Source: an uncultured Spirochaetales bacterium (GTDB lineage Bacteria > Spirochaetota > Spirochaetia > Sphaerochaetales > Sphaerochaetaceae). From it: a stretch of DNA of 64,000 bases. The notes beneath the pieces were generated by a model. The model did not search any database, was not told the DNA's origin, and worked only from the letters and a program-made list of their open reading frames with translations. Positions 1 through 64,000 of this stretch are shown here, piece by piece. Location of the stretch: NCBI GenBank assembly GCA_944392695.1, contig CALXXN010000002.1:124001-188000 (forward strand), written 5' to 3'. The translations under genes and the position numbers were made by a program. Position 1 is the stretch's first letter; each line of letters opens with the position of its first letter.

Positions 1-1
1 C

Positions 2-733
2 TTCGACAAGGACGGGACCCTCTTCGATTACGGAGAGGTCTGGGGACCTGTGGTCAAGGACTGTGTCGACACGATCCTCATGACCTTCGACCTGAGGAAC
101 AAGGACAGGATCCGGCGGGAGATCTACCAGATAATCGGCGTGGATGACGAAGGAAGGGTCTATCAGGACGGATTCCTCTTCAACCATGACAAGCTGGTCA
201 GAATCGTCCTGAGGATCTTCCGCTTCTGTATAGTGAACAGGATCAGCCCTGTCGCCATGTACAGGACGATCACACGCATGCTCAACAGCCAGAACCTGAA
301 GGTGGTGCGCAAGATCCACAGCATGGACTTCAGCCGCCTCCAGGACCTCTTCGAGGAGCTCGACTCCCGTGGGATGGTGATTGGTGTCGTGACCAATGAC
401 ATCACAGCCAACACGAAGGCCATACTAGATGGCATGGGCATTTCCCGTCATGTCCGCTTCCTGCGCACCAAGGAATCAAACTGCAGGCGCAAGCCATCCA
501 ATGAATCAATCAAGCAGTTCTGCACGCTTTTCGGTCTCAAGAGCGAAGAGGTCGCCGTAGTGGGTGACTCTGTCGTCGACATGGAATACGCCAAAGCCGG
601 CAAGGTCGGCTATACAGTGGCCGTCCTGACCGGCTATGGCAATGGAGAAGTCCTCTCCCAATGGGCGGACGTCGTCTACGACAAGGTCGAGGACCTGGTG
701 GATGACAACGTCCTGCTACCACCACTCCTGTGA
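2..733 (+). CDS. HAD-superfamily phosphatase (partial, 5' end outside window)
   Basis: The reading frame is already open at base 2 and encodes the HAD motif I D-K-D-G-T-L, so the gene begins before the window; the GTG at 50 is internal. Motif II is the Thr of GVVTND, the motif III Lys lies in RRKPS, and motif IV is GDSVVDMEYAKAG. All four catalytic elements of a phosphoglycolate-phosphatase-like hydrolase are therefore present. The long insert between motifs I and II is a helical cap. The substrate cannot be told from sequence. The last 18 bp overlap the end of the convergent cysteine synthase gene. Confidence 0.85.
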   Translation, partial: FDKDGTLFDYGEVWGPVVKDCVDTILMTFDLRNKDRIRREIYQIIGVDDEGRVYQDGFLFNHDKLVRIVLRIFRFCIVNRISPVAMYRTITRMLNSQNLKVVRKIHSMDFSRLQDLFEELDSRGMVIGVVTNDITANTKAILDGMGISRHVRFLRTKESNCRRKPSNESIKQFCTLFGLKSEEVAVVGDSVVDMEYAKAGKVGYTVAVLTGYGNGEVLSQWADVVYDKVEDLVDDNVLLPPLL

Positions 734-1615
734 AAGGTAACGCTCTCCTGTATCAGGCAGCATCACCAGGATCCTGGCACCTTCCCCAGCGAGCTTCAGA
801 GCACCAGAAAGCGCCGCACCAGACGAGATCCCCACAAGCAGGGCCTCCTTGCGTGCCAGCTGGCGTGTCATGTCGATGGCCTCGTCCTCTGTGACCGTGA
901 CAACCTGGTCGACAAGTGCCGGGTCGTAGAGCCCTGGCACGAAGCCAGCTCCTATGCCCTGTATGCGGTGGCGGCCAGCACGTCCCTCAGAAAGCATCGG
1001 GGAGGCGGCGGGCTCGACTGCCACGATGCGCGTGGCAGGGCTTTCCACCCTGAGCCGCCTTGAAAGCCCCATGATCGTACCAGCGGAGCCGACGGAGGCG
1101 ACGACATGGGTGAGCGTGGAAGCGAAATCATCAAGGACCTCCTGGGCGGTCGTCATCTCATGGGCCCTGGCGTTGTCAGGGTTGGAGAACTGGTCAGGCA
1201 TCCAGGCCCCGGGAGTGCTTGCAACAAGCTCCCTGGCCTTCGCCACAGCGCCCTTCATGCCCTCACCCGCAGGTGTGAGCACCAGCTCCGCTCCAAGTAT
1301 GCCCATGAGCTTGCGCCTTTCAAGACTCATGCTTTCAGGCATGACGAGCACACAGCGGTAACCCCTCACGGCGGCCATGGCCGCGAGGGCGATCCCTGTG
1401 TTGCCACTGGTAGGTTCTACTATTGTGCCACCAGCGCTGAGGAGGCCCTTCTCCTCAGCCCCCTTGATCATGAAGAGGGCCGCACGGTCCTTCGCGGATC
1501 CAAGCGGATTTAAGCGCTCGGCCTTGACGAAGACCTCGGCACCATTGGTGGCGATATGGGACAGCCTGATCACAGGCGTCCGTCCTATGAGCTGTGTTAT
1601 ATCATTATAAATCAT
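716..1615 (-). CDS. cysK: Cysteine synthase (O-acetylserine sulfhydrylase)
   Basis: 299 residues of a fold-type II PLP enzyme that makes cysteine from O-acetylserine and sulfide in the cytoplasm. Lys42 in the GSAKDRA segment should carry PLP, PTSGNTGIALA is the substrate-binding loop, and the glycine-rich SVGSAGTIMG holds the phosphate. The length fits CysK/CysM. The PTSGNTG motif also occurs in cystathionine beta-synthases, but no CBS domains follow. The start lacks a good Shine-Dalgarno site; a second ATG four bases upstream is out of frame. No cysE lies beside it. It converges on and overlaps the HAD gene. Confidence 0.92.
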   Translation of the reverse strand: MIYNDITQLIGRTPVIRLSHIATNGAEVFVKAERLNPLGSAKDRAALFMIKGAEEKGLLSAGGTIVEPTSGNTGIALAAMAAVRGYRCVLVMPESMSLERRKLMGILGAELVLTPAGEGMKGAVAKARELVASTPGAWMPDQFSNPDNARAHEMTTAQEVLDDFASTLTHVVASVGSAGTIMGLSRRLRVESPATRIVAVEPAASPMLSEGRAGRHRIQGIGAGFVPGLYDPALVDQVVTVTEDEAIDMTRQLARKEALLVGISSGAALSGALKLAGEGARILVMLPDTGERYLSQEWW

Positions 1616-1639
1616 GCATGAAGCTTAGCAGGAAGCGGC

Positions 1640-1798
1640 CAGGCATGGAAGCTGTGCAGGGCTTGCAGAGATTTGTGAAGATGCGTATCCTAAGGATGTT
1701 GTTGGAAACACTTATCCAGCACCGTCCAGGGTTCCGGTTGATATGTAGGAGCCCGGTTTTAAGCGCATATCCCCGTCATGCAAGTGGCGGGGGTTTTT
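1640..1798 (+). ncRNA. Candidate structured leader or small RNA
   Basis: This roughly 160-base gene-free stretch ends in an intrinsic terminator 55 bases before the NusG-II gene. Visible nested complementarities are CTTGCA (1662-1667) with TGCAAG (1779-1784), enclosing ATGCGT (1681-1686) with GCGCAT (1763-1768), plus a small ATCC-TAA-GGAT hairpin at 1687-1697. TGCAAG is also the loop of the terminator, so the long-range pairing could compete with termination. It may be an attenuating leader or a free-standing RNA. I could not match it to a named riboswitch, 6S or SRP consensus. Confidence 0.3.
1771..1798 (+). terminator. Intrinsic terminator before the NusG-II/Gx operon
   Basis: An 8-bp stem CCCCGTCA/TGGCGGGG (one T-G wobble) with loop TGCAAG is followed by GTTTTT. 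No plus-strand protein gene ends just upstream, so it terminates either a small RNA or the leader of the downstream operon. Confidence 0.65.
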
Positions 1799-1852
1799 GT
1801 CTGCCACCACCTGCTTGCCCAAGCCCATCAACAAGTGGTTATCATTGATGAC

Positions 1853-2209
1853 ATGGGCAAGCCGAGCCACCTGGACATCATCATCCTGATCCTACTTGCC
1901 ATGCTCCTCGTACCACTGTGGGCCTCGCTTGATGTGGGCGGTGGCAGCATGGTCAGCATCCATGCGGATGGAGGTCAGTGGCTCTACCCACTGGACCAGG
2001 ACAGGACAGTCGAAGTCGAAGGTCCGCTTGGGGTGACGACGATCCAGATCGAGGATGGATCGGCACGTATCATCTCATCGCCCTGCCCCACACGATCGTG
2101 CATGAGGATGGAAGCCTCGATGAGCCCGGAGAGTCTTGTATGCCTTCCGAACAGGGTGAGCGTCAGCATCACAGGCGGCCCGGAGGACGTTGATGTCATT
2201 GTCTACTGA
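1853..2209 (+). CDS. NusG domain II-containing membrane-anchored protein
   Basis: 118 residues. One N-terminal transmembrane segment (about residues 8-24) is followed by a small beta domain with the pattern of NusG_II proteins: DGG..YPLDQD, GPLGVTTIQIEDG, SPCPTRSCM and VCLPNRVSVSITG, including the two cysteines of CPTRSC. The family is usually found beside Gx-type transporters and electron-transport or FMN-binding genes; its function is unproven. The ATG at 1853 places the membrane segment at the N terminus; no strong ribosome site is seen, and in-frame GTG 1835 is an alternative. The next gene starts inside its 3' end. Confidence 0.75.
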   Translation: MGKPSHLDIIILILLAMLLVPLWASLDVGGGSMVSIHADGGQWLYPLDQDRTVEVEGPLGVTTIQIEDGSARIISSPCPTRSCMRMEASMSPESLVCLPNRVSVSITGGPEDVDVIVY

Positions 2210-3230
2210 GGAGAGGGGCATCATCATACGGCTGGCATCGCTCTCGCTGTCGCTGTCAGTGCTGGAGTCAGGACTGCCACATGTCATACCCTTCCTGCGG
2301 CTTGGACTTGGGAACATCGCCCTGCTGTGGGGTCTTGGACGCTTGCCAGGGGCGCTCTTCATCCTGCTTTGCGCCCTGCGCTGGCTCTTGTCGGCCTTCA
2401 TGGCAGGCACCCTCTTGTCACCCTACGGGCTCGCAGGACTCGCAGGAAGCGCCGCCAGCTGCCTTGCCATGCTCCTTTTCCACCGCCTTGCAGGCAAGCG
2501 GCTTTCCTACTACTCGCTCTCCCCGCTTGGCAGCATGGCCTCAGGAGCGGCCCAGCTCCTGGTCTCAAGCCTTGTGCTCTCGACAAGCGTGATGGGGCTG
2601 CTGCCACTGATGCTCACCTTCAACCTTGCAAGTGGACTCGTGACAGGAATCATAGCCGCCAAGGCGGAAGCCCATCTCGTGCTTGACGCAGGAGATGCCA
2701 GTACGGAAGAAGGAGGCAGGTGGACAGGCCTCGCCCTCCTCCACATACCACTGATCATAATCACGGCCCTGGCGGACAAGCCCTGGGTCCTCCTGCTCCT
2801 CTTCCTGGCAGCGCTCATGTCATGCCACCTCGCAGGACGGCGCATAAGGCCAGGGCTCTATGCTGTGTCATTCATCAGCGTGGTCTTATTCAACCTGCTC
2901 TCCCCCTCAGGCAGGATCATCGCCTCCTTCATTACAGAAGGGGCCTTGATGGATGGCATCAGGAAGGGGCTGGTGCTGCTGTCACTGACAGCACTGTCCC
3001 AGAGCTTCGCCGCGAGCGGGCTACGTGCAGGAGGACTGCCAGGACAGGTGCTCACCGCCTATGGACGGCTCAACGCCGCACTCTTCCAGGAGGAAGGCAG
3101 CTTCAAGGAACGCCTCAGGCGCCTGATGTCTGGACAGGGGCAGGACAAAGGAGGCGGGGACAGGCCGGTGCGGACCATGCCGAGGGTCCTGGTCCTGACT
3201 GTGGCTGCCCTCATCGCCCTCATCGCATGA
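2193..3230 (+). CDS. Gx transporter family membrane protein (HepI-like)
   Basis: 345 residues, strongly hydrophobic, with about nine membrane segments. The N-terminal part matches the Gx transporter / heptaprenyl diphosphate synthase component I family: an ESGLPHVIPFLRLGLGN segment and LSPYGLAGLAGS. The annotation as a prenyl synthase subunit is historical; a transport role is more plausible. The start at ATG 2193 is chosen because GGAGG at 2182-2186 is correctly spaced for it and not for TTG 2190. It overlaps the NusG-II gene by 17 bp, so the two form one translationally coupled unit. A charged tail of about 60 residues precedes a last hydrophobic segment at the C terminus. Confidence 0.8.
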   Translation: MSLSTEERGIIIRLASLSLSLSVLESGLPHVIPFLRLGLGNIALLWGLGRLPGALFILLCALRWLLSAFMAGTLLSPYGLAGLAGSAASCLAMLLFHRLAGKRLSYYSLSPLGSMASGAAQLLVSSLVLSTSVMGLLPLMLTFNLASGLVTGIIAAKAEAHLVLDAGDASTEEGGRWTGLALLHIPLIIITALADKPWVLLLLFLAALMSCHLAGRRIRPGLYAVSFISVVLFNLLSPSGRIIASFITEGALMDGIRKGLVLLSLTALSQSFAASGLRAGGLPGQVLTAYGRLNAALFQEEGSFKERLRRLMSGQGQDKGGGDRPVRTMPRVLVLTVAALIALIA

Positions 3231-3362
3231 TGTTCCAGCAAACGGGTGAATTTCACGTGAAGGAGAACAGGCAGAAGATTATAGCGTCAACATGTGTGAA
3301 TCCAAGACATCATATACCCTGATTCCTTGTATTGATGTTCCAATGTTCACATCAAACACAAA

Positions 3363-3374
3363 TGAATCGATTCA
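3363..3374. promoter_or_regulatory. 12-bp palindrome upstream of adhE
   Basis: TGAATCGATTCA is a perfect dyad about 65 bp upstream of the adhE -35 box in an A/T-rich 285-bp gene-free region. The region also holds TTCACGTGAA (3252-3261) and two direct TTCAC(A/T)TCAAA repeats near 3345 and 3387. It is a candidate operator; the protein that binds it is unknown. Confidence 0.35.
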
Positions 3375-3439
3375 ACACGCCGACATTCACTTCAAAAGCT
3401 CTCTTATTTCTTCCATTTCCGGATCTTACAACCTGCCAC

Positions 3440-3469
3440 TTGACGCTTTTCACTTCCACTTACGATAAT
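3440..3469 (+). promoter_or_regulatory. adhE promoter
   Basis: TTGACG, an 18-base spacer and GATAAT form a good sigma-70 type promoter about 45 bp before the adhE start codon. The predicted transcript begins near 3476, leaving a short leader with AAGGAG (3503-3508) seven bases before the ATG. Confidence 0.7.
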
Positions 3470-3515
3470 CCTCAATGCAAGTAGAAGAAAAAAACTTCCA
3501 ATAAGGAGAAAGACA

Positions 3516-6185
3516 ATGGCAAGTGCAAGTGTGAACATCGATTCGTTCCCCGGGCAGAAAGAGCTCCAGGAACTCATCGAACGCGTCAAGCGCGCCCAGG
3601 TCATCTACTCCTCCTTCAGCCAGGAGCAGGTGGATGCGATTTTCCGCGAGGCGGCCATCGCTGCGAACAACGCACGTATCAGCCTTGCCCAGGACGCTGT
3701 CCAGGAGACAGGAATGGGCATTGTTGAGGACAAGGTCATCAAGAACCATTTCGCAGCTGAGTACATCTTCCATAAGTACAAGGATGACAAGACCTGTGGT
3801 GTCATCGAGTCCGATGATGGTTTTGGCATTGAGAAGATTGCAGAGCCCAAGGGCGTCATCTGCGGCATCATCCCCACCACCAACCCGACATCAACAGCCA
3901 TCTTCAAGAGCCTGATCGCCCTCAAGACACGCAATGCGATCATCTTCAGCCCCCACCCGAGGGCAAAGAAGTGCACCTGTGACGCCGCACGCATCGTCCG
4001 TGACGCCGCCATCAAGGCAGGCGCCCCTGAGGACATCATCGCCTGGATCGATGAGCCGACGATGGAGAAGACGGACTTCTTGATGAAGCACCCACTGGTC
4101 AACCTGATCCTGGCCACCGGCGGTCCTGGCATGGTCAAGAGCGCCTACTCCTCTGGCAAGCCCGCCATCGGTGTCGGAGCCGGCAACACACCTGCCCTGA
4201 TCGACAAGAGCGCAGACATCAAGATGGCCGTCTCCTCGATCCTCATGTCCAAGACCTTCGACAATGGTGTCGTATGTGCCTCCGAGCAGGCCGTCATTGT
4301 CCACAAGGACATCTACGATGCTGTCAAGAAAGAGTTCAAGGCCCGTGGCGCCCACTTCCTGACCAAGGATGAGATGGCCAAGATGGAGCCTGTCATCCTC
4401 GATCCAGCCCGTGGCACGGCCAGCCCGAAGATCGTCGGCCAGCCCGCTTGGAAGATTGCCGAGATCGCTGGATTCGAAGTCCCCAAGACCACCAAGGTCC
4501 TTATCGGAGAGGTCACCAAGGTCGCTGCCGAGGAGGCCTTCGCCCATGAGAAGCTCTCCCCTGTCCTGGCCATGTACAAGTGTGGCAACTTCGGAGAGGG
4601 TGCTGACATGGCGGCCCGCCTGATCGCCCTCGGTGGTTTCGGCCACACCTCCGTCCTCTACATCGACGAGAAGGAGAAGGACAAGGTCGATGCCTATGGC
4701 CGCGCTGTCAAGACAAGCAGGATCCTGATCAACATGCCAGCCAGCCAGGGCGCCATCGGTGACATCTACAACTTCCGCCTCGAGCCCAGCCTGACGCTCG
4801 GTTGCGGTAGCTGGGGCAACAACTCCATTTCCGAGAACGTCGGCCCCAAGCACCTGTTGAACATCAAGACGCTGGCCAAGAGGAGGGATAACATGCTGTG
4901 GTTCCGTCTGCCGCCCAAGGTGTATTTCAAGTACGGCTGCCTGCCTGTCGCACTGCAGGAGCTCGAGAACAAGAAGAGGGCCTTCATCGTCACAGACAGC
5001 TTCCTCTTCAACAGCGGCATGATCGACCGCATCACAGACCAGCTTGACAGCATGGGTGTCGAGACCGAGGTCTTCCACCAGGTCAAGCCGGATCCGACCC
5101 TTGGCACGATCAACACCGCCATGCAGCTGGTCAACGCCTACAATCCTGATGTCATCATCGCAGTCGGTGGTGGCAGCCCGATGGATGCCGCGAAGATCAT
5201 CTGGCTGCTCTATGAGCACCCGGAAGTCTCCTTCGAAGGCCTGGCCCTCCGCTTCATGGATATCCGCAAGAGGATCTACAACTTCCCCAACATGGGCAAG
5301 AAGGCAGAGCTCGTCTGCATCCCGACCACCTCTGGTACTGGTAGTGAGGTCACTCCCTTCGCCATCATCACAGATGAGAAGACCGGCATGAAGTGGGCGA
5401 TCGCGGACTACGCACTGACCCCGAGCATGGCCATCGTCGACAGCGAACTCGCCATCGGCCAGCCCAAGGGCCTGACAGCCAGCTGTGGTATCGACGTCCT
5501 GACCCACGCCCTCGAGGCCCTGGTCTCCTCGATGTCGACCGACTACACGAACGGACTCGCCCTCGAGGCCACGAGGCTGATCTTCAAGTACCTGCCCCAG
5601 GCCTATGCTGATGGCACGAACGTCAAGGCCCGTGAGAAAGTCCACAACGCCTCCACAATGGCTGGCATGGCCTTCTCCAACGCCTTCCTCGGCGTGTGCC
5701 ACTCCATGGCCCACAAGCTCGGCGCTCAGTTCCATGTCCCACATGGCATGGCCAACGCCCTGCTGCTGACCAACGTCATCCGCTTCAACCGCAATGACAA
5801 CCCGACCAAGCAGGCTGCCTTCCCGCAGTACGAGTACCCCTCTGTCACCAGCCGCTATGCACGTGCTGCCGACTACGTGGCCATGAACTGCAACGACACG
5901 CCTAATGGCAACTACATTGTCATCAAGCCTGGCATGACGATGGAGCAGAAGGTCGACGCCCTGATCGATGGTGTCGAGAAGCTGAAGAAGGAACTCGGAG
6001 TGCCCTCCTCCATCCAGGAGTGGGGTGTCAGCGAGGCTGACTTCCTGGCTGTTGTCGATGAGCTTTCAGTCAAGGCCTTCGATGACCAGTGCACGGGTTC
6101 CAACCCACGCTATCCGCTGATCAGCCAGATCAAGCAGCTCTACCTCGATTCCTTCTATGGCCGCCCATGGACGGAAGAGGCCTGA
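3516..6185 (+). CDS. adhE: Bifunctional acetaldehyde-CoA/alcohol dehydrogenase
   Basis: 889 residues, the usual AdhE length. Residues 1 to about 440 are a CoA-acylating aldehyde dehydrogenase: catalytic Cys254 lies in FDNGVVCASEQ and the NAD-binding GVGAGNTPALID precedes it. Residues from about 455 form an iron-dependent alcohol dehydrogenase with GGGSPMDAAKI, TTSGTGSEVTPFA, and the metal histidines in DVLTHALEA and in HSMAHKLGAQFHVPHG. It reduces acetyl-CoA to ethanol through acetaldehyde and re-oxidises two NADH, a main redox outlet in sugar fermentation; the family forms helical filaments. It is monocistronic with its own promoter and terminator, and its even codon usage suggests high expression. 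Confidence 0.97.
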   Translation: MASASVNIDSFPGQKELQELIERVKRAQVIYSSFSQEQVDAIFREAAIAANNARISLAQDAVQETGMGIVEDKVIKNHFAAEYIFHKYKDDKTCGVIESDDGFGIEKIAEPKGVICGIIPTTNPTSTAIFKSLIALKTRNAIIFSPHPRAKKCTCDAARIVRDAAIKAGAPEDIIAWIDEPTMEKTDFLMKHPLVNLILATGGPGMVKSAYSSGKPAIGVGAGNTPALIDKSADIKMAVSSILMSKTFDNGVVCASEQAVIVHKDIYDAVKKEFKARGAHFLTKDEMAKMEPVILDPARGTASPKIVGQPAWKIAEIAGFEVPKTTKVLIGEVTKVAAEEAFAHEKLSPVLAMYKCGNFGEGADMAARLIALGGFGHTSVLYIDEKEKDKVDAYGRAVKTSRILINMPASQGAIGDIYNFRLEPSLTLGCGSWGNNSISENVGPKHLLNIKTLAKRRDNMLWFRLPPKVYFKYGCLPVALQELENKKRAFIVTDSFLFNSGMIDRITDQLDSMGVETEVFHQVKPDPTLGTINTAMQLVNAYNPDVIIAVGGGSPMDAAKIIWLLYEHPEVSFEGLALRFMDIRKRIYNFPNMGKKAELVCIPTTSGTGSEVTPFAIITDEKTGMKWAIADYALTPSMAIVDSELAIGQPKGLTASCGIDVLTHALEALVSSMSTDYTNGLALEATRLIFKYLPQAYADGTNVKAREKVHNASTMAGMAFSNAFLGVCHSMAHKLGAQFHVPHGMANALLLTNVIRFNRNDNPTKQAAFPQYEYPSVTSRYARAADYVAMNCNDTPNGNYIVIKPGMTMEQKVDALIDGVEKLKKELGVPSSIQEWGVSEADFLAVVDELSVKAFDDQCTGSNPRYPLISQIKQLYLDSFYGRPWTEEA

Positions 6186-6244
6186 GCCGTCAAAAGACAG
6201 GGGCTGCCTCATGACACGTGAGTGAAGCAGCCCAGCCATCCAAC

Positions 6245-6279
6245 ACAGGACCGGCACAAGATGCCGGTCCTGTCTTTTT
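6245..6279 (+). terminator. adhE terminator
   Basis: A 12-bp perfect stem (ACAGGACCGGCA and its complement) with a 5-base loop is followed by a run of five T. Confidence 0.93.
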
Positions 6280-6443
6280 CAACATAGTAAACGACCTGCC
6301 GTCAGGCTGCCTCACCATGACATGGCAGGGTGAATGGAACACTGGTTCAAAATCAATCAAGACATACAAAAATAGTTCATGTCATCAAGTATTCTATTAC
6401 AATTTAACGACTTATTCGATTTCAAAATTTCTAAAACTTTTTG

Positions 6444-6472
6444 TTGACCGGTTTAGAAAACCGATTTAGCAT
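6444..6472 (+). promoter_or_regulatory. Promoter and probable LacI operator of the maltodextrin operon
   Basis: TTGACC (6444-6449), 17 bases and TAGCAT (6467-6472) form the promoter. Between the boxes lies CGGTTT-AGA-AAACCG (6449-6463), a perfect 6-bp inverted repeat with a 3-base centre; ACCG(G/A)TTTAG also occurs as two direct copies 13 bp apart. A LacI-family gene sits in the same operon, so repression by blocking RNA polymerase is the natural reading. The rest of the gene-free stretch 6280-6440 is A/T-rich with nothing recognisable. Confidence 0.6.
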
Positions 6473-6532
6473 ATTCACAGGGAGTAAGGAGACTTGCTCC
6501 TTTCCAATGCTTCCAACAAAAGGAGAAATAAC

Positions 6533-7870
6533 ATGAGAAAAGCATTGACAGTCCTGCTCATCGCACTCGTGGCCATTTCAAGCGTCTTCGCCAATGGCGC
6601 CAGCGAAAGCAGCGGTCGCACTGAGATCTACTTCCTGAACTTCAAGCCAGAGATCGCAGACGTCTACACCAATGTCGTCAAACCTGCATTCGAGGCTGCC
6701 TATCCCCAGTACGAGCTGAAGGTCGTCACAGCGGCTTCCAACCAGTACCAGAGCACCCTGCGCAGCGAGCTGGCAAAGAGCGAGCCACCTGTGATCTTCC
6801 AGGTCAACGGACCTGTCGGCATCGCAGAGAACGCCACCACGGTCGCCCCACTCCAGGACACCGACTTCTACAACCTGCTGGCTGACAAGGGCATGGCCCT
6901 CTCCCTCGATGGCAATGTCGTCGCAGTCCCATATGCGGTTGAAGGTTATGGCATCATCTACAACGACGCCATCATGCGCAAGTACTTCGCCCTTCCTGAC
7001 AAGGCGGTCGACATCAACAGCGCTGAGGAGATCAACAACTTCGAGACCCTCAAGGCCGTTGTCGAAGACATGACGGCACACCTCGACGAGCTTGGCATCC
7101 AGGGCGTCTTCGCCGCCACCAGCTTCATGCCAGGCAGCGAGTGGAGGTGGACGACACACCTTGTGAACCCCGCCCTCCAGGCTGAGTTCACCGACCTCGC
7201 CACCACACAGGCGGCAGCCACATTCGACTTCACCTACAGTGAGAACTTCCAGAAGCTCTTCGACCTCTACCTCGACAACTCAATCGCCCCACGCGGCATG
7301 GTTGGTTCCTACGGTGATGGTGACAGCATGTCACAGTTCGCCCTTGGACAGGTCGCCATGGTCCAGAACGGCAACTGGGCAGCCGCCCAGATCCTTGGCA
7401 CCGCTGGCAACACCGTTGCTGATGACGACATCAAGTTCCTGCCCCTGTACATGGACATCGAAGGTGAGGAATCAAAGGGTATCAACATTGGTACTGAGAA
7501 CTACCTCGCATTCAACAAGAACGCATCTCCAGAGGCCATTGAAGGTGCCGATGTCTTCCTGACCTGGCTCTACAGCAGCGATGAAGGCAAGCAGATCGTC
7601 ACCAACGACCTCATGTTCATCACCCCCTTCGCCAGCTTCTCCAGCGACGAGGTCCCAGATGACCCACTGGCCCGCCAGGTCAACATCTGGATGAACAAGG
7701 AAGGCGTAACATCCATCCCATGGGTCTTCAACGGCATCCCATCCGAGCAGTGGAAGGCTGACTTCGCCCAGGCCATGCTCGAGTACATCAACGGCCGCTA
7801 CACCTGGGACCAGGTGACAGCTACCGCACAGGACGCATGGGCCCGCGAGGCCTCACTCACCGGCAGGTGA
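6533..7870 (+). CDS. ABC transporter sugar-binding protein (family 1)
   Basis: 445 residues. The signal peptide MRKALTVLLIALVAISS followed by VFANGASES is typical of spirochaete solute-binding proteins; there is no lipobox cysteine, so it is probably periplasmic. The mature part has the family 1 extracellular sugar-binding layout (maltose-binding type), with GYGIIYNDAIMRKYF and MVQNGNWAAAQILG segments. The start at 6533 is set by AAAGGAG at 6518-6524. It heads the operon with two permeases, a LacI regulator and malQ, which points to maltodextrins or other alpha-glucans; the exact ligand is inferred from context only. Confidence 0.9.
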   Translation: MRKALTVLLIALVAISSVFANGASESSGRTEIYFLNFKPEIADVYTNVVKPAFEAAYPQYELKVVTAASNQYQSTLRSELAKSEPPVIFQVNGPVGIAENATTVAPLQDTDFYNLLADKGMALSLDGNVVAVPYAVEGYGIIYNDAIMRKYFALPDKAVDINSAEEINNFETLKAVVEDMTAHLDELGIQGVFAATSFMPGSEWRWTTHLVNPALQAEFTDLATTQAAATFDFTYSENFQKLFDLYLDNSIAPRGMVGSYGDGDSMSQFALGQVAMVQNGNWAAAQILGTAGNTVADDDIKFLPLYMDIEGEESKGINIGTENYLAFNKNASPEAIEGADVFLTWLYSSDEGKQIVTNDLMFITPFASFSSDEVPDDPLARQVNIWMNKEGVTSIPWVFNGIPSEQWKADFAQAMLEYINGRYTWDQVTATAQDAWAREASLTGR

Positions 7871-7904
7871 GGACATAGCCCGGCCTGAGCCTGGCTGAGA
7901 ACGG

Positions 7905-7942
7905 GGCCGCCATCTCAAGGATCTTGGAATGGCGGCCTTTTT
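7905..7942 (+). terminator. Intercistronic hairpin between binding protein and permease genes
   Basis: A perfect 9-bp stem GGCCGCCAT/ATGGCGGCC with a 15-base loop is followed by TTTTT, only 22 bases before the permease start. Partial termination here would give more binding protein than permease. Confidence 0.8.
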
Positions 7943-7963
7943 CCAAACAACGGGAACAAAACA

Positions 7964-8809
7964 ATGGAAAAGTCACTACGCAGATACTTCCCACTCTTCG
8001 CCCTCCCCGCGCTGATCTGCTTCACCATCGCATTCCTCATTCCGATGGTATGGGGTTTCGTGCTCTCCTTCTGCGAGTTCACGAACATCACGGATGCGCA
8101 CTTCGTGGGTTTCAGGAACTACATCAGGGCCTTCACGGTTGACAACTACTTCACCCAGGCCTTCTGGTTCACCCTCGCCTTCACGGTCGTGACAGTGATC
8201 ACGATCAACATACTCGCCTTCGCACTAGCCCTCGTCCTGACGAAGAACGTACCTGGGACAAATGCCTTCAGGACGATCTTCTTCATGCCGAACCTTATCG
8301 GAGGCATTGTCCTTGGCTGGATCTGGCAGGTCGTACTCAATGGCGTGCTTGCGAACTTCCAGCAGACCTTGCTGTCTGACTCCAAGTATGGCTTCTGGGG
8401 TCTTGTCATCCTGATGAACTGGCAGAACGTAGGCTACATGATGGTCATATACATCGCCGCTATCCAGAACATCCCGACAGACATGCTCGAGGCGGCCCAG
8501 ATCGACGGAGCCAATGGAAGGACCACGCTCTTCCGTATCACGATACCTTCTGTCATGCCGTCCATCACGATCTGCCTCTTCCTCACATTGACAAATGGTT
8601 TCAAGCTCTACGACCAGAACCTCGCACTCACCAATGGAGCCCCGAACCATCAGACGGAAATGCTGGCCCTCAACATCTTCAACACCTTCTATTCAAGAAC
8701 AGGGTTCGAAGGTGTCGGTCAGGCCAAGGCCGTCATGTTCACAATCATAGTCGCGGCGATCGCCCTCGTGCAGCTCGTGGCGACAAGGAGCAAGGAGGTC
8801 GAATCCTGA
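7964..8809 (+). CDS. ABC sugar permease, MalF/UgpA-like
   Basis: 281 residues with six predicted membrane segments. The cytoplasmic EAA loop that contacts the ATPase reads EAAQIDGANGRTTLFRITIP, a close match to the family consensus. It lacks the long N-terminal extension of enteric MalF, as is usual outside proteobacteria. Its TGA overlaps the ATG of the second permease by one base. No ATPase gene is present in the operon, so a shared MsmK-like ATPase encoded elsewhere probably energises it. Confidence 0.92.
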   Translation: MEKSLRRYFPLFALPALICFTIAFLIPMVWGFVLSFCEFTNITDAHFVGFRNYIRAFTVDNYFTQAFWFTLAFTVVTVITINILAFALALVLTKNVPGTNAFRTIFFMPNLIGGIVLGWIWQVVLNGVLANFQQTLLSDSKYGFWGLVILMNWQNVGYMMVIYIAAIQNIPTDMLEAAQIDGANGRTTLFRITIPSVMPSITICLFLTLTNGFKLYDQNLALTNGAPNHQTEMLALNIFNTFYSRTGFEGVGQAKAVMFTIIVAAIALVQLVATRSKEVES

Positions 8810-9651
8810 TGGCAGCCGTAGGTAGGAAATACACCAAATGGATCCTCTTCGCGATCCTCATCATCGTTGCCGCCTTCATCATCTTCCCCATCCTCGTGGT
8901 CGTGATGAACTCCTTCAAGGGCAACCTCTTCATCTCTTCTACAGGAGCCTTCCAGCTTCCAAATGAACAGAGCTTCGTCAAAATGGCGAACTACGTGAAC
9001 GGCGTCGCACGCATCAACTTCTTCAGCGCCTTCGGCTATTCGCTGTGGATTACGATCGCCTCCGTCGTCTTCATCCTCCTTTTGACGAGCATGCTCGCCT
9101 GGTACATCACCCGCGTGAAGGGCCGTGTGACCTCGATCATCTACTATCTCCTGGTCTTCTCGATGATCGTCCCCTTCCAGATGGTCATGTTCACGATGAG
9201 CAAGTTCGCCAACATGATCCACCTCGACAACCCAGTGGGGATCATCGTACTCTATGTCGGCTTCGGCTGCGGCATGAGCACCTTCATGTTCTCCGGCTTC
9301 ATCAAGAGCATCCCGGTCGCACTTGAGGAGGCGGCCATGATCGATGGTGCCAATCCTGTGAGGACCTTCTTCTCAGTCGTCATGCCCATGCTGAAGAGCA
9401 CGGCCATCACGATCGCGATCCTTGAGACGATGTGGGTCTGGAACGACTACCTGATGCCTTACCTGGTCATCGGTACGGAGTACAGGACCATTCCTGTCGC
9501 GATACAGTACCTGCGTGGTGGCTACGGATCCGTCGACATGGGAGCCATGATGGCCATGCTTGTCCTGGCGATGATTCCTGTTATTGTCTTCTTCCTCGCC
9601 TGCCAGAAGCACATCATCCGTGGTGTACTTGCTGGTGCGGTCAAGGGCTGA
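8809..9651 (+). CDS. ABC sugar permease, MalG/UgpE-like
   Basis: 280 residues, six membrane segments, and an EAA loop reading EEAAMIDGANPVRTFFSVVMP. It pairs with the preceding permease to form the membrane channel for the sugar delivered by the binding protein. TATG coupling to the upstream gene and a short gap before the LacI gene place it in one transcript. The C terminus QKHIIRGVLAGAVKG is the standard MalG ending. Confidence 0.93.
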   Translation: MAAVGRKYTKWILFAILIIVAAFIIFPILVVVMNSFKGNLFISSTGAFQLPNEQSFVKMANYVNGVARINFFSAFGYSLWITIASVVFILLLTSMLAWYITRVKGRVTSIIYYLLVFSMIVPFQMVMFTMSKFANMIHLDNPVGIIVLYVGFGCGMSTFMFSGFIKSIPVALEEAAMIDGANPVRTFFSVVMPMLKSTAITIAILETMWVWNDYLMPYLVIGTEYRTIPVAIQYLRGGYGSVDMGAMMAMLVLAMIPVIVFFLACQKHIIRGVLAGAVKG

Positions 9652-9670
9652 ACTTTGAAAGGGGGTGTTG

Positions 9671-10714
9671 ATGACGAACACGACAATACGCAAGAGGGTC
9701 ACGATAGCCGACATCGCAAGGGAGGCCGGTGTGTCGAAGACAGCTGTGTCCTTCGCCTTCAATGCCCCAGGGCGTATCGGTGACGAGACAAGGAGGAAGA
9801 TCCTCCTCGTCGCCGAGAAGCTCAACTACATACCAGACCCCACCGCACGCAAGTTCTCGCGTGGGGTCCAGATGACGCTGGGCTTCCTGCTTCCGCAGGC
9901 CCTGGACGTCTGTTTCGCAAACCCCTACATCATTGAAGTCATGCGCGGCCTGGGCGCGGTCGTCCAGGAGCATGGCTACATGCTCACCGTGATCCCACCC
10001 TTGAACGACTCGATCGGGGAGGCGGTGAAGAACGCGACCGTCGATGGCCTTGTGACAATGGGCTACCTGGTCGCAGATGGAGTCTCTGGCATAGTCGATG
10101 TGCGTGCCATGCCCCTCGTGATGATCGATGGTGGCAACGACGGTCAGCACATCTCAGTCAACATAGATGACGAGGCGGCGGCCCACCTCCAGCTCAGCCA
10201 GGTCCTCAAGAGGGGCCATAGGCGCATAGCCGTCCTCTCCCTACCCGCCCCCAGCCTGACACCGAAGGCCAATGACAAGGGCATAGTCGGACGGAGGATG
10301 GCAGGTTACAAGAGGGCGCTTGAGGAGGCAGGGCTTGGACTTGACGCCCTGCGGCTCTTCCAAGGGGAGGCCACCTGGCAGGCTGGCTGGGATGCGGCTC
10401 CTGCGATAAGCCTCTCAGGGGTCACCTGCCTGGTGACAATGAGTGACATCCAGGCCTTCGGCTTCCTCGACTGGTGCCAGGCCCATGGCATCAGGATCCC
10501 TGATTCGATATCAGTAGTCGGCTTTGACGATGTCAAGGGCAATGGAGCCTATGGCAGGCTGTCGACAATCAGGCAACCTGCCAGGGAAAAAGGAGTCATG
10601 GCGGCACGGCTGCTCTTCGATATCCTGCACGGTCAGGAACCGGCAGGACCACCACTGGTGCGGCATTCCTTCGTTGAAGGAGGCACATTGAAGGACATAA
10701 GCGACAGCATATAG
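9671..10714 (+). CDS. LacI-family transcriptional regulator
   Basis: 347 residues. An N-terminal helix-turn-helix with the LacI signature (VTIADIAREAGVSKTAVS, residues about 11-28) is followed by a periplasmic-binding-protein-like effector domain and a C-terminal SVVGFDDVKG motif. The start at 9671 is chosen because GGGGG lies five bases upstream; GTG 9665 and TTG 9668 are in frame but too close to it. It lies between the permease genes and malQ, so it most likely represses this operon through the inverted repeat in the promoter at 6449-6463 and is released by an alpha-glucan breakdown product. Confidence 0.92.
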   Translation: MTNTTIRKRVTIADIAREAGVSKTAVSFAFNAPGRIGDETRRKILLVAEKLNYIPDPTARKFSRGVQMTLGFLLPQALDVCFANPYIIEVMRGLGAVVQEHGYMLTVIPPLNDSIGEAVKNATVDGLVTMGYLVADGVSGIVDVRAMPLVMIDGGNDGQHISVNIDDEAAAHLQLSQVLKRGHRRIAVLSLPAPSLTPKANDKGIVGRRMAGYKRALEEAGLGLDALRLFQGEATWQAGWDAAPAISLSGVTCLVTMSDIQAFGFLDWCQAHGIRIPDSISVVGFDDVKGNGAYGRLSTIRQPAREKGVMAARLLFDILHGQEPAGPPLVRHSFVEGGTLKDISDSI

Positions 10715-10730
10715 GCTGGAGGAGTTTTCC

Positions 10731-12281
10731 ATGGATACTACAAGAGCCCGCTACAGCGGCATCCTGATGCATGTGACAAGCTTCAGGACAAGATATGGCA
10801 TAGGTGACCTCGGACGGGAGGCCTACCGGTTTGCCGACAAGCTCAAGGAAAGCGGAGTGACACTATGGCAGGTCCTGCCACTTGGCCCGACAGGCTATGG
10901 CAACAGCCCTTACGCCGCACGTTCGACATTCGCGGGCAACGAGCTGTTGATCGACCTGGAGGCACTGGTGTCGGAAAAGCTGCTCGGAGCCAACGACATA
11001 GCCTTCCCTCCCGTCTTCGATCCAGACCATGTGGAATTCGACCGGGTGAGGGAGTACAAGCTGCCCCTGTTGAAGAAAGCGGCAGCCAACTTCCTGCTCT
11101 CACGCAAGGCTGACAAGGCCTACAGGTCCTTCAAGAAGGCCAACGCCTTCTGGTTGGATGACTACGCGGTCTTCATGACGCTCTACGATGAGAAGTACCA
11201 GGATGCCAGGTGGATGCTCTGGGATGAGAAACATGACAGCACCACGATCAAGCGCTGGGAAGCAAGGGCAGAGGTCTACAAGGTGCTGCAGTTCTTCTTC
11301 CAGAAGCAGTGGAAGGCGCTGAAGGACTACGTCAACTCGCTTGGAATCCGGATCATCGGTGACATCCCGATTTTCGTCGGTGCCGACAGTGCCGACACCT
11401 GGAGCCATATAGAGCTCTTCAAGACGGATGAGAGCGGTGCCTACAGCGCCGTCTCAGGCGTACCACCAGACAACTTCTCCGCCACCGGCCAGCGCTGGGG
11501 CAACCCTGTCTACGACTGGGGCAGGCACCAGGAAAGCGGCTTCGAGTGGTGGCTTGAGCGCATCGGGCGCCAGCTTGAGCTGTGCGACATCCTGCGCATA
11601 GACCATTTCCGTGGCTTCGATGCCTACTGGGAGGTCAAGGCATCCGATCCGACTGCGGAATTCGGACGCTGGACCAAGGCACCTGGCAAGGCCTTCTTCA
11701 AGGCGCTCAGGGAACGCTTCGGCGAGCTGCCCATCATCGCAGAGGACCTTGGATTCATGACAGACTCCGTGAACAAGCTGCGCAAGGACAACAAGCTTCC
11801 AGGCATGAAGATCTTCCAGTTCGGCTTCACCCGGCTGCCAGATGGGTCCTGGGATCCTTATGACACCTTCCTCCCTCACAACTGGGAGGAGGACTTCGTC
11901 GCCTACCCTGGCACCCATGACAACGAGACCATCATGGGCTGGTACAAGGGCTTGGACGATGGAATGCGCCACTTCGTCAGGGAATACCTGGGCTGTGGGG
12001 ACGAGGAGCTGCCCTGGGCGATGATCCGTGCAATGATGCTCTCACATGCGCAGTACGCGATCGTCCCGCTTCAGGACGTACTGGGACTCGACAACAGCGC
12101 CAGAATGAACACGCCAAGCACATGCAACGAGCTCAACTGGTCGTGGAAGGTCGATGTCGCGGCCTTTGACGACTACCGCATCAGCAGGCTGAGGCACCTG
12201 GTGAAGATCTCAGGACGCAATGGCCTGACCTACGATGAGCGCATCAAGCAGATCGAGGCTGGAGCATCAAAGAAGGAGTGA
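10731..12281 (+). CDS. malQ: 4-alpha-glucanotransferase (amylomaltase)
   Basis: 516 residues, glycoside hydrolase family 77. The nucleophile Asp is in LRIDHFRGFDAYW, the acid/base Glu in IIAEDLGFM and the third carboxylate in GTHDNETIMGWY. It disproportionates maltodextrins in the cytoplasm, releasing glucose and longer chains for phosphorylase. GGAGGAG precedes the ATG. As the last gene of the transport operon it shows that the imported sugar is probably an alpha-1,4-glucan. The hairpin just after the stop closes the operon. Confidence 0.96.
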   Translation: MDTTRARYSGILMHVTSFRTRYGIGDLGREAYRFADKLKESGVTLWQVLPLGPTGYGNSPYAARSTFAGNELLIDLEALVSEKLLGANDIAFPPVFDPDHVEFDRVREYKLPLLKKAAANFLLSRKADKAYRSFKKANAFWLDDYAVFMTLYDEKYQDARWMLWDEKHDSTTIKRWEARAEVYKVLQFFFQKQWKALKDYVNSLGIRIIGDIPIFVGADSADTWSHIELFKTDESGAYSAVSGVPPDNFSATGQRWGNPVYDWGRHQESGFEWWLERIGRQLELCDILRIDHFRGFDAYWEVKASDPTAEFGRWTKAPGKAFFKALRERFGELPIIAEDLGFMTDSVNKLRKDNKLPGMKIFQFGFTRLPDGSWDPYDTFLPHNWEEDFVAYPGTHDNETIMGWYKGLDDGMRHFVREYLGCGDEELPWAMIRAMMLSHAQYAIVPLQDVLGLDNSARMNTPSTCNELNWSWKVDVAAFDDYRISRLRHLVKISGRNGLTYDERIKQIEAGASKKE

Positions 12282-12285
12282 TCAA

Positions 12286-12310
12286 GGAGGGGGCTGGCAA
12301 AGCCCCCTTC
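12286..12310. terminator. Hairpin between malQ and the convergent cysteine-cluster gene
   Basis: A stem of about 10 bp centred on GGGGGCT/AGCCCCC with loop GGCAA. There is no clear T run on either strand, so its strength is uncertain. Confidence 0.5.
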
Positions 12311-12311
12311 C

Positions 12312-12884
12312 TCATCCTGCCACAGGGCCGCTGAGCAGAGAGACAGTGTAGCGCAGCTGCTCCATCAGGCGTGGCACGTACTCATCCATTGGCAGGCTCT
12401 CCCACTCGTAACCGGAGAGGCTGCGCACCCTCTCTCCGTAATCAGACATCACAGGCACAGGGGATGAGGCAGACTCAAGCGCCTCCTTCCCTAGTGAATG
12501 GATCATCGCCCCTGGCTGGTTTGACAGGCGGCAGCCATTGAAGGCCAGCCCGTCCTTACCACGGACCGCAGAGGAGAAGAAGCAGCGGCAGATGACTGGA
12601 CGCACACCATAGGCCCTGCAACGCCTGTGCACACCATCGAACAAGGGACAGGCCCCATCGCCTGCATGCCAGTCAACATCAACACCGTTTTCGAGCAGGG
12701 TCCAGGCGATGGCCAGGGCCTCGCCATGGCAGAGCTCTGGGACGAAACAGGCGCAGCAGTTGCCACAACGTGGTGGACAGTGGAGGCCGAACTCATCCTC
12801 AAAGGCCGAGAAGTCACCGGCTATCGAATCATAGAAGTCCAAGACCTGTACAAGCTCATCGTGTAAAAGTGAGCCTATGAGCAT
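12312..12884 (-). CDS. YkgJ-type cysteine cluster protein
   Basis: 190 residues. The N-terminal half carries CPPRCGNCCACF, then CPLFD, RRCRAYGVRPVICRCF: the CxxCxxCC pattern of the zinc/iron-chelating YkgJ family. Its members bind metal or an Fe-S cluster; the role is unknown. The start is uncertain. I chose the ATG at 12884, which lies six bases after a TACGAT -10-like box with no ribosome site, suggesting a leaderless mRNA; in-frame starts at 12920 (ATG) and 12953 (TTG) are possible. It converges on malQ. Confidence 0.7.
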   Translation of the reverse strand: MLIGSLLHDELVQVLDFYDSIAGDFSAFEDEFGLHCPPRCGNCCACFVPELCHGEALAIAWTLLENGVDVDWHAGDGACPLFDGVHRRCRAYGVRPVICRCFFSSAVRGKDGLAFNGCRLSNQPGAMIHSLGKEALESASSPVPVMSDYGERVRSLSGYEWESLPMDEYVPRLMEQLRYTVSLLSGPVAG

Positions 12885-13206
12885 GGAAATATCGTATTTC
12901 ACGAAGCGATGTATTAGCATCAGGACGCTTTGAGATGCAAGTGGTAGGGGCAAATGACAAACAGTTGTTAAACTAAATACATTTGTTCCCGATCAATCTT
13001 CACACAATCTCCTCATTCAAGCCATCGACACTCTACGCTTTTTATGCATAAATTAGGCCAGCTCCGGATGGCGGACAGAAACTTTATTCAAATATCCCTC
13101 ACACACCATCATCTCAAGCCTTCCGGAGCTTTTGATTTGAATCGCAAGTGAAAGACATAGGAACAGCGGGGCGCACACCCCGCTGTTCCCTTTCCATCCA
13201 AGCGCT
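12885..13206. other. Gene-free region with a long inverted repeat
   Basis: No credible ORF. AGCTCCGGA (13060-13068) and its exact complement TCCGGAGCT (13122-13130) enclose 53 bases and are followed by TTTTGATTT, so the stretch 13060-13136 could fold as one plus-strand transcript with a terminator-like end. Nothing else recognisable apart from the hairpin at 13160-13189. Confidence 0.35.
13160..13189. terminator. Terminator hairpin after the lipoprotein gene
   Basis: A perfect 12-bp stem (GGAACAGCGGGG and complement) with a 6-base loop lies 18 bases beyond the stop of the minus-strand lipoprotein gene. The T tract is poor on both strands. Confidence 0.6.
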
Positions 13207-14055
13207 TCAGCCCTTGTTCACCAACTTGTACATCCCATCAGCCTCATCGAGCACATCGTATAAGGCGAAGGCCGCGATGATCAAGGCTGTGATGACAGGG
13301 CTGTAGCCAGCGGCCGCCCCTGTCGTGATGATGGAGCTGGCAATGGCCCACTCGGCGAAGGCATCCTCATAGATGCTGCTGATCCATTCGGTGAACTCCA
13401 CCTTCTCCCCTCCATAGTTCTTGTACTCGATCACTGTCATGATCCCACTGGCCAGTATGCCGGCGGCTACAGCGGCGACACAGGCTGCGGACACCTTGCC
13501 CCAGACCATGACCTTGGGGATGAAGGCGTACACGATGGCTGCGGTCAAAAGGACCGTCGCCTTCACGACCAACGACTTCAACTCACTATAGAACTTCTTC
13601 ATCTGGGCTGTGGTCATCGCACGTGAGTTCATGGCATACAGGTGGCGGGCATCATCCTCGATCGATGCGATCTGGCTCTTGACCTGCTCGTAGTCCTCGC
13701 TGCTCATCAAGCCCTTGGCACTGTCAAGGACCTCATAGGCATCCTGGCTTGTGGATGCTGTGTAGGCATAGTCCATGACAGCCCTGCCATCCTCCTCGCC
13801 AAGCATGCCCCGGGCGACAGCCTCGCCGTCATTCGATACCAGCACCGCAAGCTCCTCTTCACTCAGCTCCTTGGCCACGCTCTCGCTCATCAACAGCTCC
13901 TTCTGCTGGTCGATCATGCGGGCGACCCGGCTGAAACGCTCATCCACGCCCTGGTTCCTCACAGCCGCGGCATCAAGCGTACAGCCATAGAGTGATGACA
14001 AGAGCACAAGGGTGAAGACAATCAGGTTCAGTGTACGTGACAAGATACTGTTCAT
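13207..14055 (-). CDS. Lipoprotein with C-terminal membrane segments, unknown function
   Basis: 282 residues; family not recognised. The signal peptide ends in LYGC, a lipobox with Cys25. Residues 30-165 are acidic and helical. Two hydrophobic stretches follow (about 166-208 and 238-272), unusual for a lipoprotein, so the protein may be anchored by lipid and helices together. GGAGG is well placed before the ATG, which overlaps the stop of the upstream beta-barrel-like gene by ATGA. The pair is therefore one coupled unit and probably acts in the envelope. No catalytic motif is seen. Confidence 0.6.
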   Translation of the reverse strand: MNSILSRTLNLIVFTLVLLSSLYGCTLDAAAVRNQGVDERFSRVARMIDQQKELLMSESVAKELSEEELAVLVSNDGEAVARGMLGEEDGRAVMDYAYTASTSQDAYEVLDSAKGLMSSEDYEQVKSQIASIEDDARHLYAMNSRAMTTAQMKKFYSELKSLVVKATVLLTAAIVYAFIPKVMVWGKVSAACVAAVAAGILASGIMTVIEYKNYGGEKVEFTEWISSIYEDAFAEWAIASSIITTGAAAGYSPVITALIIAAFALYDVLDEADGMYKLVNKG

Positions 14056-14591
14056 TCTTTACCTCCTTCCCCCCAGTCGTAGCGGAAGGACAGGAGGAAG
14101 GTGAAGGAGAACCTGCCAAGCTGCCCTATGGCTTCTGAGAGGGTGTATGCATCACTGGCTCCTGCAGATACAAGGTCCCTTGCATTGAGCCGGAGCTCAA
14201 TGGACGACCAAGGCAGGCGCCATTCGAATCCAAGCCTGAGATGGTTTGAGAAGCGTATGTCTCCATCACTATCCAAACCAAAGGGGAAGAAGATATCAGC
14301 AAGTGAGAGTCCGATATAAACACCCCAATCCGGCATGATGTACCAATCAGCAGATACCGCTGTGTTGAGGAAGGCCCTGTCATCAGCAATATCGCGTGTC
14401 GAGTACCAGCCAAGTCCAAGTGAGAGCCTCAGCTCATCACCGAGCCTCAGTGAAGCCTCCCCGCCCACCCCTGTCGTGTCATGGACAAGTGAAAGCAGTG
14501 AGGCCATGTCCACACCCACGGAAAGGGAGAGCCCATGAAGGACCCCTGCAAGGCAGAATGAGAGAATGCTGGTGGCCAGGAGTTTCCTCAT
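14052..14591 (-). CDS. Putative outer-membrane beta-barrel protein
   Basis: 179 residues. A signal peptide (MRKLLATSILSFCLAGVLHG) is followed by alternating hydrophobic/polar strands (LSLSVGVDMASLL, GEASLRLGDELRLSLGLGWY, IELRLNARDL) and a C-terminal strand FSFTFLLSFRYDW typical of small barrels. Family unknown. The ATG at 14591 is chosen because it puts the signal peptide at the N terminus; the frame stays open upstream without a signal or ribosome site. Its TGA overlaps the start of the lipoprotein gene, suggesting that the two products act together in the envelope. Confidence 0.6.
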   Translation of the reverse strand: MRKLLATSILSFCLAGVLHGLSLSVGVDMASLLSLVHDTTGVGGEASLRLGDELRLSLGLGWYSTRDIADDRAFLNTAVSADWYIMPDWGVYIGLSLADIFFPFGLDSDGDIRFSNHLRLGFEWRLPWSSIELRLNARDLVSAGASDAYTLSEAIGQLGRFSFTFLLSFRYDWGEGGKE

Positions 14592-14703
14592 GTTCAGAAT
14601 GCTAGGACAGCACTGCCACTGGTGATCGGCGTTTTTGTCCACTTCCGGGGCCAGGTGGTTCAAGACAGGGCGGAAAGCCTGTCTGGAACATCCAGATGGC
14701 ATG

Positions 14704-14733
14704 AAAAAAGCCCTGCATCAGCTCATGCAGGGC
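14704..14733 (-). terminator. Terminator of the small two-helix membrane protein gene
   Basis: On the minus strand a 9-bp stem GCCCTGCAT/ATGCAGGGC with a 6-base loop is followed by TTTTTT, 23 bases past the stop at 14756. Confidence 0.88.
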
Positions 14734-14755
14734 CCAGCTTGGAGGACAGTGTCCA

Positions 14756-15271
14756 CTAATTGGCCGTATCCGGTTCGTTTTCCGCCTTTCCAGGCCAGCC
14801 AAGGGCGGTCCGCATCTCCTCTTCACGGTCCTGGAAACGCTTGGATGTGAACTTCACCTCATCACCACCTTGGAGTGTGAAGGTGACCCCCTGGTGGAAG
14901 TCATCGACCTTGTGCAAGGTATAGGTGTCGACCTGGTCCGCGCTGAAGGTATGCATGAGCGACGCCCCTCCTGACGCCTTCGCGCGCGTATAGAAGAGCA
15001 CGGTCTGGCTGAAGATGACAAGAAGCCCTTTCACAAGCTCCGCCTTGTCTCCGTTAACCTTCACCATGCCACATTTTATACTGAAGAAATCCTTGGTGCC
15101 CAGCGCCGCTTCCACATCCTTGACAGGGACCACGTCGTTCATGACATGGAAGACATAGGCAAGGACGAAGAGGAGCGCGAAGAGGGCGAGGTCAAAGGCC
15201 CTGCCCCCTACAGGAACGAAGAGTATCACCGCGAGCACGACAGGCATCGCATAAAGCACAGCCTTCTTCAA
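14756..15271 (-). CDS. Small membrane protein, unknown function
   Basis: 171 residues; not recognised. Two adjacent hydrophobic segments (about residues 5-21 and 25-41) form a hairpin anchor, followed by a soluble domain of about 125 residues rich in beta-type sequence (VDTYTLHKVDDFHQGVTFTL). The layout resembles bacterial PH-domain-like membrane proteins, but I cannot confirm that. The start is TTG 15271, seven bases after AGGAGG; the frame upstream has no better site. It is divergent from the large lipoprotein gene and has its own terminator. Confidence 0.6.
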   Translation of the reverse strand: MKKAVLYAMPVVLAVILFVPVGGRAFDLALFALLFVLAYVFHVMNDVVPVKDVEAALGTKDFFSIKCGMVKVNGDKAELVKGLLVIFSQTVLFYTRAKASGGASLMHTFSADQVDTYTLHKVDDFHQGVTFTLQGGDEVKFTSKRFQDREEEMRTALGWPGKAENEPDTAN

Positions 15272-15399
15272 AAGCCGACCTCCTGTATCACTTGGGAAAA
15301 AACTTAGCACAGAATTTGCCCTCCCCTCAATGGCGGTGTGAAGCTTGGCGCATCCAGATACGAAAGGAGGTGGTGCCGACCGGCACCCGAGACAAGTAC

Positions 15400-17481
15400 A
15401 TGAGGAAAAGCACTCTCGCACTTTTTGCAGCCCTGGCCATCCTGGCCTGCCTCTTATGCATCAGCTGCCAGGACAGTGCCGACACGGCCGACCTGCGTGT
15501 CACACTTGATGACACGAGCCGCACGCTCAGCCCCAAGGATCCCGACTTCGAAATCTCATCCTACTTCGTCACCTGCACGGACACGAACGGGGAAAGCAAG
15601 GCACAGGTGACCAGCTACCGTACCAGCTTCGTGATCCAGGGCCTGCCCATAGGTGGCTACACATTGACAGCCTATGGTCGTAATGCCCAGGGTGAGGACA
15701 TTGTCAAAGGCTCGACGGAGTTCAACCTCAGCAGGACGAACACCAGTGCCACGATCGCCCTTTCCGAGATGATCGGGGAAGGCCATATCGACCTGACCTT
15801 CGAGTGGGATGCATCCCTGACAATGGATCCAAGCGTCTTGGTCACACTCAGCCCACGTGACAGCAAGAGCACTGACGAGATCGTGATGGAGCTCACAGCC
15901 ACTGACGGGACTGCGGTCTTCACCCAGAACGACCTGCCTTCTGGCTCCTACACGCTCAAGGCGGAGCTCTTCGATGGAAGCGTCAAGGTCGCAGGTTTTG
16001 TCGAGGCCGTGAGGATCAGCGACAAGGCGACGGTAAGCGAGGTGATCAGCTTCAACCTGGATGAGCTTCCAGACTCCTATGGGCAGATCACACTGAAGAA
16101 CAACGCTGGCGTTCCCGTCAGCTGCACGATAGATGGTTTTCCATCGAACTGGACTGTCGCCGCCCAGGAAGATGTGACAGTCAGCCTCGAAACAGGCTCG
16201 CTTGAAGAGGAATCAATCAAGGTCGAATGGTATCTCGATGGGGAGAAGATCGGCACTTCGACCCAGGTGACGTTCTCAGCAGAGCCAGGCCAGCACCGCC
16301 TCGATGTCGTCGCATCTACAGACAAGCTCGGCTCTACAGGTTCCACCAGTGTCAAATTCGAAGCCGCCCTGCTCAAGAGTGTCGGACAGCCTGTGCTTGG
16401 GAGCATTGTGACAACCGGCGACCAGGGGATCACGCTCTCCAAGGACAACATCGTGACCTTCCTGCATGATGGACGTGTGGCAATCGCCGACAATGGGGCC
16501 AACAAGCTGTACATCTGCTCGATTGTCAAGAACAGCCTGGATGTCGAGTTCACAACCGACCTGACCTACGATGTTTCGCACATGAGCGCCCTGCCTAATG
16601 ATTACAAGGTCGCCATCGCAGACCGCACGACGATGCAGCTGAGGACCTTCACCTACAATGCCAACACGCCCACCCTTGTCGCTGACAAGTCGAACGAATC
16701 CTTCCTCATGCAGGATACAGGCATGAAGTGGTCCAAGGTCTACGCCTTGATGGATCATGCGGAATGGTCAAGGTATGAAGACCACATGGTCATGGTCGGC
16801 ATGGTCTACAACTCGAACAAGGCGGACAGCAACCATTCGAATGCGATCGGCTATGTCGACTACCTGGGCGACATCAAGAACGGGCATGGACAGTACCTCG
16901 ACTACAGCATGGAGGACAATGAGTTCGAACTCGTCACGACCTCCCCGCTCGACGATGAAGTCATACTCTGGGACAACGAGACCTCCCAGCTCAACGCCTG
17001 GTACTACTATGACAATGGGACTGGAGGCGGTGCGATGTACATCAAAGGCGACCTTCCCGGGCTCAAGCCAAGTGCGATCTGCTCGCTGCCTTCCGTGGAT
17101 ACAGGTGTCTGCAGGGTCGTAATGGCCATTGGTGACAGCTTCCGCTTCTTCGAAGCCGACAGGGATGACAGGATGAACGACACCGCCTTCCATGAAGTCA
17201 CATCAGAAGCGGTCGACCGCTCAAGCCTGGATGGCTCTGACCTCGATACGGCTTTCATGGTGCTCAGCCGCGACCTGCGCTTCCTCTACGCCTTCAACAG
17301 CGGGGACTCAAGCATCTCGACCTATGAGGTCACGGAAGATGGACGTCTGAGCTACGTCGACAGGACCCAGCTCGACTGGGCGGCCAGTGACGCCAGGATC
17401 TCCAGGAACGGAGAGTACATGGTCGTCACAACAGATGAGCAGCCCGAAATCGCCATCATGAGGATCCGCGTATCTGAATGA
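15400..17481 (+). CDS. Large surface lipoprotein with beta-sandwich and beta-propeller-like parts
   Basis: 693 residues; family not recognised. The signal peptide ends in ISC, giving a lipidated Cys23 with a slightly atypical lipobox, which spirochaetes tolerate. Residues about 30-330 look like three or four Ig/Big-type beta sandwiches (repeated SGSYTLKAELFDG, GQITLKNNAGVPVSC themes). Residues about 360-693 have repeated short beta units (VAIADNGANKLYICSI, YLGDIKNG, FLYAFNSGDSSISTYEV), suggesting a beta-propeller. A surface-binding or sensing role is likely. The ribosome site AAGGAGG is unusually far from the ATG; a perfect GGTGCC/GGCACC hairpin lies between them. Confidence 0.7.
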   Translation: MRKSTLALFAALAILACLLCISCQDSADTADLRVTLDDTSRTLSPKDPDFEISSYFVTCTDTNGESKAQVTSYRTSFVIQGLPIGGYTLTAYGRNAQGEDIVKGSTEFNLSRTNTSATIALSEMIGEGHIDLTFEWDASLTMDPSVLVTLSPRDSKSTDEIVMELTATDGTAVFTQNDLPSGSYTLKAELFDGSVKVAGFVEAVRISDKATVSEVISFNLDELPDSYGQITLKNNAGVPVSCTIDGFPSNWTVAAQEDVTVSLETGSLEEESIKVEWYLDGEKIGTSTQVTFSAEPGQHRLDVVASTDKLGSTGSTSVKFEAALLKSVGQPVLGSIVTTGDQGITLSKDNIVTFLHDGRVAIADNGANKLYICSIVKNSLDVEFTTDLTYDVSHMSALPNDYKVAIADRTTMQLRTFTYNANTPTLVADKSNESFLMQDTGMKWSKVYALMDHAEWSRYEDHMVMVGMVYNSNKADSNHSNAIGYVDYLGDIKNGHGQYLDYSMEDNEFELVTTSPLDDEVILWDNETSQLNAWYYYDNGTGGGAMYIKGDLPGLKPSAICSLPSVDTGVCRVVMAIGDSFRFFEADRDDRMNDTAFHEVTSEAVDRSSLDGSDLDTAFMVLSRDLRFLYAFNSGDSSISTYEVTEDGRLSYVDRTQLDWAASDARISRNGEYMVVTTDEQPEIAIMRIRVSE

Positions 17482-17509
17482 CAGGCGCTCCTGAAAGACC
17501 CACCTATGC

Positions 17510-17533
17510 TCCCCGGGCTCCGGCCTGGGGGGA
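17510..17533. terminator. G/C-rich hairpin between lipoprotein and trkH genes
   Basis: TCCCC-GGG and CCT-GGGG(GG)A can pair around CTCCGG. No T run follows, so it is only a possible bidirectional terminator for these convergent genes. Confidence 0.4.
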
Positions 17534-17581
17534 TCTTCATCCAATGCAGGAGATGGTCAAACGTCAGGAACGTCCTTGGAA

Positions 17582-19036
17582 TCAGCGCTTCCAGAAACTC
17601 TTGGTGAAAAGGGCGTAGACCGTGAAGAGCTCCAGACGGCCAACCAGCATCAGGAAGGAGAAGACCCATAGCGCCCAGTCTGGGTAGACGGCGAAGGTGA
17701 AGTTGATGCCTATGCCTCCAAGGCCTATGCCTATATTGCCAAGGCAGAGGATGACAGAGGTCACAGTCGTGATGAAATCCTGGTCGCACAGCGCTATGAT
17801 CCCGCACCCGATGAAGAAGGTCATCATGTAGCAGGCAAGGAAGCCACCAATCCCCTGCGCGGCCTCATTGTCGTACTGGTCCTCACCAAGCGTGAGGGGC
17901 TGGATGATGTTCGGGTGGATGCGGCGGCGGATCGCATTGAGGCCCATCTTCGCACCCAGGGCGATACGCACGACCTTTGGACCGCCACCAGCCGATCCGG
18001 CACAGCCTCCGATGAAAAGCGTGATGAAGAGGATCATCTGGGAAAAAAGCGGCCAGACATTGTAATCAGTGGCACTGAAGCCAGTGGTCGTCATCATGGA
18101 GACGACGTGGAACGCAGCCTCCCTCAAGGCATCACCGAAACCGGTGTAGATCCCCCGTGCGAAGAGTTGCAAGGCGATCAGGAGCGAGAAGATCACGACC
18201 AGCCAGGCGTAGACCCTGAATTCCCCATCCTTGGCCATCTTCTTCACCTGCCCCTTCAGGATGAAGAAGTAAAGTGAGAAGTTCGCACCGGCGAGGAACA
18301 TGAAGATGATACAGACCCACTCGATATAAGGGCTGTTGTAGGCTCCGATCGATACATTCATGGGTGCGAAGCCTGCCGCGCCCATGGTGCCGAACATGAC
18401 AGTGAAGGCATGATACCAGTTGAGGCCGCCAAGCATCAGGAGGACGACCTGCACCAGGGAGATTCCTATATAGATGCCCCACAGCGACATGGCGGTACGG
18501 CGGATCGTCGGTGTCAGCTTCGACTTCGTCGGCCCGACGCTCTCAGCGCCTACAAGGGCATTGCCCTTGAAACCGAAGATGGGCAGGACGGCGACGAAGA
18601 GGACGACGACACCCATGCCTCCAAGCCAGTTCGTCATGCCACGCCAGAAGATGATCGACTGTTCGATGATCTCGATGTCCGGCATCGCCGTGGCACCTGT
18701 CGTCGTGAAACCTGACATGATCTCGAAATAACACTGGGCGAAGGAGCCCATGCTATGGGAGAAATAAAGTGGCAACGCACCGAAGAACGTCATCAAGACC
18801 CAGGTGAGGGTGACGATGAGCATCGACTCCTTCGTACCTATGCTCATATCCTTGTGCTTGCGTGTCATGACTATGACAGCAAGGCTGAAGGCGAGTATCA
18901 AGGCTATGGTCAAGGCGAAGGCCCCGAGCGCCCTGTACTCCCCATTGCATACAGCGATCACAGCAGGTATGAGGAGGATCATGGCGATGAAGACCATGAT
19001 ATACGCAAGAAAGCGGAATACTGATGTGAAGCTCAT
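17582..19036 (-). CDS. trkH: Trk/Ktr potassium uptake membrane protein
   Basis: 484 residues of a K+ channel-like transporter with four pore repeats. Visible selectivity loops are SGFTTTGATAMPD, FGTMGAAGFAPMN, SMMTTTGFSATDYN and GGCAGSAGGGPKVVR. It conducts K+ inward across the cytoplasmic membrane and is gated by a TrkA-type ring. Its ATG overlaps the stop of trkA by four bases, so the two subunits are made together. The overall length and the two extra N-terminal helices favour TrkH over KtrB. Confidence 0.93.
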   Translation of the reverse strand: MSFTSVFRFLAYIMVFIAMILLIPAVIAVCNGEYRALGAFALTIALILAFSLAVIVMTRKHKDMSIGTKESMLIVTLTWVLMTFFGALPLYFSHSMGSFAQCYFEIMSGFTTTGATAMPDIEIIEQSIIFWRGMTNWLGGMGVVVLFVAVLPIFGFKGNALVGAESVGPTKSKLTPTIRRTAMSLWGIYIGISLVQVVLLMLGGLNWYHAFTVMFGTMGAAGFAPMNVSIGAYNSPYIEWVCIIFMFLAGANFSLYFFILKGQVKKMAKDGEFRVYAWLVVIFSLLIALQLFARGIYTGFGDALREAAFHVVSMMTTTGFSATDYNVWPLFSQMILFITLFIGGCAGSAGGGPKVVRIALGAKMGLNAIRRRIHPNIIQPLTLGEDQYDNEAAQGIGGFLACYMMTFFIGCGIIALCDQDFITTVTSVILCLGNIGIGLGGIGINFTFAVYPDWALWVFSFLMLVGRLELFTVYALFTKSFWKR

Positions 19037-20388
19037 GTCAGGAGGTCCTCGACATAGGCGTAGTTCGAATGGGCCGCACTGATCAGCAGCGTGTCCCCTG
19101 CCTCGATCTGGTAGTTGCCATCGGGAATGATGTTGTCATCACCACCAACCTTCTTGACACCAGCTATGGTCAGCTTGCCCCTGAAATCGATGTCCTTCAG
19201 TTTCCTGCCGACGTACTTGAAATCAGGTGGGACCTCGTACTCATAGACCTCGATCTGGCCATCGAAGAGCGAGTGCAGGCTCTGGATCCTGCCACCACGC
19301 AGGTAACGGACGATCGCATCGACCGTCACGTTCGTTGTCGATACGACACCATCGATGTCCATGGCTTCAGCAAGGGCTATGTAGCTGTTGTTGGTCTTGA
19401 TCAAGGCCACCGCCCTCTTGGTGCCCAGGCGCTTGGCGTAACTCGCCGCGATGATGTTGAGCTCATCGTTGTCAGTCACTGAGACAAGGACATCGCTCTG
19501 GTAAATCCTCTCCTCCTCCCAGAAACCCTCATCGGTGATCGCGCCATTGAGCACCATGATGTCGGCATAGTCCCTGGCGAAGCGCTCACAAGTGGACAGG
19601 TCCTTTTCGACCAGCGTCACATTGCGCCTCATGTCGGCTTCCATAGAGGCCAGGATGAAACGTGTGATCCTCGTCCCGCCGACGAGGACGATCTTCCGGA
19701 TCTTGGAGTCCTTGAGGTTCGAGAGCTTGGAATAGATCTCACTCGATTCGTCATCATCGACGATGAGCGCGATCTCATCGCCTTCCCTGAGTATGGTGTC
19801 ACCAAAGGGGGTGAAGGCCTTGCCGCGGCGGCGCACACCGGTGACGACGAAGCGCCCTGGGATGTCCTTGCGGACCTGGGCGAGTGACTTGCCGTCGAAT
19901 ATGCCACCCTTTTCGATATGCCGTGTGAACATCAGGAACTGCGCATATGGGAAGTATTCGAAGTCACGGAAGATGCCCGTCTCGATGATGCCGACAATCC
20001 TTTCCGCGGTCTCCTGCTCCGGGTTGACGATATGGCTTATGCCCAGGATGTCACCCCTCAGGTCACCACCAAGGTAGCTTATGCTGCGGATCGCGGCCAC
20101 TGTCATGCCGACATCCTTGAAGGCTGATGCGACTATGCCGCAGGCGACAAGGTTGGTCTCATCACTGTCAGTGACGGCGATGACCGCCTCAGCCCCTTCC
20201 ACGCCGGCGTCCCTCAATGTGTCGATATCAGTCGCAGAACCACATACGGTAAGACAGTCCAGCTTGGAATTCGCGGCAGCACACCGGTCGCTGCTGCTGT
20301 CAATGAAGACAACAGATTTCTTCTCGTCGATCAGGTGCTTTGCAAGCCTCAAGCCACGTCGTCCAGCACCAAGGATTATGACTCTCAT
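19033..20388 (-). CDS. trkA: Trk system NAD-binding regulatory subunit
   Basis: 451 residues: two RCK (TrkA-N plus TrkA-C) units in tandem. The first Rossmann motif is intact (VIILGAGRRGLRLAKHL, Asp at the end of the second strand in VVFIDSSSD). The second (KIVLVGGTRITRFI) has lost the GxGxxG pattern, so nucleotide binding there may be weak, as in other TrkA proteins. It forms the cytoplasmic gating ring for TrkH. GAGGAGG precedes the ATG. It is the first gene of the trkA-trkH pair. Confidence 0.93.
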   Translation of the reverse strand: MRVIILGAGRRGLRLAKHLIDEKKSVVFIDSSSDRCAAANSKLDCLTVCGSATDIDTLRDAGVEGAEAVIAVTDSDETNLVACGIVASAFKDVGMTVAAIRSISYLGGDLRGDILGISHIVNPEQETAERIVGIIETGIFRDFEYFPYAQFLMFTRHIEKGGIFDGKSLAQVRKDIPGRFVVTGVRRRGKAFTPFGDTILREGDEIALIVDDDESSEIYSKLSNLKDSKIRKIVLVGGTRITRFILASMEADMRRNVTLVEKDLSTCERFARDYADIMVLNGAITDEGFWEEERIYQSDVLVSVTDNDELNIIAASYAKRLGTKRAVALIKTNNSYIALAEAMDIDGVVSTTNVTVDAIVRYLRGGRIQSLHSLFDGQIEVYEYEVPPDFKYVGRKLKDIDFRGKLTIAGVKKVGGDDNIIPDGNYQIEAGDTLLISAAHSNYAYVEDLLT

Positions 20389-20442
20389 GAATCCTCCTCA
20401 AAGCTGTCTAGATGCTACTCCAGAGCATATGCTAAATCAACA

Positions 20443-20469
20443 GGGATGCTGGCAAATTAGCAGCATCCC
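20443..20469 (-). terminator. Inverted repeat between the E1 and trkA genes
   Basis: A perfect 9-bp repeat GGGATGCTG/CAGCATCCC around 9 bases; on the minus strand TGTTGATTT follows. Either a terminator for the upstream E1 gene or an operator for trkA. Confidence 0.5.
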
Positions 20470-20517
20470 AACTACAAACACTTGTCACATAATGGATTCA
20501 GCAGACCACCCACTCTT

Positions 20518-20551
20518 CCTTCCATGGCAGGCTTTTGCCATACATGGAAGG
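20518..20551 (-). terminator. Hairpin just downstream of the E1 gene
   Basis: CCTTCCATG and CATGGAAGG form a perfect 9-bp stem around 16 bases, 21 bases past the E1 stop. No T tract, so it may protect the mRNA 3' end rather than terminate. Confidence 0.4.
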
Positions 20552-20571
20552 TCTTTGCCATCACCCTGGTC

Positions 20572-22503
20572 CTAGATTGATGAGACCAGGGATGCGACTT
20601 CGTCGACCTGGGGGCAGAGGATTTCCTCGAGGTCCCTTGAGAATGGAGTCGGCCAGTCCTTGCCCGAGACGATCCGCACAGGCGCCTTGAGGGAGGACAT
20701 GATGGCCTCATCAGAAGCGGCAAGGGCTGCGATAGAGGCCCCTACCGATCCTGCAAGAGGCGTGTCCTGGACAATGACCAGGCGGCCTGTCTTCAGGACC
20801 GAGGTCCTGACCGCCTGCCAGTCCAGGGGCTGGATCGTGCACAGGTCGATGTGCTCGACAGGCCGCTTCACATCAGCCAAGGCACGGCGGCAGGTGAGAG
20901 TGGCCCTGGAATAGGAGACCAAGGTCACCTCATCACCTTCGCACAGCAGCTGGGCCTTGCCAATCGGGAAGGACGAGAGGGCGTCACCACACTCCCCCAT
21001 CGTGGAATAAAGGGCCTTGTGTTCACAGAAGAGCACTGGACCGGGGTCCGCAGCGGCGGCTTTCAGCAGGGCCTTCGCTGTGAAGGGGTCCGAGGGGCAG
21101 ACGATCTTCAAGCCAGGTATGCCGAGGAACATGGTCTCAAGACTCTGGGTGTGCTGGCTCCCATGCCCGGTGCCAGAACCCATCGGGGCACGCAGGACCA
21201 TGGGACAGTCCAGCTGGCCCGCGCTCATGTAGCGCAGCTTGGCCGCATGGTTCACCAGCGGATCAGAGGCAAGGGTCGCGAAGTCACCATACATGATCTC
21301 CACAACCGGGTGCTCACCCATGGCGGCGGCGCCTACGGCCATGCCGATGAAGCCCTCCTCGCTCACGGGCGTCTCCAGCACCTGGCCGGGGAAATGCTCC
21401 CACAGCCCCTTGGTGACAGAGAAGCAGCCACCATAGAGCCCCACATCCTCACCTATCAAGGTGGCTCGGGGGTCCGATGCGAGTATGTCTGCAAGAGCCT
21501 CCCTGATGGCATCACGGTAGCTGGCAGGATGCAGGCCGCTCCGACGCACTGGAACAGCGGGGCTTGGTGCGTATACATAGGCGTCCAAGGCCTCTGGGGG
21601 GAGGATCTCATCCCTATGTTCCCAGGCCTGCTTCCAGGCCTCGTCGACCTTGGCTTCCTCCTCCTGGCGCAGCCTCCTGACCTCTGTCTTGGAGTACGAC
21701 AGCTTTGAGCACAGGCGGGATACAGGGTCCTTCGCCTTCCAGGCGGCCTCCTCTTCCTGCCCCCTGTAGGCCAGCCGGTCCGACTTGCTGTGGCCACACA
21801 GCCTGTAGGTGTCGACCTCGACGAAGACAGGCTCGTCATGTTCCACTATCCAGGAACGGGCACGGCGCACGGTGTCATGCACTGCCTGGTAGTCGTTGCC
21901 ATCGGCCTTGAAGGACTTCATCGAGTAGCCTGCGGCACGTGAGGAGATGTCGGGTGTCGAGATCATCCTGGCCGCCGAAGCCGACATGCCGTAGTGGTTG
22001 TTCTCACAGTAGAACATCAATGGAAGTGACCAGACCGAGGCGAGGTTCATGCACTCGTGCACGACCCCACGGCTCGTAGCCCCGTCGCCCATTATCGCAA
22101 CGGCGATCCCAGGCCTGCCCTGGCGGGAAAGGGCGAAGGCGATCCCCATGGCCAAGGCGACCGAGGAGCCCACGATGGCAGATGAGCCGAAGTTGTGGTG
22201 TTCCACATCGGTCATGTGCATCGAACCACCCAGGCCCTTGCAAAGGCCACGTGATGAACCAAGCAGCTCGCTGAACATCGCAGCGAGGTCAGACCCACTT
22301 GCTATGTTGAAACCATGGCAACGATGGGTCGGGACGATCCAGTCATCGTCCTCAAGCGCCAGGCAGAGCCCTGTATGGCTCGCCTCCTGTCCAATGTTCA
22401 GATGTGTCGTGCCGTATAACACACCCTCATCGAAGAGGCCCTGCAGCTTCTCCTCGAAAAGGCGTGAACGCATCATCAGACGGCACACGTCTTCGTCATT
22501 CAT
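20572..22503 (-). CDS. Fused alpha-beta E1 2-oxoacid (pyruvate/acetoin-type) dehydrogenase
   Basis: 643 residues. Residues 1 to about 320 are the E1-alpha half with the thiamine diphosphate motif GDGATSRGVVHE ... ENNHYGMS and the phosphorylation-loop region YRLCGHSKSD. Residues about 330-643 are the E1-beta half (IGEDVGLYGG, ETPVSEEGFIGMAVGAA, CSQ-like GTGHGSQHTQS, TIQPLDW). It decarboxylates a 2-oxoacid and passes the acyl group to a lipoyl carrier. No E2, E3 or lipoyl gene lies nearby. The ATG at 22503 is supported by GGAGGAG. Substrate is uncertain: pyruvate, acetoin and branched-chain acids are all possible. Confidence 0.88.
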   Translation of the reverse strand: MNDEDVCRLMMRSRLFEEKLQGLFDEGVLYGTTHLNIGQEASHTGLCLALEDDDWIVPTHRCHGFNIASGSDLAAMFSELLGSSRGLCKGLGGSMHMTDVEHHNFGSSAIVGSSVALAMGIAFALSRQGRPGIAVAIMGDGATSRGVVHECMNLASVWSLPLMFYCENNHYGMSASAARMISTPDISSRAAGYSMKSFKADGNDYQAVHDTVRRARSWIVEHDEPVFVEVDTYRLCGHSKSDRLAYRGQEEEAAWKAKDPVSRLCSKLSYSKTEVRRLRQEEEAKVDEAWKQAWEHRDEILPPEALDAYVYAPSPAVPVRRSGLHPASYRDAIREALADILASDPRATLIGEDVGLYGGCFSVTKGLWEHFPGQVLETPVSEEGFIGMAVGAAAMGEHPVVEIMYGDFATLASDPLVNHAAKLRYMSAGQLDCPMVLRAPMGSGTGHGSQHTQSLETMFLGIPGLKIVCPSDPFTAKALLKAAAADPGPVLFCEHKALYSTMGECGDALSSFPIGKAQLLCEGDEVTLVSYSRATLTCRRALADVKRPVEHIDLCTIQPLDWQAVRTSVLKTGRLVIVQDTPLAGSVGASIAALAASDEAIMSSLKAPVRIVSGKDWPTPFSRDLEEILCPQVDEVASLVSSI

Positions 22504-22570
22504 CAGCTTCTCCTCCTGGATGTGCAGTCCATGGAAAGCCCTTATCCCCAACACACTCTTGCATCATTAT

Positions 22571-23068
22571 TCAGATGTAGACATGCTCTATCTGTCCCGT
22601 GAAGGACCAGTGGACGTCCTTCTCGCCATAATATTCGTGCGTCATCTCCTTGTCTAGGACAAGACGCTCGTCCATCTCCCTCATGTAGATCTTGCGGCAG
22701 GCGAAGGTCAGGCCGGCTTCCTCGTAGGTCAGGTAGTCCCCGATCCTGCAGGCGGTCAGACCGCTGCCAGCAAGCTTGTCAGTGTCCCTTCCTGAATGGG
22801 AACCACACCAGGCAAGCGTGGATGCCATCTTCGGAGGGAAGAACGATACTGTGAAGAAGGAGGACGACTTCAGGAAGTCGAAGGTGTAGCGGCTCGGCCT
22901 GACATAGACAGTCACGATCGGCCGGTTCCACAGGAAGCCCATGGCCCCCCAGCCCGCGGTCATCAGCGCATCCCGCCCTCCTTGGGACACGGAGATGAGG
23001 AAACCCTCGTCCTGGATCATCGAGAATGGATTGAATTCTAGTTGGTTCAGCATCACTTCCGTCTTCAC
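22571..23068 (-). CDS. Flavin reductase-like domain protein
   Basis: 165 residues, single split-barrel FMN-binding domain of the flavin reductase/FlaRed family: TAGWGAMGFLWNRPIVTVYVRPSRYT then SSFFTVSFF. Such proteins use NAD(P)H to reduce FMN, or bind FMN as electron carriers. GTG 23068 follows AGGAGGT by five bases. It lies 67 bp upstream of the E1 gene on the same strand and may share its transcript; whether they cooperate is unknown. Confidence 0.85.
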   Translation of the reverse strand: MKTEVMLNQLEFNPFSMIQDEGFLISVSQGGRDALMTAGWGAMGFLWNRPIVTVYVRPSRYTFDFLKSSSFFTVSFFPPKMASTLAWCGSHSGRDTDKLAGSGLTACRIGDYLTYEEAGLTFACRKIYMREMDERLVLDKEMTHEYYGEKDVHWSFTGQIEHVYI

Positions 23069-23148
23069 GAGCCACCTCCTTATGTTCCTTCTGGAGAAAT
23101 TCTAGCACAGCCGGACGGGTAATCAAGGGTGAGGCGGGAGGTGCTTCC

Positions 23149-23173
23149 CGAAAGCCCGGCTTTCGCATACAAT
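23149..23173 (+). promoter_or_regulatory. Purine-salvage operon promoter with overlapping palindrome
   Basis: CGAAAGCC-C-GGCTTTCG (23149-23165) is a perfect 8-bp dyad with a one-base centre. TACAAT (23168-23173) is a good -10 box right after it; the -35 box is poor. The dyad would cover the promoter and is a likely operator for a purine-responsive regulator, not seen in this window. Confidence 0.5.
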
Positions 23174-23207
23174 TGCCCCGTCAAAGCCACAAAACACGGA
23201 GAAGCCA

Positions 23208-23771
23208 ATGTCAAAGACCCTGACACTACCTCCACTTACGGAGGACCTGGCACAGGTGCTCGTCGATGCCGCGACGATAGACCGTCGTGTCAACGAGATC
23301 GCAGCTGAGATCAACAGAGACTACCGGGACATAGAGGAACCCTTGCTGCTCATAGGCGTGCTCAAGGGTTCCTTCATTTTCCTTGCGGACCTCTGCCGCC
23401 GCCTGACAATCCCGCATGTCGTCGACTTCATCGCCATCTCATCCTATGGAAGTGGTGGTGCCACCCAGGGCAATGTGCGCCTGTTGATGGACATCAGGGA
23501 GGACATGACCGGACGTGATGTCCTGATCGTCGAGGACATACTCGACAGCGGACACACCCTGGCCTACCTGCAGCGCAACTTCCAGACCCGCGGGGCCAAG
23601 AGCGTGCGCATCGCATCCTTCCTTGACAAGCCGGAGCGCCACAAGGTCGACATCAAGCTCGACTACATGGGCTTCACGATTCCTGATGTCTGGGTGGTCG
23701 GCTACGGCCTGGACTACAAGGAGAAATACAGGACCCTGCCCTACATCGCCGAGATGTACCCAGTGCACTAG
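23208..23771 (+). CDS. hpt: Hypoxanthine phosphoribosyltransferase
   Basis: 187 residues, type I phosphoribosyltransferase. The PRPP loop is VLIVEDILDSGHTLAYL, preceded by LIGVLKGSFIFLADLCR, and the base-binding end has PDVWVVGYGLDYKEKYR. It joins hypoxanthine or guanine to PRPP, giving IMP or GMP. GGAGAAG precedes the ATG. It heads the run hpt, second phosphoribosyltransferase, purA, purB, which converts salvaged bases to AMP. Confidence 0.95.
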   Translation: MSKTLTLPPLTEDLAQVLVDAATIDRRVNEIAAEINRDYRDIEEPLLLIGVLKGSFIFLADLCRRLTIPHVVDFIAISSYGSGGATQGNVRLLMDIREDMTGRDVLIVEDILDSGHTLAYLQRNFQTRGAKSVRIASFLDKPERHKVDIKLDYMGFTIPDVWVVGYGLDYKEKYRTLPYIAEMYPVH

Positions 23772-23788
23772 TTAGGAGAGAGAGATAC

Positions 23789-24337
23789 ATGAGTGACAAG
23801 TTCTATGTCAGCTACAACACGGTCCACAAGCTCGTCAAGGGTCTTGCGGAGAAGATCCTGGCAAGTGGCTTCGACCCTGATGTGATCGTGGCCATCGGAT
23901 CGGGCGGCTTCATACCCGCACGTATCATAAAGACCTTCATCAACCGTCCGATCTACGCGGTCGGCATCTCCTACTACGGCCTGGACAACAAGCACAGGAC
24001 CCATCCGACGAAGATCCAGTGGATCGATGAGGTCGCGGACCAGCTCAAGGGCAAGAAGGTCCTGCTGATCGACGAGGTCGATGACACCAGGGCCACCCTC
24101 GCCTACTGTGTCGGCGAGCTGCTCAGCTACGCCCCTGAGGAGATCGCCGTCCTGGTCCTCCATAACAAGCTCAAGAAGAAGGATGTCGAGTTCCCACCAG
24201 AGATCCTCCGCTATTATCCCGCGATGGAGATCGGGGACCAGTGGATCAAGTATCCTTGGGATGCCGAGGATATCGATGAGCACTGCAGGCTCGAACAGGA
24301 GATGCTCGCAGAGAACAACAAGGAGGCGGCCAGATGA
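23789..24337 (+). CDS. Xanthine/guanine-type phosphoribosyltransferase
   Basis: 182 residues. The PRPP-binding motif is VLLIDEVDDTRATLAYC and an N-terminal IVAIGSGGFIPARII is the pyrophosphate loop. The Trp-containing end (DQWIKYPWDAEDID) resembles yeast Xpt1-like and archaeal Gpt enzymes more than hpt, so guanine or xanthine is a likely substrate. It starts 17 bases after hpt and its stop overlaps the purA ATG by four bases. Confidence 0.85.
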   Translation: MSDKFYVSYNTVHKLVKGLAEKILASGFDPDVIVAIGSGGFIPARIIKTFINRPIYAVGISYYGLDNKHRTHPTKIQWIDEVADQLKGKKVLLIDEVDDTRATLAYCVGELLSYAPEEIAVLVLHNKLKKKDVEFPPEILRYYPAMEIGDQWIKYPWDAEDIDEHCRLEQEMLAENNKEAAR

Positions 24338-25605
24338 GTGTTGAAGCCGTTGTCGGAGTACAGTGGGGTGATGAGGGCAAGGGCCGCATCGTGGACTACC
24401 TGGCCAAGGATGCCGAGATGGTCATCCGCTTCCAGGGTGGTGACAACGCAGGTCACACAGTCATCAACGAGCTGGGCCGTTTCGCCTTGCACATCGTCCC
24501 TTCAGGGATCTTCAACCCAGACACGATGAACATCGTCAGCGCAGGTACGGTCGTCAACTTCACGACCATGGCCGGGGAAATCAGCCATATAGAGGAGGTC
24601 TCAGGACGCAAGGTCGAGAACCTCTTCATCGACCGCCGCGCCCACCTGATCATGCCCTACCACTGCCTCCTTGACGGCGCTGAGGAGTCCAAGCGCTCAG
24701 AGGGGCAGAAGATTGGTACGACCAAGCGTGGCATAGGCCCCTGCTACAGCGACAAGGCCTCACGCATGGGCCTGCGTGCTGGAGACATCCTGGACGAGGA
24801 CTGGCTCCGGAGCCGCATCGAGCTCCTCCTGCCCAAGAAGAACCGCGACCTCGAGTACTATGGCCTCAAGACCTTCACGGTCGATGAGCTCATGGACTTG
24901 TGCAAGAGCTGGAAGGAGCGCTTTGGACAGTACATCATCGACAGCACACCTGTCGTCCGCGATGCGGTCGAGAGCGGTAGGAAGATCCTCCTCGAAGGCC
25001 AGCTTGGCATCATGAGGGACAACGACTGGGGCATCTACCCCTACACGACCAGCTCCAATCCGACTGTCGCCGGGGCCTGCAATGGTGCTGGCATCGCACC
25101 ACGCCACATCTCCCGTGTCGTCGGCGTCATCAAGGCCTACTCCACCTCCGTCGGTGGCGGCCCATACATGACAGAACTCTTCGATGAAGACGGTGCCAGG
25201 CTCCGTGAGATCGGTGGGGAGTTCGGCGCCACGACAGGACGGCCACGCCGCTGCGGCTGGCTCGACCTCGTCGCCGCCGACTACGCCTGCTGGATGAATG
25301 GTGTCACCGACCTTGCCCTGACCAAGCTTGATGTCCTCGACAGCTTCGAGAAGATCAAGGTCTGCACGGGTTACATGATTGATGGGGAGTACTACAGCCA
25401 CCTGCCTGACACGAACCTCCAGGAGAGGGCCAAGCCCATCTACGAGGAGTGGGATGGCTGGATGAGCCAGACCTCGTCATGCAAGACATGGGATGAACTT
25501 CCTGAGAAGGCCAAGGCCTACATCCTCAACATCGAGGAACGCCTGGGCACCCACATCACCTATATCTCGGTCGGACCTGAACGCGACCAGCTGATCGTCC
25601 GCTGA
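24334..25605 (+). CDS. purA: Adenylosuccinate synthetase
   Basis: 423 residues. The GTP/IMP site GDEGKGRIVDYLA is at residues about 13-25 (family pattern QWGDEGKGK), GDNAGHTV follows, and GRPRRCGWLDLVA near the C terminus is the second signature. It condenses IMP and aspartate using GTP, the first step from IMP to AMP. The ATG overlaps the upstream stop (ATGA). With hpt before and purB after, it completes an adenine-nucleotide salvage operon. Confidence 0.97.
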   Translation: MSVEAVVGVQWGDEGKGRIVDYLAKDAEMVIRFQGGDNAGHTVINELGRFALHIVPSGIFNPDTMNIVSAGTVVNFTTMAGEISHIEEVSGRKVENLFIDRRAHLIMPYHCLLDGAEESKRSEGQKIGTTKRGIGPCYSDKASRMGLRAGDILDEDWLRSRIELLLPKKNRDLEYYGLKTFTVDELMDLCKSWKERFGQYIIDSTPVVRDAVESGRKILLEGQLGIMRDNDWGIYPYTTSSNPTVAGACNGAGIAPRHISRVVGVIKAYSTSVGGGPYMTELFDEDGARLREIGGEFGATTGRPRRCGWLDLVAADYACWMNGVTDLALTKLDVLDSFEKIKVCTGYMIDGEYYSHLPDTNLQERAKPIYEEWDGWMSQTSSCKTWDELPEKAKAYILNIEERLGTHITYISVGPERDQLIVR

Positions 25606-25611
25606 AAACAA

Positions 25612-25640
25612 GGCCAGGGCTGAGCCCTGGCCCTTTCTTC
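25612..25640 (+). terminator. Hairpin between purA and purB
   Basis: GGCCAGGG/CCCTGGCC perfect 8-bp stem, loop CTGAG, then CTTTCTTC. The purB ribosome site follows within 10 bases, so it probably acts as a partial terminator or mRNA stabiliser. Confidence 0.6.
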
Positions 25641-25654
25641 CCCAGGAGGACCTC

Positions 25655-27061
25655 ATGACCAACTTCACCCACGACACTTTCATCTCCCCCTTCACCTGGC
25701 GCTACGGAAGCCAGGAGATGAGGACCATCTTCAGCGAGCGCCACAAGAGGGAGCTGCTGCGCCGCGTCTGGATCGCCCTGGCCAAGGCTGAAGCCAAGGC
25801 GGGTCTTGTGACTGATGAGCAGGTCGAGGAGCTTGAGGAACATGCCTACGACATAGACATCGAACGCGCCTCCCAGATCGAGGCTGAGATCCACCATGAC
25901 CTGATGGCTGAGATCCGGACCTATGCGGAGCAATGTCCAAAGGCCGCGCCTATCATCCACCTGGGTGCAACGAGCATGGACATCCTTGACAACATGGATG
26001 CCATCAGGCTCAAGGAAGCGCTTGTGATCATCTGCTTGAAGACAGAGGATCTCCTTTCAGCCTTCCTTGAGAAGATCGAGGCCTATGCCGATGTGCCATG
26101 CATGGCCTTCACCCACCTCCAGCCTGCAGAAGTCACGACCGTCGGCTACCGCCTATCACAGAGCGCCCAGGACCTCTTGGACGACCTCGCCGGGCTCAAG
26201 AACGTCCTTGCCTCCATCAAGGGCAAGGGTATGAAGGGTGCGGTCGGCACAGGTGCAAGCTACAAGGAACTTGTGGAAGGAAGCACCATCAACTCGATGG
26301 AACTTGAGAAGCTTGTCATGGACGAGCTTGGGCTTGAATGCTTCGATGCCGCGACGCAGATCTATACGCGCAAGCAGGACCTGTCCGTCATCGCAGCACT
26401 CTCATCACTGTGCTGCACGATGTACAAGTTCGCCGCCGACTTCCGCATCATGCAATCACCTCCCATCGGTGAGTGGTCCGAGCCCTTCGCCAAGAAGCAG
26501 GTCGGGTCGTCCGCCATGCCATTCAAGAGGAACCCGATCAACTGTGAGAAGGTCGACTCCCTCACCCGCTTCGTCTCCTCGCTCTACATGACAGCCTGGC
26601 AGAACGGCGCCACGACCTTCCTCGAGCGCACGCTGGATGACAGCGCCAACAGGCGCATCATGTTGCCAGAGGCCTTCCTCGCGACAGAAGAGGCCCTGGT
26701 CACGCTGACACGCGTCGTCAAGGGCATGGACATCCATGAGGCAGGAATCAAAAGGCTTATGGATTCCTATGGCCTTTTCAGTGCGACAGAGAAGCTGTTG
26801 ATGGAGCTGGGACGCAGGGGCGCCGACCGCCAGGAGATGCATGAGCGCATACGCGAAGCCAGCCTGGCGGCCTGGGCCGAGGTCCAGGAAGGCAGGCCCA
26901 ACCCGCTCAAGGCCGTGCTCACTGCTGATGTTGAAATAAGGAAGTACCTGGATGCTGACGGAATCGAAGCCCTGCTCGATGCCAGCGGCTATGTAGGCGA
27001 TGCGCCCCAGCGCAGCCGCCTTGTCGCCGCCAGGATCAGACAAGCACTAGGCCTGCTTTGA
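25655..27061 (+). CDS. purB: Adenylosuccinate lyase
   Basis: 468 residues. The fumarase/aspartase superfamily signature is GSSAMPFKRNPINCEKV (catalytic Ser in the flexible loop), and the general-base His region is HLGATSMDILDN; a second conserved His is in MAFTHLQPAE. It splits adenylosuccinate to AMP and fumarate, and also SAICAR in de novo synthesis. AGGAGG precedes the ATG. The last 26 bp overlap the end of the convergent DedA-like gene. Confidence 0.96.
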   Translation: MTNFTHDTFISPFTWRYGSQEMRTIFSERHKRELLRRVWIALAKAEAKAGLVTDEQVEELEEHAYDIDIERASQIEAEIHHDLMAEIRTYAEQCPKAAPIIHLGATSMDILDNMDAIRLKEALVIICLKTEDLLSAFLEKIEAYADVPCMAFTHLQPAEVTTVGYRLSQSAQDLLDDLAGLKNVLASIKGKGMKGAVGTGASYKELVEGSTINSMELEKLVMDELGLECFDAATQIYTRKQDLSVIAALSSLCCTMYKFAADFRIMQSPPIGEWSEPFAKKQVGSSAMPFKRNPINCEKVDSLTRFVSSLYMTAWQNGATTFLERTLDDSANRRIMLPEAFLATEEALVTLTRVVKGMDIHEAGIKRLMDSYGLFSATEKLLMELGRRGADRQEMHERIREASLAAWAEVQEGRPNPLKAVLTADVEIRKYLDADGIEALLDASGYVGDAPQRSRLVAARIRQALGLL

Positions 27062-27644
27062 AGAGGAAGAAGTAGATCCCCATGCGCAGGATGCGGAAGA
27101 GGCAGCAGGGAAGGACCTTCCTGCTGCTGAGCTTCACCGCTCCAGCCGCCATGCAGACCGTGGAGAACGGGATGGGTGTGAGCGTCGAGAGTATGACAAA
27201 GAGCACACCATATTTCTCAATATAGCGGCCCCATCTGTCCTTCGCCTTTCCAACCCAGCGGTCTATGAAGGGCACATGGATCAGCAGGCGTCCGATGAAG
27301 TAGCTGAGAGCACCTCCAAGGGCGCTGGCAAGACCGACGACTGGGATGACCTCATACCATGGCATGCCTGCGACTATTGGGAAGACGAAATCAGGAGAGA
27401 GGGGCAGGATCAGGGTATCGACGATGAGCACGTAGAGGAAGATCCCCACCATGCCGAAACGCTCATCGACGAAGTTGACGACCTGCTGGTAGCTGTCCGT
27501 CCCTATGTTCTTGACGACAAGGAAGAAGACGACAAAGATCAGTACTATGGGAATCAGTCCTATGCCTAGGACCTTGCCCCAGTTGATCCTGACATCATCC
27601 TTCTTACCTGGCCCATCGGTGTGGATCACGTCATCCGCCATCAT
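27036..27644 (-). CDS. DedA/VTT-domain membrane protein
   Basis: 202 residues with about five hydrophobic segments. The VTT (SNARE-associated/DedA) core is recognisable: LILPLSPDFVFPIVAGM, ALGGALSYFIGRLL, and TLTPIPFSTVCMAAGAV. Family members act as lipid scramblases or carriers, mainly for undecaprenyl phosphate. The ATG at 27644 overlaps the stop of the alaX-like gene by ATGA, with GGAGGAAG upstream. A charged N-terminal tail of about 25 residues is cytoplasmic. Confidence 0.85.
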   Translation of the reverse strand: MMADDVIHTDGPGKKDDVRINWGKVLGIGLIPIVLIFVVFFLVVKNIGTDSYQQVVNFVDERFGMVGIFLYVLIVDTLILPLSPDFVFPIVAGMPWYEVIPVVGLASALGGALSYFIGRLLIHVPFIDRWVGKAKDRWGRYIEKYGVLFVILSTLTPIPFSTVCMAAGAVKLSSRKVLPCCLFRILRMGIYFFLFKAGLVLV

Positions 27645-28759
27645 TCCACTTCCTCCCAAAGAACCCTCACAGCACCAAGCAAGGCATCGGCATCACAGTT
27701 GGCGCTCCCCTGCCATAGCGGGGTCCTTCCACCACCCTTCATGCCGAAGTGTCCATACAAGTCCTTCAGACGTTTGAAATCATCTTCACTGCCGCTGAGG
27801 AGCCAGCGCAGGCGTCCTTCTTCCACATGGACTGTGAAGAAGCGGCTTCCCGCAAGCTTCACATAGGCATCCACAGGTACTGCGGACTCGAAGACAGGCC
27901 CTTGAAGAGAGAGCGCAAGCTGGGCGATGAGCTCATCCTTGGCCCGCAAGGCCGCCTTCTGCGCCTTGGACTCCTCCACAAGGCATTCAACAGCTCCATA
28001 GACACCCTCGAAGGGAGCTGACAACAGAGCGCCGATGTCTGAAGCGAGCTGGCGTTCCTCATGACGCCGCCTGGTTGCAGCCTCACCGTAAAGCCAGATC
28101 GTCCTGACATGAGAGCGGATCTTCTCTGAAGAGAGGAAGCCGACCTCGCCGACCTCGGCCGTCGATGCCACATGGACACCACCACAGGCGATCCTGTCCA
28201 CCCCCTCGACTTCGACTATGCGTGTGAGGCCATCGACCTTGGGAGGACGCCTGAGGCCAAGGGCCAGGGCATCCTCGTGGGACAGTTCGTAAGCGCGGAC
28301 CACATGGTCCTCATGTATGGCCTTGTTGACCGCGTCCTCGACACGGTGGAGCACCTCAAGTGGGATCGAGGCCTGGTCGGTCTCTATCGTCAGGACATCT
28401 TCCCCGAGGTGGATCGAGAGCACGCCAATGCCAGCGAGGCTGTACAGGCAGCCTGCGATCATGTGCTCTGCAGTATGGGCCTTCATGAAGTGGTGGCGCC
28501 ACTGCCAGTCGATCGACATGGAGACAGCGTCTCCAACAGAAAAACCTGACACATCCGCCATGATGTGGACAGGGCCGACATCGGTCATCCTGGTGTCGGA
28601 GACAGGCTGGCCATTGATCCAGCCCCTGTCTCCAGGCTGGCCACCGCCCTCTGGGTGGAAGACCGTGTCCTCAAGGACGAGCCCGTCTGGGCGGACAGCC
28701 TTGATGATGCTGTCGAGCTCCCTCCTGTAGGGCTGTGCAAGATAAGTATACGTACTCAT
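27641..28759 (-). CDS. Alanyl-tRNA editing protein, AlaX long type
   Basis: 372 residues. It has an AlaRS-like beta-barrel (TVFHPEGGGQPGDRG) and the editing zinc site: H95-T-A-E-H99 and C192-G-G-V-H196. The C-terminal third (from about 290), with KGGGRTPLWQGS, matches the DHHA1-like oligomerisation domain of long AlaX proteins. It hydrolyses mischarged Ser-tRNA(Ala) (or Gly-tRNA(Ala)) free in the cytoplasm. No aminoacylation domain is present. It is coupled to the downstream DedA-like gene. Confidence 0.92.
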   Translation of the reverse strand: MSTYTYLAQPYRRELDSIIKAVRPDGLVLEDTVFHPEGGGQPGDRGWINGQPVSDTRMTDVGPVHIMADVSGFSVGDAVSMSIDWQWRHHFMKAHTAEHMIAGCLYSLAGIGVLSIHLGEDVLTIETDQASIPLEVLHRVEDAVNKAIHEDHVVRAYELSHEDALALGLRRPPKVDGLTRIVEVEGVDRIACGGVHVASTAEVGEVGFLSSEKIRSHVRTIWLYGEAATRRRHEERQLASDIGALLSAPFEGVYGAVECLVEESKAQKAALRAKDELIAQLALSLQGPVFESAVPVDAYVKLAGSRFFTVHVEEGRLRWLLSGSEDDFKRLKDLYGHFGMKGGGRTPLWQGSANCDADALLGAVRVLWEEVE

Positions 28760-28808
28760 GTGCTATCGAAGTGTAAAATAACAATTCAGGAGTGCACATG
28801 GCAACGGC

Positions 28809-29441
28809 CTAGCGTTTCTCCTCACCGACCATGCGTGCGACTGGAAGGCGGAGGTTGTGCCTTATCGCATAGACACGCAACAAGATGGTCAGGGCCATTG
28901 AGATGAAGAAACGCATGTAGAGCCCGCCAAGGGCGAAGTGCTCAAGCGCAATATAGGCCAGGGCTCCGAGGATCGAGGCTGTCGCGTAGAAATCAGACTT
29001 CAGGACGCTTGGGACTTCCTTGGAGAAGACATCACGCAGGACACCTCCTCCAACCGCACCGATCACACCGCAAAGGAGCTGTCCGATGACGCCTATGCCC
29101 ATTCCAGCGGCCTTCTGCACACCAATGGCCGTGAAGACACCAAGACCGATCGCATCGCAGTAGAGTATGATCCGCCAGCGCCCGACGACCCAGGGGGCGA
29201 TGAAGAAGACGACCATGCCTGTGATGGCGGAGATCAGCACATAGGAGCCGTCCTGGAAGGAGGCCACTGGCACGGCGCCAAGCAGGCAGTCGCGTACCAT
29301 TCCTCCTGCGCAACCGACTGTGATCGCGAAGACAGTGACACCAAGGAAGTCAAGGCGCTGCCTGACCCCCTTCACTCCTCCCGTGATGGCGAAGACCATC
29401 GTACCGAAGAGGTCCAGTATGTGTATGATGCTCTCCTGCAT
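28809..29441 (-). CDS. TRIC/YicG-family cation channel protein
   Basis: 210 residues, seven predicted membrane segments in two homologous halves. Each half carries the family motif: GCAGGMVRDCLLG and GAVGGGVLRDVFSKEVP. Bacterial TRIC proteins form trimeric K+-permeable channels; many genomes call them UPF0126. The location would be the inner membrane. It is single, with the trkAH genes far away. The 3' end lies 49 bp from the AlaX gene start on the same strand. Confidence 0.9.
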   Translation of the reverse strand: MQESIIHILDLFGTMVFAITGGVKGVRQRLDFLGVTVFAITVGCAGGMVRDCLLGAVPVASFQDGSYVLISAITGMVVFFIAPWVVGRWRIILYCDAIGLGVFTAIGVQKAAGMGIGVIGQLLCGVIGAVGGGVLRDVFSKEVPSVLKSDFYATASILGALAYIALEHFALGGLYMRFFISMALTILLRVYAIRHNLRLPVARMVGEEKR

Positions 29442-29752
29442 GGCAGATGCATACTAGCAGAAGAAGGTGCTTGTTTACAGTCCCATGCAGGATCATGAGG
29501 CACAAAAACATGAGGACTTCACTTGTATTCCCCTAGCATCTGATTCATAGTGGACACCCGTGCGACATTGCCCATCGAAACGCCCCGTCCATCCTTTTCT
29601 GATACCCTTTGGAAAAAACAGTCACTTCCGAAATATGGCGGTGGAACCATCGTCCCGAAGCTGGAATGTGAGTCATGAACTGATTTCTATCAGAGAATCG
29701 GCAAGAGGACTCCATCCTCTTCAGGGTGGAGATGAATTGCCGCAGATTCATA
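29442..29752. other. Gene-free region with a probable old IS right end
   Basis: No intact gene. An 8-bp stem CTCCATCC/GGGTGGAG (one T-G pair, loop TCTTCA, about 29710-29731) followed by ATGAATTGC resembles a right-end hairpin of an IS200/IS605-type element. The plus frame before it (from about 29640 to 29760) is open and could be the eroded C-terminal end of another TnpB. Both readings are tentative. Confidence 0.35.
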
Positions 29753-29781
29753 TTGGATAATCTAATCAGCTGTGGTATAAT
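29753..29781 (+). promoter_or_regulatory. tnpB promoter
   Basis: TTGGAT, 17 bases, and a perfect extended -10 (TGG-TATAAT at 29773-29781). The ATG at 29787 starts five bases after the -10 box, so the transcript would be leaderless, or translation starts further in. Confidence 0.6.
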
Positions 29782-29786
29782 GAATT

Positions 29787-31121
29787 ATGGATGAATCGGC
29801 ACGCATCGTGAAGAACAACGCCATCAAGGAGCACGGCAAGGAGACCCGTATCCGTCATGCGTCGATGCGTCCGCTCTGTGTGGATCTGAAACTCGATCTC
29901 AAGTGCCTGAACAGGAGTGAGCAGGAGAAGCTATGGCACTACTTCACACAGTGCCGCTGGCTGTGCAACCACCTCATCTCACTTCCAGAGTCCGATTTCA
30001 AATCCTTTGATACCAAGACCAGGACAATCACATCCCTCGACAAGGACGGCAATCCTGTCGAGCGCCAGCTCACCATGCCAGCCAAGTTCATACAGTCGGT
30101 GTATTCATCCCTCAAGCGTGACATGGCCTCCCTTGCCGCGAAACGTAGGAAGACAGGAAAGAAGAACGGCAAGCTGAAGTTCAGAAGTGGATACAATGCG
30201 ATAGAACTCAACCAGTACAGGGATACGCACTGGATCTGCCATGGCGACGAGGGTGACAGGAACGGGAAATATAGGAACACGGTCCACATCTCGGGAATAA
30301 ATCGGCCAATAAGGGTGTTCGGAATGGAGCAGGTTCCTGACAATGCGGAGTTTGCCAATGCAAAACTCATCAAGAGGCCGTCAGGGATATATCTCATGCT
30401 CACTTGCTATGTTCCGAAAGGTGGAGACAATGCCATCCAGGAGCATAAGCCCCCAGTCGGCCTCGACTTCGGCATCAAGACCACGATAACGACCTCCGAA
30501 GGGGAGAAGTACGACATAACAGTCCGAGAACCGGGACGCCTCAAGGGCCTGCAGAAGAAGCTCGCCCGCCAGATGAAGGGCTCCAGGGGCTGGCATGACA
30601 CGAGGCATCTCATCAGGAGGGAGTACGAGAGGCTCGCCAACAGGCGGCGGGCAAAGGCCAACCAGGCATACCATGACATCACAAAAGGGAGGAAGCTCAT
30701 CGTCATCCAGGATGAGAGCATCGCAGGATGGCACAAGGGGCTCTTCGGCAGGCAGGTGCAGAACAGCGCGCTTGGAACGCTGAAGGGCAAGCTGATGTCC
30801 AATCCGAATGTGCTTGTCGTAGACAGGATCTTCCCGTCGACGAAGATGTGCCCGAGCTGTGGAGCCATCAATGAAGGCATCACGCTCTCAGACAGGGTGT
30901 TCGCATGCGGGTGCGGGTACGCTGAGGACCGTGATGTCAAGGCTGCGAAGACACTGCTTCTTGCAGGAGAGCATGAAATGTCCTGCATCCGTGCGGAACA
31001 CACGGATCCTCCGGAGGAGCGGACGTCAGGCTTCCATACCTCGTATGAGATATGGAAGCAGTCTGCGAGACGCCCTGGAAAGGGAAAGAGCCCGGAAGCT
31101 CCATCCTCAAGCGTCAGCTAA
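29787..31121 (+). CDS. tnpB: TnpB RNA-guided endonuclease (transposon-encoded)
   Basis: 444 residues. The RuvC carboxylates are intact: Asp227 in GLDFGIK, Glu310 in VIQDES, Asp383 in DRDVKAA (the usual NAA is KAA here). A zinc ribbon lies between the last two motifs: CPSCG at 355 and CGCG at 374. The N-terminal WED/REC part has the TnpB pattern EQEKLWHYFTQCRWLCNHL. The family cuts DNA using an omega RNA from its own 3' end. Start is uncertain: ATG 29787 gives a leaderless mRNA; ATG 29865 would start at MRPLCVD, closer to the usual TnpB beginning. The last 45 codons overlap the predicted omega RNA. Confidence 0.93.
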   Translation: MDESARIVKNNAIKEHGKETRIRHASMRPLCVDLKLDLKCLNRSEQEKLWHYFTQCRWLCNHLISLPESDFKSFDTKTRTITSLDKDGNPVERQLTMPAKFIQSVYSSLKRDMASLAAKRRKTGKKNGKLKFRSGYNAIELNQYRDTHWICHGDEGDRNGKYRNTVHISGINRPIRVFGMEQVPDNAEFANAKLIKRPSGIYLMLTCYVPKGGDNAIQEHKPPVGLDFGIKTTITTSEGEKYDITVREPGRLKGLQKKLARQMKGSRGWHDTRHLIRREYERLANRRRAKANQAYHDITKGRKLIVIQDESIAGWHKGLFGRQVQNSALGTLKGKLMSNPNVLVVDRIFPSTKMCPSCGAINEGITLSDRVFACGCGYAEDRDVKAAKTLLLAGEHEMSCIRAEHTDPPEERTSGFHTSYEIWKQSARRPGKGKSPEAPSSSVS

Positions 31122-31156
31122 GATGGAGTGGTTCACTACATTTACAACATGTCCCC
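30987..31156 (+). ncRNA. Predicted omega RNA scaffold and guide
   Basis: Four successive hairpins overlap the tnpB 3' end: ATCCGTG/CACGGAT (30987-31007), CCTCCGGAGG (31008-31017), CTTCCATA/TATGGAAG with inner CTC/GAG (31031-31058), and CTCCATC/GATGGAG (31099-31128). The scaffold should end at TGGTTCAC (31129-31136), with the guide taken from the first bases of flanking DNA, about 31137-31156. Confidence 0.65.
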
Positions 31157-31308
31157 CGCCGGACAACCATGCGGGAAAACGCGACAAGCCAATCCTACCA
31201 AGCAGGATAAGTCAGAGAATAAGCAAGAATCCCGGGCATGAAAGCCCTGTCAGCATCTTGCCATTAGGCAAGAGAGTTGTCATTTTTCTCCTTTGGAGGC
31301 AGGAAAAG

Positions 31309-31893
31309 ATGTCAAAGATAAGATCCGCATGGGAGATCGCCCTTGAGAAGACCGAGGGCATAGAGGTGGACAAGGACAGGATCCGCCACGAAGAGGACCT
31401 CAGGAAGGCACGTGAGCTTGTGGGACGCTTCCTGAGCGACGATGAACCAATAAGCACAGCAGAGCTGGAGGAAGGCTACAAGGCCCTTCCCGCCAAGGAG
31501 GCGCATGAGGGTGTCGTGATGAGCGTGATGCAGAACCTGGTGCTCAACATCGACCCTGTCAGTGATGAGCGTTACGCCAAGCTGCGCACGCTGGCTTCCC
31601 TCGCATCCAAGGGCAGCCAGGAAGCCCTTGCGCTCTTCGACCAGGTCACAGCCTTCCTCAAGCAGTATCCTGAGCACCGCAAGCAGCTCTTCGAGCAGCT
31701 GAAGCAGCGCTTCGCACCTGCCATGCAGCAGAAGAGCGAGGAGATGAGGCAGCGCTATGGCCAGGATGTGGCCCTCTCCGCAGAGCGTGATCCTGAGTTC
31801 ATCAAGCTCGCACAGCAGCAGCTCGACAAGCTGGCAGCCCAGTATGAGGAGAACCTGGCTGAGGCAAAGAAGGAGCTTGAGGACCTGCTGTAA
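31309..31893 (+). CDS. Conserved helical protein of unknown function
   Basis: 194 residues, almost entirely charged amphipathic helix, no signal peptide or membrane segment. The C-terminal 70 residues (QQKSEEMRQRYGQ to AKKELEDLL) look like a coiled coil. It resembles a spirochaete-restricted family of uncharacterised cytoplasmic proteins beginning MSKIRSAWE; I do not know a function. GGAGG at 31295-31299 precedes the ATG, and a CTTGCC-ATTA-GGCAAG hairpin (31257-31272) lies in the leader. It is followed 56 bp later by cca. Confidence 0.7.
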   Translation: MSKIRSAWEIALEKTEGIEVDKDRIRHEEDLRKARELVGRFLSDDEPISTAELEEGYKALPAKEAHEGVVMSVMQNLVLNIDPVSDERYAKLRTLASLASKGSQEALALFDQVTAFLKQYPEHRKQLFEQLKQRFAPAMQQKSEEMRQRYGQDVALSAERDPEFIKLAQQQLDKLAAQYEENLAEAKKELEDLL

Positions 31894-31949
31894 GACACAA
31901 GACCGCACGGCTTGTCTTGCTCGCTGTTTTGAGGCAGACTCAGTCAGGC

Positions 31950-33317
31950 ATGGAAGAAAGGACCTACCCTCTGAATGAGGACATCAAGGCGCTTGGAAGG
32001 ATTTTCGCCAAGCATGGTTACAAGCTCTACCTTGTAGGAGGGGCTGTCAGGGACTACCTGCTTGGCAGGCAGAACGATGACTATGACTTCACGACAGACG
32101 CCCGTCCCGAGGAGGTCATGGCCCTCTTCCCCCATCATGTGATCCCCACAGGCTTGCAACATGGCACTGTGACGGTCCGTTTCAGGAAGCAGGGCTACGA
32201 GGTGACCACCTTCCGTGCGGAGGAAGGTTATTCAGACTCCCGCCACCCTGACAAGGTCGTCTTCGTACGCGACCTGGCAGGGGACCTTGGACGCAGGGAC
32301 TTCACGATCAACGCCTTCGCCGCAGACTGCACCACAGGCTTGATCACCGACCTCCATGGTGGTTTCGAAGACCTCTCCAATGGCTTGGTCAGGGCTATTG
32401 GCAAGCCAACTGAGCGCTTTACGGAAGATGCCTTGAGGATGCTCAGGGCCTGCCGTTTCGCCTCAAGGCTTGGTTTCACGCTTGAGGAAGGGACCTTCGA
32501 GGCCATGAAGGCCCTCTCAGGCAACATTACGAAGATTTCAGCGGAGAGGATACGCGAGGAGCTTTTCAAGACATTGATGGGTCCAAGCCCCTCACGTGGT
32601 GTCGAACTGATGAGGCAGGGAGGGCTCCTGGAGCACATCCTGCCGGAGCTCATGCCGTGCATAGGTGTTGGACAAGGAGGGAGGCACAGGCTGGATGTCT
32701 ACCAGCACAGCCTTGCGGCCTTGGATGCGGCCGCAGACATGGGCTGCCGTCTCGAAGTCAGGTTCGCCGCGCTGATGCATGATGCAGGCAAGCCTGGCTG
32801 CCGCCGTCCTGCCGGGGATGACCGTTACAGCTTCCATGGCCATGCTGATGCCTCGGCACGCATTGTTGATGAAGTCATGCAGCGGCTGCGCTGCTCGAAT
32901 GAGGAGCGCAGACTCTGCGTCCTGCTCGTCAAGGAGCACATGTTCAACTACAGCCATGAGTGGAGTGATGGTGCCGTGAGGCGTTTCATCGCCAAGGTCG
33001 GAGTCCCCAACATCCCCCTGCTCTTCCAACTGAGGAAGGCAGATGAGGCATCGATCGATGTCAGCCACAGCCCGGAGGATAGCCTCGAAGCCTTCCAGGC
33101 GAGGATAGACGCCGAGATCCAGAAGAAGAGCGCGTTGAGCCTGAAGGACCTGGCGGTCAATGGCGCCTCGCTTGCCGCCATAGGCGTGCCCAAGGGCCCC
33201 ATCATGGGCAAGGTGCTCTCCCACCTGCTCGACCTCGTGCTCGAAGATTCCTCACTCAATGAGGAGGGCATCCTCCTTGACAGGGCCAGGGACTACCTGG
33301 CCTCCTGTGGCCAGTAG
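31950..33317 (+). CDS. cca: CCA tRNA nucleotidyltransferase with HD domain
   Basis: 455 residues, class II CCA-adding/poly(A) polymerase family. The head has LVGGAVRDYLLG and the metal-binding DYDFTTDA; RRDFTINAFA and the neck motif EDALRMLRACRFASRLGF follow. A C-terminal HD domain (FAALMHDAGKP) adds phosphatase/phosphodiesterase capacity. It adds or repairs the 3' CCA of tRNA. ATG 31950 is chosen; an in-frame TTG at 31917 is less likely. The final 25 bp overlap the end of the convergent rfbB gene. Confidence 0.92.
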   Translation: MEERTYPLNEDIKALGRIFAKHGYKLYLVGGAVRDYLLGRQNDDYDFTTDARPEEVMALFPHHVIPTGLQHGTVTVRFRKQGYEVTTFRAEEGYSDSRHPDKVVFVRDLAGDLGRRDFTINAFAADCTTGLITDLHGGFEDLSNGLVRAIGKPTERFTEDALRMLRACRFASRLGFTLEEGTFEAMKALSGNITKISAERIREELFKTLMGPSPSRGVELMRQGGLLEHILPELMPCIGVGQGGRHRLDVYQHSLAALDAAADMGCRLEVRFAALMHDAGKPGCRRPAGDDRYSFHGHADASARIVDEVMQRLRCSNEERRLCVLLVKEHMFNYSHEWSDGAVRRFIAKVGVPNIPLLFQLRKADEASIDVSHSPEDSLEAFQARIDAEIQKKSALSLKDLAVNGASLAAIGVPKGPIMGKVLSHLLDLVLEDSSLNEEGILLDRARDYLASCGQ

Positions 33318-34270
33318 TCCGGATTGTCCCTGTACCATCTGAGCGTATCCGCAAGCCCGATGTCGAAAGGCACCTGGGGTTCCCACTTGAGCCCAGACCT
33401 GAGCTTGGAGGAATCAATCGCATAACGCCTGTCATGTCCAGGACGGTCCCTGACTGGCTGGACCAGGCTGGGCTCACAGCCAAGGGATGCGATGATCCTG
33501 TACACCAGGTCCCTGTTAGACAGGGGGCAGTCGGCACTGACGTTGTAGACCTCACCTGTCAAGCCATGCTGGAGTATCGCAAGCAAGGCCCTGCAATGGT
33601 CATCGACATGGATCCAGTCACGGACATTCAAGCCATCGCCATAAAGCGGCACAGGCCGGTCTGAAAGTGCGTTCATCACCGTCTTGGGGATTAGTTTCTC
33701 AGGGTGCTGCCCAGGGCCATAGTTGTTTGTACAACGGGAGACCACCACATCAGTCCCATAAGTCCTGGCATGGCTCAGCGTGATGAGGTCGGCTGCCGCC
33801 TTTGAAGCGCTGTAAGGGGATGAGGGATGCAAGGGGGCCTCTTCTGTGAAGGGCTCCCCTTCGTCAAGAGGCAGGTCCCCATAGACCTCGTCAGTCGAGA
33901 CCTGGAGGAAGCGGCAGCTTGGACAGGTCCTCCTGAGCACATCCAGCATGATGCTGACACCAAGCACATTGCTGTGCATGAAGGCCATTGAATCGTCAAT
34001 CGAGCGGTCGACATGGCTTTCGGCCGCGAAGTTGACCACGGCATCAGGATGGAAGGAGTCGAAGACGGAAGCGACAGCCGCACTGTCTGCGATGTCGCCC
34101 TTGATGAAGCTGATGGCGCCACTGTCCACCAAGGGCCCGATCCCCTTGAGGTTGCCAGCGTAGCTCAGCTTGTCATAGGCGAGGACCTGCCAGCCAGGGT
34201 GCTCCCTGGCCACCATGCGCGTGAAGGCTGAGCCTATGAAGCCTGCAGCCCCTGTGACGAGGAGCCTCAT
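33293..34270 (-). CDS. rfbB: dTDP-glucose 4,6-dehydratase-type SDR
   Basis: 325 residues of an extended short-chain dehydrogenase. TGAAGFIGSAF binds NAD; STDEVYGDLP and YSASKAAADL hold the catalytic Thr-Asp-Glu and Tyr-x3-Lys; NNYGPGQHPEKLIP is the RfbB substrate loop. It makes dTDP-4-keto-6-deoxyglucose for deoxysugars such as rhamnose. No rfbA, rfbC or rfbD adjoins it. The start at 34270 has GGGAGG upstream and overlaps the stop of the small cysteine-rich gene (ATGA). Confidence 0.9.
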   Translation of the reverse strand: MRLLVTGAAGFIGSAFTRMVAREHPGWQVLAYDKLSYAGNLKGIGPLVDSGAISFIKGDIADSAAVASVFDSFHPDAVVNFAAESHVDRSIDDSMAFMHSNVLGVSIMLDVLRRTCPSCRFLQVSTDEVYGDLPLDEGEPFTEEAPLHPSSPYSASKAAADLITLSHARTYGTDVVVSRCTNNYGPGQHPEKLIPKTVMNALSDRPVPLYGDGLNVRDWIHVDDHCRALLAILQHGLTGEVYNVSADCPLSNRDLVYRIIASLGCEPSLVQPVRDRPGHDRRYAIDSSKLRSGLKWEPQVPFDIGLADTLRWYRDNPDYWPQEAR

Positions 34271-34524
34271 GAACGCCCTCCCCTGTCCTTGCGCGTCACG
34301 CCTGGACGGAAGTCGATCTCCTTCCAAGGCTGGCTGTTGGTGTCAGGGAAGCAGTGCTTCGTGCATACCCTGCAGCTGTGCTTGGAAATATAGCGGGCGC
34401 GGCCGTCCTTCTTCGTGCTCTTGCGGTACAGGACAAAGCCCTGAGGGCAGTAGACCACATCCTCTTCCTCGTCGCGGAGGAAGCAATCCTCCTCCATGGC
34501 CATGGTGCGTTTCATCTCATCCAT
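34267..34524 (-). CDS. Small cysteine-rich protein resembling a transposase zinc domain
   Basis: 85 residues. The pattern CPQGFVLY ... SCRVCTKHCF looks like the zinc-binding insert of IS1182-type DDE transposases (CPxG ... CxxCxxxxxC), but the catalytic domain is absent. It may be a transposase fragment kept as a small gene. In favour of a real gene, it has a TATAGT box six bases before its ATG and its stop overlaps the rfbB start by four bases. Function unknown; possible metal or nucleic acid binding. Confidence 0.5.
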   Translation of the reverse strand: MDEMKRTMAMEEDCFLRDEEEDVVYCPQGFVLYRKSTKKDGRARYISKHSCRVCTKHCFPDTNSQPWKEIDFRPGVTRKDRGGRS

Positions 34525-34542
34525 GGCATGACTATAGCATGT

Positions 34543-34953
34543 TCAGGCCGGGAATATCAGGAACTTGCCCGCGATGTAATTGCAAAGCCCCATGGCGAGG
34601 TTGGAGATGAACTTCCAAAGCCCTGGGTTCCAGTCCATGACATCCACAGCCAGGTACATGATCACGACATCCAAGACCCCGCTCGCCGCCCGGGCGGAGA
34701 AGAATAGGCCAAGCTCCATGAAAATGCCGTGACGCACAACGCCCTCCTTCTTACGGAAGACGATCTGTCGGTTCGTCACGAAGGCGAAGCTGACCGCCAG
34801 GGACCAGGCGATGACCGTCGACGGCACATTCGCCATCCCAAGCCAGCCGTACAGGATGGCATAGGAGCCCATGTTGACCACTGTCGCCAGGAAGCCGAAG
34901 ACACAGTAGGTGAAGAAGTCTGAATACTTCCGGATCAAAGTCCTCAAGCCCAT
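34543..34953 (-). CDS. GtrA-family membrane protein
   Basis: 136 residues with four membrane helices. The GtrA pattern is clear: FGFLATVVNMGSYAILYGWLG, AWSLAVSFAFVTNRQIVF and the ending NYIAGKFLIF. GtrA proteins flip or help to transfer prenyl-phosphate-linked sugars across the inner membrane. It starts right after the stop of the nitroreductase gene with no clear ribosome site, so its translation is probably coupled. Confidence 0.88.
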   Translation of the reverse strand: MGLRTLIRKYSDFFTYCVFGFLATVVNMGSYAILYGWLGMANVPSTVIAWSLAVSFAFVTNRQIVFRKKEGVVRHGIFMELGLFFSARAASGVLDVVIMYLAVDVMDWNPGLWKFISNLAMGLCNYIAGKFLIFPA

Positions 34954-34954
34954 G

Positions 34955-35620
34955 TCAAGCCCAGGTCCAGCTGCTGTCCCGGCTGCCGACCTCGAAGTGG
35001 TATTTCACGATGCCAAGGTCCATCTTGGTGTAGAAGCCACGTCCCGCCACAGCCTTGACGCGTCCATCTTCGTAAGAGATCCTGAACTTCTGCTGGTTCA
35101 TCGCGGTGGGTGCGAGCATCGCCGCCTCCATGCCACGGAGGAACCACTCAGGAGCAGGTCCCTTGACGCTCATCAACTCATCCATGGGCCTGCTCTTGTG
35201 GGCCACGCCATTGTCGACGCCATAGCCCAGCGCGATCACGGCGGCAAGCTTCTCACCCCTGCCCACGGAGAAGGCGGAGGGGACCTTCTTGTAAGTCAAG
35301 CCGACCCAGCAGCTGTTCAAGCCAAGCATCTGGGCCTTGAGAACCAGGCGCTCACCGTAATAGCCACAAAGCTCATCAAGGAGCTCCCCTTTGCGTCCGA
35401 CCAGGGCGATGTAGTCCGACACCCCGCTGAACTTGCCATAACGGGCCATCATGCCACCGAAGGCCCTTGGTTCATTGAGCACGAGCTGGAAATTGAGTCC
35501 TGACTCCTTGTTGCACTCCCCGATCCCGTCCTGCAGCGCCTTGACCACGTCCGCAGGGACCGGATCCTGCTTATAGCGCCTCACGCTGTGACGCTCCCTC
35601 ATCGCTTCATACACATCCAT
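34955..35620 (-). CDS. Nitroreductase-family FMN protein
   Basis: 221 residues. The N-terminal MRERHSVRRY FMN-binding start, a middle GLNSCWVGL loop and a later APTAMNQQKFRI segment fit the nitroreductase fold, in the variant labelled putative TM nitroreductase. It would reduce an unknown substrate with NAD(P)H through FMN. The gene order with gtrA downstream gives no further clue. Confidence 0.82.
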   Translation of the reverse strand: MDVYEAMRERHSVRRYKQDPVPADVVKALQDGIGECNKESGLNFQLVLNEPRAFGGMMARYGKFSGVSDYIALVGRKGELLDELCGYYGERLVLKAQMLGLNSCWVGLTYKKVPSAFSVGRGEKLAAVIALGYGVDNGVAHKSRPMDELMSVKGPAPEWFLRGMEAAMLAPTAMNQQKFRISYEDGRVKAVAGRGFYTKMDLGIVKYHFEVGSRDSSWTWA

Positions 35621-35719
35621 ATATCAGGGTCCTCCTGATGAAACCAGTCTTCCTCCAAAGAAAGGACATCCTGTCTTGATCGTCAAGCGAGGCGGTACAA
35701 CATGGCGGCCAGGTGTTCT

Positions 35720-36310
35720 TCACAATGGCTTCATCATCGGATAGAAGAATTTCACGACCTGGCCCGCCTGGCCACTGGAGAGCAATGTCAGGCTCAGCAT
35801 GGCACAAAGCGCATAGACCAGGGCGAAGAGCAGGCAGGGTGCTATCAAGTCATCACCATGCCTGTCCACGGTGCGTCTTATCCTGGGAAGGATGGCTTCG
35901 CTGAAGAAGAGCCCCAGGAAGGCGAAAAAGAGGCAGTAAAGCAGGTTCACCCTGCCATTGAGGTTGAAGGGCATAGCCGAATAGTCCCAGCTGCGGGTCC
36001 CAAGGAAGGCCTCCTCCAGGACACTCATCACATACTCAAGCAAGGAAAGCGAGATGAATGAGAAGGCGAAGCGTCTCAGCCTCCCCTCCTCACGCAGTGC
36101 GTGGAAGGCACTCAGCATGGCACCAAGCCCGTAGATCGGATTGCACAGTGGGAAGAGGACCAGGCCGCTTGTCCACACAAGCCCACGTCCCCTGATGAAG
36201 GCCCAGGCCGTCTCCCAGGCACCGCCTACGGAACCACCAATGATGAATGAGAGTGCGAGGACCAGGTAAAGCGTCCGTCCCCTTGCAAGTGCACATGTCT
36301 TTGTCTGCAT
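35720..36310 (-). CDS. CmpB-type putative ABC permease (DUF-like membrane protein)
   Basis: 196 residues with about five membrane segments. The motif FPLCNPIYGLGAM and the EEAFLGTRSWDYSAMPFNLNGRVNLLY-type segment match a widespread family annotated as putative ABC transporter permease (CmpB); real function unknown. ATG 36310 is chosen because AGGAGG lies seven bases upstream. No ATPase gene is beside it. Confidence 0.75.
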   Translation of the reverse strand: MQTKTCALARGRTLYLVLALSFIIGGSVGGAWETAWAFIRGRGLVWTSGLVLFPLCNPIYGLGAMLSAFHALREEGRLRRFAFSFISLSLLEYVMSVLEEAFLGTRSWDYSAMPFNLNGRVNLLYCLFFAFLGLFFSEAILPRIRRTVDRHGDDLIAPCLLFALVYALCAMLSLTLLSSGQAGQVVKFFYPMMKPL

Positions 36311-36419
36311 CGCATGCCTCCTGCCCCATCCATGCAGGAAGCATGCCAAGCATATGTTTCAAATAGCTTGCAAGCCTATCAAGGCTTTATTAACCAATTT
36401 ATGTGGTCTGCATCACCAC

Positions 36420-37526
36420 TCAGACATTGAAGCGGAAGTGCATGATGTCACCATCCTGGACGACATAGTCCTTGCCTTCCAGGCGGAGGCGGCCCGCCTC
36501 CTTGACCTTCTGCTCGCTGCCGTAGTGGAAGAGGTCCTCGCAGTTGTAGACCTCGGCGCGGATGAAGCCCTTCTCGAAGTCCGTATGGATCACCCCTGCG
36601 CAACGAGGGGCCTTGTCCCCTGCGTGGAAGGTCCAGGCGCGGTCCTCATCACTACCTGCGGTGAAGAAGGTCCTCAGCCCCAGTGTCGAGTAAGCGGAGC
36701 GGATGAGGTTGTCGAGCCCGCTCTCCTCAAGTCCCGCGGCTTCAAGGAACTCACGCTTCTCCTCAGCTGTATCGAGGGCGGCGATCTCGCTTTCAAGCTT
36801 GCCACAGATCACGACGACCTGGGAGCCATCGCGTGCAGCGATCTCCCTGACGGTCTGGACATAGGCGTTGTCTTCCCCAATCGCGCCTTCATCGACATTG
36901 CAGACATAGATCACAGGCTTCATCGTGATCAGGTGCAGGTCGCTGATCAGCTTGGCCTCATCCTCGTCTGTGACGACGGAACGTGCGCTCCGTCCATCTT
37001 CCAAGGCTTCCTTGAGACGTTCGAGTATGGGCAGCAGGAGGGCGTTCTCCTTCTGGACCTCCTTGTCGACACGTCCCATGCGCGAGGCCTTGTCATAGCG
37101 CTTCGTGACCGTCTCAAGGTCCGCAAGGGCCAGCTCTATGTCGATCGTCTCGATGTCGCCTGCGGGGTCGATGCGGTTGGAGACATGTATGATGTCAGGG
37201 TCGTCGAAACAGCGTACGACATGGGCGATGACACCTACTTCGCGGATCGAGGCAAGGAAGCGGTTGCCAAGGCCCTCGCCCTGGCTCGCGCCCTTGACGA
37301 GTCCTGCGATGTCGACGAATTCGACAGTGGCAGGGATGACCTTGGCTGGTGGGATCAGCTCCACGATCCTGTCCAGCCTCTTGTCTGGTACGCTGACTAT
37401 CCCGATGTTGGGGTCGATTGTGCAGAAAGGATAATTGGCGGCCTCCGCAGGGGCGGAGGTCACAGCCGAGAATATGGTCGACTTGCCAACGTTGGGCAGG
37501 CCGACGATGCCGCAGTTAAGTGCCAT
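36420..37526 (-). CDS. ychF: Obg-like ATPase YchF
   Basis: 368 residues. G1 is GLPNVGKST, G3 region FVDIAGLVKGASQGEGLGN, and the G4 position is NVDE in place of NKxD, the mark of this ATP-preferring subfamily. A coiled-coil insert and C-terminal TGS domain (to HFRFNV) complete it. It binds ribosomes and is linked to stress and translation control. It lies 22 bp downstream of pyrG and may be in the same transcript. Confidence 0.96.
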   Translation of the reverse strand: MALNCGIVGLPNVGKSTIFSAVTSAPAEAANYPFCTIDPNIGIVSVPDKRLDRIVELIPPAKVIPATVEFVDIAGLVKGASQGEGLGNRFLASIREVGVIAHVVRCFDDPDIIHVSNRIDPAGDIETIDIELALADLETVTKRYDKASRMGRVDKEVQKENALLLPILERLKEALEDGRSARSVVTDEDEAKLISDLHLITMKPVIYVCNVDEGAIGEDNAYVQTVREIAARDGSQVVVICGKLESEIAALDTAEEKREFLEAAGLEESGLDNLIRSAYSTLGLRTFFTAGSDEDRAWTFHAGDKAPRCAGVIHTDFEKGFIRAEVYNCEDLFHYGSEQKVKEAGRLRLEGKDYVVQDGDIMHFRFNV

Positions 37527-37548
37527 TGCTAACCTCTAAGGCAGGAGA

Positions 37549-39183
37549 TTACCCCATGGTTGACAGCTTGGCAATCTCCTCATGATGGGCAAGGGCCGCC
37601 TTCATGAAGGCATCAAAGATGGGATGGACCTTGTTTGGACGGCTCTTGAACTCAGGATGGGACTGTACCGCCAGGAAGAATGGATGGCCTGGCAGCTCCA
37701 TCGCCTCCACCAGGTGGCCATCAGGGCTGGTGCCTGAGAAGACAAGGCCGGCCTCCTCAAGCCTGTCCCTGAAGACAGGCGACACCTCATAACGGTGGCG
37801 GTGGCGCTCACTGACCATGGACTGGCCATAAGCCTTCCACAGGAGGCTGTCCTCCTTGACAAGGCAGGGCCAGCTGCCAAGGCGCATCGTGCCACCTTTC
37901 TCAGTGACATCCGCCTGGTCCTCCATCAAGTCGATCACGCACTCCTCCCCCTCCGGGTCGAACTCACGTGAGTTGGCCTTGGCAAGACCTGCGAGATTGC
38001 GGGCTGCCTCGATGACAGCGACCTGCATACCAAGGCAGATCCCGAAGAATGGGATGCCCTCCTGACGTGCGTATGTGACCGCTTGGATCATGCCCTCGAT
38101 TCCACGCGATCCGAAACCTCCTGGGACCAGGAGGCCATCGACACCAGCCAGGGAAGGCCCTGCACCTTCCTCTTCCACCACGCTGCTGTCGATGAAGACA
38201 AGTTCAAGCTGGATGTCATTGGCGCCAGCCGCATGGCCAAGCGCCTCGTTGATTGAAAGATAGGCATCGTGGAGGCGCACATACTTGCCACACAGGGCGA
38301 TCTTGACATGATGCCTGCCAGGCGCAGCGAGCCTGAGGGCGGCCTCCCTCCACTGCCCAAGGTCGGCATCGTGGCATTCCAAGGCGAGACGGGAGACGAC
38401 ATAATCATCAAAGCCACGCTCATGCAGGACTAGGGGGACTGAATAGAGCGAAGGCAGGTCCTCGTTGCCGATCACCGCCTCAGGAGGCACATTGCAGAAG
38501 AGGGCGATCTTGTCCAGGACCTCACGCGAGAGCCTCTTGTCACTACGGGCGATGATGCAGTCAGGCATGATGCCCATGCCCTGCAGCTCATGAACGGAGT
38601 GCTGGGCGGGCTTGGTCTTGTACTCGCCACTGCAGGCGAGCCAGGGGACCAGGACGACATGGATGAACATGCAACGCATAGGACCCAGCTCGCTCCTGAG
38701 CTGGCGTGCTGCCTCCAGGAAAGGCTGGCTTTCCATGTCGCCGATCGTGCCTCCAATCTCAGTGATCAGGACATCGCAGTCCGTATAGGCTCCTAAATCG
38801 CTTATGGACTTCTTGATCTCATCAGTGACGTGGGGGATGATCTGCACGGTGCTGCCCAGGTAGCCACCCTCCCTCTCACGATGGAGGACATTCCAATAAA
38901 CCCTGCCGCTTGTCAGGTTCGACTTGCGGTTCAGGTCCTCATCCATGAACCTCTCGTAATGACCAAGGTCGAGGTCGGTCTCAGCCCCATCCTCTGTGAC
39001 GAAGACCTCTCCATGCTGGTAAGGGCTCATCGTCCCAGGATCGACATTCATATAAGGGTCGAGCTTCTGGGCTGCGACCTTCAAGCCCCGTTCCTTCAAC
39101 AGCCGGCCAAGGGAGGCTGCGGTCACCCCCTTGCCCAGTCCTGATACGACTCCTCCTGTCACGAAGATATGCTTCCTCATCAT
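37549..39183 (-). CDS. pyrG: CTP synthase
   Basis: 544 residues. The synthetase half begins MMRKHIFVTGGVVSGLGKG and the glutaminase half has the nucleophile loop GICLGMQ and the SHPEFKS histidine. It converts UTP, ATP and glutamine to CTP. GGAGGAAGG precedes the ATG by a few bases. The leader contains an intrinsic terminator whose T tract ends two bases before this ribosome site, so the gene is very likely controlled by attenuation. It is divergent from asnB, another glutamine-dependent enzyme. Confidence 0.97.
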   Translation of the reverse strand: MMRKHIFVTGGVVSGLGKGVTAASLGRLLKERGLKVAAQKLDPYMNVDPGTMSPYQHGEVFVTEDGAETDLDLGHYERFMDEDLNRKSNLTSGRVYWNVLHREREGGYLGSTVQIIPHVTDEIKKSISDLGAYTDCDVLITEIGGTIGDMESQPFLEAARQLRSELGPMRCMFIHVVLVPWLACSGEYKTKPAQHSVHELQGMGIMPDCIIARSDKRLSREVLDKIALFCNVPPEAVIGNEDLPSLYSVPLVLHERGFDDYVVSRLALECHDADLGQWREAALRLAAPGRHHVKIALCGKYVRLHDAYLSINEALGHAAGANDIQLELVFIDSSVVEEEGAGPSLAGVDGLLVPGGFGSRGIEGMIQAVTYARQEGIPFFGICLGMQVAVIEAARNLAGLAKANSREFDPEGEECVIDLMEDQADVTEKGGTMRLGSWPCLVKEDSLLWKAYGQSMVSERHRHRYEVSPVFRDRLEEAGLVFSGTSPDGHLVEAMELPGHPFFLAVQSHPEFKSRPNKVHPIFDAFMKAALAHHEEIAKLSTMG

Positions 39184-39195
39184 GTCCTTCCTCCG

Positions 39196-39236
39196 AAAAA
39201 AGGAAAGGACGCCCACCTGATACGGTGGACGTCCTT
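39196..39236 (-). terminator. Attenuator in the pyrG leader
   Basis: On the minus strand AAGGACGTCCACC and GGTGGGCGTCCTT form a 13-bp stem (one T-G pair), loop GTATCA, followed by TCCTTTTTT. The pyrG ribosome site starts two bases later. The GTCCTT of the 3' arm can also pair with AAGGAC in the ribosome site region (39184-39189). Confidence 0.85.
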
Positions 39237-39248
39237 GTCCATGCGGGA

Positions 39249-39278
39249 TGTATAGGACAGATGGCGGGGCGTTGTCAA
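39249..39278 (-). promoter_or_regulatory. pyrG promoter
   Basis: On the minus strand a perfect TTGACA (39278-39273), 18 bases, and TATACA (39254-39249). The -35 box overlaps that of the divergent asnB promoter on the same seven bases. Confidence 0.7.
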
Positions 39279-39300
39279 TCTCAGGACTTCAGACTATCAT
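39272..39300 (+). promoter_or_regulatory. asnB promoter
   Basis: TTGTCA (39272-39277), 17 bases, TATCAT (39295-39300). The transcript would start near 39307 and carry a leader of about 95 bases with a terminator. Confidence 0.65.
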
Positions 39301-39326
39301 CTAGCCATCACAATGGACACAAGGAC

Positions 39327-39380
39327 GAAGGCGTCCGGCAGGGTTGCACATGAGGCAGCCCTCCGGGCGCCTTCCCTTTT
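39327..39380 (+). terminator. Attenuator in the asnB leader
   Basis: GAAGGCG-T-CCGG and CCGG-G-CGCCTTC form a 12-bp stem with one wobble, extended inward by GGGT/GCCC, and followed by CCTTTTA. AAGGAGG for asnB begins nine bases later. Confidence 0.75.
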
Positions 39381-39401
39381 ATCCAGGCAAGGAGGACGGG
39401 G

Positions 39402-40985
39402 ATGTGCACAGTGTTCGCATATGGAGGAAGGAGGCTGGATGAGGCTGGCGTGCTCTCACGCCTTGAGCTCACGCACAGGCGTGGACCTGATGGGCAATGC
39501 GTGACCAGGATGCCAGATGGGGGACTCATGGCCTTCCAGCGGCTCTCGATCATGGGCCTTGATGAAAGTGGCATGCAGCCCTTTTGCTACAAAGACTGGT
39601 ACAGCGTGACCAATGGTGAGCTTTACGGTTTCAGGCGCACGAAGGAGGACTTGATGAGAAGAGGTCATGTCTTCCATTCAGGCAGCGACTGCGAGCTTGT
39701 GCTCCACCTCTACGAGGAAGAAGGTGTGGACATGTTCAAAGTCCTCGACGCGGAGTTCGCCAGCGTGATCTGGGATCCCAGCGCAGGCTTCATCGCCGCC
39801 CGCGACCCCATTGGTATAAGACCACTCTTCTACGGACATGATGCTGATGGGGCGCCCGCCTTCGCAAGCGAGGCAAGGCTGCTGATAGGACTGTGCGATG
39901 ACATCAAGCCCTTCCCTCCTGGCACCTACTACCGTGATGGCGTGTTCACAACCTACTGCGACCTCACCAAGCAGGAGGTACGCCAGGTCAGCGAGGAAGA
40001 AGCGGCAAGGGGTATCAGGACACGGCTGGTCAAGGCGGTGGAGAAACGCCTTGACTCAGATGCGCCACTGGGCTTCCTGCTCTCAGGAGGCCTGGACAGC
40101 TCACTGGTCTGTGCGATCGCCGCGAAACGGCTGTCGAAACCAATCAGGACCTTCGCCATCGGCATGGAGGAGGATGCGATCGATGCACGCTATGCCAGGC
40201 AGGTCGCCTCCTACATACACAGCGAGCATACCGAGGTGCTGATGACGATGGACGAAGTCCTCTCAGCACTCGATGAGGTCATCTGCTGCCTTGCAAGCTA
40301 TGACATCACGACGATCAGGGCAAGCCTAGGGATGTACCTGCTGTGCCGCTACATCAGCCGTGAGACGGATGTGCGTGTCCTCCTCACTGGCGAGGTGTCT
40401 GACGAGCTCTTCGGCTACAAGTACACAGACTACGCACCAAGCCCGGAGGCCTTCCAGGAGGAAAGCATGAAACGCGTCAGGGAGCTGCACTGCTACGACG
40501 TGCTCCGGGCCGACCGCTGCATAGCGGACAACTCGATCGAGGCCCGCGTGCCCTTCGGAGACCTGGACTTCGCCTCCTATGTGCTCTCCCTTGACCCTTC
40601 AATCAAGATGAACCGCCATGGCAAGGGCAAGTGGCTCCTCCGCCAGGCCTTCAAGGACGGTGGCTGGCTGCCGGAGTCCATCCTGATGAGGGAGAAGGCG
40701 GCATTCAGCGATGCGGTGGGTCACAGCATGGTGGACAACATCAAGGCCCATGCGGCGAAACTCTATGAGGGCACCGCCTGGCAGGAGGAATGCCTGAAGT
40801 ACCCTGTGCAAGGACGTCCCTATACTCCAGAGTCCCTGCTCTACAGGACGATCTTCGAACGCCACTATCCTGGGCAGGCTGGCATGATACCAGGCTTCTG
40901 GATGCCGAACAGGTCCTGGGAGGGCTGTGACGTCGACGACCCTTCGGCCAGGGTGCTGGCGAACTACGGGGCAAGCGGATCCTGA
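39402..40985 (+). CDS. asnB: Asparagine synthetase (glutamine-hydrolysing)
   Basis: 527 residues. Cys2 (MCTVFAYGG) is the glutaminase nucleophile; RRGPDG, TNGELYGF and the RDPIGIRPLFYG segment complete the class II amidotransferase. The synthetase half has the PP-loop LLSGGLDSSLV and TGEVSDELFGYKY. It makes asparagine from aspartate, glutamine and ATP. AAGGAGG precedes the ATG, and an intrinsic terminator stands in the leader. It is divergent from pyrG, with shared promoter elements. Confidence 0.94.
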   Translation: MCTVFAYGGRRLDEAGVLSRLELTHRRGPDGQCVTRMPDGGLMAFQRLSIMGLDESGMQPFCYKDWYSVTNGELYGFRRTKEDLMRRGHVFHSGSDCELVLHLYEEEGVDMFKVLDAEFASVIWDPSAGFIAARDPIGIRPLFYGHDADGAPAFASEARLLIGLCDDIKPFPPGTYYRDGVFTTYCDLTKQEVRQVSEEEAARGIRTRLVKAVEKRLDSDAPLGFLLSGGLDSSLVCAIAAKRLSKPIRTFAIGMEEDAIDARYARQVASYIHSEHTEVLMTMDEVLSALDEVICCLASYDITTIRASLGMYLLCRYISRETDVRVLLTGEVSDELFGYKYTDYAPSPEAFQEESMKRVRELHCYDVLRADRCIADNSIEARVPFGDLDFASYVLSLDPSIKMNRHGKGKWLLRQAFKDGGWLPESILMREKAAFSDAVGHSMVDNIKAHAAKLYEGTAWQEECLKYPVQGRPYTPESLLYRTIFERHYPGQAGMIPGFWMPNRSWEGCDVDDPSARVLANYGASGS

Positions 40986-41050
40986 CAAGAGTGCATCTTC
41001 ACCCACTCCCTCCCCTTCGCTATATTTCAGCTGCAAGGAGGAGGGAGTAC

Positions 41051-41770
41051 ATGCTCTCACTACATGACATATATTGGTCGACCCCGGATGGCGTACCCAT
41101 CCTGAAGGGTCTCTCATTAGACGTACCTGATGGTGCGCTCACCGTGGTCACAGGTCCTAATGGCGGTGGCAAGACGACGACGGCCAAGGTCATCGCTGGT
41201 ATCGTGGCCCCTACGTCCGGCACCATCATGCTCGATGGCGTGGATGTGACGGACCTGGATGTCACAGGACGCGCCAGGAAGGGCATAAGCTATTCGTTCC
41301 AGATCCCTGTGCGATTCAAGGGAATCAGGGTCCGTGACCTCATTGAGCTCGGGGCGGGACATGCGCTGGGGGAGGAGGAGCTCTGCTCCACCCTCTCAAA
41401 GGTCGGCCTCTGCCCCAAGGATTACAAGGACAGGGAGGTCGATGCCACGCTCTCTGGAGGAGAAGCCAAGCGCATAGAGATCGCCTCAGTGCTCGCCCGC
41501 CACAGCAGGATCTCGATCTTCGATGAACCTGAGGCTGGCATAGACCTGTGGTCCTTCAATGGCCTCATCGAGGCCTTCGAGGAGATGAAGAAGGAAGGTG
41601 GGACCCAGGTGATCATAAGCCACCAGGAGCGCATGTTCCAGATCGCCGACCATATCATCGTGGTCGAAGATGGACGCGTCGCACGTGAGGGCACAAGGGA
41701 GGAGGTCCTACCCACCCTCTTCTCGTTCAGGCACTGTCCGATGGACGCCAGTGTGGAGGTGAGGCTATGA
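41051..41770 (+). CDS. sufC: SufC-like ABC ATPase (iron-sulfur cluster assembly)
   Basis: 239 residues. Walker A GPNGGGKTT, signature LSGGEAKRIEIAS, Walker B ISIFDEPEAGIDLWSF and H-loop ISHQ are intact. It belongs with SufC-type soluble ABC ATPases, as shown by the SufB-like partner that follows with an ATGA overlap. ATP hydrolysis drives the scaffold. ATG 41051 follows AAGGAGGAGGG. No sufD, sufS, sufU or sufE is adjacent, so this is a minimal two-gene system like the SmsCB type. Confidence 0.88.
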   Translation: MLSLHDIYWSTPDGVPILKGLSLDVPDGALTVVTGPNGGGKTTTAKVIAGIVAPTSGTIMLDGVDVTDLDVTGRARKGISYSFQIPVRFKGIRVRDLIELGAGHALGEEELCSTLSKVGLCPKDYKDREVDATLSGGEAKRIEIASVLARHSRISIFDEPEAGIDLWSFNGLIEAFEEMKKEGGTQVIISHQERMFQIADHIIVVEDGRVAREGTREEVLPTLFSFRHCPMDASVEVRL

Positions 41771-42693
41771 AGAAGGAAAGCGAGGCCCTCCTCGAACTTG
41801 TGGCTGACTGGAAGGGCATAAGGGAATCAGGTTGCGCCTACAGCATCAGGGAAGATGGGAAGGGCATTGAACGCATGTCGAGCGATGATGTCAGGATCGA
41901 GCCGAAGGCTGATGGAAGCGGGCTCGACATCTACGTGCGTCCAGGTGCCAAAGGCGCCAAGGCCGCCATCCCCGCCTGTGTGACACACGCTGGCGTGAAC
42001 GACCTGGTCTACAACGACTTCCACATAGGAGAGGGTGCCGATGTCACCATCATCGCTGGTTGTGGCGTCCATGTCAAAAACGGGGAGGAGGCACGCCACA
42101 GCGGCATACACCGCTTCTTCCTCGCACCCCGCTCCCATGTCCTCTATGAGGAGAAGCATGTCGGGCGTGGTGGAGACAGGGGCACGAAACGCTCGATAGA
42201 CCCTGTGACGGAAGTCCACCTCGATGAGGGCAGCTTCCTTGAAATGGACACCAGCCAGATAGGAGGAGTCGACCTCTCGACGCGCAAGACAGTGGCCACG
42301 CTGGGACCTGCTGCGAAGCTTGTCGTCAAGGAACACCTGCTGACCGAGGGTGATGAACGTGTGACGACGGACTTCGATGTCGTGATGGAAGGCGCGGGGT
42401 CGGCGGTCGACCTGGTGTCACGTTCAGTCGCACGGGACCACTCCCATCAGGAATACCGGTCAAGGATACGGGGAGAAGCCCCCTGCACAGGGCACAGCGA
42501 ATGTGATGCCATCCTGACAGGTCAGGGTTGCGTGCTCGCCTCCCCTGCCCTTGATGCGCTGTGCGAGGACGCCTCCCTCGTCCACGAGGCGGCGATTGGG
42601 AAGATCGCGGGAGAACAGATCATGAAGCTACGCACCTTCGGCCTCACCGAAGAGGAAGCGGAAGCGAAGATCATAGAAGGCTTCCTGCGCTGA
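41767..42693 (+). CDS. sufB: SufB/SufD-like scaffold protein
   Basis: 308 residues, shorter than classical SufB (about 470). The core beta-helix is recognisable: LDEGSFLEMDTSQIGG, VTTDFDVVMEGAGSAVDLVSRS, SHQEYRSRIRGEAPCTGHSECDAIL, and the family end HEAAIGKIAGEQIMKLRTFGLTEEEA. Cysteines in EAPCTGHSEC and CGVHV could bind iron or sulfide. It is coupled to the ATPase gene. The last 76 bp are duplicated at 44916-44991, beyond an inserted AAA/HEPN cassette. Confidence 0.88.
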   Translation: MKKESEALLELVADWKGIRESGCAYSIREDGKGIERMSSDDVRIEPKADGSGLDIYVRPGAKGAKAAIPACVTHAGVNDLVYNDFHIGEGADVTIIAGCGVHVKNGEEARHSGIHRFFLAPRSHVLYEEKHVGRGGDRGTKRSIDPVTEVHLDEGSFLEMDTSQIGGVDLSTRKTVATLGPAAKLVVKEHLLTEGDERVTTDFDVVMEGAGSAVDLVSRSVARDHSHQEYRSRIRGEAPCTGHSECDAILTGQGCVLASPALDALCEDASLVHEAAIGKIAGEQIMKLRTFGLTEEEAEAKIIEGFLR

Positions 42694-42694
42694 A
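42619..42694 (+). repeat. Direct repeat, copy A: 3' end of sufB
   Basis: 76 bp from ATCATGAA to the stop codon and one more base. It matches 44916-44991 at 73 of 76 positions; the three differences are g/a, c/t and c/a. It encodes the last 23 SufB residues. Confidence 0.95.
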
Positions 42695-42704
42695 CAGCAT
42701 GTAC

Positions 42705-42736
42705 ATGGAGGCTTGCCAGTGGCAGGCCTCCATTTT
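42705..42736 (+). terminator. sufCB terminator
   Basis: ATGGAGGC-T-TGCC and GGCA-G-GCCTCCAT pair as a 13-bp stem around AGT, followed by TTTTC. It separates sufB transcription from the cassette. Confidence 0.88.
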
Positions 42737-42823
42737 CATCAAGGCAGCAAGACTCCAGGACAGTATTCCTATCTAGCGGATTCCACCGTCAAAAGACTTT
42801 GAAAACAGGTTTAAGCTCCTAAA

Positions 42824-42876
42824 TTTGCATGAAATGTGCAAAATTGTTGACAAAAACAAAATCTGAGCACTAACAT
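42824..42876 (+). promoter_or_regulatory. Cassette promoter with upstream dyad
   Basis: TTTGCA (42824-42829) and TGCAAA (42837-42842) form a dyad around TGAAATG, followed by TTGACA (42847-42852), 18 bases and TAACAT (42871-42876). The cassette thus appears to have its own, possibly autoregulated, promoter. Confidence 0.5.
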
Positions 42877-42902
42877 GACCTCAAGGGATATCGGAGGAAA
42901 CC

Positions 42903-44141
42903 ATGCTTTTGGAGTTTTCATGTTCTAACCATAAATCCATCAAGGACAAAGTCACCTTCTCCTTGCTTGCAGGAAGTGACAACACTTTTGAAGAGCATCT
43001 GAAAGTCCATGATTCTTTCAGGGTCTTACGCACAGCTGTGATTTATGGGCCAAACGGATCAGGGAAAAGCAATTTCCTCAGTGCCATCGCCTTTGTCAGC
43101 AGCCTTGTCGCAACAAGTATCAACAACCAACCAGGACAGGGTGTCTTCCAAGCCAGGCACAAGCTAAGCGAGCCTGGTTCCCCCAGTGAATTCGCAGTGC
43201 AATTCATGCATGATGAAATACGCTATGCCTATGGTTTTTCTGTCGTACAGAACAAGATAGACAATGAATACCTGTATTATTTCCCAAAAGGAAGACAGGT
43301 GAAGATATTCGAGCGCGATGGAATCACCGTGAAACCAGGGGATAGGTATAAATCAGCATTCGACATCAGCACTACGATATTGAAGGACAACAGGTTGTTC
43401 CTTTCCTGTGCTGCGAATTACAGCAATGTGAAAGAAATAGAAGATGCATTCATTTTCTTTACAAGGGAAATCGTGGTTTACAACCCAACAATCAACAACT
43501 GGACTGAGTATTCTGTGTCCCTGATGCAGGAAAACGCACAGGTGAAAGACCTTTTTGTCAAAATACTCCAGTCATTGGGAACTGGAATAAAGGACGTGAA
43601 GGTGAGAATGGAAAAAGTGGACCTGTCGGAACTTCCACAGGAAACCATGCTACCTGAGGCGATAAGAAGTCTTATAGGCAACAATGATGTGAACAAGGTC
43701 GACGCCAAGGTCATATATGATGATTTCGAAGTAGACCTGGTCAGTGAAGAATCTGAGGGCATCAAGAAGCTGTTCCAGTTGATTTGCCCGATAATCGATA
43801 TACTTGATTCCGGCAAGATCCTTATCTGCGATGAAATAGAGTCCAGCCTGCATGAATCTGTAGTCTTCCAAATAATACAGCTTTTCATGAACTACAAGAA
43901 AGATGCTTTCGCACAGCTGGTCTTCTCCACCCATGATACAAGCTTGTTGGACTCCGATTTGTTCCGGAGGGATCAGATATGGTTCACCCAGCTCAAAGAG
44001 GACAGGTCGACCGATTTGTATTCGCTTACAGAAATAAGGAATGTCCGTAAAACGGAGAATATCGCCAAAGGGTATATTTCTGGCAAGTATGGTGCCATAC
44101 CAATGCTTAACAAGGCTTTCTTCGACAATCTTGGTCATTGA
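42903..44141 (+). CDS. AAA ATPase of the RecF/OLD-like (AAA_15) type, defence candidate
   Basis: 412 residues. Walker A GPNGSGKS is at 49-56, an ABC-like signature SEESEGIKKLF near 281, Walker B LICDEIE with Asp310 and Glu311, and a switch STHD at 342-345. The N terminus FSCSNHKSIKD is typical of AAA_15 proteins that partner toxins or nucleases in defence systems (for example RloA- and AbiL-type). There is no C-terminal TOPRIM domain, so the effector is probably the HEPN protein encoded 16 bases downstream. GGAGG precedes the ATG. A/T content is higher than in sufB and asnB, fitting recent acquisition. Confidence 0.88.
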   Translation: MLLEFSCSNHKSIKDKVTFSLLAGSDNTFEEHLKVHDSFRVLRTAVIYGPNGSGKSNFLSAIAFVSSLVATSINNQPGQGVFQARHKLSEPGSPSEFAVQFMHDEIRYAYGFSVVQNKIDNEYLYYFPKGRQVKIFERDGITVKPGDRYKSAFDISTTILKDNRLFLSCAANYSNVKEIEDAFIFFTREIVVYNPTINNWTEYSVSLMQENAQVKDLFVKILQSLGTGIKDVKVRMEKVDLSELPQETMLPEAIRSLIGNNDVNKVDAKVIYDDFEVDLVSEESEGIKKLFQLICPIIDILDSGKILICDEIESSLHESVVFQIIQLFMNYKKDAFAQLVFSTHDTSLLDSDLFRRDQIWFTQLKEDRSTDLYSLTEIRNVRKTENIAKGYISGKYGAIPMLNKAFFDNLGH

Positions 44142-44157
44142 TGCATAGGTGAGGGAT

Positions 44158-44856
44158 ATGGAAAGACGGAATCTGACGTTGAACAAAAGATTGGAAGGCA
44201 CACGGGATAAGACGGTATCCCGTGTTGTCAAATTCAATCTTGACCAGATACTGGCGCATTTCAAGGAAACAATCGAATCCATCAAAGCTCATTTCAACAC
44301 AGCCGGACAATTGATTGCTTCTGGAAAACGTGCTGAGGCTGAATATATATGGAGGGCACAGATTGTCTTTGTTGCAGGAGCATTCGACTTCTATATGCAC
44401 GAGCTGACGAAATTCGGCCTTTGTGAGATCCATGATGGCAGATGGCCTAAGACAGACAAGTACAATAACATTGAATTGCCTTTGTCTGTCTTGGAGGAAG
44501 TGCTACAAGATGGTGGGAATGCCGACTGGTTCCTTGAGTATATCAATGGTTATTACCAGACTGTCACAATGATCTCATATGAATCCACGAAAGCCCAACT
44601 GAATCTATTAGGCATGGATGGCAGGAATGTTGCTGATGCCGCATTTCATCAAAGAGGGGATACAGAGAAAACCACGGACAAACTCAAGCGCAGGCTTACC
44701 GAGTTGTTCTATCGCAGGAATATCATTGCGCATCAAACAGACAGGATGCACTCCGATGCATCAATAAACAGGATATCAAAAGAAACTGTGGAAAAATATA
44801 TCATCGATGTGGAAAAGATTGTAATGGCTATAGATAACGAAGCACGAGCCATATGA
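44158..44856 (+). CDS. HEPN-domain protein, probable RNase effector
   Basis: 232 residues. RRNIIAH at 186-192 gives Arg187-Asn-x3-His192, the canonical HEPN RNase motif, in a helical C-terminal region followed by ISKETVEKYIIDVEKIV. The front part (AQIVFVAGAFDFYMHELTKFG) resembles RiboL-PSP/MAE_28990-type HEPN proteins. With an ABC-type AAA partner this is the layout of a toxin-type anti-phage pair, where the ATPase would restrain or trigger RNA cleavage. ATG 44158 is preferred (AGGTGAGG upstream); GTG 44149 is in frame. Its stop overlaps the next small ORF by ATGA. Confidence 0.82.
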   Translation: MERRNLTLNKRLEGTRDKTVSRVVKFNLDQILAHFKETIESIKAHFNTAGQLIASGKRAEAEYIWRAQIVFVAGAFDFYMHELTKFGLCEIHDGRWPKTDKYNNIELPLSVLEEVLQDGGNADWFLEYINGYYQTVTMISYESTKAQLNLLGMDGRNVADAAFHQRGDTEKTTDKLKRRLTELFYRRNIIAHQTDRMHSDASINRISKETVEKYIIDVEKIVMAIDNEARAI

Positions 44857-44990
44857 ATACAAAGGAAGCACCTGTCATCGGGATCAAGGAACAAGAGAGG
44901 ATATTCAACCCGATTATCATGAAACTACGCACCTTCGGCCTCACCGAAGAGGAAGCGGAAGCGAAGATCATAGAAGGCTTCTTGCGATGA
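44853..44990 (+). CDS. Small ORF carrying a second SufB C-terminus
   Basis: 45 codons beginning with the ATG that overlaps the HEPN stop (ATGA). The first 21 residues (MNTKEAPVIGIKEQERIFNP..) are new; residues 22-45 (IMKLRTFGLTEEEAEAKI to the end) equal the SufB tail, in frame and with a stop at the same place. It is either a by-product of insertion at the sufB 3' end or a small third component of the cassette. The coupled start argues that it is translated. Confidence 0.55.
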   Translation: MNTKEAPVIGIKEQERIFNPIIMKLRTFGLTEEEAEAKIIEGFLR

Positions 44991-44991
44991 A
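44916..44991 (+). repeat. Direct repeat, copy B of the sufB 3' end
   Basis: 76 bp matching 42619-42694 with three mismatches. Copies A and B bracket a 2.2-kb cassette, as attL and attR would. Confidence 0.95.
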
Positions 44992-44996
44992 ACACA

Positions 44997-45017
44997 AGGG
45001 GCACCAAAGCAGCCCCT
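44997..45017. terminator. Hairpin downstream of copy B and of the aldehyde oxidoreductase-like gene
   Basis: AGGGGC/GCCCCT around 9 bases. On the minus strand it follows the stop at 45023 and is trailed by TTGTGTTT. Confidence 0.5.
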
Positions 45018-45022
45018 CGTCA

Positions 45023-46609
45023 TCACCTGCCCTTTTCCACCCAATGCCTGATATATGCAAGCTCATCCTCATAACCTTCAGTGAGCTTGACCACATTCAC
45101 CTCGTCCGTGTATCCAGGACGCCCCGGATAAAGGAAGAGCGAGGGCAGTTCCAGCATGGGACCAAATTGGCTTGAGAAGGCATCCACAGACTCAAGACCT
45201 TCCCTGGCCAGGCTCCTTGCCTTGGAACCATCAAGCTTGAATGACTTGAGCAAACACCTCATCAGGACAAGGTTCTTGAATAGCCACTTGGAAAGCCGCA
45301 GGAAAAGCATTGGAACCATGTAGAAGGCAGGCAGACCCCTGTTCTCAAGAGCGTGGGTGTATATCCTCAACCAAGCGGCGATACGACCAACTGTGACACT
45401 GTCAGCAAGATCCTTCAGTCCAAGCACCAGGTCGACATGACAGGGGGTCAGCTCCCCCATCATGCTGAAGAGCGCCTGCGCGTGGGCTCCGCGGAAGTCG
45501 TAGACTGGTGCCCGTCCATTCATTGACACGGCATCAGGCAGGGCGGCAAGTCCTGCTGACACAAGCTCTCCATTACCCTTCCTTGCGGCGATTGACGACA
45601 GGCAGCGCTCCAGTTCACTTATTGAAGCCCCGCGGACAGCAGGGAGCGTGTAAGGCACACACTCCTGGTTGTTAAGATAAGAAAGGACCTCACCTGTCTC
45701 GACAGGGTCGAGTCCAAGATGCAGGCACTGCGACAAAAGACGTGCCACCTTCATTGTGGAGAAGATGCCCAGGTTGCTTCCAAGCGCCATCGCCTCCTGC
45801 CAATCTGGAAGCGGACTCGTGGAATCCTGGTCAGCCGTCCTGCATGCGACAGGACAGCCAGGACAGGCGGAGTGCTCCACAGCAAAATCCCTGCATTGTG
45901 AGCGTCCATCAAGACCACGGCAACGTGGATCGAAGTAAGGAGCGTAATAAGAATGGGCGAACCAGCCCTTCTCCATCCCGATGTCGACAAGGGAAGCGGA
46001 TCCATGGACATTCAAGTCCTTCATCAAGGCGCCACGCAGCTGACGCCGTCCAAGAATTGATGGCCCTGGGGCCTCAGCAACGGCTGTGCAGATGATGCCC
46101 TTCAGGTTCATCGAACCCATCGTGGCGGCAAGCCCGCCACGGCCGATGGACAGGAGACCGTCCGTCACACTGCCGGCGAGGGGGCTCTGCCTCTCACCCG
46201 CTTCACCTATGGCAAGCCAGCCATCGGAGGGGGAGGTGCACAAGACATTGGCGAAGTGCTCTGGAGGACAGAAACGTATGTTCTCACAGTGCTGGACCTC
46301 CACTGATTCCGCAGTGACCTTCAGATAAGAGAGCTTATGGGCACAGCCATGGGCGATGATGGCCACATAGCCCAAAGAAGCCATGGCCCGGGCAAGGCCG
46401 GGATGGGCCACATCACGGCAGATCCGGCCATCACGTCGGTCCTGGTAGATTGCGACAACAGCGCTCATACCACCACTTGAAGGAAAAGCCAGGGCGAAGG
46501 CATCATCAGCCACAACATCATACAGTGAAGACAGGGTGGAACCAGCTTCCGCCTCCCTTACATCCACCCGGTCCTCATCCAGCGCCAACTCAATGATCCT
46601 GCCTTCCAT
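45023..46609 (-). CDS. Aldehyde ferredoxin oxidoreductase-like protein (divergent)
   Basis: 528 residues, shorter than the usual 600 or so. The tungstopterin-binding segment GRGGLAATMGSMNLKGI and the cluster region CPGCPVACRTA place it in the AOR family. The spacing after CPGCPVAC and the missing clear fourth cluster cysteine near the C terminus make the [4Fe-4S] site uncertain. Aldehyde oxidation to acid with ferredoxin is the family reaction; here the substrate is unknown. There is no ribosome site; TATCAT lies eight bases before the ATG, hinting at a leaderless mRNA. No pterin-cofactor genes adjoin it. Confidence 0.8.
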   Translation of the reverse strand: MEGRIIELALDEDRVDVREAEAGSTLSSLYDVVADDAFALAFPSSGGMSAVVAIYQDRRDGRICRDVAHPGLARAMASLGYVAIIAHGCAHKLSYLKVTAESVEVQHCENIRFCPPEHFANVLCTSPSDGWLAIGEAGERQSPLAGSVTDGLLSIGRGGLAATMGSMNLKGIICTAVAEAPGPSILGRRQLRGALMKDLNVHGSASLVDIGMEKGWFAHSYYAPYFDPRCRGLDGRSQCRDFAVEHSACPGCPVACRTADQDSTSPLPDWQEAMALGSNLGIFSTMKVARLLSQCLHLGLDPVETGEVLSYLNNQECVPYTLPAVRGASISELERCLSSIAARKGNGELVSAGLAALPDAVSMNGRAPVYDFRGAHAQALFSMMGELTPCHVDLVLGLKDLADSVTVGRIAAWLRIYTHALENRGLPAFYMVPMLFLRLSKWLFKNLVLMRCLLKSFKLDGSKARSLAREGLESVDAFSSQFGPMLELPSLFLYPGRPGYTDEVNVVKLTEGYEDELAYIRHWVEKGR

Positions 46610-46649
46610 GAAATCAGATGATAGCCATCCTGACAGGCTAAAGGCAAGG

Positions 46650-46679
46650 TTGACAGGGAAAGTCCCTCATTAAGATAAT
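46650..46679 (+). promoter_or_regulatory. neuB promoter (leaderless type)
   Basis: Perfect TTGACA, 18 bases, GATAAT; the neuB ATG begins six bases after the -10 box, so transcription should start at or next to the ATG. Confidence 0.75.
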
Positions 46680-46685
46680 CCAGCC

Positions 46686-47558
46686 ATGACATACGAAAAA
46701 CCCTATGTGATCGCTGAGGTTGGATGCAACCACAAAGGCGAAATGGAAATAGCCCACGAACTGATCCAGACGGCAGCGATCTACTGCAAGGTGGATGCTG
46801 TGAAATTCCAGAAGCGCTGTCCACGGGAGCTCCTGACAGAGGAGCAGTACAACGCACCCCACCCGCATCCAGAGAACTCCTATGGCAAGACCTATGGTGA
46901 GCACAGGGAATTCCTGGAGTTCACAGCGGAGCAGCACAGGCAGCTCAAGGCCTGGTGTGAGGAAGTCGGAGTCACCTACTCCACCTCTGTTTGGGACCTC
47001 ACGAGTGCGAAAGAGATCGCACCACTCGAACCAGAGTTCATCAAGATACCATCAGCCTGCAACACCCACTTCGAGATGCTCGAGTGGCTCTGTGAGAACT
47101 ACAAGGGGGAGATCCAGCTCTCCTTCGGCATGACGACCCATGATGAGGAAGAGGAGATCGTGCGCCTCTTCGAGTCGCATGGACGTGCGGGAGACCTCGT
47201 CGTCTTCGATTGCACCTCAGGGTATCCAGTACCTTATGAGGACATCTGCCTGATGGAGATCCGCCGCCTCCAGGAGAGCTTCGGGGAACGCGTCAAGGCG
47301 ATAGGCTTCTCAGGCCACCACATCGGTACAGCTGTCGATGTCGCCGCCTACACGCTTGGAGCCCCGATCATAGAGCGCCACTACACACTCGACAGGACAT
47401 GGAAGGGTACTGACCATGCGGCATCACTTGAACCTTACGACCTCAAGAAGCTCGTGAAGGACCTGAACGATGTCCACAAGGCACTCAACTGGAAGAGCGA
47501 GGAGATCCTCCCCATTGAGCAGGTGCAGCGCGACAAGCTGAAATACAGGAAGCACTGA
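46686..47558 (+). CDS. neuB: NeuB-family nonulosonate synthase lacking the SAF domain
   Basis: 290 residues. The TIM-barrel has IAEVGCNHKGEMEIA, VKFQKR, SACNTHFEMLEWL, and GFSGHHIGTAVDVAAYTLGAPIIERHYTLDR, all characteristic of sialic-acid-type synthases that join PEP to an N-acetyl hexosamine. The C-terminal antifreeze-like (SAF) domain of about 60 residues, which normally closes the active site of the partner subunit, is missing: the protein ends at DKLKYRKH. The stop overlaps the next gene by one base. The product is therefore probably a nonulosonic or related 2-keto acid whose identity is unclear. Confidence 0.88.
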   Translation: MTYEKPYVIAEVGCNHKGEMEIAHELIQTAAIYCKVDAVKFQKRCPRELLTEEQYNAPHPHPENSYGKTYGEHREFLEFTAEQHRQLKAWCEEVGVTYSTSVWDLTSAKEIAPLEPEFIKIPSACNTHFEMLEWLCENYKGEIQLSFGMTTHDEEEEIVRLFESHGRAGDLVVFDCTSGYPVPYEDICLMEIRRLQESFGERVKAIGFSGHHIGTAVDVAAYTLGAPIIERHYTLDRTWKGTDHAASLEPYDLKKLVKDLNDVHKALNWKSEEILPIEQVQRDKLKYRKH

Positions 47559-48064
47559 TGAGAGAAGCCTCCAGCATCAAGTTACTCCTTACAGACTGCG
47601 ATGGCTGCCTGACAGATGGTGGCATGTATTACTCCGCCAAGGGCGATGAGATGAAGAAGTTCAACTCCAAAGATGGCATGGGCTTCTCCATCGCCCGCCA
47701 CCATGGCCTCATGACCGGCATGGTCACAGGAGAGGACATCGAGCTGAACAAGAGGCGTGCTGAGAAACTCAAGATGCACTTCTACATCCCTGGTTGCAAG
47801 GACAAGCTGGCCGCTGTCAAAGCCCTCTGCGAGGAGCAAGGATTCTCCCTAGACGAAGTCCTCTATATCGGAGACGACATCAACGACCTTGAACTCCTCA
47901 AGGCAGTGGGCATCTCCTGCTGTCCAGATGACGCCGTAAGACAGGTCCGCGAAGCTGTAGACTACATCTCACCCCGCAAGGGAGGAGAAGGTGTCATCAG
48001 GGATGTGGTGGACAGCATCCTCTGCACAGGATCCACAAGCTATTCTGCCAGGATGGAGCAATAA
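47558..48064 (+). CDS. KdsC-like HAD phosphatase
   Basis: 168 residues, capless C0-type HAD. Motif I is TDCDGCLTDG (Asp13, Asp15), the motif II Thr lies in GMVTGED, and motif IV is GDDINDLELL. The layout matches KdsC and the C-terminal phosphatase half of some NeuA proteins. It should dephosphorylate the 9- or 8-phospho product of the NeuB-like enzyme whose gene overlaps it. No CMP-sugar synthetase gene follows. Confidence 0.9.
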   Translation: MREASSIKLLLTDCDGCLTDGGMYYSAKGDEMKKFNSKDGMGFSIARHHGLMTGMVTGEDIELNKRRAEKLKMHFYIPGCKDKLAAVKALCEEQGFSLDEVLYIGDDINDLELLKAVGISCCPDDAVRQVREAVDYISPRKGGEGVIRDVVDSILCTGSTSYSARMEQ

Positions 48065-48068
48065 AAAC

Positions 48069-49079
48069 ATGAAAAGCAATGTGAAGAGCCTTGGCATGGT
48101 TGATGGACTGAAAATCAGTATCGTGATGCCTTTTTACAATACAAATCCCTCGCTCTTCACTCCGCTCATTGAGAGTATTGCGAATCAAAGTCATCAAAAT
48201 TTCGAGGTCATTATCATCGATGATGGAAGCACAGAGGCTCAATCTCTTGAAGCCTTGGATAAAGCGCTAGAAGACCCAAGGTACAGGTTAATCCGACAGA
48301 TACATGGAGGAATCTCAAAAGCCAGGACTGCTGGCATGCGCCAAGCAAGTGGAGACATTCTTTGGTTTGTAGACTCAGATGATCTTGTGCTGCCTGGGGC
48401 ATTTTCATACATGGCCCGATTCTTCTCAAAGCATCCAGACTACGACATGCTTATATTCAAGGCAGAGAGGCAACAAGCTGATGGCCACATCTCGTTCTGG
48501 CAATCAGGAGGTCATATTCCAATCAGTTATGACATGACTGGTGAAGAAGCATTGCATTCCATCATCTACAGCACATATCGTTATGATGGTTTTTTATGGC
48601 GGAAAGCATTGAACCTTCGGACACTTGACAAGGAAACATTGCCAGATTTCCCTGATGATATGATGGTATTTGAAGATAAATACTGGCTTATCAAGCTGAC
48701 AAAGCAACTCAGACTTTGCAAGGTCATCAACAAACGCCTGTACCGTTATAACTTCAACACAGCAAGCCACACAAAACAGGATCCCGGCACACAGACAGAG
48801 CGGATGGTGGAGGGAGCTAGGAAACTGCTTTCGCTTGTGCGCCAGATATGCGATGGGGGTGGCACAGCTCATGCAGACTTCCAAGCCCAAAATGCTTTCT
48901 ATCTCAACTGGATTTACGGCAATTACAAATCACTTGGTCTAGAAGCTGCAAAGTATCCCCTCATATGGGATTTCATTGTAGAGTCAGTCCGCGACATAGA
49001 CCATGGGACGCTTAACTACAGAAGACGTAGGACATTCAAGATAGAGGAAGATGTCAAATCCAAGCTTGGATTTCGGTAA
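48069..49079 (+). CDS. Family 2 glycosyltransferase
   Basis: 336 residues. GT-A start ISIVMPFYNT, DDGST and the DxD equivalent WFVDSDDLV are present. It transfers a sugar from a nucleotide donor at the cytoplasmic face; acceptor unknown. ATG 48069 is four bases after the HAD stop. Codon use turns more A/T-rich from here on, marking the start of a foreign-looking surface cluster. Its TAA abuts the stop of the convergent cytidylyltransferase gene. Confidence 0.88.
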   Translation: MKSNVKSLGMVDGLKISIVMPFYNTNPSLFTPLIESIANQSHQNFEVIIIDDGSTEAQSLEALDKALEDPRYRLIRQIHGGISKARTAGMRQASGDILWFVDSDDLVLPGAFSYMARFFSKHPDYDMLIFKAERQQADGHISFWQSGGHIPISYDMTGEEALHSIIYSTYRYDGFLWRKALNLRTLDKETLPDFPDDMMVFEDKYWLIKLTKQLRLCKVINKRLYRYNFNTASHTKQDPGTQTERMVEGARKLLSLVRQICDGGGTAHADFQAQNAFYLNWIYGNYKSLGLEAAKYPLIWDFIVESVRDIDHGTLNYRRRRTFKIEEDVKSKLGFR

Positions 49080-49796
49080 TTAGCCCTCATCGACACTCCG
49101 CCCCTGATGGGTCAACAAGGCTTTTGCAAGATAATAATCAGCAGGTGTAGTGACTTTGATGTTGTCATAGGAGCACGGAACCAAGTGAAGGCTATAGCCA
49201 TAATGCTCCATCATGGTACATGAATCTATGAAATCAGTACGCCCTTCGGAAAGCGCCTTCTCATGGCATGAAAGGATATCATCAAGTCGGAAACTCTGGG
49301 GGGCTTTGGCATAGAACCTTGAAGCCCTGTCCTCCACTTCCCTCACCCGGTCACCATCCATATGAAGTATCGTCTCAACAGCAGGTGTACTTGATATCGC
49401 AGAACCATGTTCCCTTACAGAGCATATGTTACTGCTAATCAAATCCTGATCGATAAGAGGACGCACCCCATCATGAATCAACACGATATCTTCAGCATCA
49501 GACTTGAAACGGGATGCAGCCAAAAGCCCCTGTCTTATGGAGAGCTGACCAGTAGCCCCACCCTCGACGACAGATCTGACCTTCGTAAGGGAATATCGTG
49601 CTACAAGATCTTCCATATAGCCAATCCAATCAGGATGACAGGCGATGAAGATATCATCAACTTCAGGATGCTTCTGGAAGTGTTCGATGGTATGTACGAT
49701 GATTTCCTTACCTTCGATTTTCAAGAACTGCTTGGGGCAGGACTGATTGCCCATCCTTGACCCTACACCACCCGCGAAAATGACGACATGAACCAT
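49080..49796 (-). CDS. IspD/TarI-like cytidylyltransferase
   Basis: 238 residues. IFAGGVGSRMGNQSCPKQFL is the CTP-binding loop, HDGVRPLI the metal site and NIKVTTPADYYLAKALL the C-terminal IspD signature. Beside a divergent NAD-dependent SDR gene and in a cluster with two LicD proteins, it more likely makes CDP-ribitol or a similar CDP-polyol for surface polymers than the isoprenoid precursor. ATG 49796 is the start with the motif at the N terminus. Confidence 0.88.
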   Translation of the reverse strand: MVHVVIFAGGVGSRMGNQSCPKQFLKIEGKEIIVHTIEHFQKHPEVDDIFIACHPDWIGYMEDLVARYSLTKVRSVVEGGATGQLSIRQGLLAASRFKSDAEDIVLIHDGVRPLIDQDLISSNICSVREHGSAISSTPAVETILHMDGDRVREVEDRASRFYAKAPQSFRLDDILSCHEKALSEGRTDFIDSCTMMEHYGYSLHLVPCSYDNIKVTTPADYYLAKALLTHQGRSVDEG

Positions 49797-49878
49797 CTTG
49801 CCTTGTCCTTGCTGAAGTTTCAGCAGAGGCAGTATACAATAGCGCTGTGTGGCTGAAAAGGACACACAGGGAGATAGC

Positions 49879-50931
49879 ATGCGTAACAAGGTATTACAAG
49901 AGGACCTGGAAAGGCTCCTTGCAAGCGACTTCATTGATTTCGACAAACTCAGGAACACCAAGCTCCTCATCACTGGAGCCACTGGTCTTATTGGTTCAAA
50001 CCTCGTAAGCGCACTTACCTACCTGTCTGAAGAAAGAGGACTCAACATCCATATTGATTGCTTGGTTCGTAATAAAGGAAAAGCTGAAAAGATTTTGGAT
50101 TCTGAGCACCTTGCCTTTGATTGCATCAATTTCATCGAAGCGGATATGACAACATGGAAACCAATCAAAGGGACTCATTATGACCATATCCTCCATCTGG
50201 CAAGCCCTACTGACTCATCATATTTCCTGAATCATGCTGTCGAACTTATCCAGTTGGTTTTCAATGCGACCAGCAACATGCTTGAAGCAACGCGTGATAC
50301 AGGTGCAGCCTTCCACTACTTCTCATCAATGGAGGTATATGGAACACCTCATGATGACAGCAGGATCCATGAAGACTTCATAGGAAGCGCACCACTTACG
50401 ATGAGTGCACGTTCAAGTTACAGCGAAGGGAAAAGACTATGCGAGACGCTATGCAGGGCTTATTTTGAAGAGCATGACACCCCTATCAATGTACTGCGCC
50501 TGACTCAGACAATAGGACCAGGAATCGCATCTGATGACAAACGGGTCTTCGCCCAGTTCGCACGTTGTGCCGCAAACAAAGAGGACATAGTATTGAAGAC
50601 CAAGGGCGGTACTAAGCGCAGCTATGTATACACAATGGATGCAGTGGCGGCTGTACTGACCATCATGACAAAAGGAACGAGAGGTGAAGCCTATAACATA
50701 GCGAACGAAGATGCTTATTGTTCGATACTCGATATGGCCAACATGGTTGCCAAGGAGATCGCGGATGACAAGATTTCCGTGTTGATAAGAGAGGATGCAA
50801 CCGCCGCCAAGGCCTACCTCCCCGACCTCTGCATGAACCTGGACTGCTCAAAACTCCAATCACTCGGCTGGAAGCCAAGCATAAGACTCAAAGACATGTA
50901 TCTCAGGATGATGGCAGCAGGTTGGTCATGA
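49879..50931 (+). CDS. NAD-dependent epimerase/dehydratase (extended SDR)
   Basis: 350 residues. LLITGATGLIGSNLV binds NAD, SSMEVYG and YSEGKRLCE give Ser and Tyr-x3-Lys. AGGGAG lies five bases before ATG 49879. It is divergent from the cytidylyltransferase gene with 82 bp between start codons; such pairs occur in ribitol- or polyol-phosphate pathways, but the sugar nucleotide cannot be named. Confidence 0.88.
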   Translation: MRNKVLQEDLERLLASDFIDFDKLRNTKLLITGATGLIGSNLVSALTYLSEERGLNIHIDCLVRNKGKAEKILDSEHLAFDCINFIEADMTTWKPIKGTHYDHILHLASPTDSSYFLNHAVELIQLVFNATSNMLEATRDTGAAFHYFSSMEVYGTPHDDSRIHEDFIGSAPLTMSARSSYSEGKRLCETLCRAYFEEHDTPINVLRLTQTIGPGIASDDKRVFAQFARCAANKEDIVLKTKGGTKRSYVYTMDAVAAVLTIMTKGTRGEAYNIANEDAYCSILDMANMVAKEIADDKISVLIREDATAAKAYLPDLCMNLDCSKLQSLGWKPSIRLKDMYLRMMAAGWS

Positions 50932-50938
50932 TTTGCGT

Positions 50939-50967
50939 TTGATTTACAGCAAAGCCTCCCTTATATT
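50939..50967 (+). promoter_or_regulatory. Promoter of the nucleoside kinase gene (leaderless type)
   Basis: TTGATT, 17 bases, TATATT; the ATG at 50975 is seven bases after the -10 box and has no ribosome site. Confidence 0.65.
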
Positions 50968-50974
50968 CTTCCAT

Positions 50975-52639
50975 ATGGAGAAAGTCTGCATGATCTGCTC
51001 CGGCAAGGAGCACATGGTTACAAGAGGAACTTCAGCAAGGGAGGCCCTCGGCCTTCCTTCAGCACCTGTTTATGAGGAAGATCCAGTAGTGGCAGTCCTG
51101 GTGAATGGAGAGTTCAAGAACCTCCATTACAGCCTTGTACATAGGAAGACCACGCTTGAACCCATAAAGCTGTTCTCCCCTCTTGGCAAGAGGGTCTACC
51201 GCCACTCGATCTGCTTCCTCCTGTCCTATGCCGCATCGAAGCTCTATCCAGAATCTCATCTCGAAATAGGACACAGCCTTGGAGATGGCTTCTATTTCCG
51301 CTTCACAGACAAGGCTGTCGCTGACGAAGACATCTCCAAGCTGACAGCGATAATGGAGGAAGCTGTCTCCAAGAAGCTGCCAATCCACAAGGAAAAACTC
51401 CCCTACCCGGAAGCTGTCGAGACATTCACAGGGCGTACATTCAAACATACAGCAGAGCTGCTTGCGACTCGTAATGACGGGGATATCACGGCATACAGCC
51501 TTGATGGGTTCATCGACATCTCTTACGAACCACTTGTCACCAATACATCCGTACTCTCACTCTGGAAACTACAGAAGTACGAAGAAGGGATGTTGCTGCG
51601 CTATCCTCAGTCGAGGGACTTCAAGCAGCTGAACAAGTTCCAGGACAATCCCCTGCTCTTCTCTGTCTTCAAGCGCAGCGCTGTTGAGAACCACGTACTC
51701 AAAGTCGGATCCCTTGGACAGTTGAACAGCACGATACTCTCAGGAAAGACCTCTGAGCTGATCCAACTGTCAGAAGCGATGTTCAACGCGCGTGTACAGG
51801 AGATTGCCAACGACATCGCTTCCCGTGGAAGCATCAAGGCCATATTCATCGCAGGCCCTTCATCCTCTGGCAAGACGACGTTCTCATTGAAACTCTCACA
51901 ACAGCTGAAGATCCGCGGACTCGATCCAATCAAGATCTCACTTGATGACTATTACTTCACCCGAGACCTTGTGCCTGTCGATGAAGATGGCAACAAGGAC
52001 TACGAGGTCCTTGAAGCACTCGACCTGGATTTCTTCAGAGGGAACCTCTCAGAGCTCATCTACAATGGAGAGACCCTGTTGCCACACTTCTCTTTCAAGG
52101 AGAACGCAAGGCACATGGCAGAGCAGGCTACGGTGATGGACAAGTCTTCTGTCTTGATCATCGAAGGCATACACGGTCTCAATCCAACCTTGGCCCCTGA
52201 CCTTGATCCAGGACTATGCTACAAGATCTACATCTCCGCACTGACAAGCATCATCATCGATGACCACAACAGGATCAGCACTACGGACAACAGGATCATA
52301 AGACGTACGGTAAGAGACTTCCGTACACGTGGTGTCAAGACTGAGGAGACCCTGTCGATGTGGCCATCAATCGAGCGCGGCGAGAAGAACCACATCTTCC
52401 CCTATCAGAACAACGCTGATGCGATAATCAACAGCTCCATGCCATACGAGCTGGCAGCCCTGACGCCCTATGCCCTCAACCTCTTGCGTTCAGTCAAGCC
52501 AAACGCTGGCATGGCCTATGCGACCGCACGCCGTCTCCTGAAGTTCCTTGAACTCATCTACACCATCCCCGCAGATGACATCCCCCGAGACTCAATCACG
52601 AGGGAGTTCCTTGGAGGATCTGTGTTTGGAGCTGTCTGA
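50975..52639 (+). CDS. Uridine kinase-like nucleoside kinase with ThrRS-like N-terminus
   Basis: 554 residues. The first about 280 resemble the TGS and editing-like front of threonyl-tRNA synthetase (HSICFLLSYAASKLYP, LEIGHSLGDGFYFRF). Then a P-loop kinase follows: Walker A FIAGPSSSGKTTFS, LDDYYFTRD, and IIEGIHGLNP. It should phosphorylate uridine/cytidine or another nucleoside. This fused architecture is common in spirochaetes and clostridia. Its TGA abuts the stop of the convergent glycosyltransferase gene, forming TGATCA. Confidence 0.88.
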   Translation: MEKVCMICSGKEHMVTRGTSAREALGLPSAPVYEEDPVVAVLVNGEFKNLHYSLVHRKTTLEPIKLFSPLGKRVYRHSICFLLSYAASKLYPESHLEIGHSLGDGFYFRFTDKAVADEDISKLTAIMEEAVSKKLPIHKEKLPYPEAVETFTGRTFKHTAELLATRNDGDITAYSLDGFIDISYEPLVTNTSVLSLWKLQKYEEGMLLRYPQSRDFKQLNKFQDNPLLFSVFKRSAVENHVLKVGSLGQLNSTILSGKTSELIQLSEAMFNARVQEIANDIASRGSIKAIFIAGPSSSGKTTFSLKLSQQLKIRGLDPIKISLDDYYFTRDLVPVDEDGNKDYEVLEALDLDFFRGNLSELIYNGETLLPHFSFKENARHMAEQATVMDKSSVLIIEGIHGLNPTLAPDLDPGLCYKIYISALTSIIIDDHNRISTTDNRIIRRTVRDFRTRGVKTEETLSMWPSIERGEKNHIFPYQNNADAIINSSMPYELAALTPYALNLLRSVKPNAGMAYATARRLLKFLELIYTIPADDIPRDSITREFLGGSVFGAV

Positions 52640-53770
52640 TCAGGCCTTTGCGTAAAACGCATTCGTGTCCGCTATGATCTGCTCCATGAACTTGTCAGAA
52701 TCGAATTCTATTGGGAGCGATGAGTAACGGGCCGCCATGTCGCCGAGGACTGCTGCATTATTGTAGCAGGATTCTACAATGCTTACCTGCTTGGAGACCT
52801 TGCCTTCGCACCAGCCAACCTCGTTTTCCGCAAAGAAAAGTCTTGTAGCGTGGGCAGCGTAAAGCAGGTCAGATATGATACAAGGGCGATGGAGGTAGAT
52901 GGACTCCATCAAGGCATTAGCGCCAGCCTTGCCAATCTGGATATCGCTGGCAATAAGGTACTCGTTAACATTGCTGACGAAGCCAGGACGATGGAAATCA
53001 ATGTACGGATAAGCTTGGCAGAAACGGTCGAATGCCTCGTTTGTAGAACGGCTCATGCCTCCAATGGCGACAATCTGCCAGTTGTAACCTTGATCAACCA
53101 TCTTATACAGGAAATTGGGCTTGCCGATACCCTCTCCTCCAAGTGCGAAGAGGACAGTGAACTTATCCTTGAGACCGAGTTTCCTGCGAGCCTCCTCCTT
53201 TGTGATAGGCTTGTAATTCTTGATATATGACTGTAGGGGGAAGGGACAAAGCGAGACAGTCTCTTCTGGCTGACCTTTGCGGATTGCATTCCGACAGCCA
53301 AGCTCAGTCGGCAGATACATCTTTGTCAGATCCTTGTTGACACCAGAAACCGGGGTATCAAAGACATCAGCAGCATATTGATAAACAGGTATGTTGATAC
53401 CAAGTTTTTTGAGTGCGGCAGGAAGGATGATGCCACCAATGAAGTTTGTGGAAAGGATGAAATCTGGTTTGAATTTCCTATACCAATGCTCAAGGCTCGA
53501 TAGGTGCCCTTTGGTTTGCCCCACCATTTTGATCAAAGTCGAGCTAAGCCTGGTATCTGTACAACGGTGCGCCACACCTTCAAGTGTCGGATGATGCAGG
53601 AGGAAACGCCAATCATACTTGCAGAACCACTCCCAGAAAGGCGTGCCCATGACGACGAAGAGATCCTCGACTATTGCATTGTGTCCTGCATTGTTGAAGC
53701 TCTCAGCCAACGCCTTTGCCGGGATGTAGTGTCCCTTGCCTGCGTTGACATATAACATCGCACCACGCAT
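52640..53770 (-). CDS. MGDG synthase-like glycosyltransferase (GT28)
   Basis: 376 residues. The front MLYVNAGKGHYIPAKALAESF matches MGDG synthases and processive diacylglycerol glucosyltransferases; the donor-binding part has FALGGEGIGKP and GKAGANALMESIYLHRPCI. It probably glycosylates diacylglycerol at the inner membrane. With the GT4 enzyme upstream it could build a diglycosyl lipid. It has a promoter of its own and an AGAGAGG ribosome site. Confidence 0.85.
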   Translation of the reverse strand: MRGAMLYVNAGKGHYIPAKALAESFNNAGHNAIVEDLFVVMGTPFWEWFCKYDWRFLLHHPTLEGVAHRCTDTRLSSTLIKMVGQTKGHLSSLEHWYRKFKPDFILSTNFIGGIILPAALKKLGINIPVYQYAADVFDTPVSGVNKDLTKMYLPTELGCRNAIRKGQPEETVSLCPFPLQSYIKNYKPITKEEARRKLGLKDKFTVLFALGGEGIGKPNFLYKMVDQGYNWQIVAIGGMSRSTNEAFDRFCQAYPYIDFHRPGFVSNVNEYLIASDIQIGKAGANALMESIYLHRPCIISDLLYAAHATRLFFAENEVGWCEGKVSKQVSIVESCYNNAAVLGDMAARYSSLPIEFDSDKFMEQIIADTNAFYAKA

Positions 53771-53802
53771 TTTCTTCCTCTCTTCAGTTGTGAACCTCGA
53801 CT

Positions 53803-53831
53803 ATGATACAGAAGTGACAACTGTATAACAA
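53803..53831 (-). promoter_or_regulatory. Promoter of the GT28 gene
   Basis: On the minus strand TTGTTA (53831-53826), 17 bases, TATCAT (53808-53803). Confidence 0.55.
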
Positions 53832-53890
53832 GTGGTAGTTGTTTTCGTTACACACCGCACCTGCCAATGTCGACAAAACACGCTACAATG

Positions 53891-55060
53891 TCACATACTC
53901 GCGCTGTACTTATTATCTGCAATGACCTGCCCAAAGACACTTTCAAGATTTGATGCGAAGTTAGGGAGCGAGAACTTATCGACACTTTCCTTCGCCGCAA
54001 CCCCCATCTGTATACGTAATTCCTTATCGTCAATGAGGCGTATCGCGGATTCATGGAAACTGTCCTCATCAATGAAATCAAATCCATTGACACCTTTGAT
54101 CAGTGACATGTCCAAGGCAGGATCCTGTCGGCAGAGGATTGGAAGACCACAGGCCAGGGCCTCGATATAAGTCAGCCCTTGGATCTCGCTCTTACTGCTG
54201 CTTACGAAAAAATCACCACACTTGTAATATTTCCAGACATCATCCATCGCGATGTTGCCTGCAAAACGCACGATATCTTCCAAATCCAGGTCTTTCACCT
54301 GCTTTTCCAGAGTCTCACGTTCTGTACCGTCACCGACTATCAGCAGCCTGGCATCATCCCGGAACTTGGAAAGAGCGTGGAAATGCTCAACCGTCTCCGA
54401 TACATTTTTCTCTTCACTTAAACGACATACTGACACAAGGACAACATCTGATTTGGAAAAACCGAATGAAGCTCTAAGTTCATCCCGTTCATCATCAGGA
54501 AGCTTCCCATCAAGATGGGAAAGGTCGAGCCCACATGGTATTATCTCCATCGGATTCTTGACTTCGTAGCTCTTAAGAAGATCATAAATCTTATTGGTTG
54601 GGCAAATGACGAAGTCAGCAGCCTTCATGAACTTCGGTACAAATGTGGAAGTAGCCCACTGCCATAACCTATCGCTCTTCGTGAAATGGACACCATAGGA
54701 AGAGAAATCAGTATGACAAGTATGAACCAATGGTATGTGGAGCTTGCGTACGACCTTCTTGGCATAAGCCATCGTGAAGAACTCACACTGGGAATGTACT
54801 ACATCAGGATGCCATTCATAGATATCTTTCAAGAGCGGGTCATGGAAATTCAATGTGGCATATGAATCCTTGTACAACTGAGGGATGGTGCTCTTGATGT
54901 AGTAGACACCATCCTTGTACTTGGAAACCTTGCCTTCATATATCGTGAGGATCCTGACCTCATGGCCTTCCGCCTCCAGGCACTTCCTCTCGTTCAATAC
55001 CGCAGTTGTCACACCACATTGGAATGGAAGATAGAACTCTGTGGTTATCAGGATCCTCAT
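53891..55060 (-). CDS. Family 4 glycosyltransferase, diacylglycerol glucosyltransferase-like
   Basis: 389 residues, GT-B fold. The N-terminal half has FQCGVTTAVLNERKCLEAEGHEV in pieces typical of 1,2-diacylglycerol 3-glucosyltransferases, DVVHSQCEFF and VHTCHTDFSSYG; the C-terminal half has VCRLSEEKN and the E-x7-E motif (SEIQGLTYIEA). It likely makes the first glucosyl lipid, used by the GT28 enzyme encoded downstream. An alpha-linked product is inferred from the family's retaining mechanism. Confidence 0.85.
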   Translation of the reverse strand: MRILITTEFYLPFQCGVTTAVLNERKCLEAEGHEVRILTIYEGKVSKYKDGVYYIKSTIPQLYKDSYATLNFHDPLLKDIYEWHPDVVHSQCEFFTMAYAKKVVRKLHIPLVHTCHTDFSSYGVHFTKSDRLWQWATSTFVPKFMKAADFVICPTNKIYDLLKSYEVKNPMEIIPCGLDLSHLDGKLPDDERDELRASFGFSKSDVVLVSVCRLSEEKNVSETVEHFHALSKFRDDARLLIVGDGTERETLEKQVKDLDLEDIVRFAGNIAMDDVWKYYKCGDFFVSSSKSEIQGLTYIEALACGLPILCRQDPALDMSLIKGVNGFDFIDEDSFHESAIRLIDDKELRIQMGVAAKESVDKFSLPNFASNLESVFGQVIADNKYSASM

Positions 55061-55073
55061 TACTCCTCCTTTA

Positions 55074-56351
55074 TCAGGCCTTCGTTTCCATATGCCTCTT
55101 GCCTGCCCAGTATGTCAGGACACCAGCTGTGATATAGAAGAAACAGTTACAGGCACTATAACCGTTGAAGAAAATGTATACATCTGTCTGATTCTGCACG
55201 AGTATGCAGATGAAGATACTGAATGATGCAAGATATGTAAGGCCAGATGTTGAGAACAGGCTCTTCCTGTCCATCTTACACAGGCCTTTGATTGAATACA
55301 CGATGATACCAACAACAAAGATCATGAATGCAGCTGCAGCCAAGATACCATAACGGGCACCTAAATCAAGGAAGATATTATGGAAGTGATATCGGTCCGT
55401 ACCTCCATAAGAGGGTAATTCCCTGAATTCTGGAATTGAATGCCCTCTGAAAGGATCTTCCGTGATCATATGGATTCCATCAAGGTATATCTGCGTCCTC
55501 TTGGTAATCAACGTATCTATAGTCGCAATATCAAAAGAGAAGTCGCTGATATCCATCCTTGAGAACACAATAGAAAGGCCTACAACCAGACACAGCATGA
55601 CTACTAAGCAAAGAACTATGATGAATGTCTTCTTTTTCAATACTTTGGAGGAAATGAAGAGGGCAAACACAACAAGGCCAGCCATCAATCCCATCAATGG
55701 TCCTCGTCCATTGGCGAAATACATTGGCAACCCATTAATTATGAAGGCTACTACACAAGCTATCCTTTCCCATGTCACTTTGCGGGTGGAAAAGAACATG
55801 CAAATCATGATCATTGCGATACTTGTCATTTCTGAGAGCCTGACAGGATTTGCAGTGAATCCAGTCAAACGACCACTTCCAAGACTTTCCACATGGAAAA
55901 CCATGTTTATCAAATTCCACAGTGTCACAACAGTTGCGAAAACTGCAAAACAAGCTTCAACAGGCGCGAGCCGCTTGCGTTCATCCAGACGCAACCAGGC
56001 AGCTCCAAGGACAAGACCGTTTATCGGAATCATCAGGGCATAATCCCTTGCCCTTCCTGTTGGATCCTGAACCACCAAGTACGAAATCAGCTCGAAGGCG
56101 AAAAAGGCCAATGCCGAAATTCCAAGCAACTTATCGCACTTCAAGTTGCCTGCAAATAGGTTATACACCATCAATACAACTGTATAAGCCGTCAAAACAG
56201 GCATGACAATCCAACCAAGATTATCTATGAACCAGTAATTACTATAGAAAACTGTGGTGAGGGCAAAAAAGATATATATCGGACACAGTCCCAAGAGCAT
56301 CCTCATGGTCTTATTTGCTTCCACCTTGTCAATCAATGGTTGTATCGTCAT
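55074..56351 (-). CDS. O-antigen ligase/polymerase-like membrane protein
   Basis: 425 residues with about eleven membrane helices and one large external loop. The loop carries FRGHSIPEF and the conserved RYHFHNIFLDLGARYG, the Wzy/WaaL-type motif. It would polymerise or ligate undecaprenyl-linked glycans on the outer face of the inner membrane. It lies between the DUF4422 and GT4 genes on the same strand. Confidence 0.87.
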   Translation of the reverse strand: MTIQPLIDKVEANKTMRMLLGLCPIYIFFALTTVFYSNYWFIDNLGWIVMPVLTAYTVVLMVYNLFAGNLKCDKLLGISALAFFAFELISYLVVQDPTGRARDYALMIPINGLVLGAAWLRLDERKRLAPVEACFAVFATVVTLWNLINMVFHVESLGSGRLTGFTANPVRLSEMTSIAMIMICMFFSTRKVTWERIACVVAFIINGLPMYFANGRGPLMGLMAGLVVFALFISSKVLKKKTFIIVLCLVVMLCLVVGLSIVFSRMDISDFSFDIATIDTLITKRTQIYLDGIHMITEDPFRGHSIPEFRELPSYGGTDRYHFHNIFLDLGARYGILAAAAFMIFVVGIIVYSIKGLCKMDRKSLFSTSGLTYLASFSIFICILVQNQTDVYIFFNGYSACNCFFYITAGVLTYWAGKRHMETKA

Positions 56352-56450
56352 CTCACAAACCTCTCATCGTGCGAATCTCAGGCAGCTTTGTTTGTATTGG
56401 CAGCGGAGATACTCTCCACGAGATTCACAACTATGTCAATGAAACCTTTT

Positions 56451-57284
56451 TTATACCCCACCCCTTGAGAGATTTTGCAAGGCCCAGCGTATCGCATCCG
56501 GATCTTCTGTGCAAATCACTGGTTGCTCCTTGATTTTTCCACCATGCGCCAGAAGGCTCTCGATGAAAGCATGCATCAGCCGCTCCCCAAGGAATCCATA
56601 AACACGCTTGTTATATTCATCATAACAGGGCAGCCTCGCATCAATCTCATCTTCAACACCATCCAGCACATTGAACATGAACGAACAACATTCATCCATC
56701 AATTCGCGTCTTGAGACAATCATGTTGAACGCATATGTCCAATGACGATCCATTGCTGTATCAAACGGAACAAGCCATTCTGGACATGCACGGGCTATGT
56801 AATCACGACATGCGTCCAAATCCTCGACATGGTGTTTTGAAGCATAGCTTTCCCTGACCGTCATCCCACGTGGATGTTTCTTGCGACGTACGACTATTGC
56901 GTCATAGCCTTTGTCAAAAATGCCACACATCTGGTCACCATGGAGGAAAAGACAGTTGGCACCAGTCAAGACTTTGAGCAAATGCCCAAGTCCAGTTCCA
57001 AAATAACGTCGATAATGACAAAGTCCTTGATAATCAGACTTGTCATTCTTCCACAACCAGTAAAGAGCTGTGAGTTCGCAATATGAACTGTTCTTGAAAG
57101 CGATGTTCTCGCCACATCCATCATATACGGCATCAGCAGCAAGGTGCCCTTCTTCATATGCCTTACGGCCATATGGCCCAACGAAAACCTGCTTATAGCA
57201 GGCATCATCAATCAGCTTCGGAGAATCCTTGTGTGTGACAATATAGACACTAATACTTTTCTCCTGATTGGAGGTATGTATCAC
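56451..57284 (-). CDS. DUF4422-family glycosyltransferase
   Basis: 277 residues. The family pattern is visible: ISVYIVTHKDSP, CELTALYWLWKN, GLCHYRRYF and the conserved DAIVVRRKK. DUF4422 proteins are found in capsule and exopolysaccharide clusters as galactosyl- or similar transferases. The start is GTG 57284, because TGGAGG lies five bases before it; an in-frame ATG at 57296 is followed immediately by GGAGG and would overlap the ribosome site. GTG overlaps the stop of an 11-codon upstream ORF (GTGA). Confidence 0.82.
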   Translation of the reverse strand: MIHTSNQEKSISVYIVTHKDSPKLIDDACYKQVFVGPYGRKAYEEGHLAADAVYDGCGENIAFKNSSYCELTALYWLWKNDKSDYQGLCHYRRYFGTGLGHLLKVLTGANCLFLHGDQMCGIFDKGYDAIVVRRKKHPRGMTVRESYASKHHVEDLDACRDYIARACPEWLVPFDTAMDRHWTYAFNMIVSRRELMDECCSFMFNVLDGVEDEIDARLPCYDEYNKRVYGFLGERLMHAFIESLLAHGGKIKEQPVICTEDPDAIRWALQNLSRGGV

Positions 57285-57316
57285 AGGCACCTCCATATGT
57301 CAGTGAAAGGGGACAT
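57281..57316 (-). CDS. Short upstream ORF, possible leader peptide
   Basis: Eleven codons, MSPFTDIWRCL, after a strong AGGAGG four bases upstream. Its TGA overlaps the GTG of the DUF4422 gene as GTGA, and the ribosome site of that gene lies inside it. This fits translational coupling: ribosomes finishing here would re-initiate. Product too short to classify. Confidence 0.5.
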   Translation of the reverse strand: MSPFTDIWRCL

Positions 57317-57402
57317 CGCTCCTCCTAAAGCAGAATCCAGGATTGAGGACTTCAATGAAGTATAACACCAATCAGGATATAAAATGAACAAGGATGATAT
57401 AC

Positions 57403-58215
57403 CTACTGGATGTATGCGCATCTGATATGTTTTGCAGCCTTCCGTTTCCTCTCAGGAGGCGGGGTCATGTAATCCCCGTACACTTTCTTGAGTATTTCAT
57501 CATAACCTGCAGGCACGGGATACAGCCTATCCTCATAAGGAAGCATCAGGACTTCATCCCAGCAAGCGGATGGATAGAAAAGATGAAAACTGTTCGAGGA
57601 AGTCGGGCTCATCAGGAAATCAGTACGGTCAGGACAATTGCAGATATCAAAAATCTGTTTTGTGAAGCGTTCTGGTTTGATATTGATGTCGCTCAACTTA
57701 GTATCCTGGCAAATCAAATTGAATAGGAGCAGTTTCAGTTTTGTCGATGGCACTGATTGCTTATACAAGCTCATCCAGCGCCGATGTTCCAACGCCTCAA
57801 GGCTCCTCACGGGAAATGCATCCACATCTGGAACACCGTCCAAGACAAAAACATCAATGAACACGCCTAGGTCATCACGCCACTTGTAACACTTCTCCCT
57901 GACATGAGTGTTTGTCGCAACAACCTTTGGCATCAGATATGGATAATCAGCGGAACTATCATGCCAGAGAAGTTTGAACCCCGGCTTGCAGAGCTTGTTG
58001 AAATTTGAAAGGAAGACCTGGAAATCATCACGGAACATCCAGATATCAACATCATCATCCCAAGGGATGAAACCCTTGTGACGGATAGCTCCAAGCAAAG
58101 TCCCGTATGCCAGGTAAAAACCTGTATCAATCAAACCGCATACCCTTTGGATTTCATCAAGGCAATCAAGGGCAATGCGCTTCCTATCTTCCAAAGTAAG
58201 AGTTTTCTTCTCCAT
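57403..58215 (-). CDS. LicD-family phosphotransferase (1)
   Basis: 270 residues. The nucleotidyltransferase-fold motif GTLLGAIRHKGFIPWDDDVDIWM is split over residues about 44-66, with the metal-binding DDDVD. LicD enzymes move phosphocholine, ribitol phosphate or similar from a CDP donor onto glycans. The C terminus GDYMTPPPERKRKAAKH recurs in the second LicD. ATG 58215 follows GAGGTGG. It lies directly downstream of a GT2 gene. Confidence 0.9.
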   Translation of the reverse strand: MEKKTLTLEDRKRIALDCLDEIQRVCGLIDTGFYLAYGTLLGAIRHKGFIPWDDDVDIWMFRDDFQVFLSNFNKLCKPGFKLLWHDSSADYPYLMPKVVATNTHVREKCYKWRDDLGVFIDVFVLDGVPDVDAFPVRSLEALEHRRWMSLYKQSVPSTKLKLLLFNLICQDTKLSDINIKPERFTKQIFDICNCPDRTDFLMSPTSSNSFHLFYPSACWDEVLMLPYEDRLYPVPAGYDEILKKVYGDYMTPPPERKRKAAKHIRCAYIQ

Positions 58216-58222
58216 ATCCACC

Positions 58223-59287
58223 TCACAGTGCAAGGAAAATCTTGATTATCAGGGGTCGGAACAGACGTATGGCAGAGCCGATAACCCAAAACATAGTCCT
58301 ATTTGAAGAACCTAGGGTCGCAAGAAGAATCCTGTTCGGTTGCTTGACCTCATTCCTGTTTATCCTGCTCAACGCAGAGCGGAAAGCAGCATCCTCCGAA
58401 ATCCTGATGCATTCATCAATCCGTTGCTTGTTCGTCCTATCACTCTTCATCAAGAACTCATTCAAGAAGGAGTTGATGGCAAAGAAGCAGACCTCATAAT
58501 CGACTTCTCCCTGATGATGGACATCGCATTCCAGTCCAGGAAGCTTCCTGAGATAATCACACAGCTTCATTGACTTGTTGAACAAGTCCTTGCGGTAACG
58601 CCAACTAATTGATTGGGTGTTGTTCCTATACATGTACCCATATTCAGATTTATCAAGTATGACAATCTTGGAACATCGGGCTATATATGTGTACGAAAGC
58701 AACATGTCCTCACCCATCTCTATGTCAGTTGGAACTGACTCATAAACAGACAAGAGCAATTCGCGTTTGAAAAGCTTCAACCCCTTCTGGGACTGCATCC
58801 CCCTGTTTCCATAGAGACTATGATTTGAAAACAGATTGGGGAGTATGTATGACTCTATCGCCGACCTGTCATATGATCCAGGAAGCAAAGCATCACAAAA
58901 CGCCTTCTTCCGTTTTCCCGAAAAAGAAAGTCCTGGCATCGTGACAAGATCCGCACCATGTTCCTGCATGGCATCAATCATCTTTGTGTACATACCAGAA
59001 GAGATGAAATCATCACTGTCGACCATGCTGATGAAACAGCCACATGCTTTTTCGAGACCTGCAAGCGTCGCCTTCATCTGGCCCTTGTTCTCCTGATGTA
59101 TCACCCGGACACGGCTATCACGTGAAGCATATCCATCGATGATGCCCGGAGACGAATCCGTTGATCCATCGTCAACGAGTATCAGCTCAAGGTCCTTGAA
59201 ATCGGAATCCAAGATACTATCCACGCATTGTACGAGATAGGCACCACTATTATAGACTGGGACAATGACACTAAGAGGCAATGCCAT
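58223..59287 (-). CDS. Family 2 glycosyltransferase
   Basis: 354 residues. GT-A motifs VIVPVYNSG, DDGSTDSS and MVDSDDF are intact, and the C-terminal 100 residues are basic and helical, ending in a hydrophobic stretch suggesting membrane association. It sits between the two LicD genes, one base after the second LicD stop, so it may build the acceptor that the LicD enzymes decorate. Confidence 0.9.
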   Translation of the reverse strand: MALPLSVIVPVYNSGAYLVQCVDSILDSDFKDLELILVDDGSTDSSPGIIDGYASRDSRVRVIHQENKGQMKATLAGLEKACGCFISMVDSDDFISSGMYTKMIDAMQEHGADLVTMPGLSFSGKRKKAFCDALLPGSYDRSAIESYILPNLFSNHSLYGNRGMQSQKGLKLFKRELLLSVYESVPTDIEMGEDMLLSYTYIARCSKIVILDKSEYGYMYRNNTQSISWRYRKDLFNKSMKLCDYLRKLPGLECDVHHQGEVDYEVCFFAINSFLNEFLMKSDRTNKQRIDECIRISEDAAFRSALSRINRNEVKQPNRILLATLGSSNRTMFWVIGSAIRLFRPLIIKIFLAL

Positions 59288-59288
59288 G

Positions 59289-60146
59289 TCACCTCCACCT
59301 GCAATAGGTCAGATGCCTGGCCTGCTTACGGTCTTTTTCGGGAGGAGGCGTCATGTAATCACCATAATGATCCCTCAGGAGCCTGTCATATCCGCAAGGC
59401 ACTGGCACCATGAGGCCCTCGAACGGCATTTCAATGACAGAAGCGAAATCCTCTGCCATGAAATACTGGTGGAAAGATTGCAATGAACCATCGTTCCTCA
59501 ATACAGGACCTTGTGGGTAAGAAGAACAGATACTATCTATTTGATGCAGGATATCAGCAGTATCAGCCCATAAATCCTTAAGTCGTGTTTCCTTATGCTT
59601 CAGGGCATAATAAATGAAGAATAAACGTTGCAATATAAGGGAATTCCTGAATGTCGAGACCCTGCGGCGGTGTTCCAATGTCCTCAACTCCTCAAGCCGA
59701 GGGTTGTTGACATCTACATAATCCAAGACAAAGACATCAAGGAAAACACCATAATCCTTGATTGGTTTGAGATTCTTTTCCCTAGCCTCGGTCCGAAGTG
59801 AAACCACCTTGGGCATGAGGAAAGTATATGAAGAATCAGTTTCAGGACCAATTAATTTGAAATCAGTTGAACAGATTTCATCAAACCTCAGTTTGAAAAG
59901 CTCGAAATCCTTACGAAACATCCAGATGTCAATATCATCATCCCAAGGTATGAAACCTTTATGCCTTATTGTTCCCAGGAGACTTCCATAAGCCATATAA
60001 GGCTGGATACCAAGTTCTTTTGAAACCCTGAGCACTTCCTCAAGAATCCTGACGCCCTCTTCCTTGAGCTCTTGATCTGACAACTCTCTGCCCTTTTCCG
60101 TCATAGCCAGATAAGGATAACACAGCTTCATATGACTCTCAAACAT
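59289..60146 (-). CDS. LicD-family phosphotransferase (2)
   Basis: 285 residues. GSLLGTIRHKGFIPWDDDIDIW contains the DDDID metal motif, and the end reads GDYMTPPPEKDRKQARH. It is a clear paralogue of the LicD at 57403-58215, sharing motif order and ending, but differing at many positions, so the duplication is not recent. Two LicD proteins may use one donor on different sugars. Start uncertain: ATG 60146 or 60131. It is the first gene of the minus-strand run down to 52640. Confidence 0.9.
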   Translation of the reverse strand: MFESHMKLCYPYLAMTEKGRELSDQELKEEGVRILEEVLRVSKELGIQPYMAYGSLLGTIRHKGFIPWDDDIDIWMFRKDFELFKLRFDEICSTDFKLIGPETDSSYTFLMPKVVSLRTEAREKNLKPIKDYGVFLDVFVLDYVDVNNPRLEELRTLEHRRRVSTFRNSLILQRLFFIYYALKHKETRLKDLWADTADILHQIDSICSSYPQGPVLRNDGSLQSFHQYFMAEDFASVIEMPFEGLMVPVPCGYDRLLRDHYGDYMTPPPEKDRKQARHLTYCRWR

Positions 60147-60182
60147 ATGGTGGTAAAAGTATCACCACGTTATACTCGAGGC

Positions 60183-61235
60183 ATGAATGAGCATCAGCCC
60201 TTCTTCTCTGTTATTGTTCCTGCATACAAAGTAGGAAGATTCCTCCCACAATGCCTTGATAGCATACTGAATCAGACATACGAGGATTTTGAGCTGATTG
60301 TCGTAGATGACAAATCACCAGACTCCGTACCTGATATCGCCAAGGCATATTTGAAACGGGATAGCAGGATCAAAGTCATACAAAACAAACAAAACCTAGG
60401 CTTGCTTCATACAAGGGACGTGGGCATTATGGCAGCTAGTGGCAAATACATTGTATGGGTTGATGGCGATGATTACATAGATAGTAATCATCTGGAGTTC
60501 TTCCAAACAGAACTGTCAAAACACAAAGTCGACATGCTATGTACGGGCTGGGTTCGTGATGAGAAAGATGGAATAAAGAAACCCATCCTTGAATCAATGA
60601 CAGAAGGTCTTTACGAAGGCAAGACGCTTGAAGAAAAAAGGGGTAAGCTTTTTGCCTTCAATCAGCATGGTACATCACGCAACATCTCACCTAACCTTTG
60701 GGCAAAAGTAATAAGAAAAGAATTGCTTGACGAAACTGTCGGGACGATTCCATATGACTTGAAAATTGGTGAGGATGCCGCACGCAGCTACCAGATAATG
60801 CTTAAGATAACATCCCTGCTTGTTACACAGCATACAGGATACCACTATGTACAGCATCCAACACAGATGACCAAGAACTATCATAGGGAATATTTTGAGA
60901 ATGCTCTTGGCATCTATGTGCGGCTACGCGACCAATCCATGCAGACATCCAATCCATACATCTTCACCAGCGCAATAAACCAGAACATATGCCATATCAC
61001 AGCTGCAGCGCTATGCAATGAATGTGGCAACTCCGACAAAGAAGCCATGTGGGCACGGATCAAGGAAATATCAGACAATCCAGAAGTCAGGAAGGCATTG
61101 GAAGACAAAGATGCTGTCAAAGCAGTCAACTGGGGATTCCAACGCTTCCTACATGCATTGAAGAGTCATTCATACACGCGCCTGTCTTTCTATCTCTGGG
61201 TATATCGACGAATCATACAGATGGGATTATTATAA
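60183..61235 (+). CDS. Family 2 glycosyltransferase
   Basis: 350 residues. FSVIVPAYKVGRFLPQCLDS, VDDKSPD and VWVDGDDYID are the GT-A donor and metal motifs. ATG 60183 has no ribosome site; TATACT ends seven bases before it, so the mRNA may be leaderless. The gene is divergent from the second LicD with only 36 bp between starts. The flippase gene follows after seven bases. Confidence 0.9.
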   Translation: MNEHQPFFSVIVPAYKVGRFLPQCLDSILNQTYEDFELIVVDDKSPDSVPDIAKAYLKRDSRIKVIQNKQNLGLLHTRDVGIMAASGKYIVWVDGDDYIDSNHLEFFQTELSKHKVDMLCTGWVRDEKDGIKKPILESMTEGLYEGKTLEEKRGKLFAFNQHGTSRNISPNLWAKVIRKELLDETVGTIPYDLKIGEDAARSYQIMLKITSLLVTQHTGYHYVQHPTQMTKNYHREYFENALGIYVRLRDQSMQTSNPYIFTSAINQNICHITAAALCNECGNSDKEAMWARIKEISDNPEVRKALEDKDAVKAVNWGFQRFLHALKSHSYTRLSFYLWVYRRIIQMGLL

Positions 61236-61242
61236 GCTTCTC

Positions 61243-62811
61243 ATGGCAGAGAAGAATGAACGACAGGAAACGAGGGTCATAAACGCGGCCAGGAACATGG
61301 CGTCTTCAGCCTTCTTCCAGACGCTTCTTGGAGTCTTCGCTTTTATTGAGAGGACAGTCTTCGTACATTACCTAGGTAATGATTACCTTGGCCTCAATAC
61401 CCTCTTCGCCAACATCCTTTCCGTACTTACAATAGCCGAGCTTGGCATCGGAGGGACGATAGCATACGCACTGTACAAGCCATTAGCTGAAAACGACACA
61501 GAGAAAATCGCATCATTGATGCTCTTCTATAAACGGGCGTACTACATCATTGGTTCAATCATCATCGTACTAGGCCTGGCGATTACGCCATTCCTCAGCT
61601 ATTTCTCAAATGCAGGGGAAGGGATAAGGAACTCAGAACTCTGCTTTGTAATCTACCTGCTCTCAACTGGTCTCACTTATTTCTTTTCCCACAAACACAT
61701 CATCCTTGAAGCCGACCAGAAGAAATACCTCAACTACAGTGTCACCTGCCTTGGTTCGATTGTACAGTACATCCTGCAGGTCATCTTCCTCATCTCGACA
61801 AGGGACTATGTCCTATATGTGTTCGTCCTACTAGTTGTGAATGTCTCAAAATCCCTGGTGCTCAATCGGATTGCCGAGCGCAAATACCCCATCCTGAAGA
61901 GGAAGGCAAAACACATACAGCGGCTTCCAGAGGAAGACCGCAAGAGCATAACAACCAATATCAAGGCGATGTGTTTCCACAAGTTCGGAGAGACCGCCGT
62001 CAGCAGCTCTGACAGCATCCTGATGTCCTACTTCACCTCACTTGCAACACTGGGCATCTATTCAAACTATCTCATGATAGTCAACACGCTCCGTAGTGCG
62101 ATGAGGGTCTTCTATACTTCCATACTGGCAAGCATAGGGAACCTCTGTGCAACAGAGGAACGGGATGACATCTACTATAGCTTCAAATCCCTGAACTTCG
62201 CGAATTACCTGATCTTCTCATACATCACAGTGTTGATGTTCAACCTGCTCAACAGTGTGCTTACACTGTGGCTTGGAGCCGCATACACCTTTGGGCCGTT
62301 CACAGAATTCTTGATCTGCATGACATTTTTCCTTCCAGGAATACGGAGGATGTTGTTGAACTACCATGACGCCTGTGGGCTGTTCTGGGCGGACAAGTAC
62401 AAGAGGGTGTATGAGGCTGTGCTCAATCTCATCCTCTCAATCATCCTGGCCATTCCATATGGCATCGATGGCATACTGATTGGCACAGTTGCAAGCAACC
62501 TCTTAGGCTTCTGGATTGAAGGCCGTGTTGTGTACAAGTACGTGTTCTTCCGCCCAGCAAGAGTGTATGTGTTCACCTATCTGAAAGAATGTCTTGTGAC
62601 GATAGTCATGATGTTCCTGACATATGCAATATGCAAGGCGTTCCCGATAGGACATATACTGGGCAGACTTCTGGTCAACATCCTCATCTCAGTACTTGTT
62701 CCTCTCCCTCTCTATTATCTGATTTACAGGAAGAAGAGCGAGTTCCAGAACGTCATGACAAACATCAAGAGCTATGTAAACCTCTTGGCAAGCAGGATGA
62801 AGCGCAAGTAA
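61243..62811 (+). CDS. Polysaccharide flippase (Wzx-like, MOP superfamily)
   Basis: 522 residues, about fourteen membrane helices. The N terminus VINAARNMASSAFFQTLLGVFAFIERTVF in pieces and LGNDYLGLNTLF matches bacterial lipid III/undecaprenyl-linked oligosaccharide flippases. It would carry the repeat unit built by this cluster to the outer face, where the ligase-like protein acts. It has no ribosome site and follows the GT2 gene by seven bases, so it is probably coupled. Its TAA abuts the stop of the convergent exporter gene. Confidence 0.9.
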   Translation: MAEKNERQETRVINAARNMASSAFFQTLLGVFAFIERTVFVHYLGNDYLGLNTLFANILSVLTIAELGIGGTIAYALYKPLAENDTEKIASLMLFYKRAYYIIGSIIIVLGLAITPFLSYFSNAGEGIRNSELCFVIYLLSTGLTYFFSHKHIILEADQKKYLNYSVTCLGSIVQYILQVIFLISTRDYVLYVFVLLVVNVSKSLVLNRIAERKYPILKRKAKHIQRLPEEDRKSITTNIKAMCFHKFGETAVSSSDSILMSYFTSLATLGIYSNYLMIVNTLRSAMRVFYTSILASIGNLCATEERDDIYYSFKSLNFANYLIFSYITVLMFNLLNSVLTLWLGAAYTFGPFTEFLICMTFFLPGIRRMLLNYHDACGLFWADKYKRVYEAVLNLILSIILAIPYGIDGILIGTVASNLLGFWIEGRVVYKYVFFRPARVYVFTYLKECLVTIVMMFLTYAICKAFPIGHILGRLLVNILISVLVPLPLYYLIYRKKSEFQNVMTNIKSYVNLLASRMKRK

Positions 62812-64000
62812 TCAGCGCTTCACCCAGAGTTTCTTGACGGCTGATCCGATTTTGCTGAAAAGGATGGCGAACGGAGGCAGGAAGATCAGCGTTGAGACCA
62901 TACATCCAAAGAGTGTCACACTCATCAACAGTCCGAAATACCTGATTGGGGTGTATGACCCGAATGAAAGCATCATCATTCCAAAGACGATGGACACTGT
63001 TGTCAGGATTATCGGACGACCTGTCTCGACCAACGTGTCTCGTATCGCGGTGATGCTGCCATCACCACTCTTCCGTTTCCTGCTATATCTCAACATGAAG
63101 TGAAGCGCATCATCTACACCACAACCTATTGCGATTGAAGAGAAACTGACGGTCACCATATCGAAAGGAATGCCTGTCAGATACATGAAAACATAGTTGA
63201 TCATTATTCCAGACAAGACAGGAATGATGGTTGTGAAGCCACGGACAAGAGACAAGAAGACAATTGATGCGATGATGAAGACAATCGAGACAGAAAGAAT
63301 CGTACTGAGGTTCTGGTCTGACAAGAGCCGGCTTGAGAACTTCACATTGACAACTGGATCCCCACCTATTGTCACTGTCGTCCCAACGGGGAGGAGGTCC
63401 AGGTTGTCGACCATGGTTGAATAAGCCCTGGTGATGCTCGATGTAGTCATCAGGTCCTGTTCAACAGAGTCCCAGTTCTGTATGACCAGTGTGACAGAAT
63501 TGAAGTCACTACTGATTATCCTGGAGATTTCAGATATGCCCTGGTTGGCCATCATCAGGACCAGTCTGGACATCATGTTGATCAAGCCATTGCTGTCTGG
63601 TATCGCATACTCTCCATCGACGAGGTAGTTTGCGTATGCGACATAATTCGAGAAAGAGATGCTTTGCAGGAGGTCTGGGCACTCAAGTATGGCTTCTTCG
63701 TACTCCCTGACCTGCTTGAGGTTATCAGCTTGCAGGAAGTAGTTTACCGACCCCTCTGGAGCCCTGATCGTGATCTCAAATGGATTGGTTCCACCCATGG
63801 CCTTTGCAAAAGCCCTGGACTCATGTCCAAACTGGTCCGACTCTGGGAAGTAGGACATGTAGTTTGAGTCGATAGCTATATCGTCTTTCACAAGGAAGAA
63901 ACAGACGACCAGCACGAAGAACAGGACAATCAAGACAATCCAGTACTTTGTGACAACACGGGAAATCCAACCAACAAGCCTTGTCATGAATCCGTGTTCG
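62812..64000 (-). CDS. RND/MMPL-type exporter, C-terminal half (runs off the window)
   Basis: The frame is still open at the window edge (residues EHGF before the ATG at 63987), and the visible 391 residues match the second half of an RND protein: one helix, a periplasmic loop of about 180 residues, then five helices. SSIAIGCGVDDALHFMLRYSR is the conserved Gly-Asp-Asp segment of the second pore helix pair. Homologues export lipids or hopanoid/mycolate-like molecules using the proton gradient. The first half should lie just beyond 64000. Confidence 0.85.
   Translation of the reverse strand, partial: EHGFMTRLVGWISRVVTKYWIVLIVLFFVLVVCFFLVKDDIAIDSNYMSYFPESDQFGHESRAFAKAMGGTNPFEITIRAPEGSVNYFLQADNLKQVREYEEAILECPDLLQSISFSNYVAYANYLVDGEYAIPDSNGLINMMSRLVLMMANQGISEISRIISSDFNSVTLVIQNWDSVEQDLMTTSSITRAYSTMVDNLDLLPVGTTVTIGGDPVVNVKFSSRLLSDQNLSTILSVSIVFIIASIVFLSLVRGFTTIIPVLSGIMINYVFMYLTGIPFDMVTVSFSSIAIGCGVDDALHFMLRYSRKRKSGDGSITAIRDTLVETGRPIILTTVSIVFGMMMLSFGSYTPIRYFGLLMSVTLFGCMVSTLIFLPPFAILFSKIGSAVKKLWVKR

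Follow-up and report, generated by a model that had tools for sequence, protein, structure and literature searches.

ANTAR antiterminators and their known targets

The ANTAR antiterminators described in literature act on dual hairpins that lie 5–12 nt apart (PMC3369931; PMC8934654). Such a target is recognised by a stem of 3–4 bp whose closing pair is C-G and whose next pair is A-U (the A-C/G-U stem top), by a six-base loop in which the first base is A (A1) and the fourth is G (G4), and by a terminator that shares the 3′ arm of the hairpin (PMC3369931; PMC7496416). In eutP, a swap of the two closing pairs, or a change of A1 or G4, reduces or abolishes induction (PMC3369931; PMC7496416). Both hairpins are needed in vivo, as deletion of the upstream hairpin P1 or extension of the linker by 20 nt abolishes control by EutV (PMC3369931; PMC8934654), and NasR binds the single P2 hairpin only weakly, at about 12 µM (PMC7496416). 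In the EutV crystal structure the dimer contacts one hexaloop at a time; its authors raise the questions of why a second hexaloop is required and whether sites with just one have any regulatory function, which they expect where the time limit set by transcription is absent (PMC8934654).

The leaders described here resemble the eut leaders of Enterococcus, Listeria and Clostridium in the hexaloop with A1 and G4, in the conserved A-C/G-U stem top and in the terminator sharing the 3′ arm, as well as in the presence of an ANTAR protein and in the nitrogen theme. However, two hairpins are required in the eut leaders (PMC3369931; PMC8934654), whereas here there is one, at the 5′ end. Moreover, the receiver of EutV can be phosphorylated, whereas here the corresponding residue is E, N or D. 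The nasF and amiE leaders also place nitrogen genes under ANTAR antitermination, by NasR and AmiR, respectively, and AmiR shares with the protein described here a His at the Tyr164 position and a receiver-like domain, which in AmiR is not phosphorylated. These systems differ in their dual hairpins, in having single operons as targets and in that a ligand or the partner AmiC is known. The ANTAR nitrogen regulons predicted in Desulfotomaculum comprise several glutamine, glutamate or ammonium operons, which is similar to the present case, but they were found by a dual-hairpin model (PMC3369931). Spirochaetes, CTP synthase and asparagine are absent from the main text of that study (PMC3369931). 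A description of single-hairpin ANTAR leaders, or of ANTAR proteins in spirochaetes, was not found in the open-licence literature.

The DNA analysed here, further called the window, is a stretch of 64,000 nt from an uncultured Spirochaetales bacterium. It carries a divergent pair of genes, pyrG and asnB, which we place, with a probability of roughly 0.8, in a nitrogen regulon run by a glutamine synthetase (GS)-linked ANTAR protein through single-hexaloop antitermination.

The divergent pyrG–asnB locus

The pyrG gene (37549..39183, − strand; NCBIfam PRK05380, E 1e-239) encodes CTP synthase, and asnB (39402..40985, + strand; PRK09431, E 3.8e-162) encodes the glutamine-hydrolysing asparagine synthase B, so that both genes use glutamine, as a sequence-only reading of the window had stated. 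That reading also took TTGTCAA at 39272-39278 for the −35 element of both genes. The letters indeed fit in both directions. On the − strand, the pyrG −35 box TTGACA (39273..39278) is followed after 18 nt by the −10 box TATACA (39249..39254), and the hairpin arm discussed below begins 8 nt past the end of that box. The predicted pyrG start is the A/G of AUGGAC, 2 nt upstream of the arm. A leader peptide read from this AUGGAC was considered and dropped, as there is no ribosome site and the position of the AUG is not kept in relatives. On the + strand, the candidate asnB −35 box TTGTCA (39272..39277), which overlaps that of pyrG, and the candidate −10 box TATCAT (39295..39300) are separated by 17 nt. 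They match in 10 of 12 positions and form the only promoter-like site that a promoter scan reports between 38900 and 39700; 22 nt lie between this best −10 box and the hairpin arm.

The divergent pair is kept in five genomes. While the TTGACA of pyrG (TGTCAA on the + strand) is invariant in all five, the overlap of the −35 boxes is not kept in the four relatives. The best asnB −35 box, TTTTCA, lies at least 7 bp away in three of the five genomes, and TTGTCA is a feature of the window. Other congeners have asnB in a different place, either behind an apparent glutamate synthase (gltS) operon or in one operon with pyrG. Since the asnB box is not kept and the gene itself is placed elsewhere in other congeners, the overlap is, as judged from these comparisons, a local accident and not a regulatory device, and the role that had been proposed for the shared box is not supported. 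Mutual exclusion of the two polymerases is possible in this species.

The strong terminators that had been noted ahead of both ribosome sites are present. In the pyrG leader, a mini-hairpin GGAC-AAGGAC-GUCC (39227..39240, −; −4.0 kcal/mol) has A1, G4 and a C-G closing pair. Its loop and 3′ arm are overlapped by the 5′ strand of an intrinsic terminator hairpin (39205..39236, −), which was found by a terminator scan, is supported by pair counts and has 13 pairs and a folding energy of −24.6 kcal/mol. A good U-rich tail (39195..39204, −) and the ribosome site GGAGGAAGG (39186..39194, −) follow. The asnB leader has the mini-hairpin GGAC-GAAGGC-GUCC (39323..39336, +), a model match and, with G at loop position 1, the weakest member of the set; ViennaRNA extends its fold across G1. 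The terminator hairpin behind it (39327..39374, +) has one bulge and a short, poor U-tract (CCUUUUAUCC); it was missed by the rule of the terminator scan, yet folds strongly (−38.8 kcal/mol). Its G1, long 5′ stretch and poor U-tract suggest that the asnB leader of the window may be a decaying member. Loss of the terminators in close relatives had been named in advance as evidence against the sequence-only reading; it was looked for, and the terminators persist. In general, the mini-hairpins are weak (−3.7 to −6.0 kcal/mol in four leaders of this genome) compared to the terminators, so termination should be the default.

A covariance model of the leader, R1, gives two clear matches in the 64-kb window, at pyrG (39243-39198, E 5e-8) and at asnB (39320-39381, E 4.8e-6), both of which are among the sequences that built the model. 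The one remaining match (E 0.45) comes from the opposite strand of the pyrG hairpin. No Rfam family, T-box included, reaches its gathering score within the window.

Conservation of the leader element

The pyrG leaders of congeners begin alike, with NNAC, six bases and GUNN, followed by a terminator in which these six bases and the 3′ arm take part again, and the same element is present in their asnB leaders. A strict pattern search making no demand on the outer NN pair yielded 36 matches in 16 congeners, compared to 12 control matches. They include leaders of pyrG, asnB, GSIII, an archaeal-type glutamate synthase and an ATP-grasp operon, and the outer pair is complementary in every leader read from this search. 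Matches that do not precede a gene with a promoter were set aside as chance or ordinary terminators.

Among 31 distinct leaders, 99.2% of the cells of the mini-hairpin are paired, against 79.5% after shuffling, and slid partners pair in 36-43% of the cells wherever all four pairs are counted. Thirty cells are changed on both sides. Such two-sided changes occur in three of the four pairs, while the closing C-G pair never varies (31/31). The stems seen are GGAC/GUCC, AGAC/GUCU, GAAC/GUUC, UGAC/GUCA, AAAC/GUUU, UAAC/GUUA and CAGC/GCUG; the pair before the closing C-G is thus A-U, but also G-C. Loop position 4 is G in all 31 leaders and position 1 is A in 30, the window's asnB having G1. Terminator pairing is supported at 97.5%. 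In nearly all leaders the 5′ arm is not part of the terminator stem, so the covariation of this arm is evidence for a further structure, alternative to the terminator. With this exception of G1 in asnB, the leaders have the hexaloop, A1, G4 and a stem of at least 3 bp, as ANTAR hexaloops do, and the mini-hairpin overlaps the terminator's 5′ strand in the way of a P2 hairpin.

A proposed regulon of nitrogen genes and its ANTAR gene

Only one gene of this genome scores above the Pfam cut-off for the ANTAR domain (PF03861, 46-49 bits). It is located on another contig (L114:5707-6288, G000:C1), between the genes of GS-I and GSIII, and the leader of this GS-I–ANTAR–GSIII operon carries CAGC-AAGGGC-GCUG on a terminator (model E 2.8e-5). 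The leader of the glutamate synthase (gltS) operon, on a further contig, carries GGAC-AAGGAC-GUCC. One switch is therefore common to four transcription units of this genome, i.e., GS-I/ANTAR/GSIII, glutamate synthase (GOGAT), asnB and pyrG, a list from model searches and selected stretches that is possibly incomplete. As the ANTAR gene is itself part of one of these units, autoregulation is predicted. The presence of the same ANTAR-type hexaloop hairpin on the pyrG, asnB, GS and glutamate synthase leaders also predicts joint control by nitrogen status, and not the competition that had been supposed, in which the locus would split glutamine between CTP and asparagine.

In relatives, the leader is found ahead of pyrG, asnB, GS, GltS, amt or carA, and a GS-I gene usually lies immediately upstream of the ANTAR gene. 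In other families of the class, model matches precede pyrG and carA (L222, L227, L223), and looser copies outside the family precede GSIII, amt and asnB (L217, L218, L220).

The leader and the ANTAR gene occur together. Within the same family, the leader is present in 65 of 70 genomes with the ANTAR gene and in 5 of 49 without it (119 genomes: both 65, ANTAR only 5, model only 5, neither 44; Fisher 3e-21). For a sample of the class, these numbers are 45 of 52 and 5 of 245 (297 genomes: both 45, ANTAR only 7, model only 5, neither 240; Fisher 5e-40). Outside the own family, from which nearly all sequences of the model come (L222 is the one genome from elsewhere), the model matches in 15 of 21 ANTAR genomes and in 5 of 236 others (Fisher 1e-15). 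Genome counts are not phylogenetically independent, and kinship makes all these Fisher values overstate independence. Of the 52 ANTAR genomes sampled from the class, 7 lack a model match, and some of these have looser copies (G281 at L217, G368 at L221). Linkage is not involved in this genome, where the ANTAR gene is on C1, pyrG and asnB on C2 and gltS on C15.

Two further leaders are of interest. At about 4079 (−) of L213 (G101:C20:10030-10078) there is a strong model match (E 4.1e-6; AAAC-AAAGGC-GUUG), for which the nearest long frame downstream is peptidase-like and outside the nitrogen set. In G024, which is 98% complete and has no ANTAR hit, a terminator without hexaloop stem lies right behind the promoter, about 100 nt before pyrG (L018), which would fit a relic as well as some other kind of attenuator.

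One hairpin instead of two

The distance from the end of the best promoter to the hairpin arm is 6-12 nt in 46 of 70 non-redundant leaders. In 43 of the 70, this gap is combined with at least 9 of 12 promoter matches, whereas in 200 shuffles such leaders number 1.8 on average and never more than 8. If transcription starts some 7 nt past the −10 box, 0-6 nt are left ahead of the hairpin, and if the predicted promoters are right, the sequences leave no room for a second one. Only 5 of the 70 leaders (0.6 expected) have another hexaloop in the 90 nt before the hairpin, the smallest start-to-start distance being 41 nt, and in this genome no leader was found to have a P1 hexaloop a short linker upstream. 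The same scan flagged a close dual motif only at L219, where it has a 4-nt linker and lies beside a receiver-ANTAR gene, which illustrates that close duals are reported where present. The leaders thus lack the P1 of the canonical dual-hairpin motif, and their sequences suggest a mode of action that is probably that of its P2 half.

Besides these single sites, there are more distant arrangements, so two hexaloops can occur; the five leaders just counted are gltS of G032, G071 and G088 and GSIII of G004 and G106. A second hexaloop lies 41-52 nt away, start to start, in the gltS leaders of G032, G071 and G088 (L202 10357/10408, L206 11879/11931, L208 2930/2971), and in gltS of G034 another one lies 106 nt upstream. 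The GSIII leaders of the L202 and L208 genomes have one hexaloop, so that single and distant-dual sites occur there under one protein. Two complete hairpin-terminator units, 64 and 75 nt apart, are present in the GSIII leaders of G004 and G106, and that of G368 also has two complete copies in a row (double units at L205 4215/4279, L188 1743/1818 and L221 5782/5928).

The ANTAR protein

According to Pfam and to its predicted fold, the protein has a receiver-like domain, a helical linker and an ANTAR domain. It aligns with Rv1626, EutV and AmiR in phmmer, and the top PDB folds retrieved by Foldseek with its AlphaFold2 model (pLDDT 94.6) are AmiR, Rv1626 and RNA-bound EutV. A conserved phospho-acceptor aspartate, by which response regulators are recognised, was not found in an alignment of 13 relatives read by eye. 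The position is E in this genome and N or D in relatives, which makes phosphorylation unlikely as a general signal. The RNA-contacting Tyr164 of EutV corresponds to His, as in AmiR (phmmer alignment), and the positions of Arg142 and Lys147 of EutV appear as Glu when the alignment is read by eye. A partner for the protein is likely. In Bacillus, glutamine synthetase acts as a sensor. By this analogy and by gene position, GS-I would be a natural candidate.

Proposed mechanism and alternatives

The reading of pyrG and asnB as members of the nitrogen regulon is carried by the hairpin, its covariation, its overlap with the terminator, the leader common to GS, GOGAT, asnB and pyrG and the co-occurrence with the ANTAR gene, all of which can be read from the sequences; from these we infer the transcript starts, the binding of the ANTAR protein, the direction of antitermination and the signal. 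Transcription would start a few nt before the 4-bp hairpin with its six-base loop. By default, the far more stable terminator would re-use the loop and the 3′ arm, and transcription would stop before the ribosome site. Activated presumably under nitrogen or glutamine limitation, the ANTAR protein (G000:C1) would bind the single hexaloop as the hairpin emerges from RNA polymerase, holding the 3′ arm long enough for the polymerase to pass the U-tract. In glutamine-poor cells, the genes that make glutamine and its users pyrG and asnB would then rise together, although the sign may be reversed for the users. Points against this mechanism are that EutV needs both hairpins and NasR binds P2 alone only weakly (PMC3369931; PMC7496416), the G1 and the distant −10 box of the window's asnB leader, the ANTAR genomes that lack a model match, the few leaders with two hexaloops and the different residues at Tyr164, Arg142 and Lys147 of EutV.

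Different explanations of the two leaders can be considered. Attenuation of pyrG by CTP is known in Firmicutes; in Bacillus subtilis it works by reiterative transcription at a GGGC start, and the leader there has a terminator soon after the start, as the pyrG leader does here. Both leaders of the window end in terminators, and these could be separate attenuators, with pyrG responding to CTP by reiterative transcription and asnB controlled by another device such as a T-box or a leader peptide. However, the predicted starts do not have GGGC, that of the window's pyrG being the A/G given above, the Rfam search was negative, and pyrG and asnB have one covarying element in common with the GS and GOGAT genes, which together make separate devices extremely improbable.

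Another explanation is that the mini-hairpin is real but is read by another RNA-binding protein or a ligand, the ANTAR gene merely travelling with nitrogen genes, as its linkage to GS could yield co-occurrence without interaction. Nevertheless, the loop letters and the closing pair that are conserved here are required by EutV and NasR (PMC3369931; PMC7496416), the co-occurrence is also seen without linkage of the genes, of which this genome is an example, and family genomes without the ANTAR gene usually lack the motif, so that we regard a different reader as quite improbable. Highly improbable, finally, is that the attenuators are constitutive and that regulation comes from the divergent promoters competing for RNA polymerase: the −35 boxes do overlap in the window, but it is the leader element that is conserved instead, while the overlap is not kept in the four relatives and asnB is not divergent to pyrG in other congeners.

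Beyond the two genes, single-hexaloop control by the ANTAR protein has a wider meaning. We consider it likely that one hexaloop at the start of the transcript suffices for ANTAR antitermination and that the whole nitrogen regulon of these spirochaetes (GS, GOGAT, asnB, pyrG and in places amt and carA) is wired in this way, with the regulator beside GS-I. Such leaders would have escaped dual-hairpin searches. With dozens of natural one-hexaloop leaders on terminators at the transcript start, the question of single-hexaloop sites becomes directly testable, and for the Spirochaetia a concrete hypothesis on nitrogen control is obtained in which CTP and asparagine synthesis would be tied to glutamine supply.

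Neighbouring features of the window

Downstream of asnB, right behind sufC/sufD-like genes, an AAA ATPase gene (42903-44141, +) matches AbiLi (PADLOC, 292 bits) and is followed by a gene for a RiboL-PSP-HEPN protein (44149-44856, +; Pfam just over the cut-off); the two form a candidate phage-defence pair. Between 46600 and 62800, the G+C content drops from about 0.58 to 0.45-0.47. The genes in this region, named by eye, resemble those of surface polysaccharide synthesis (sialic-acid-synthase-like, LicD-like, glycosyltransferases and a flippase), and the region is, judging from its composition and gene content, likely an acquired island.
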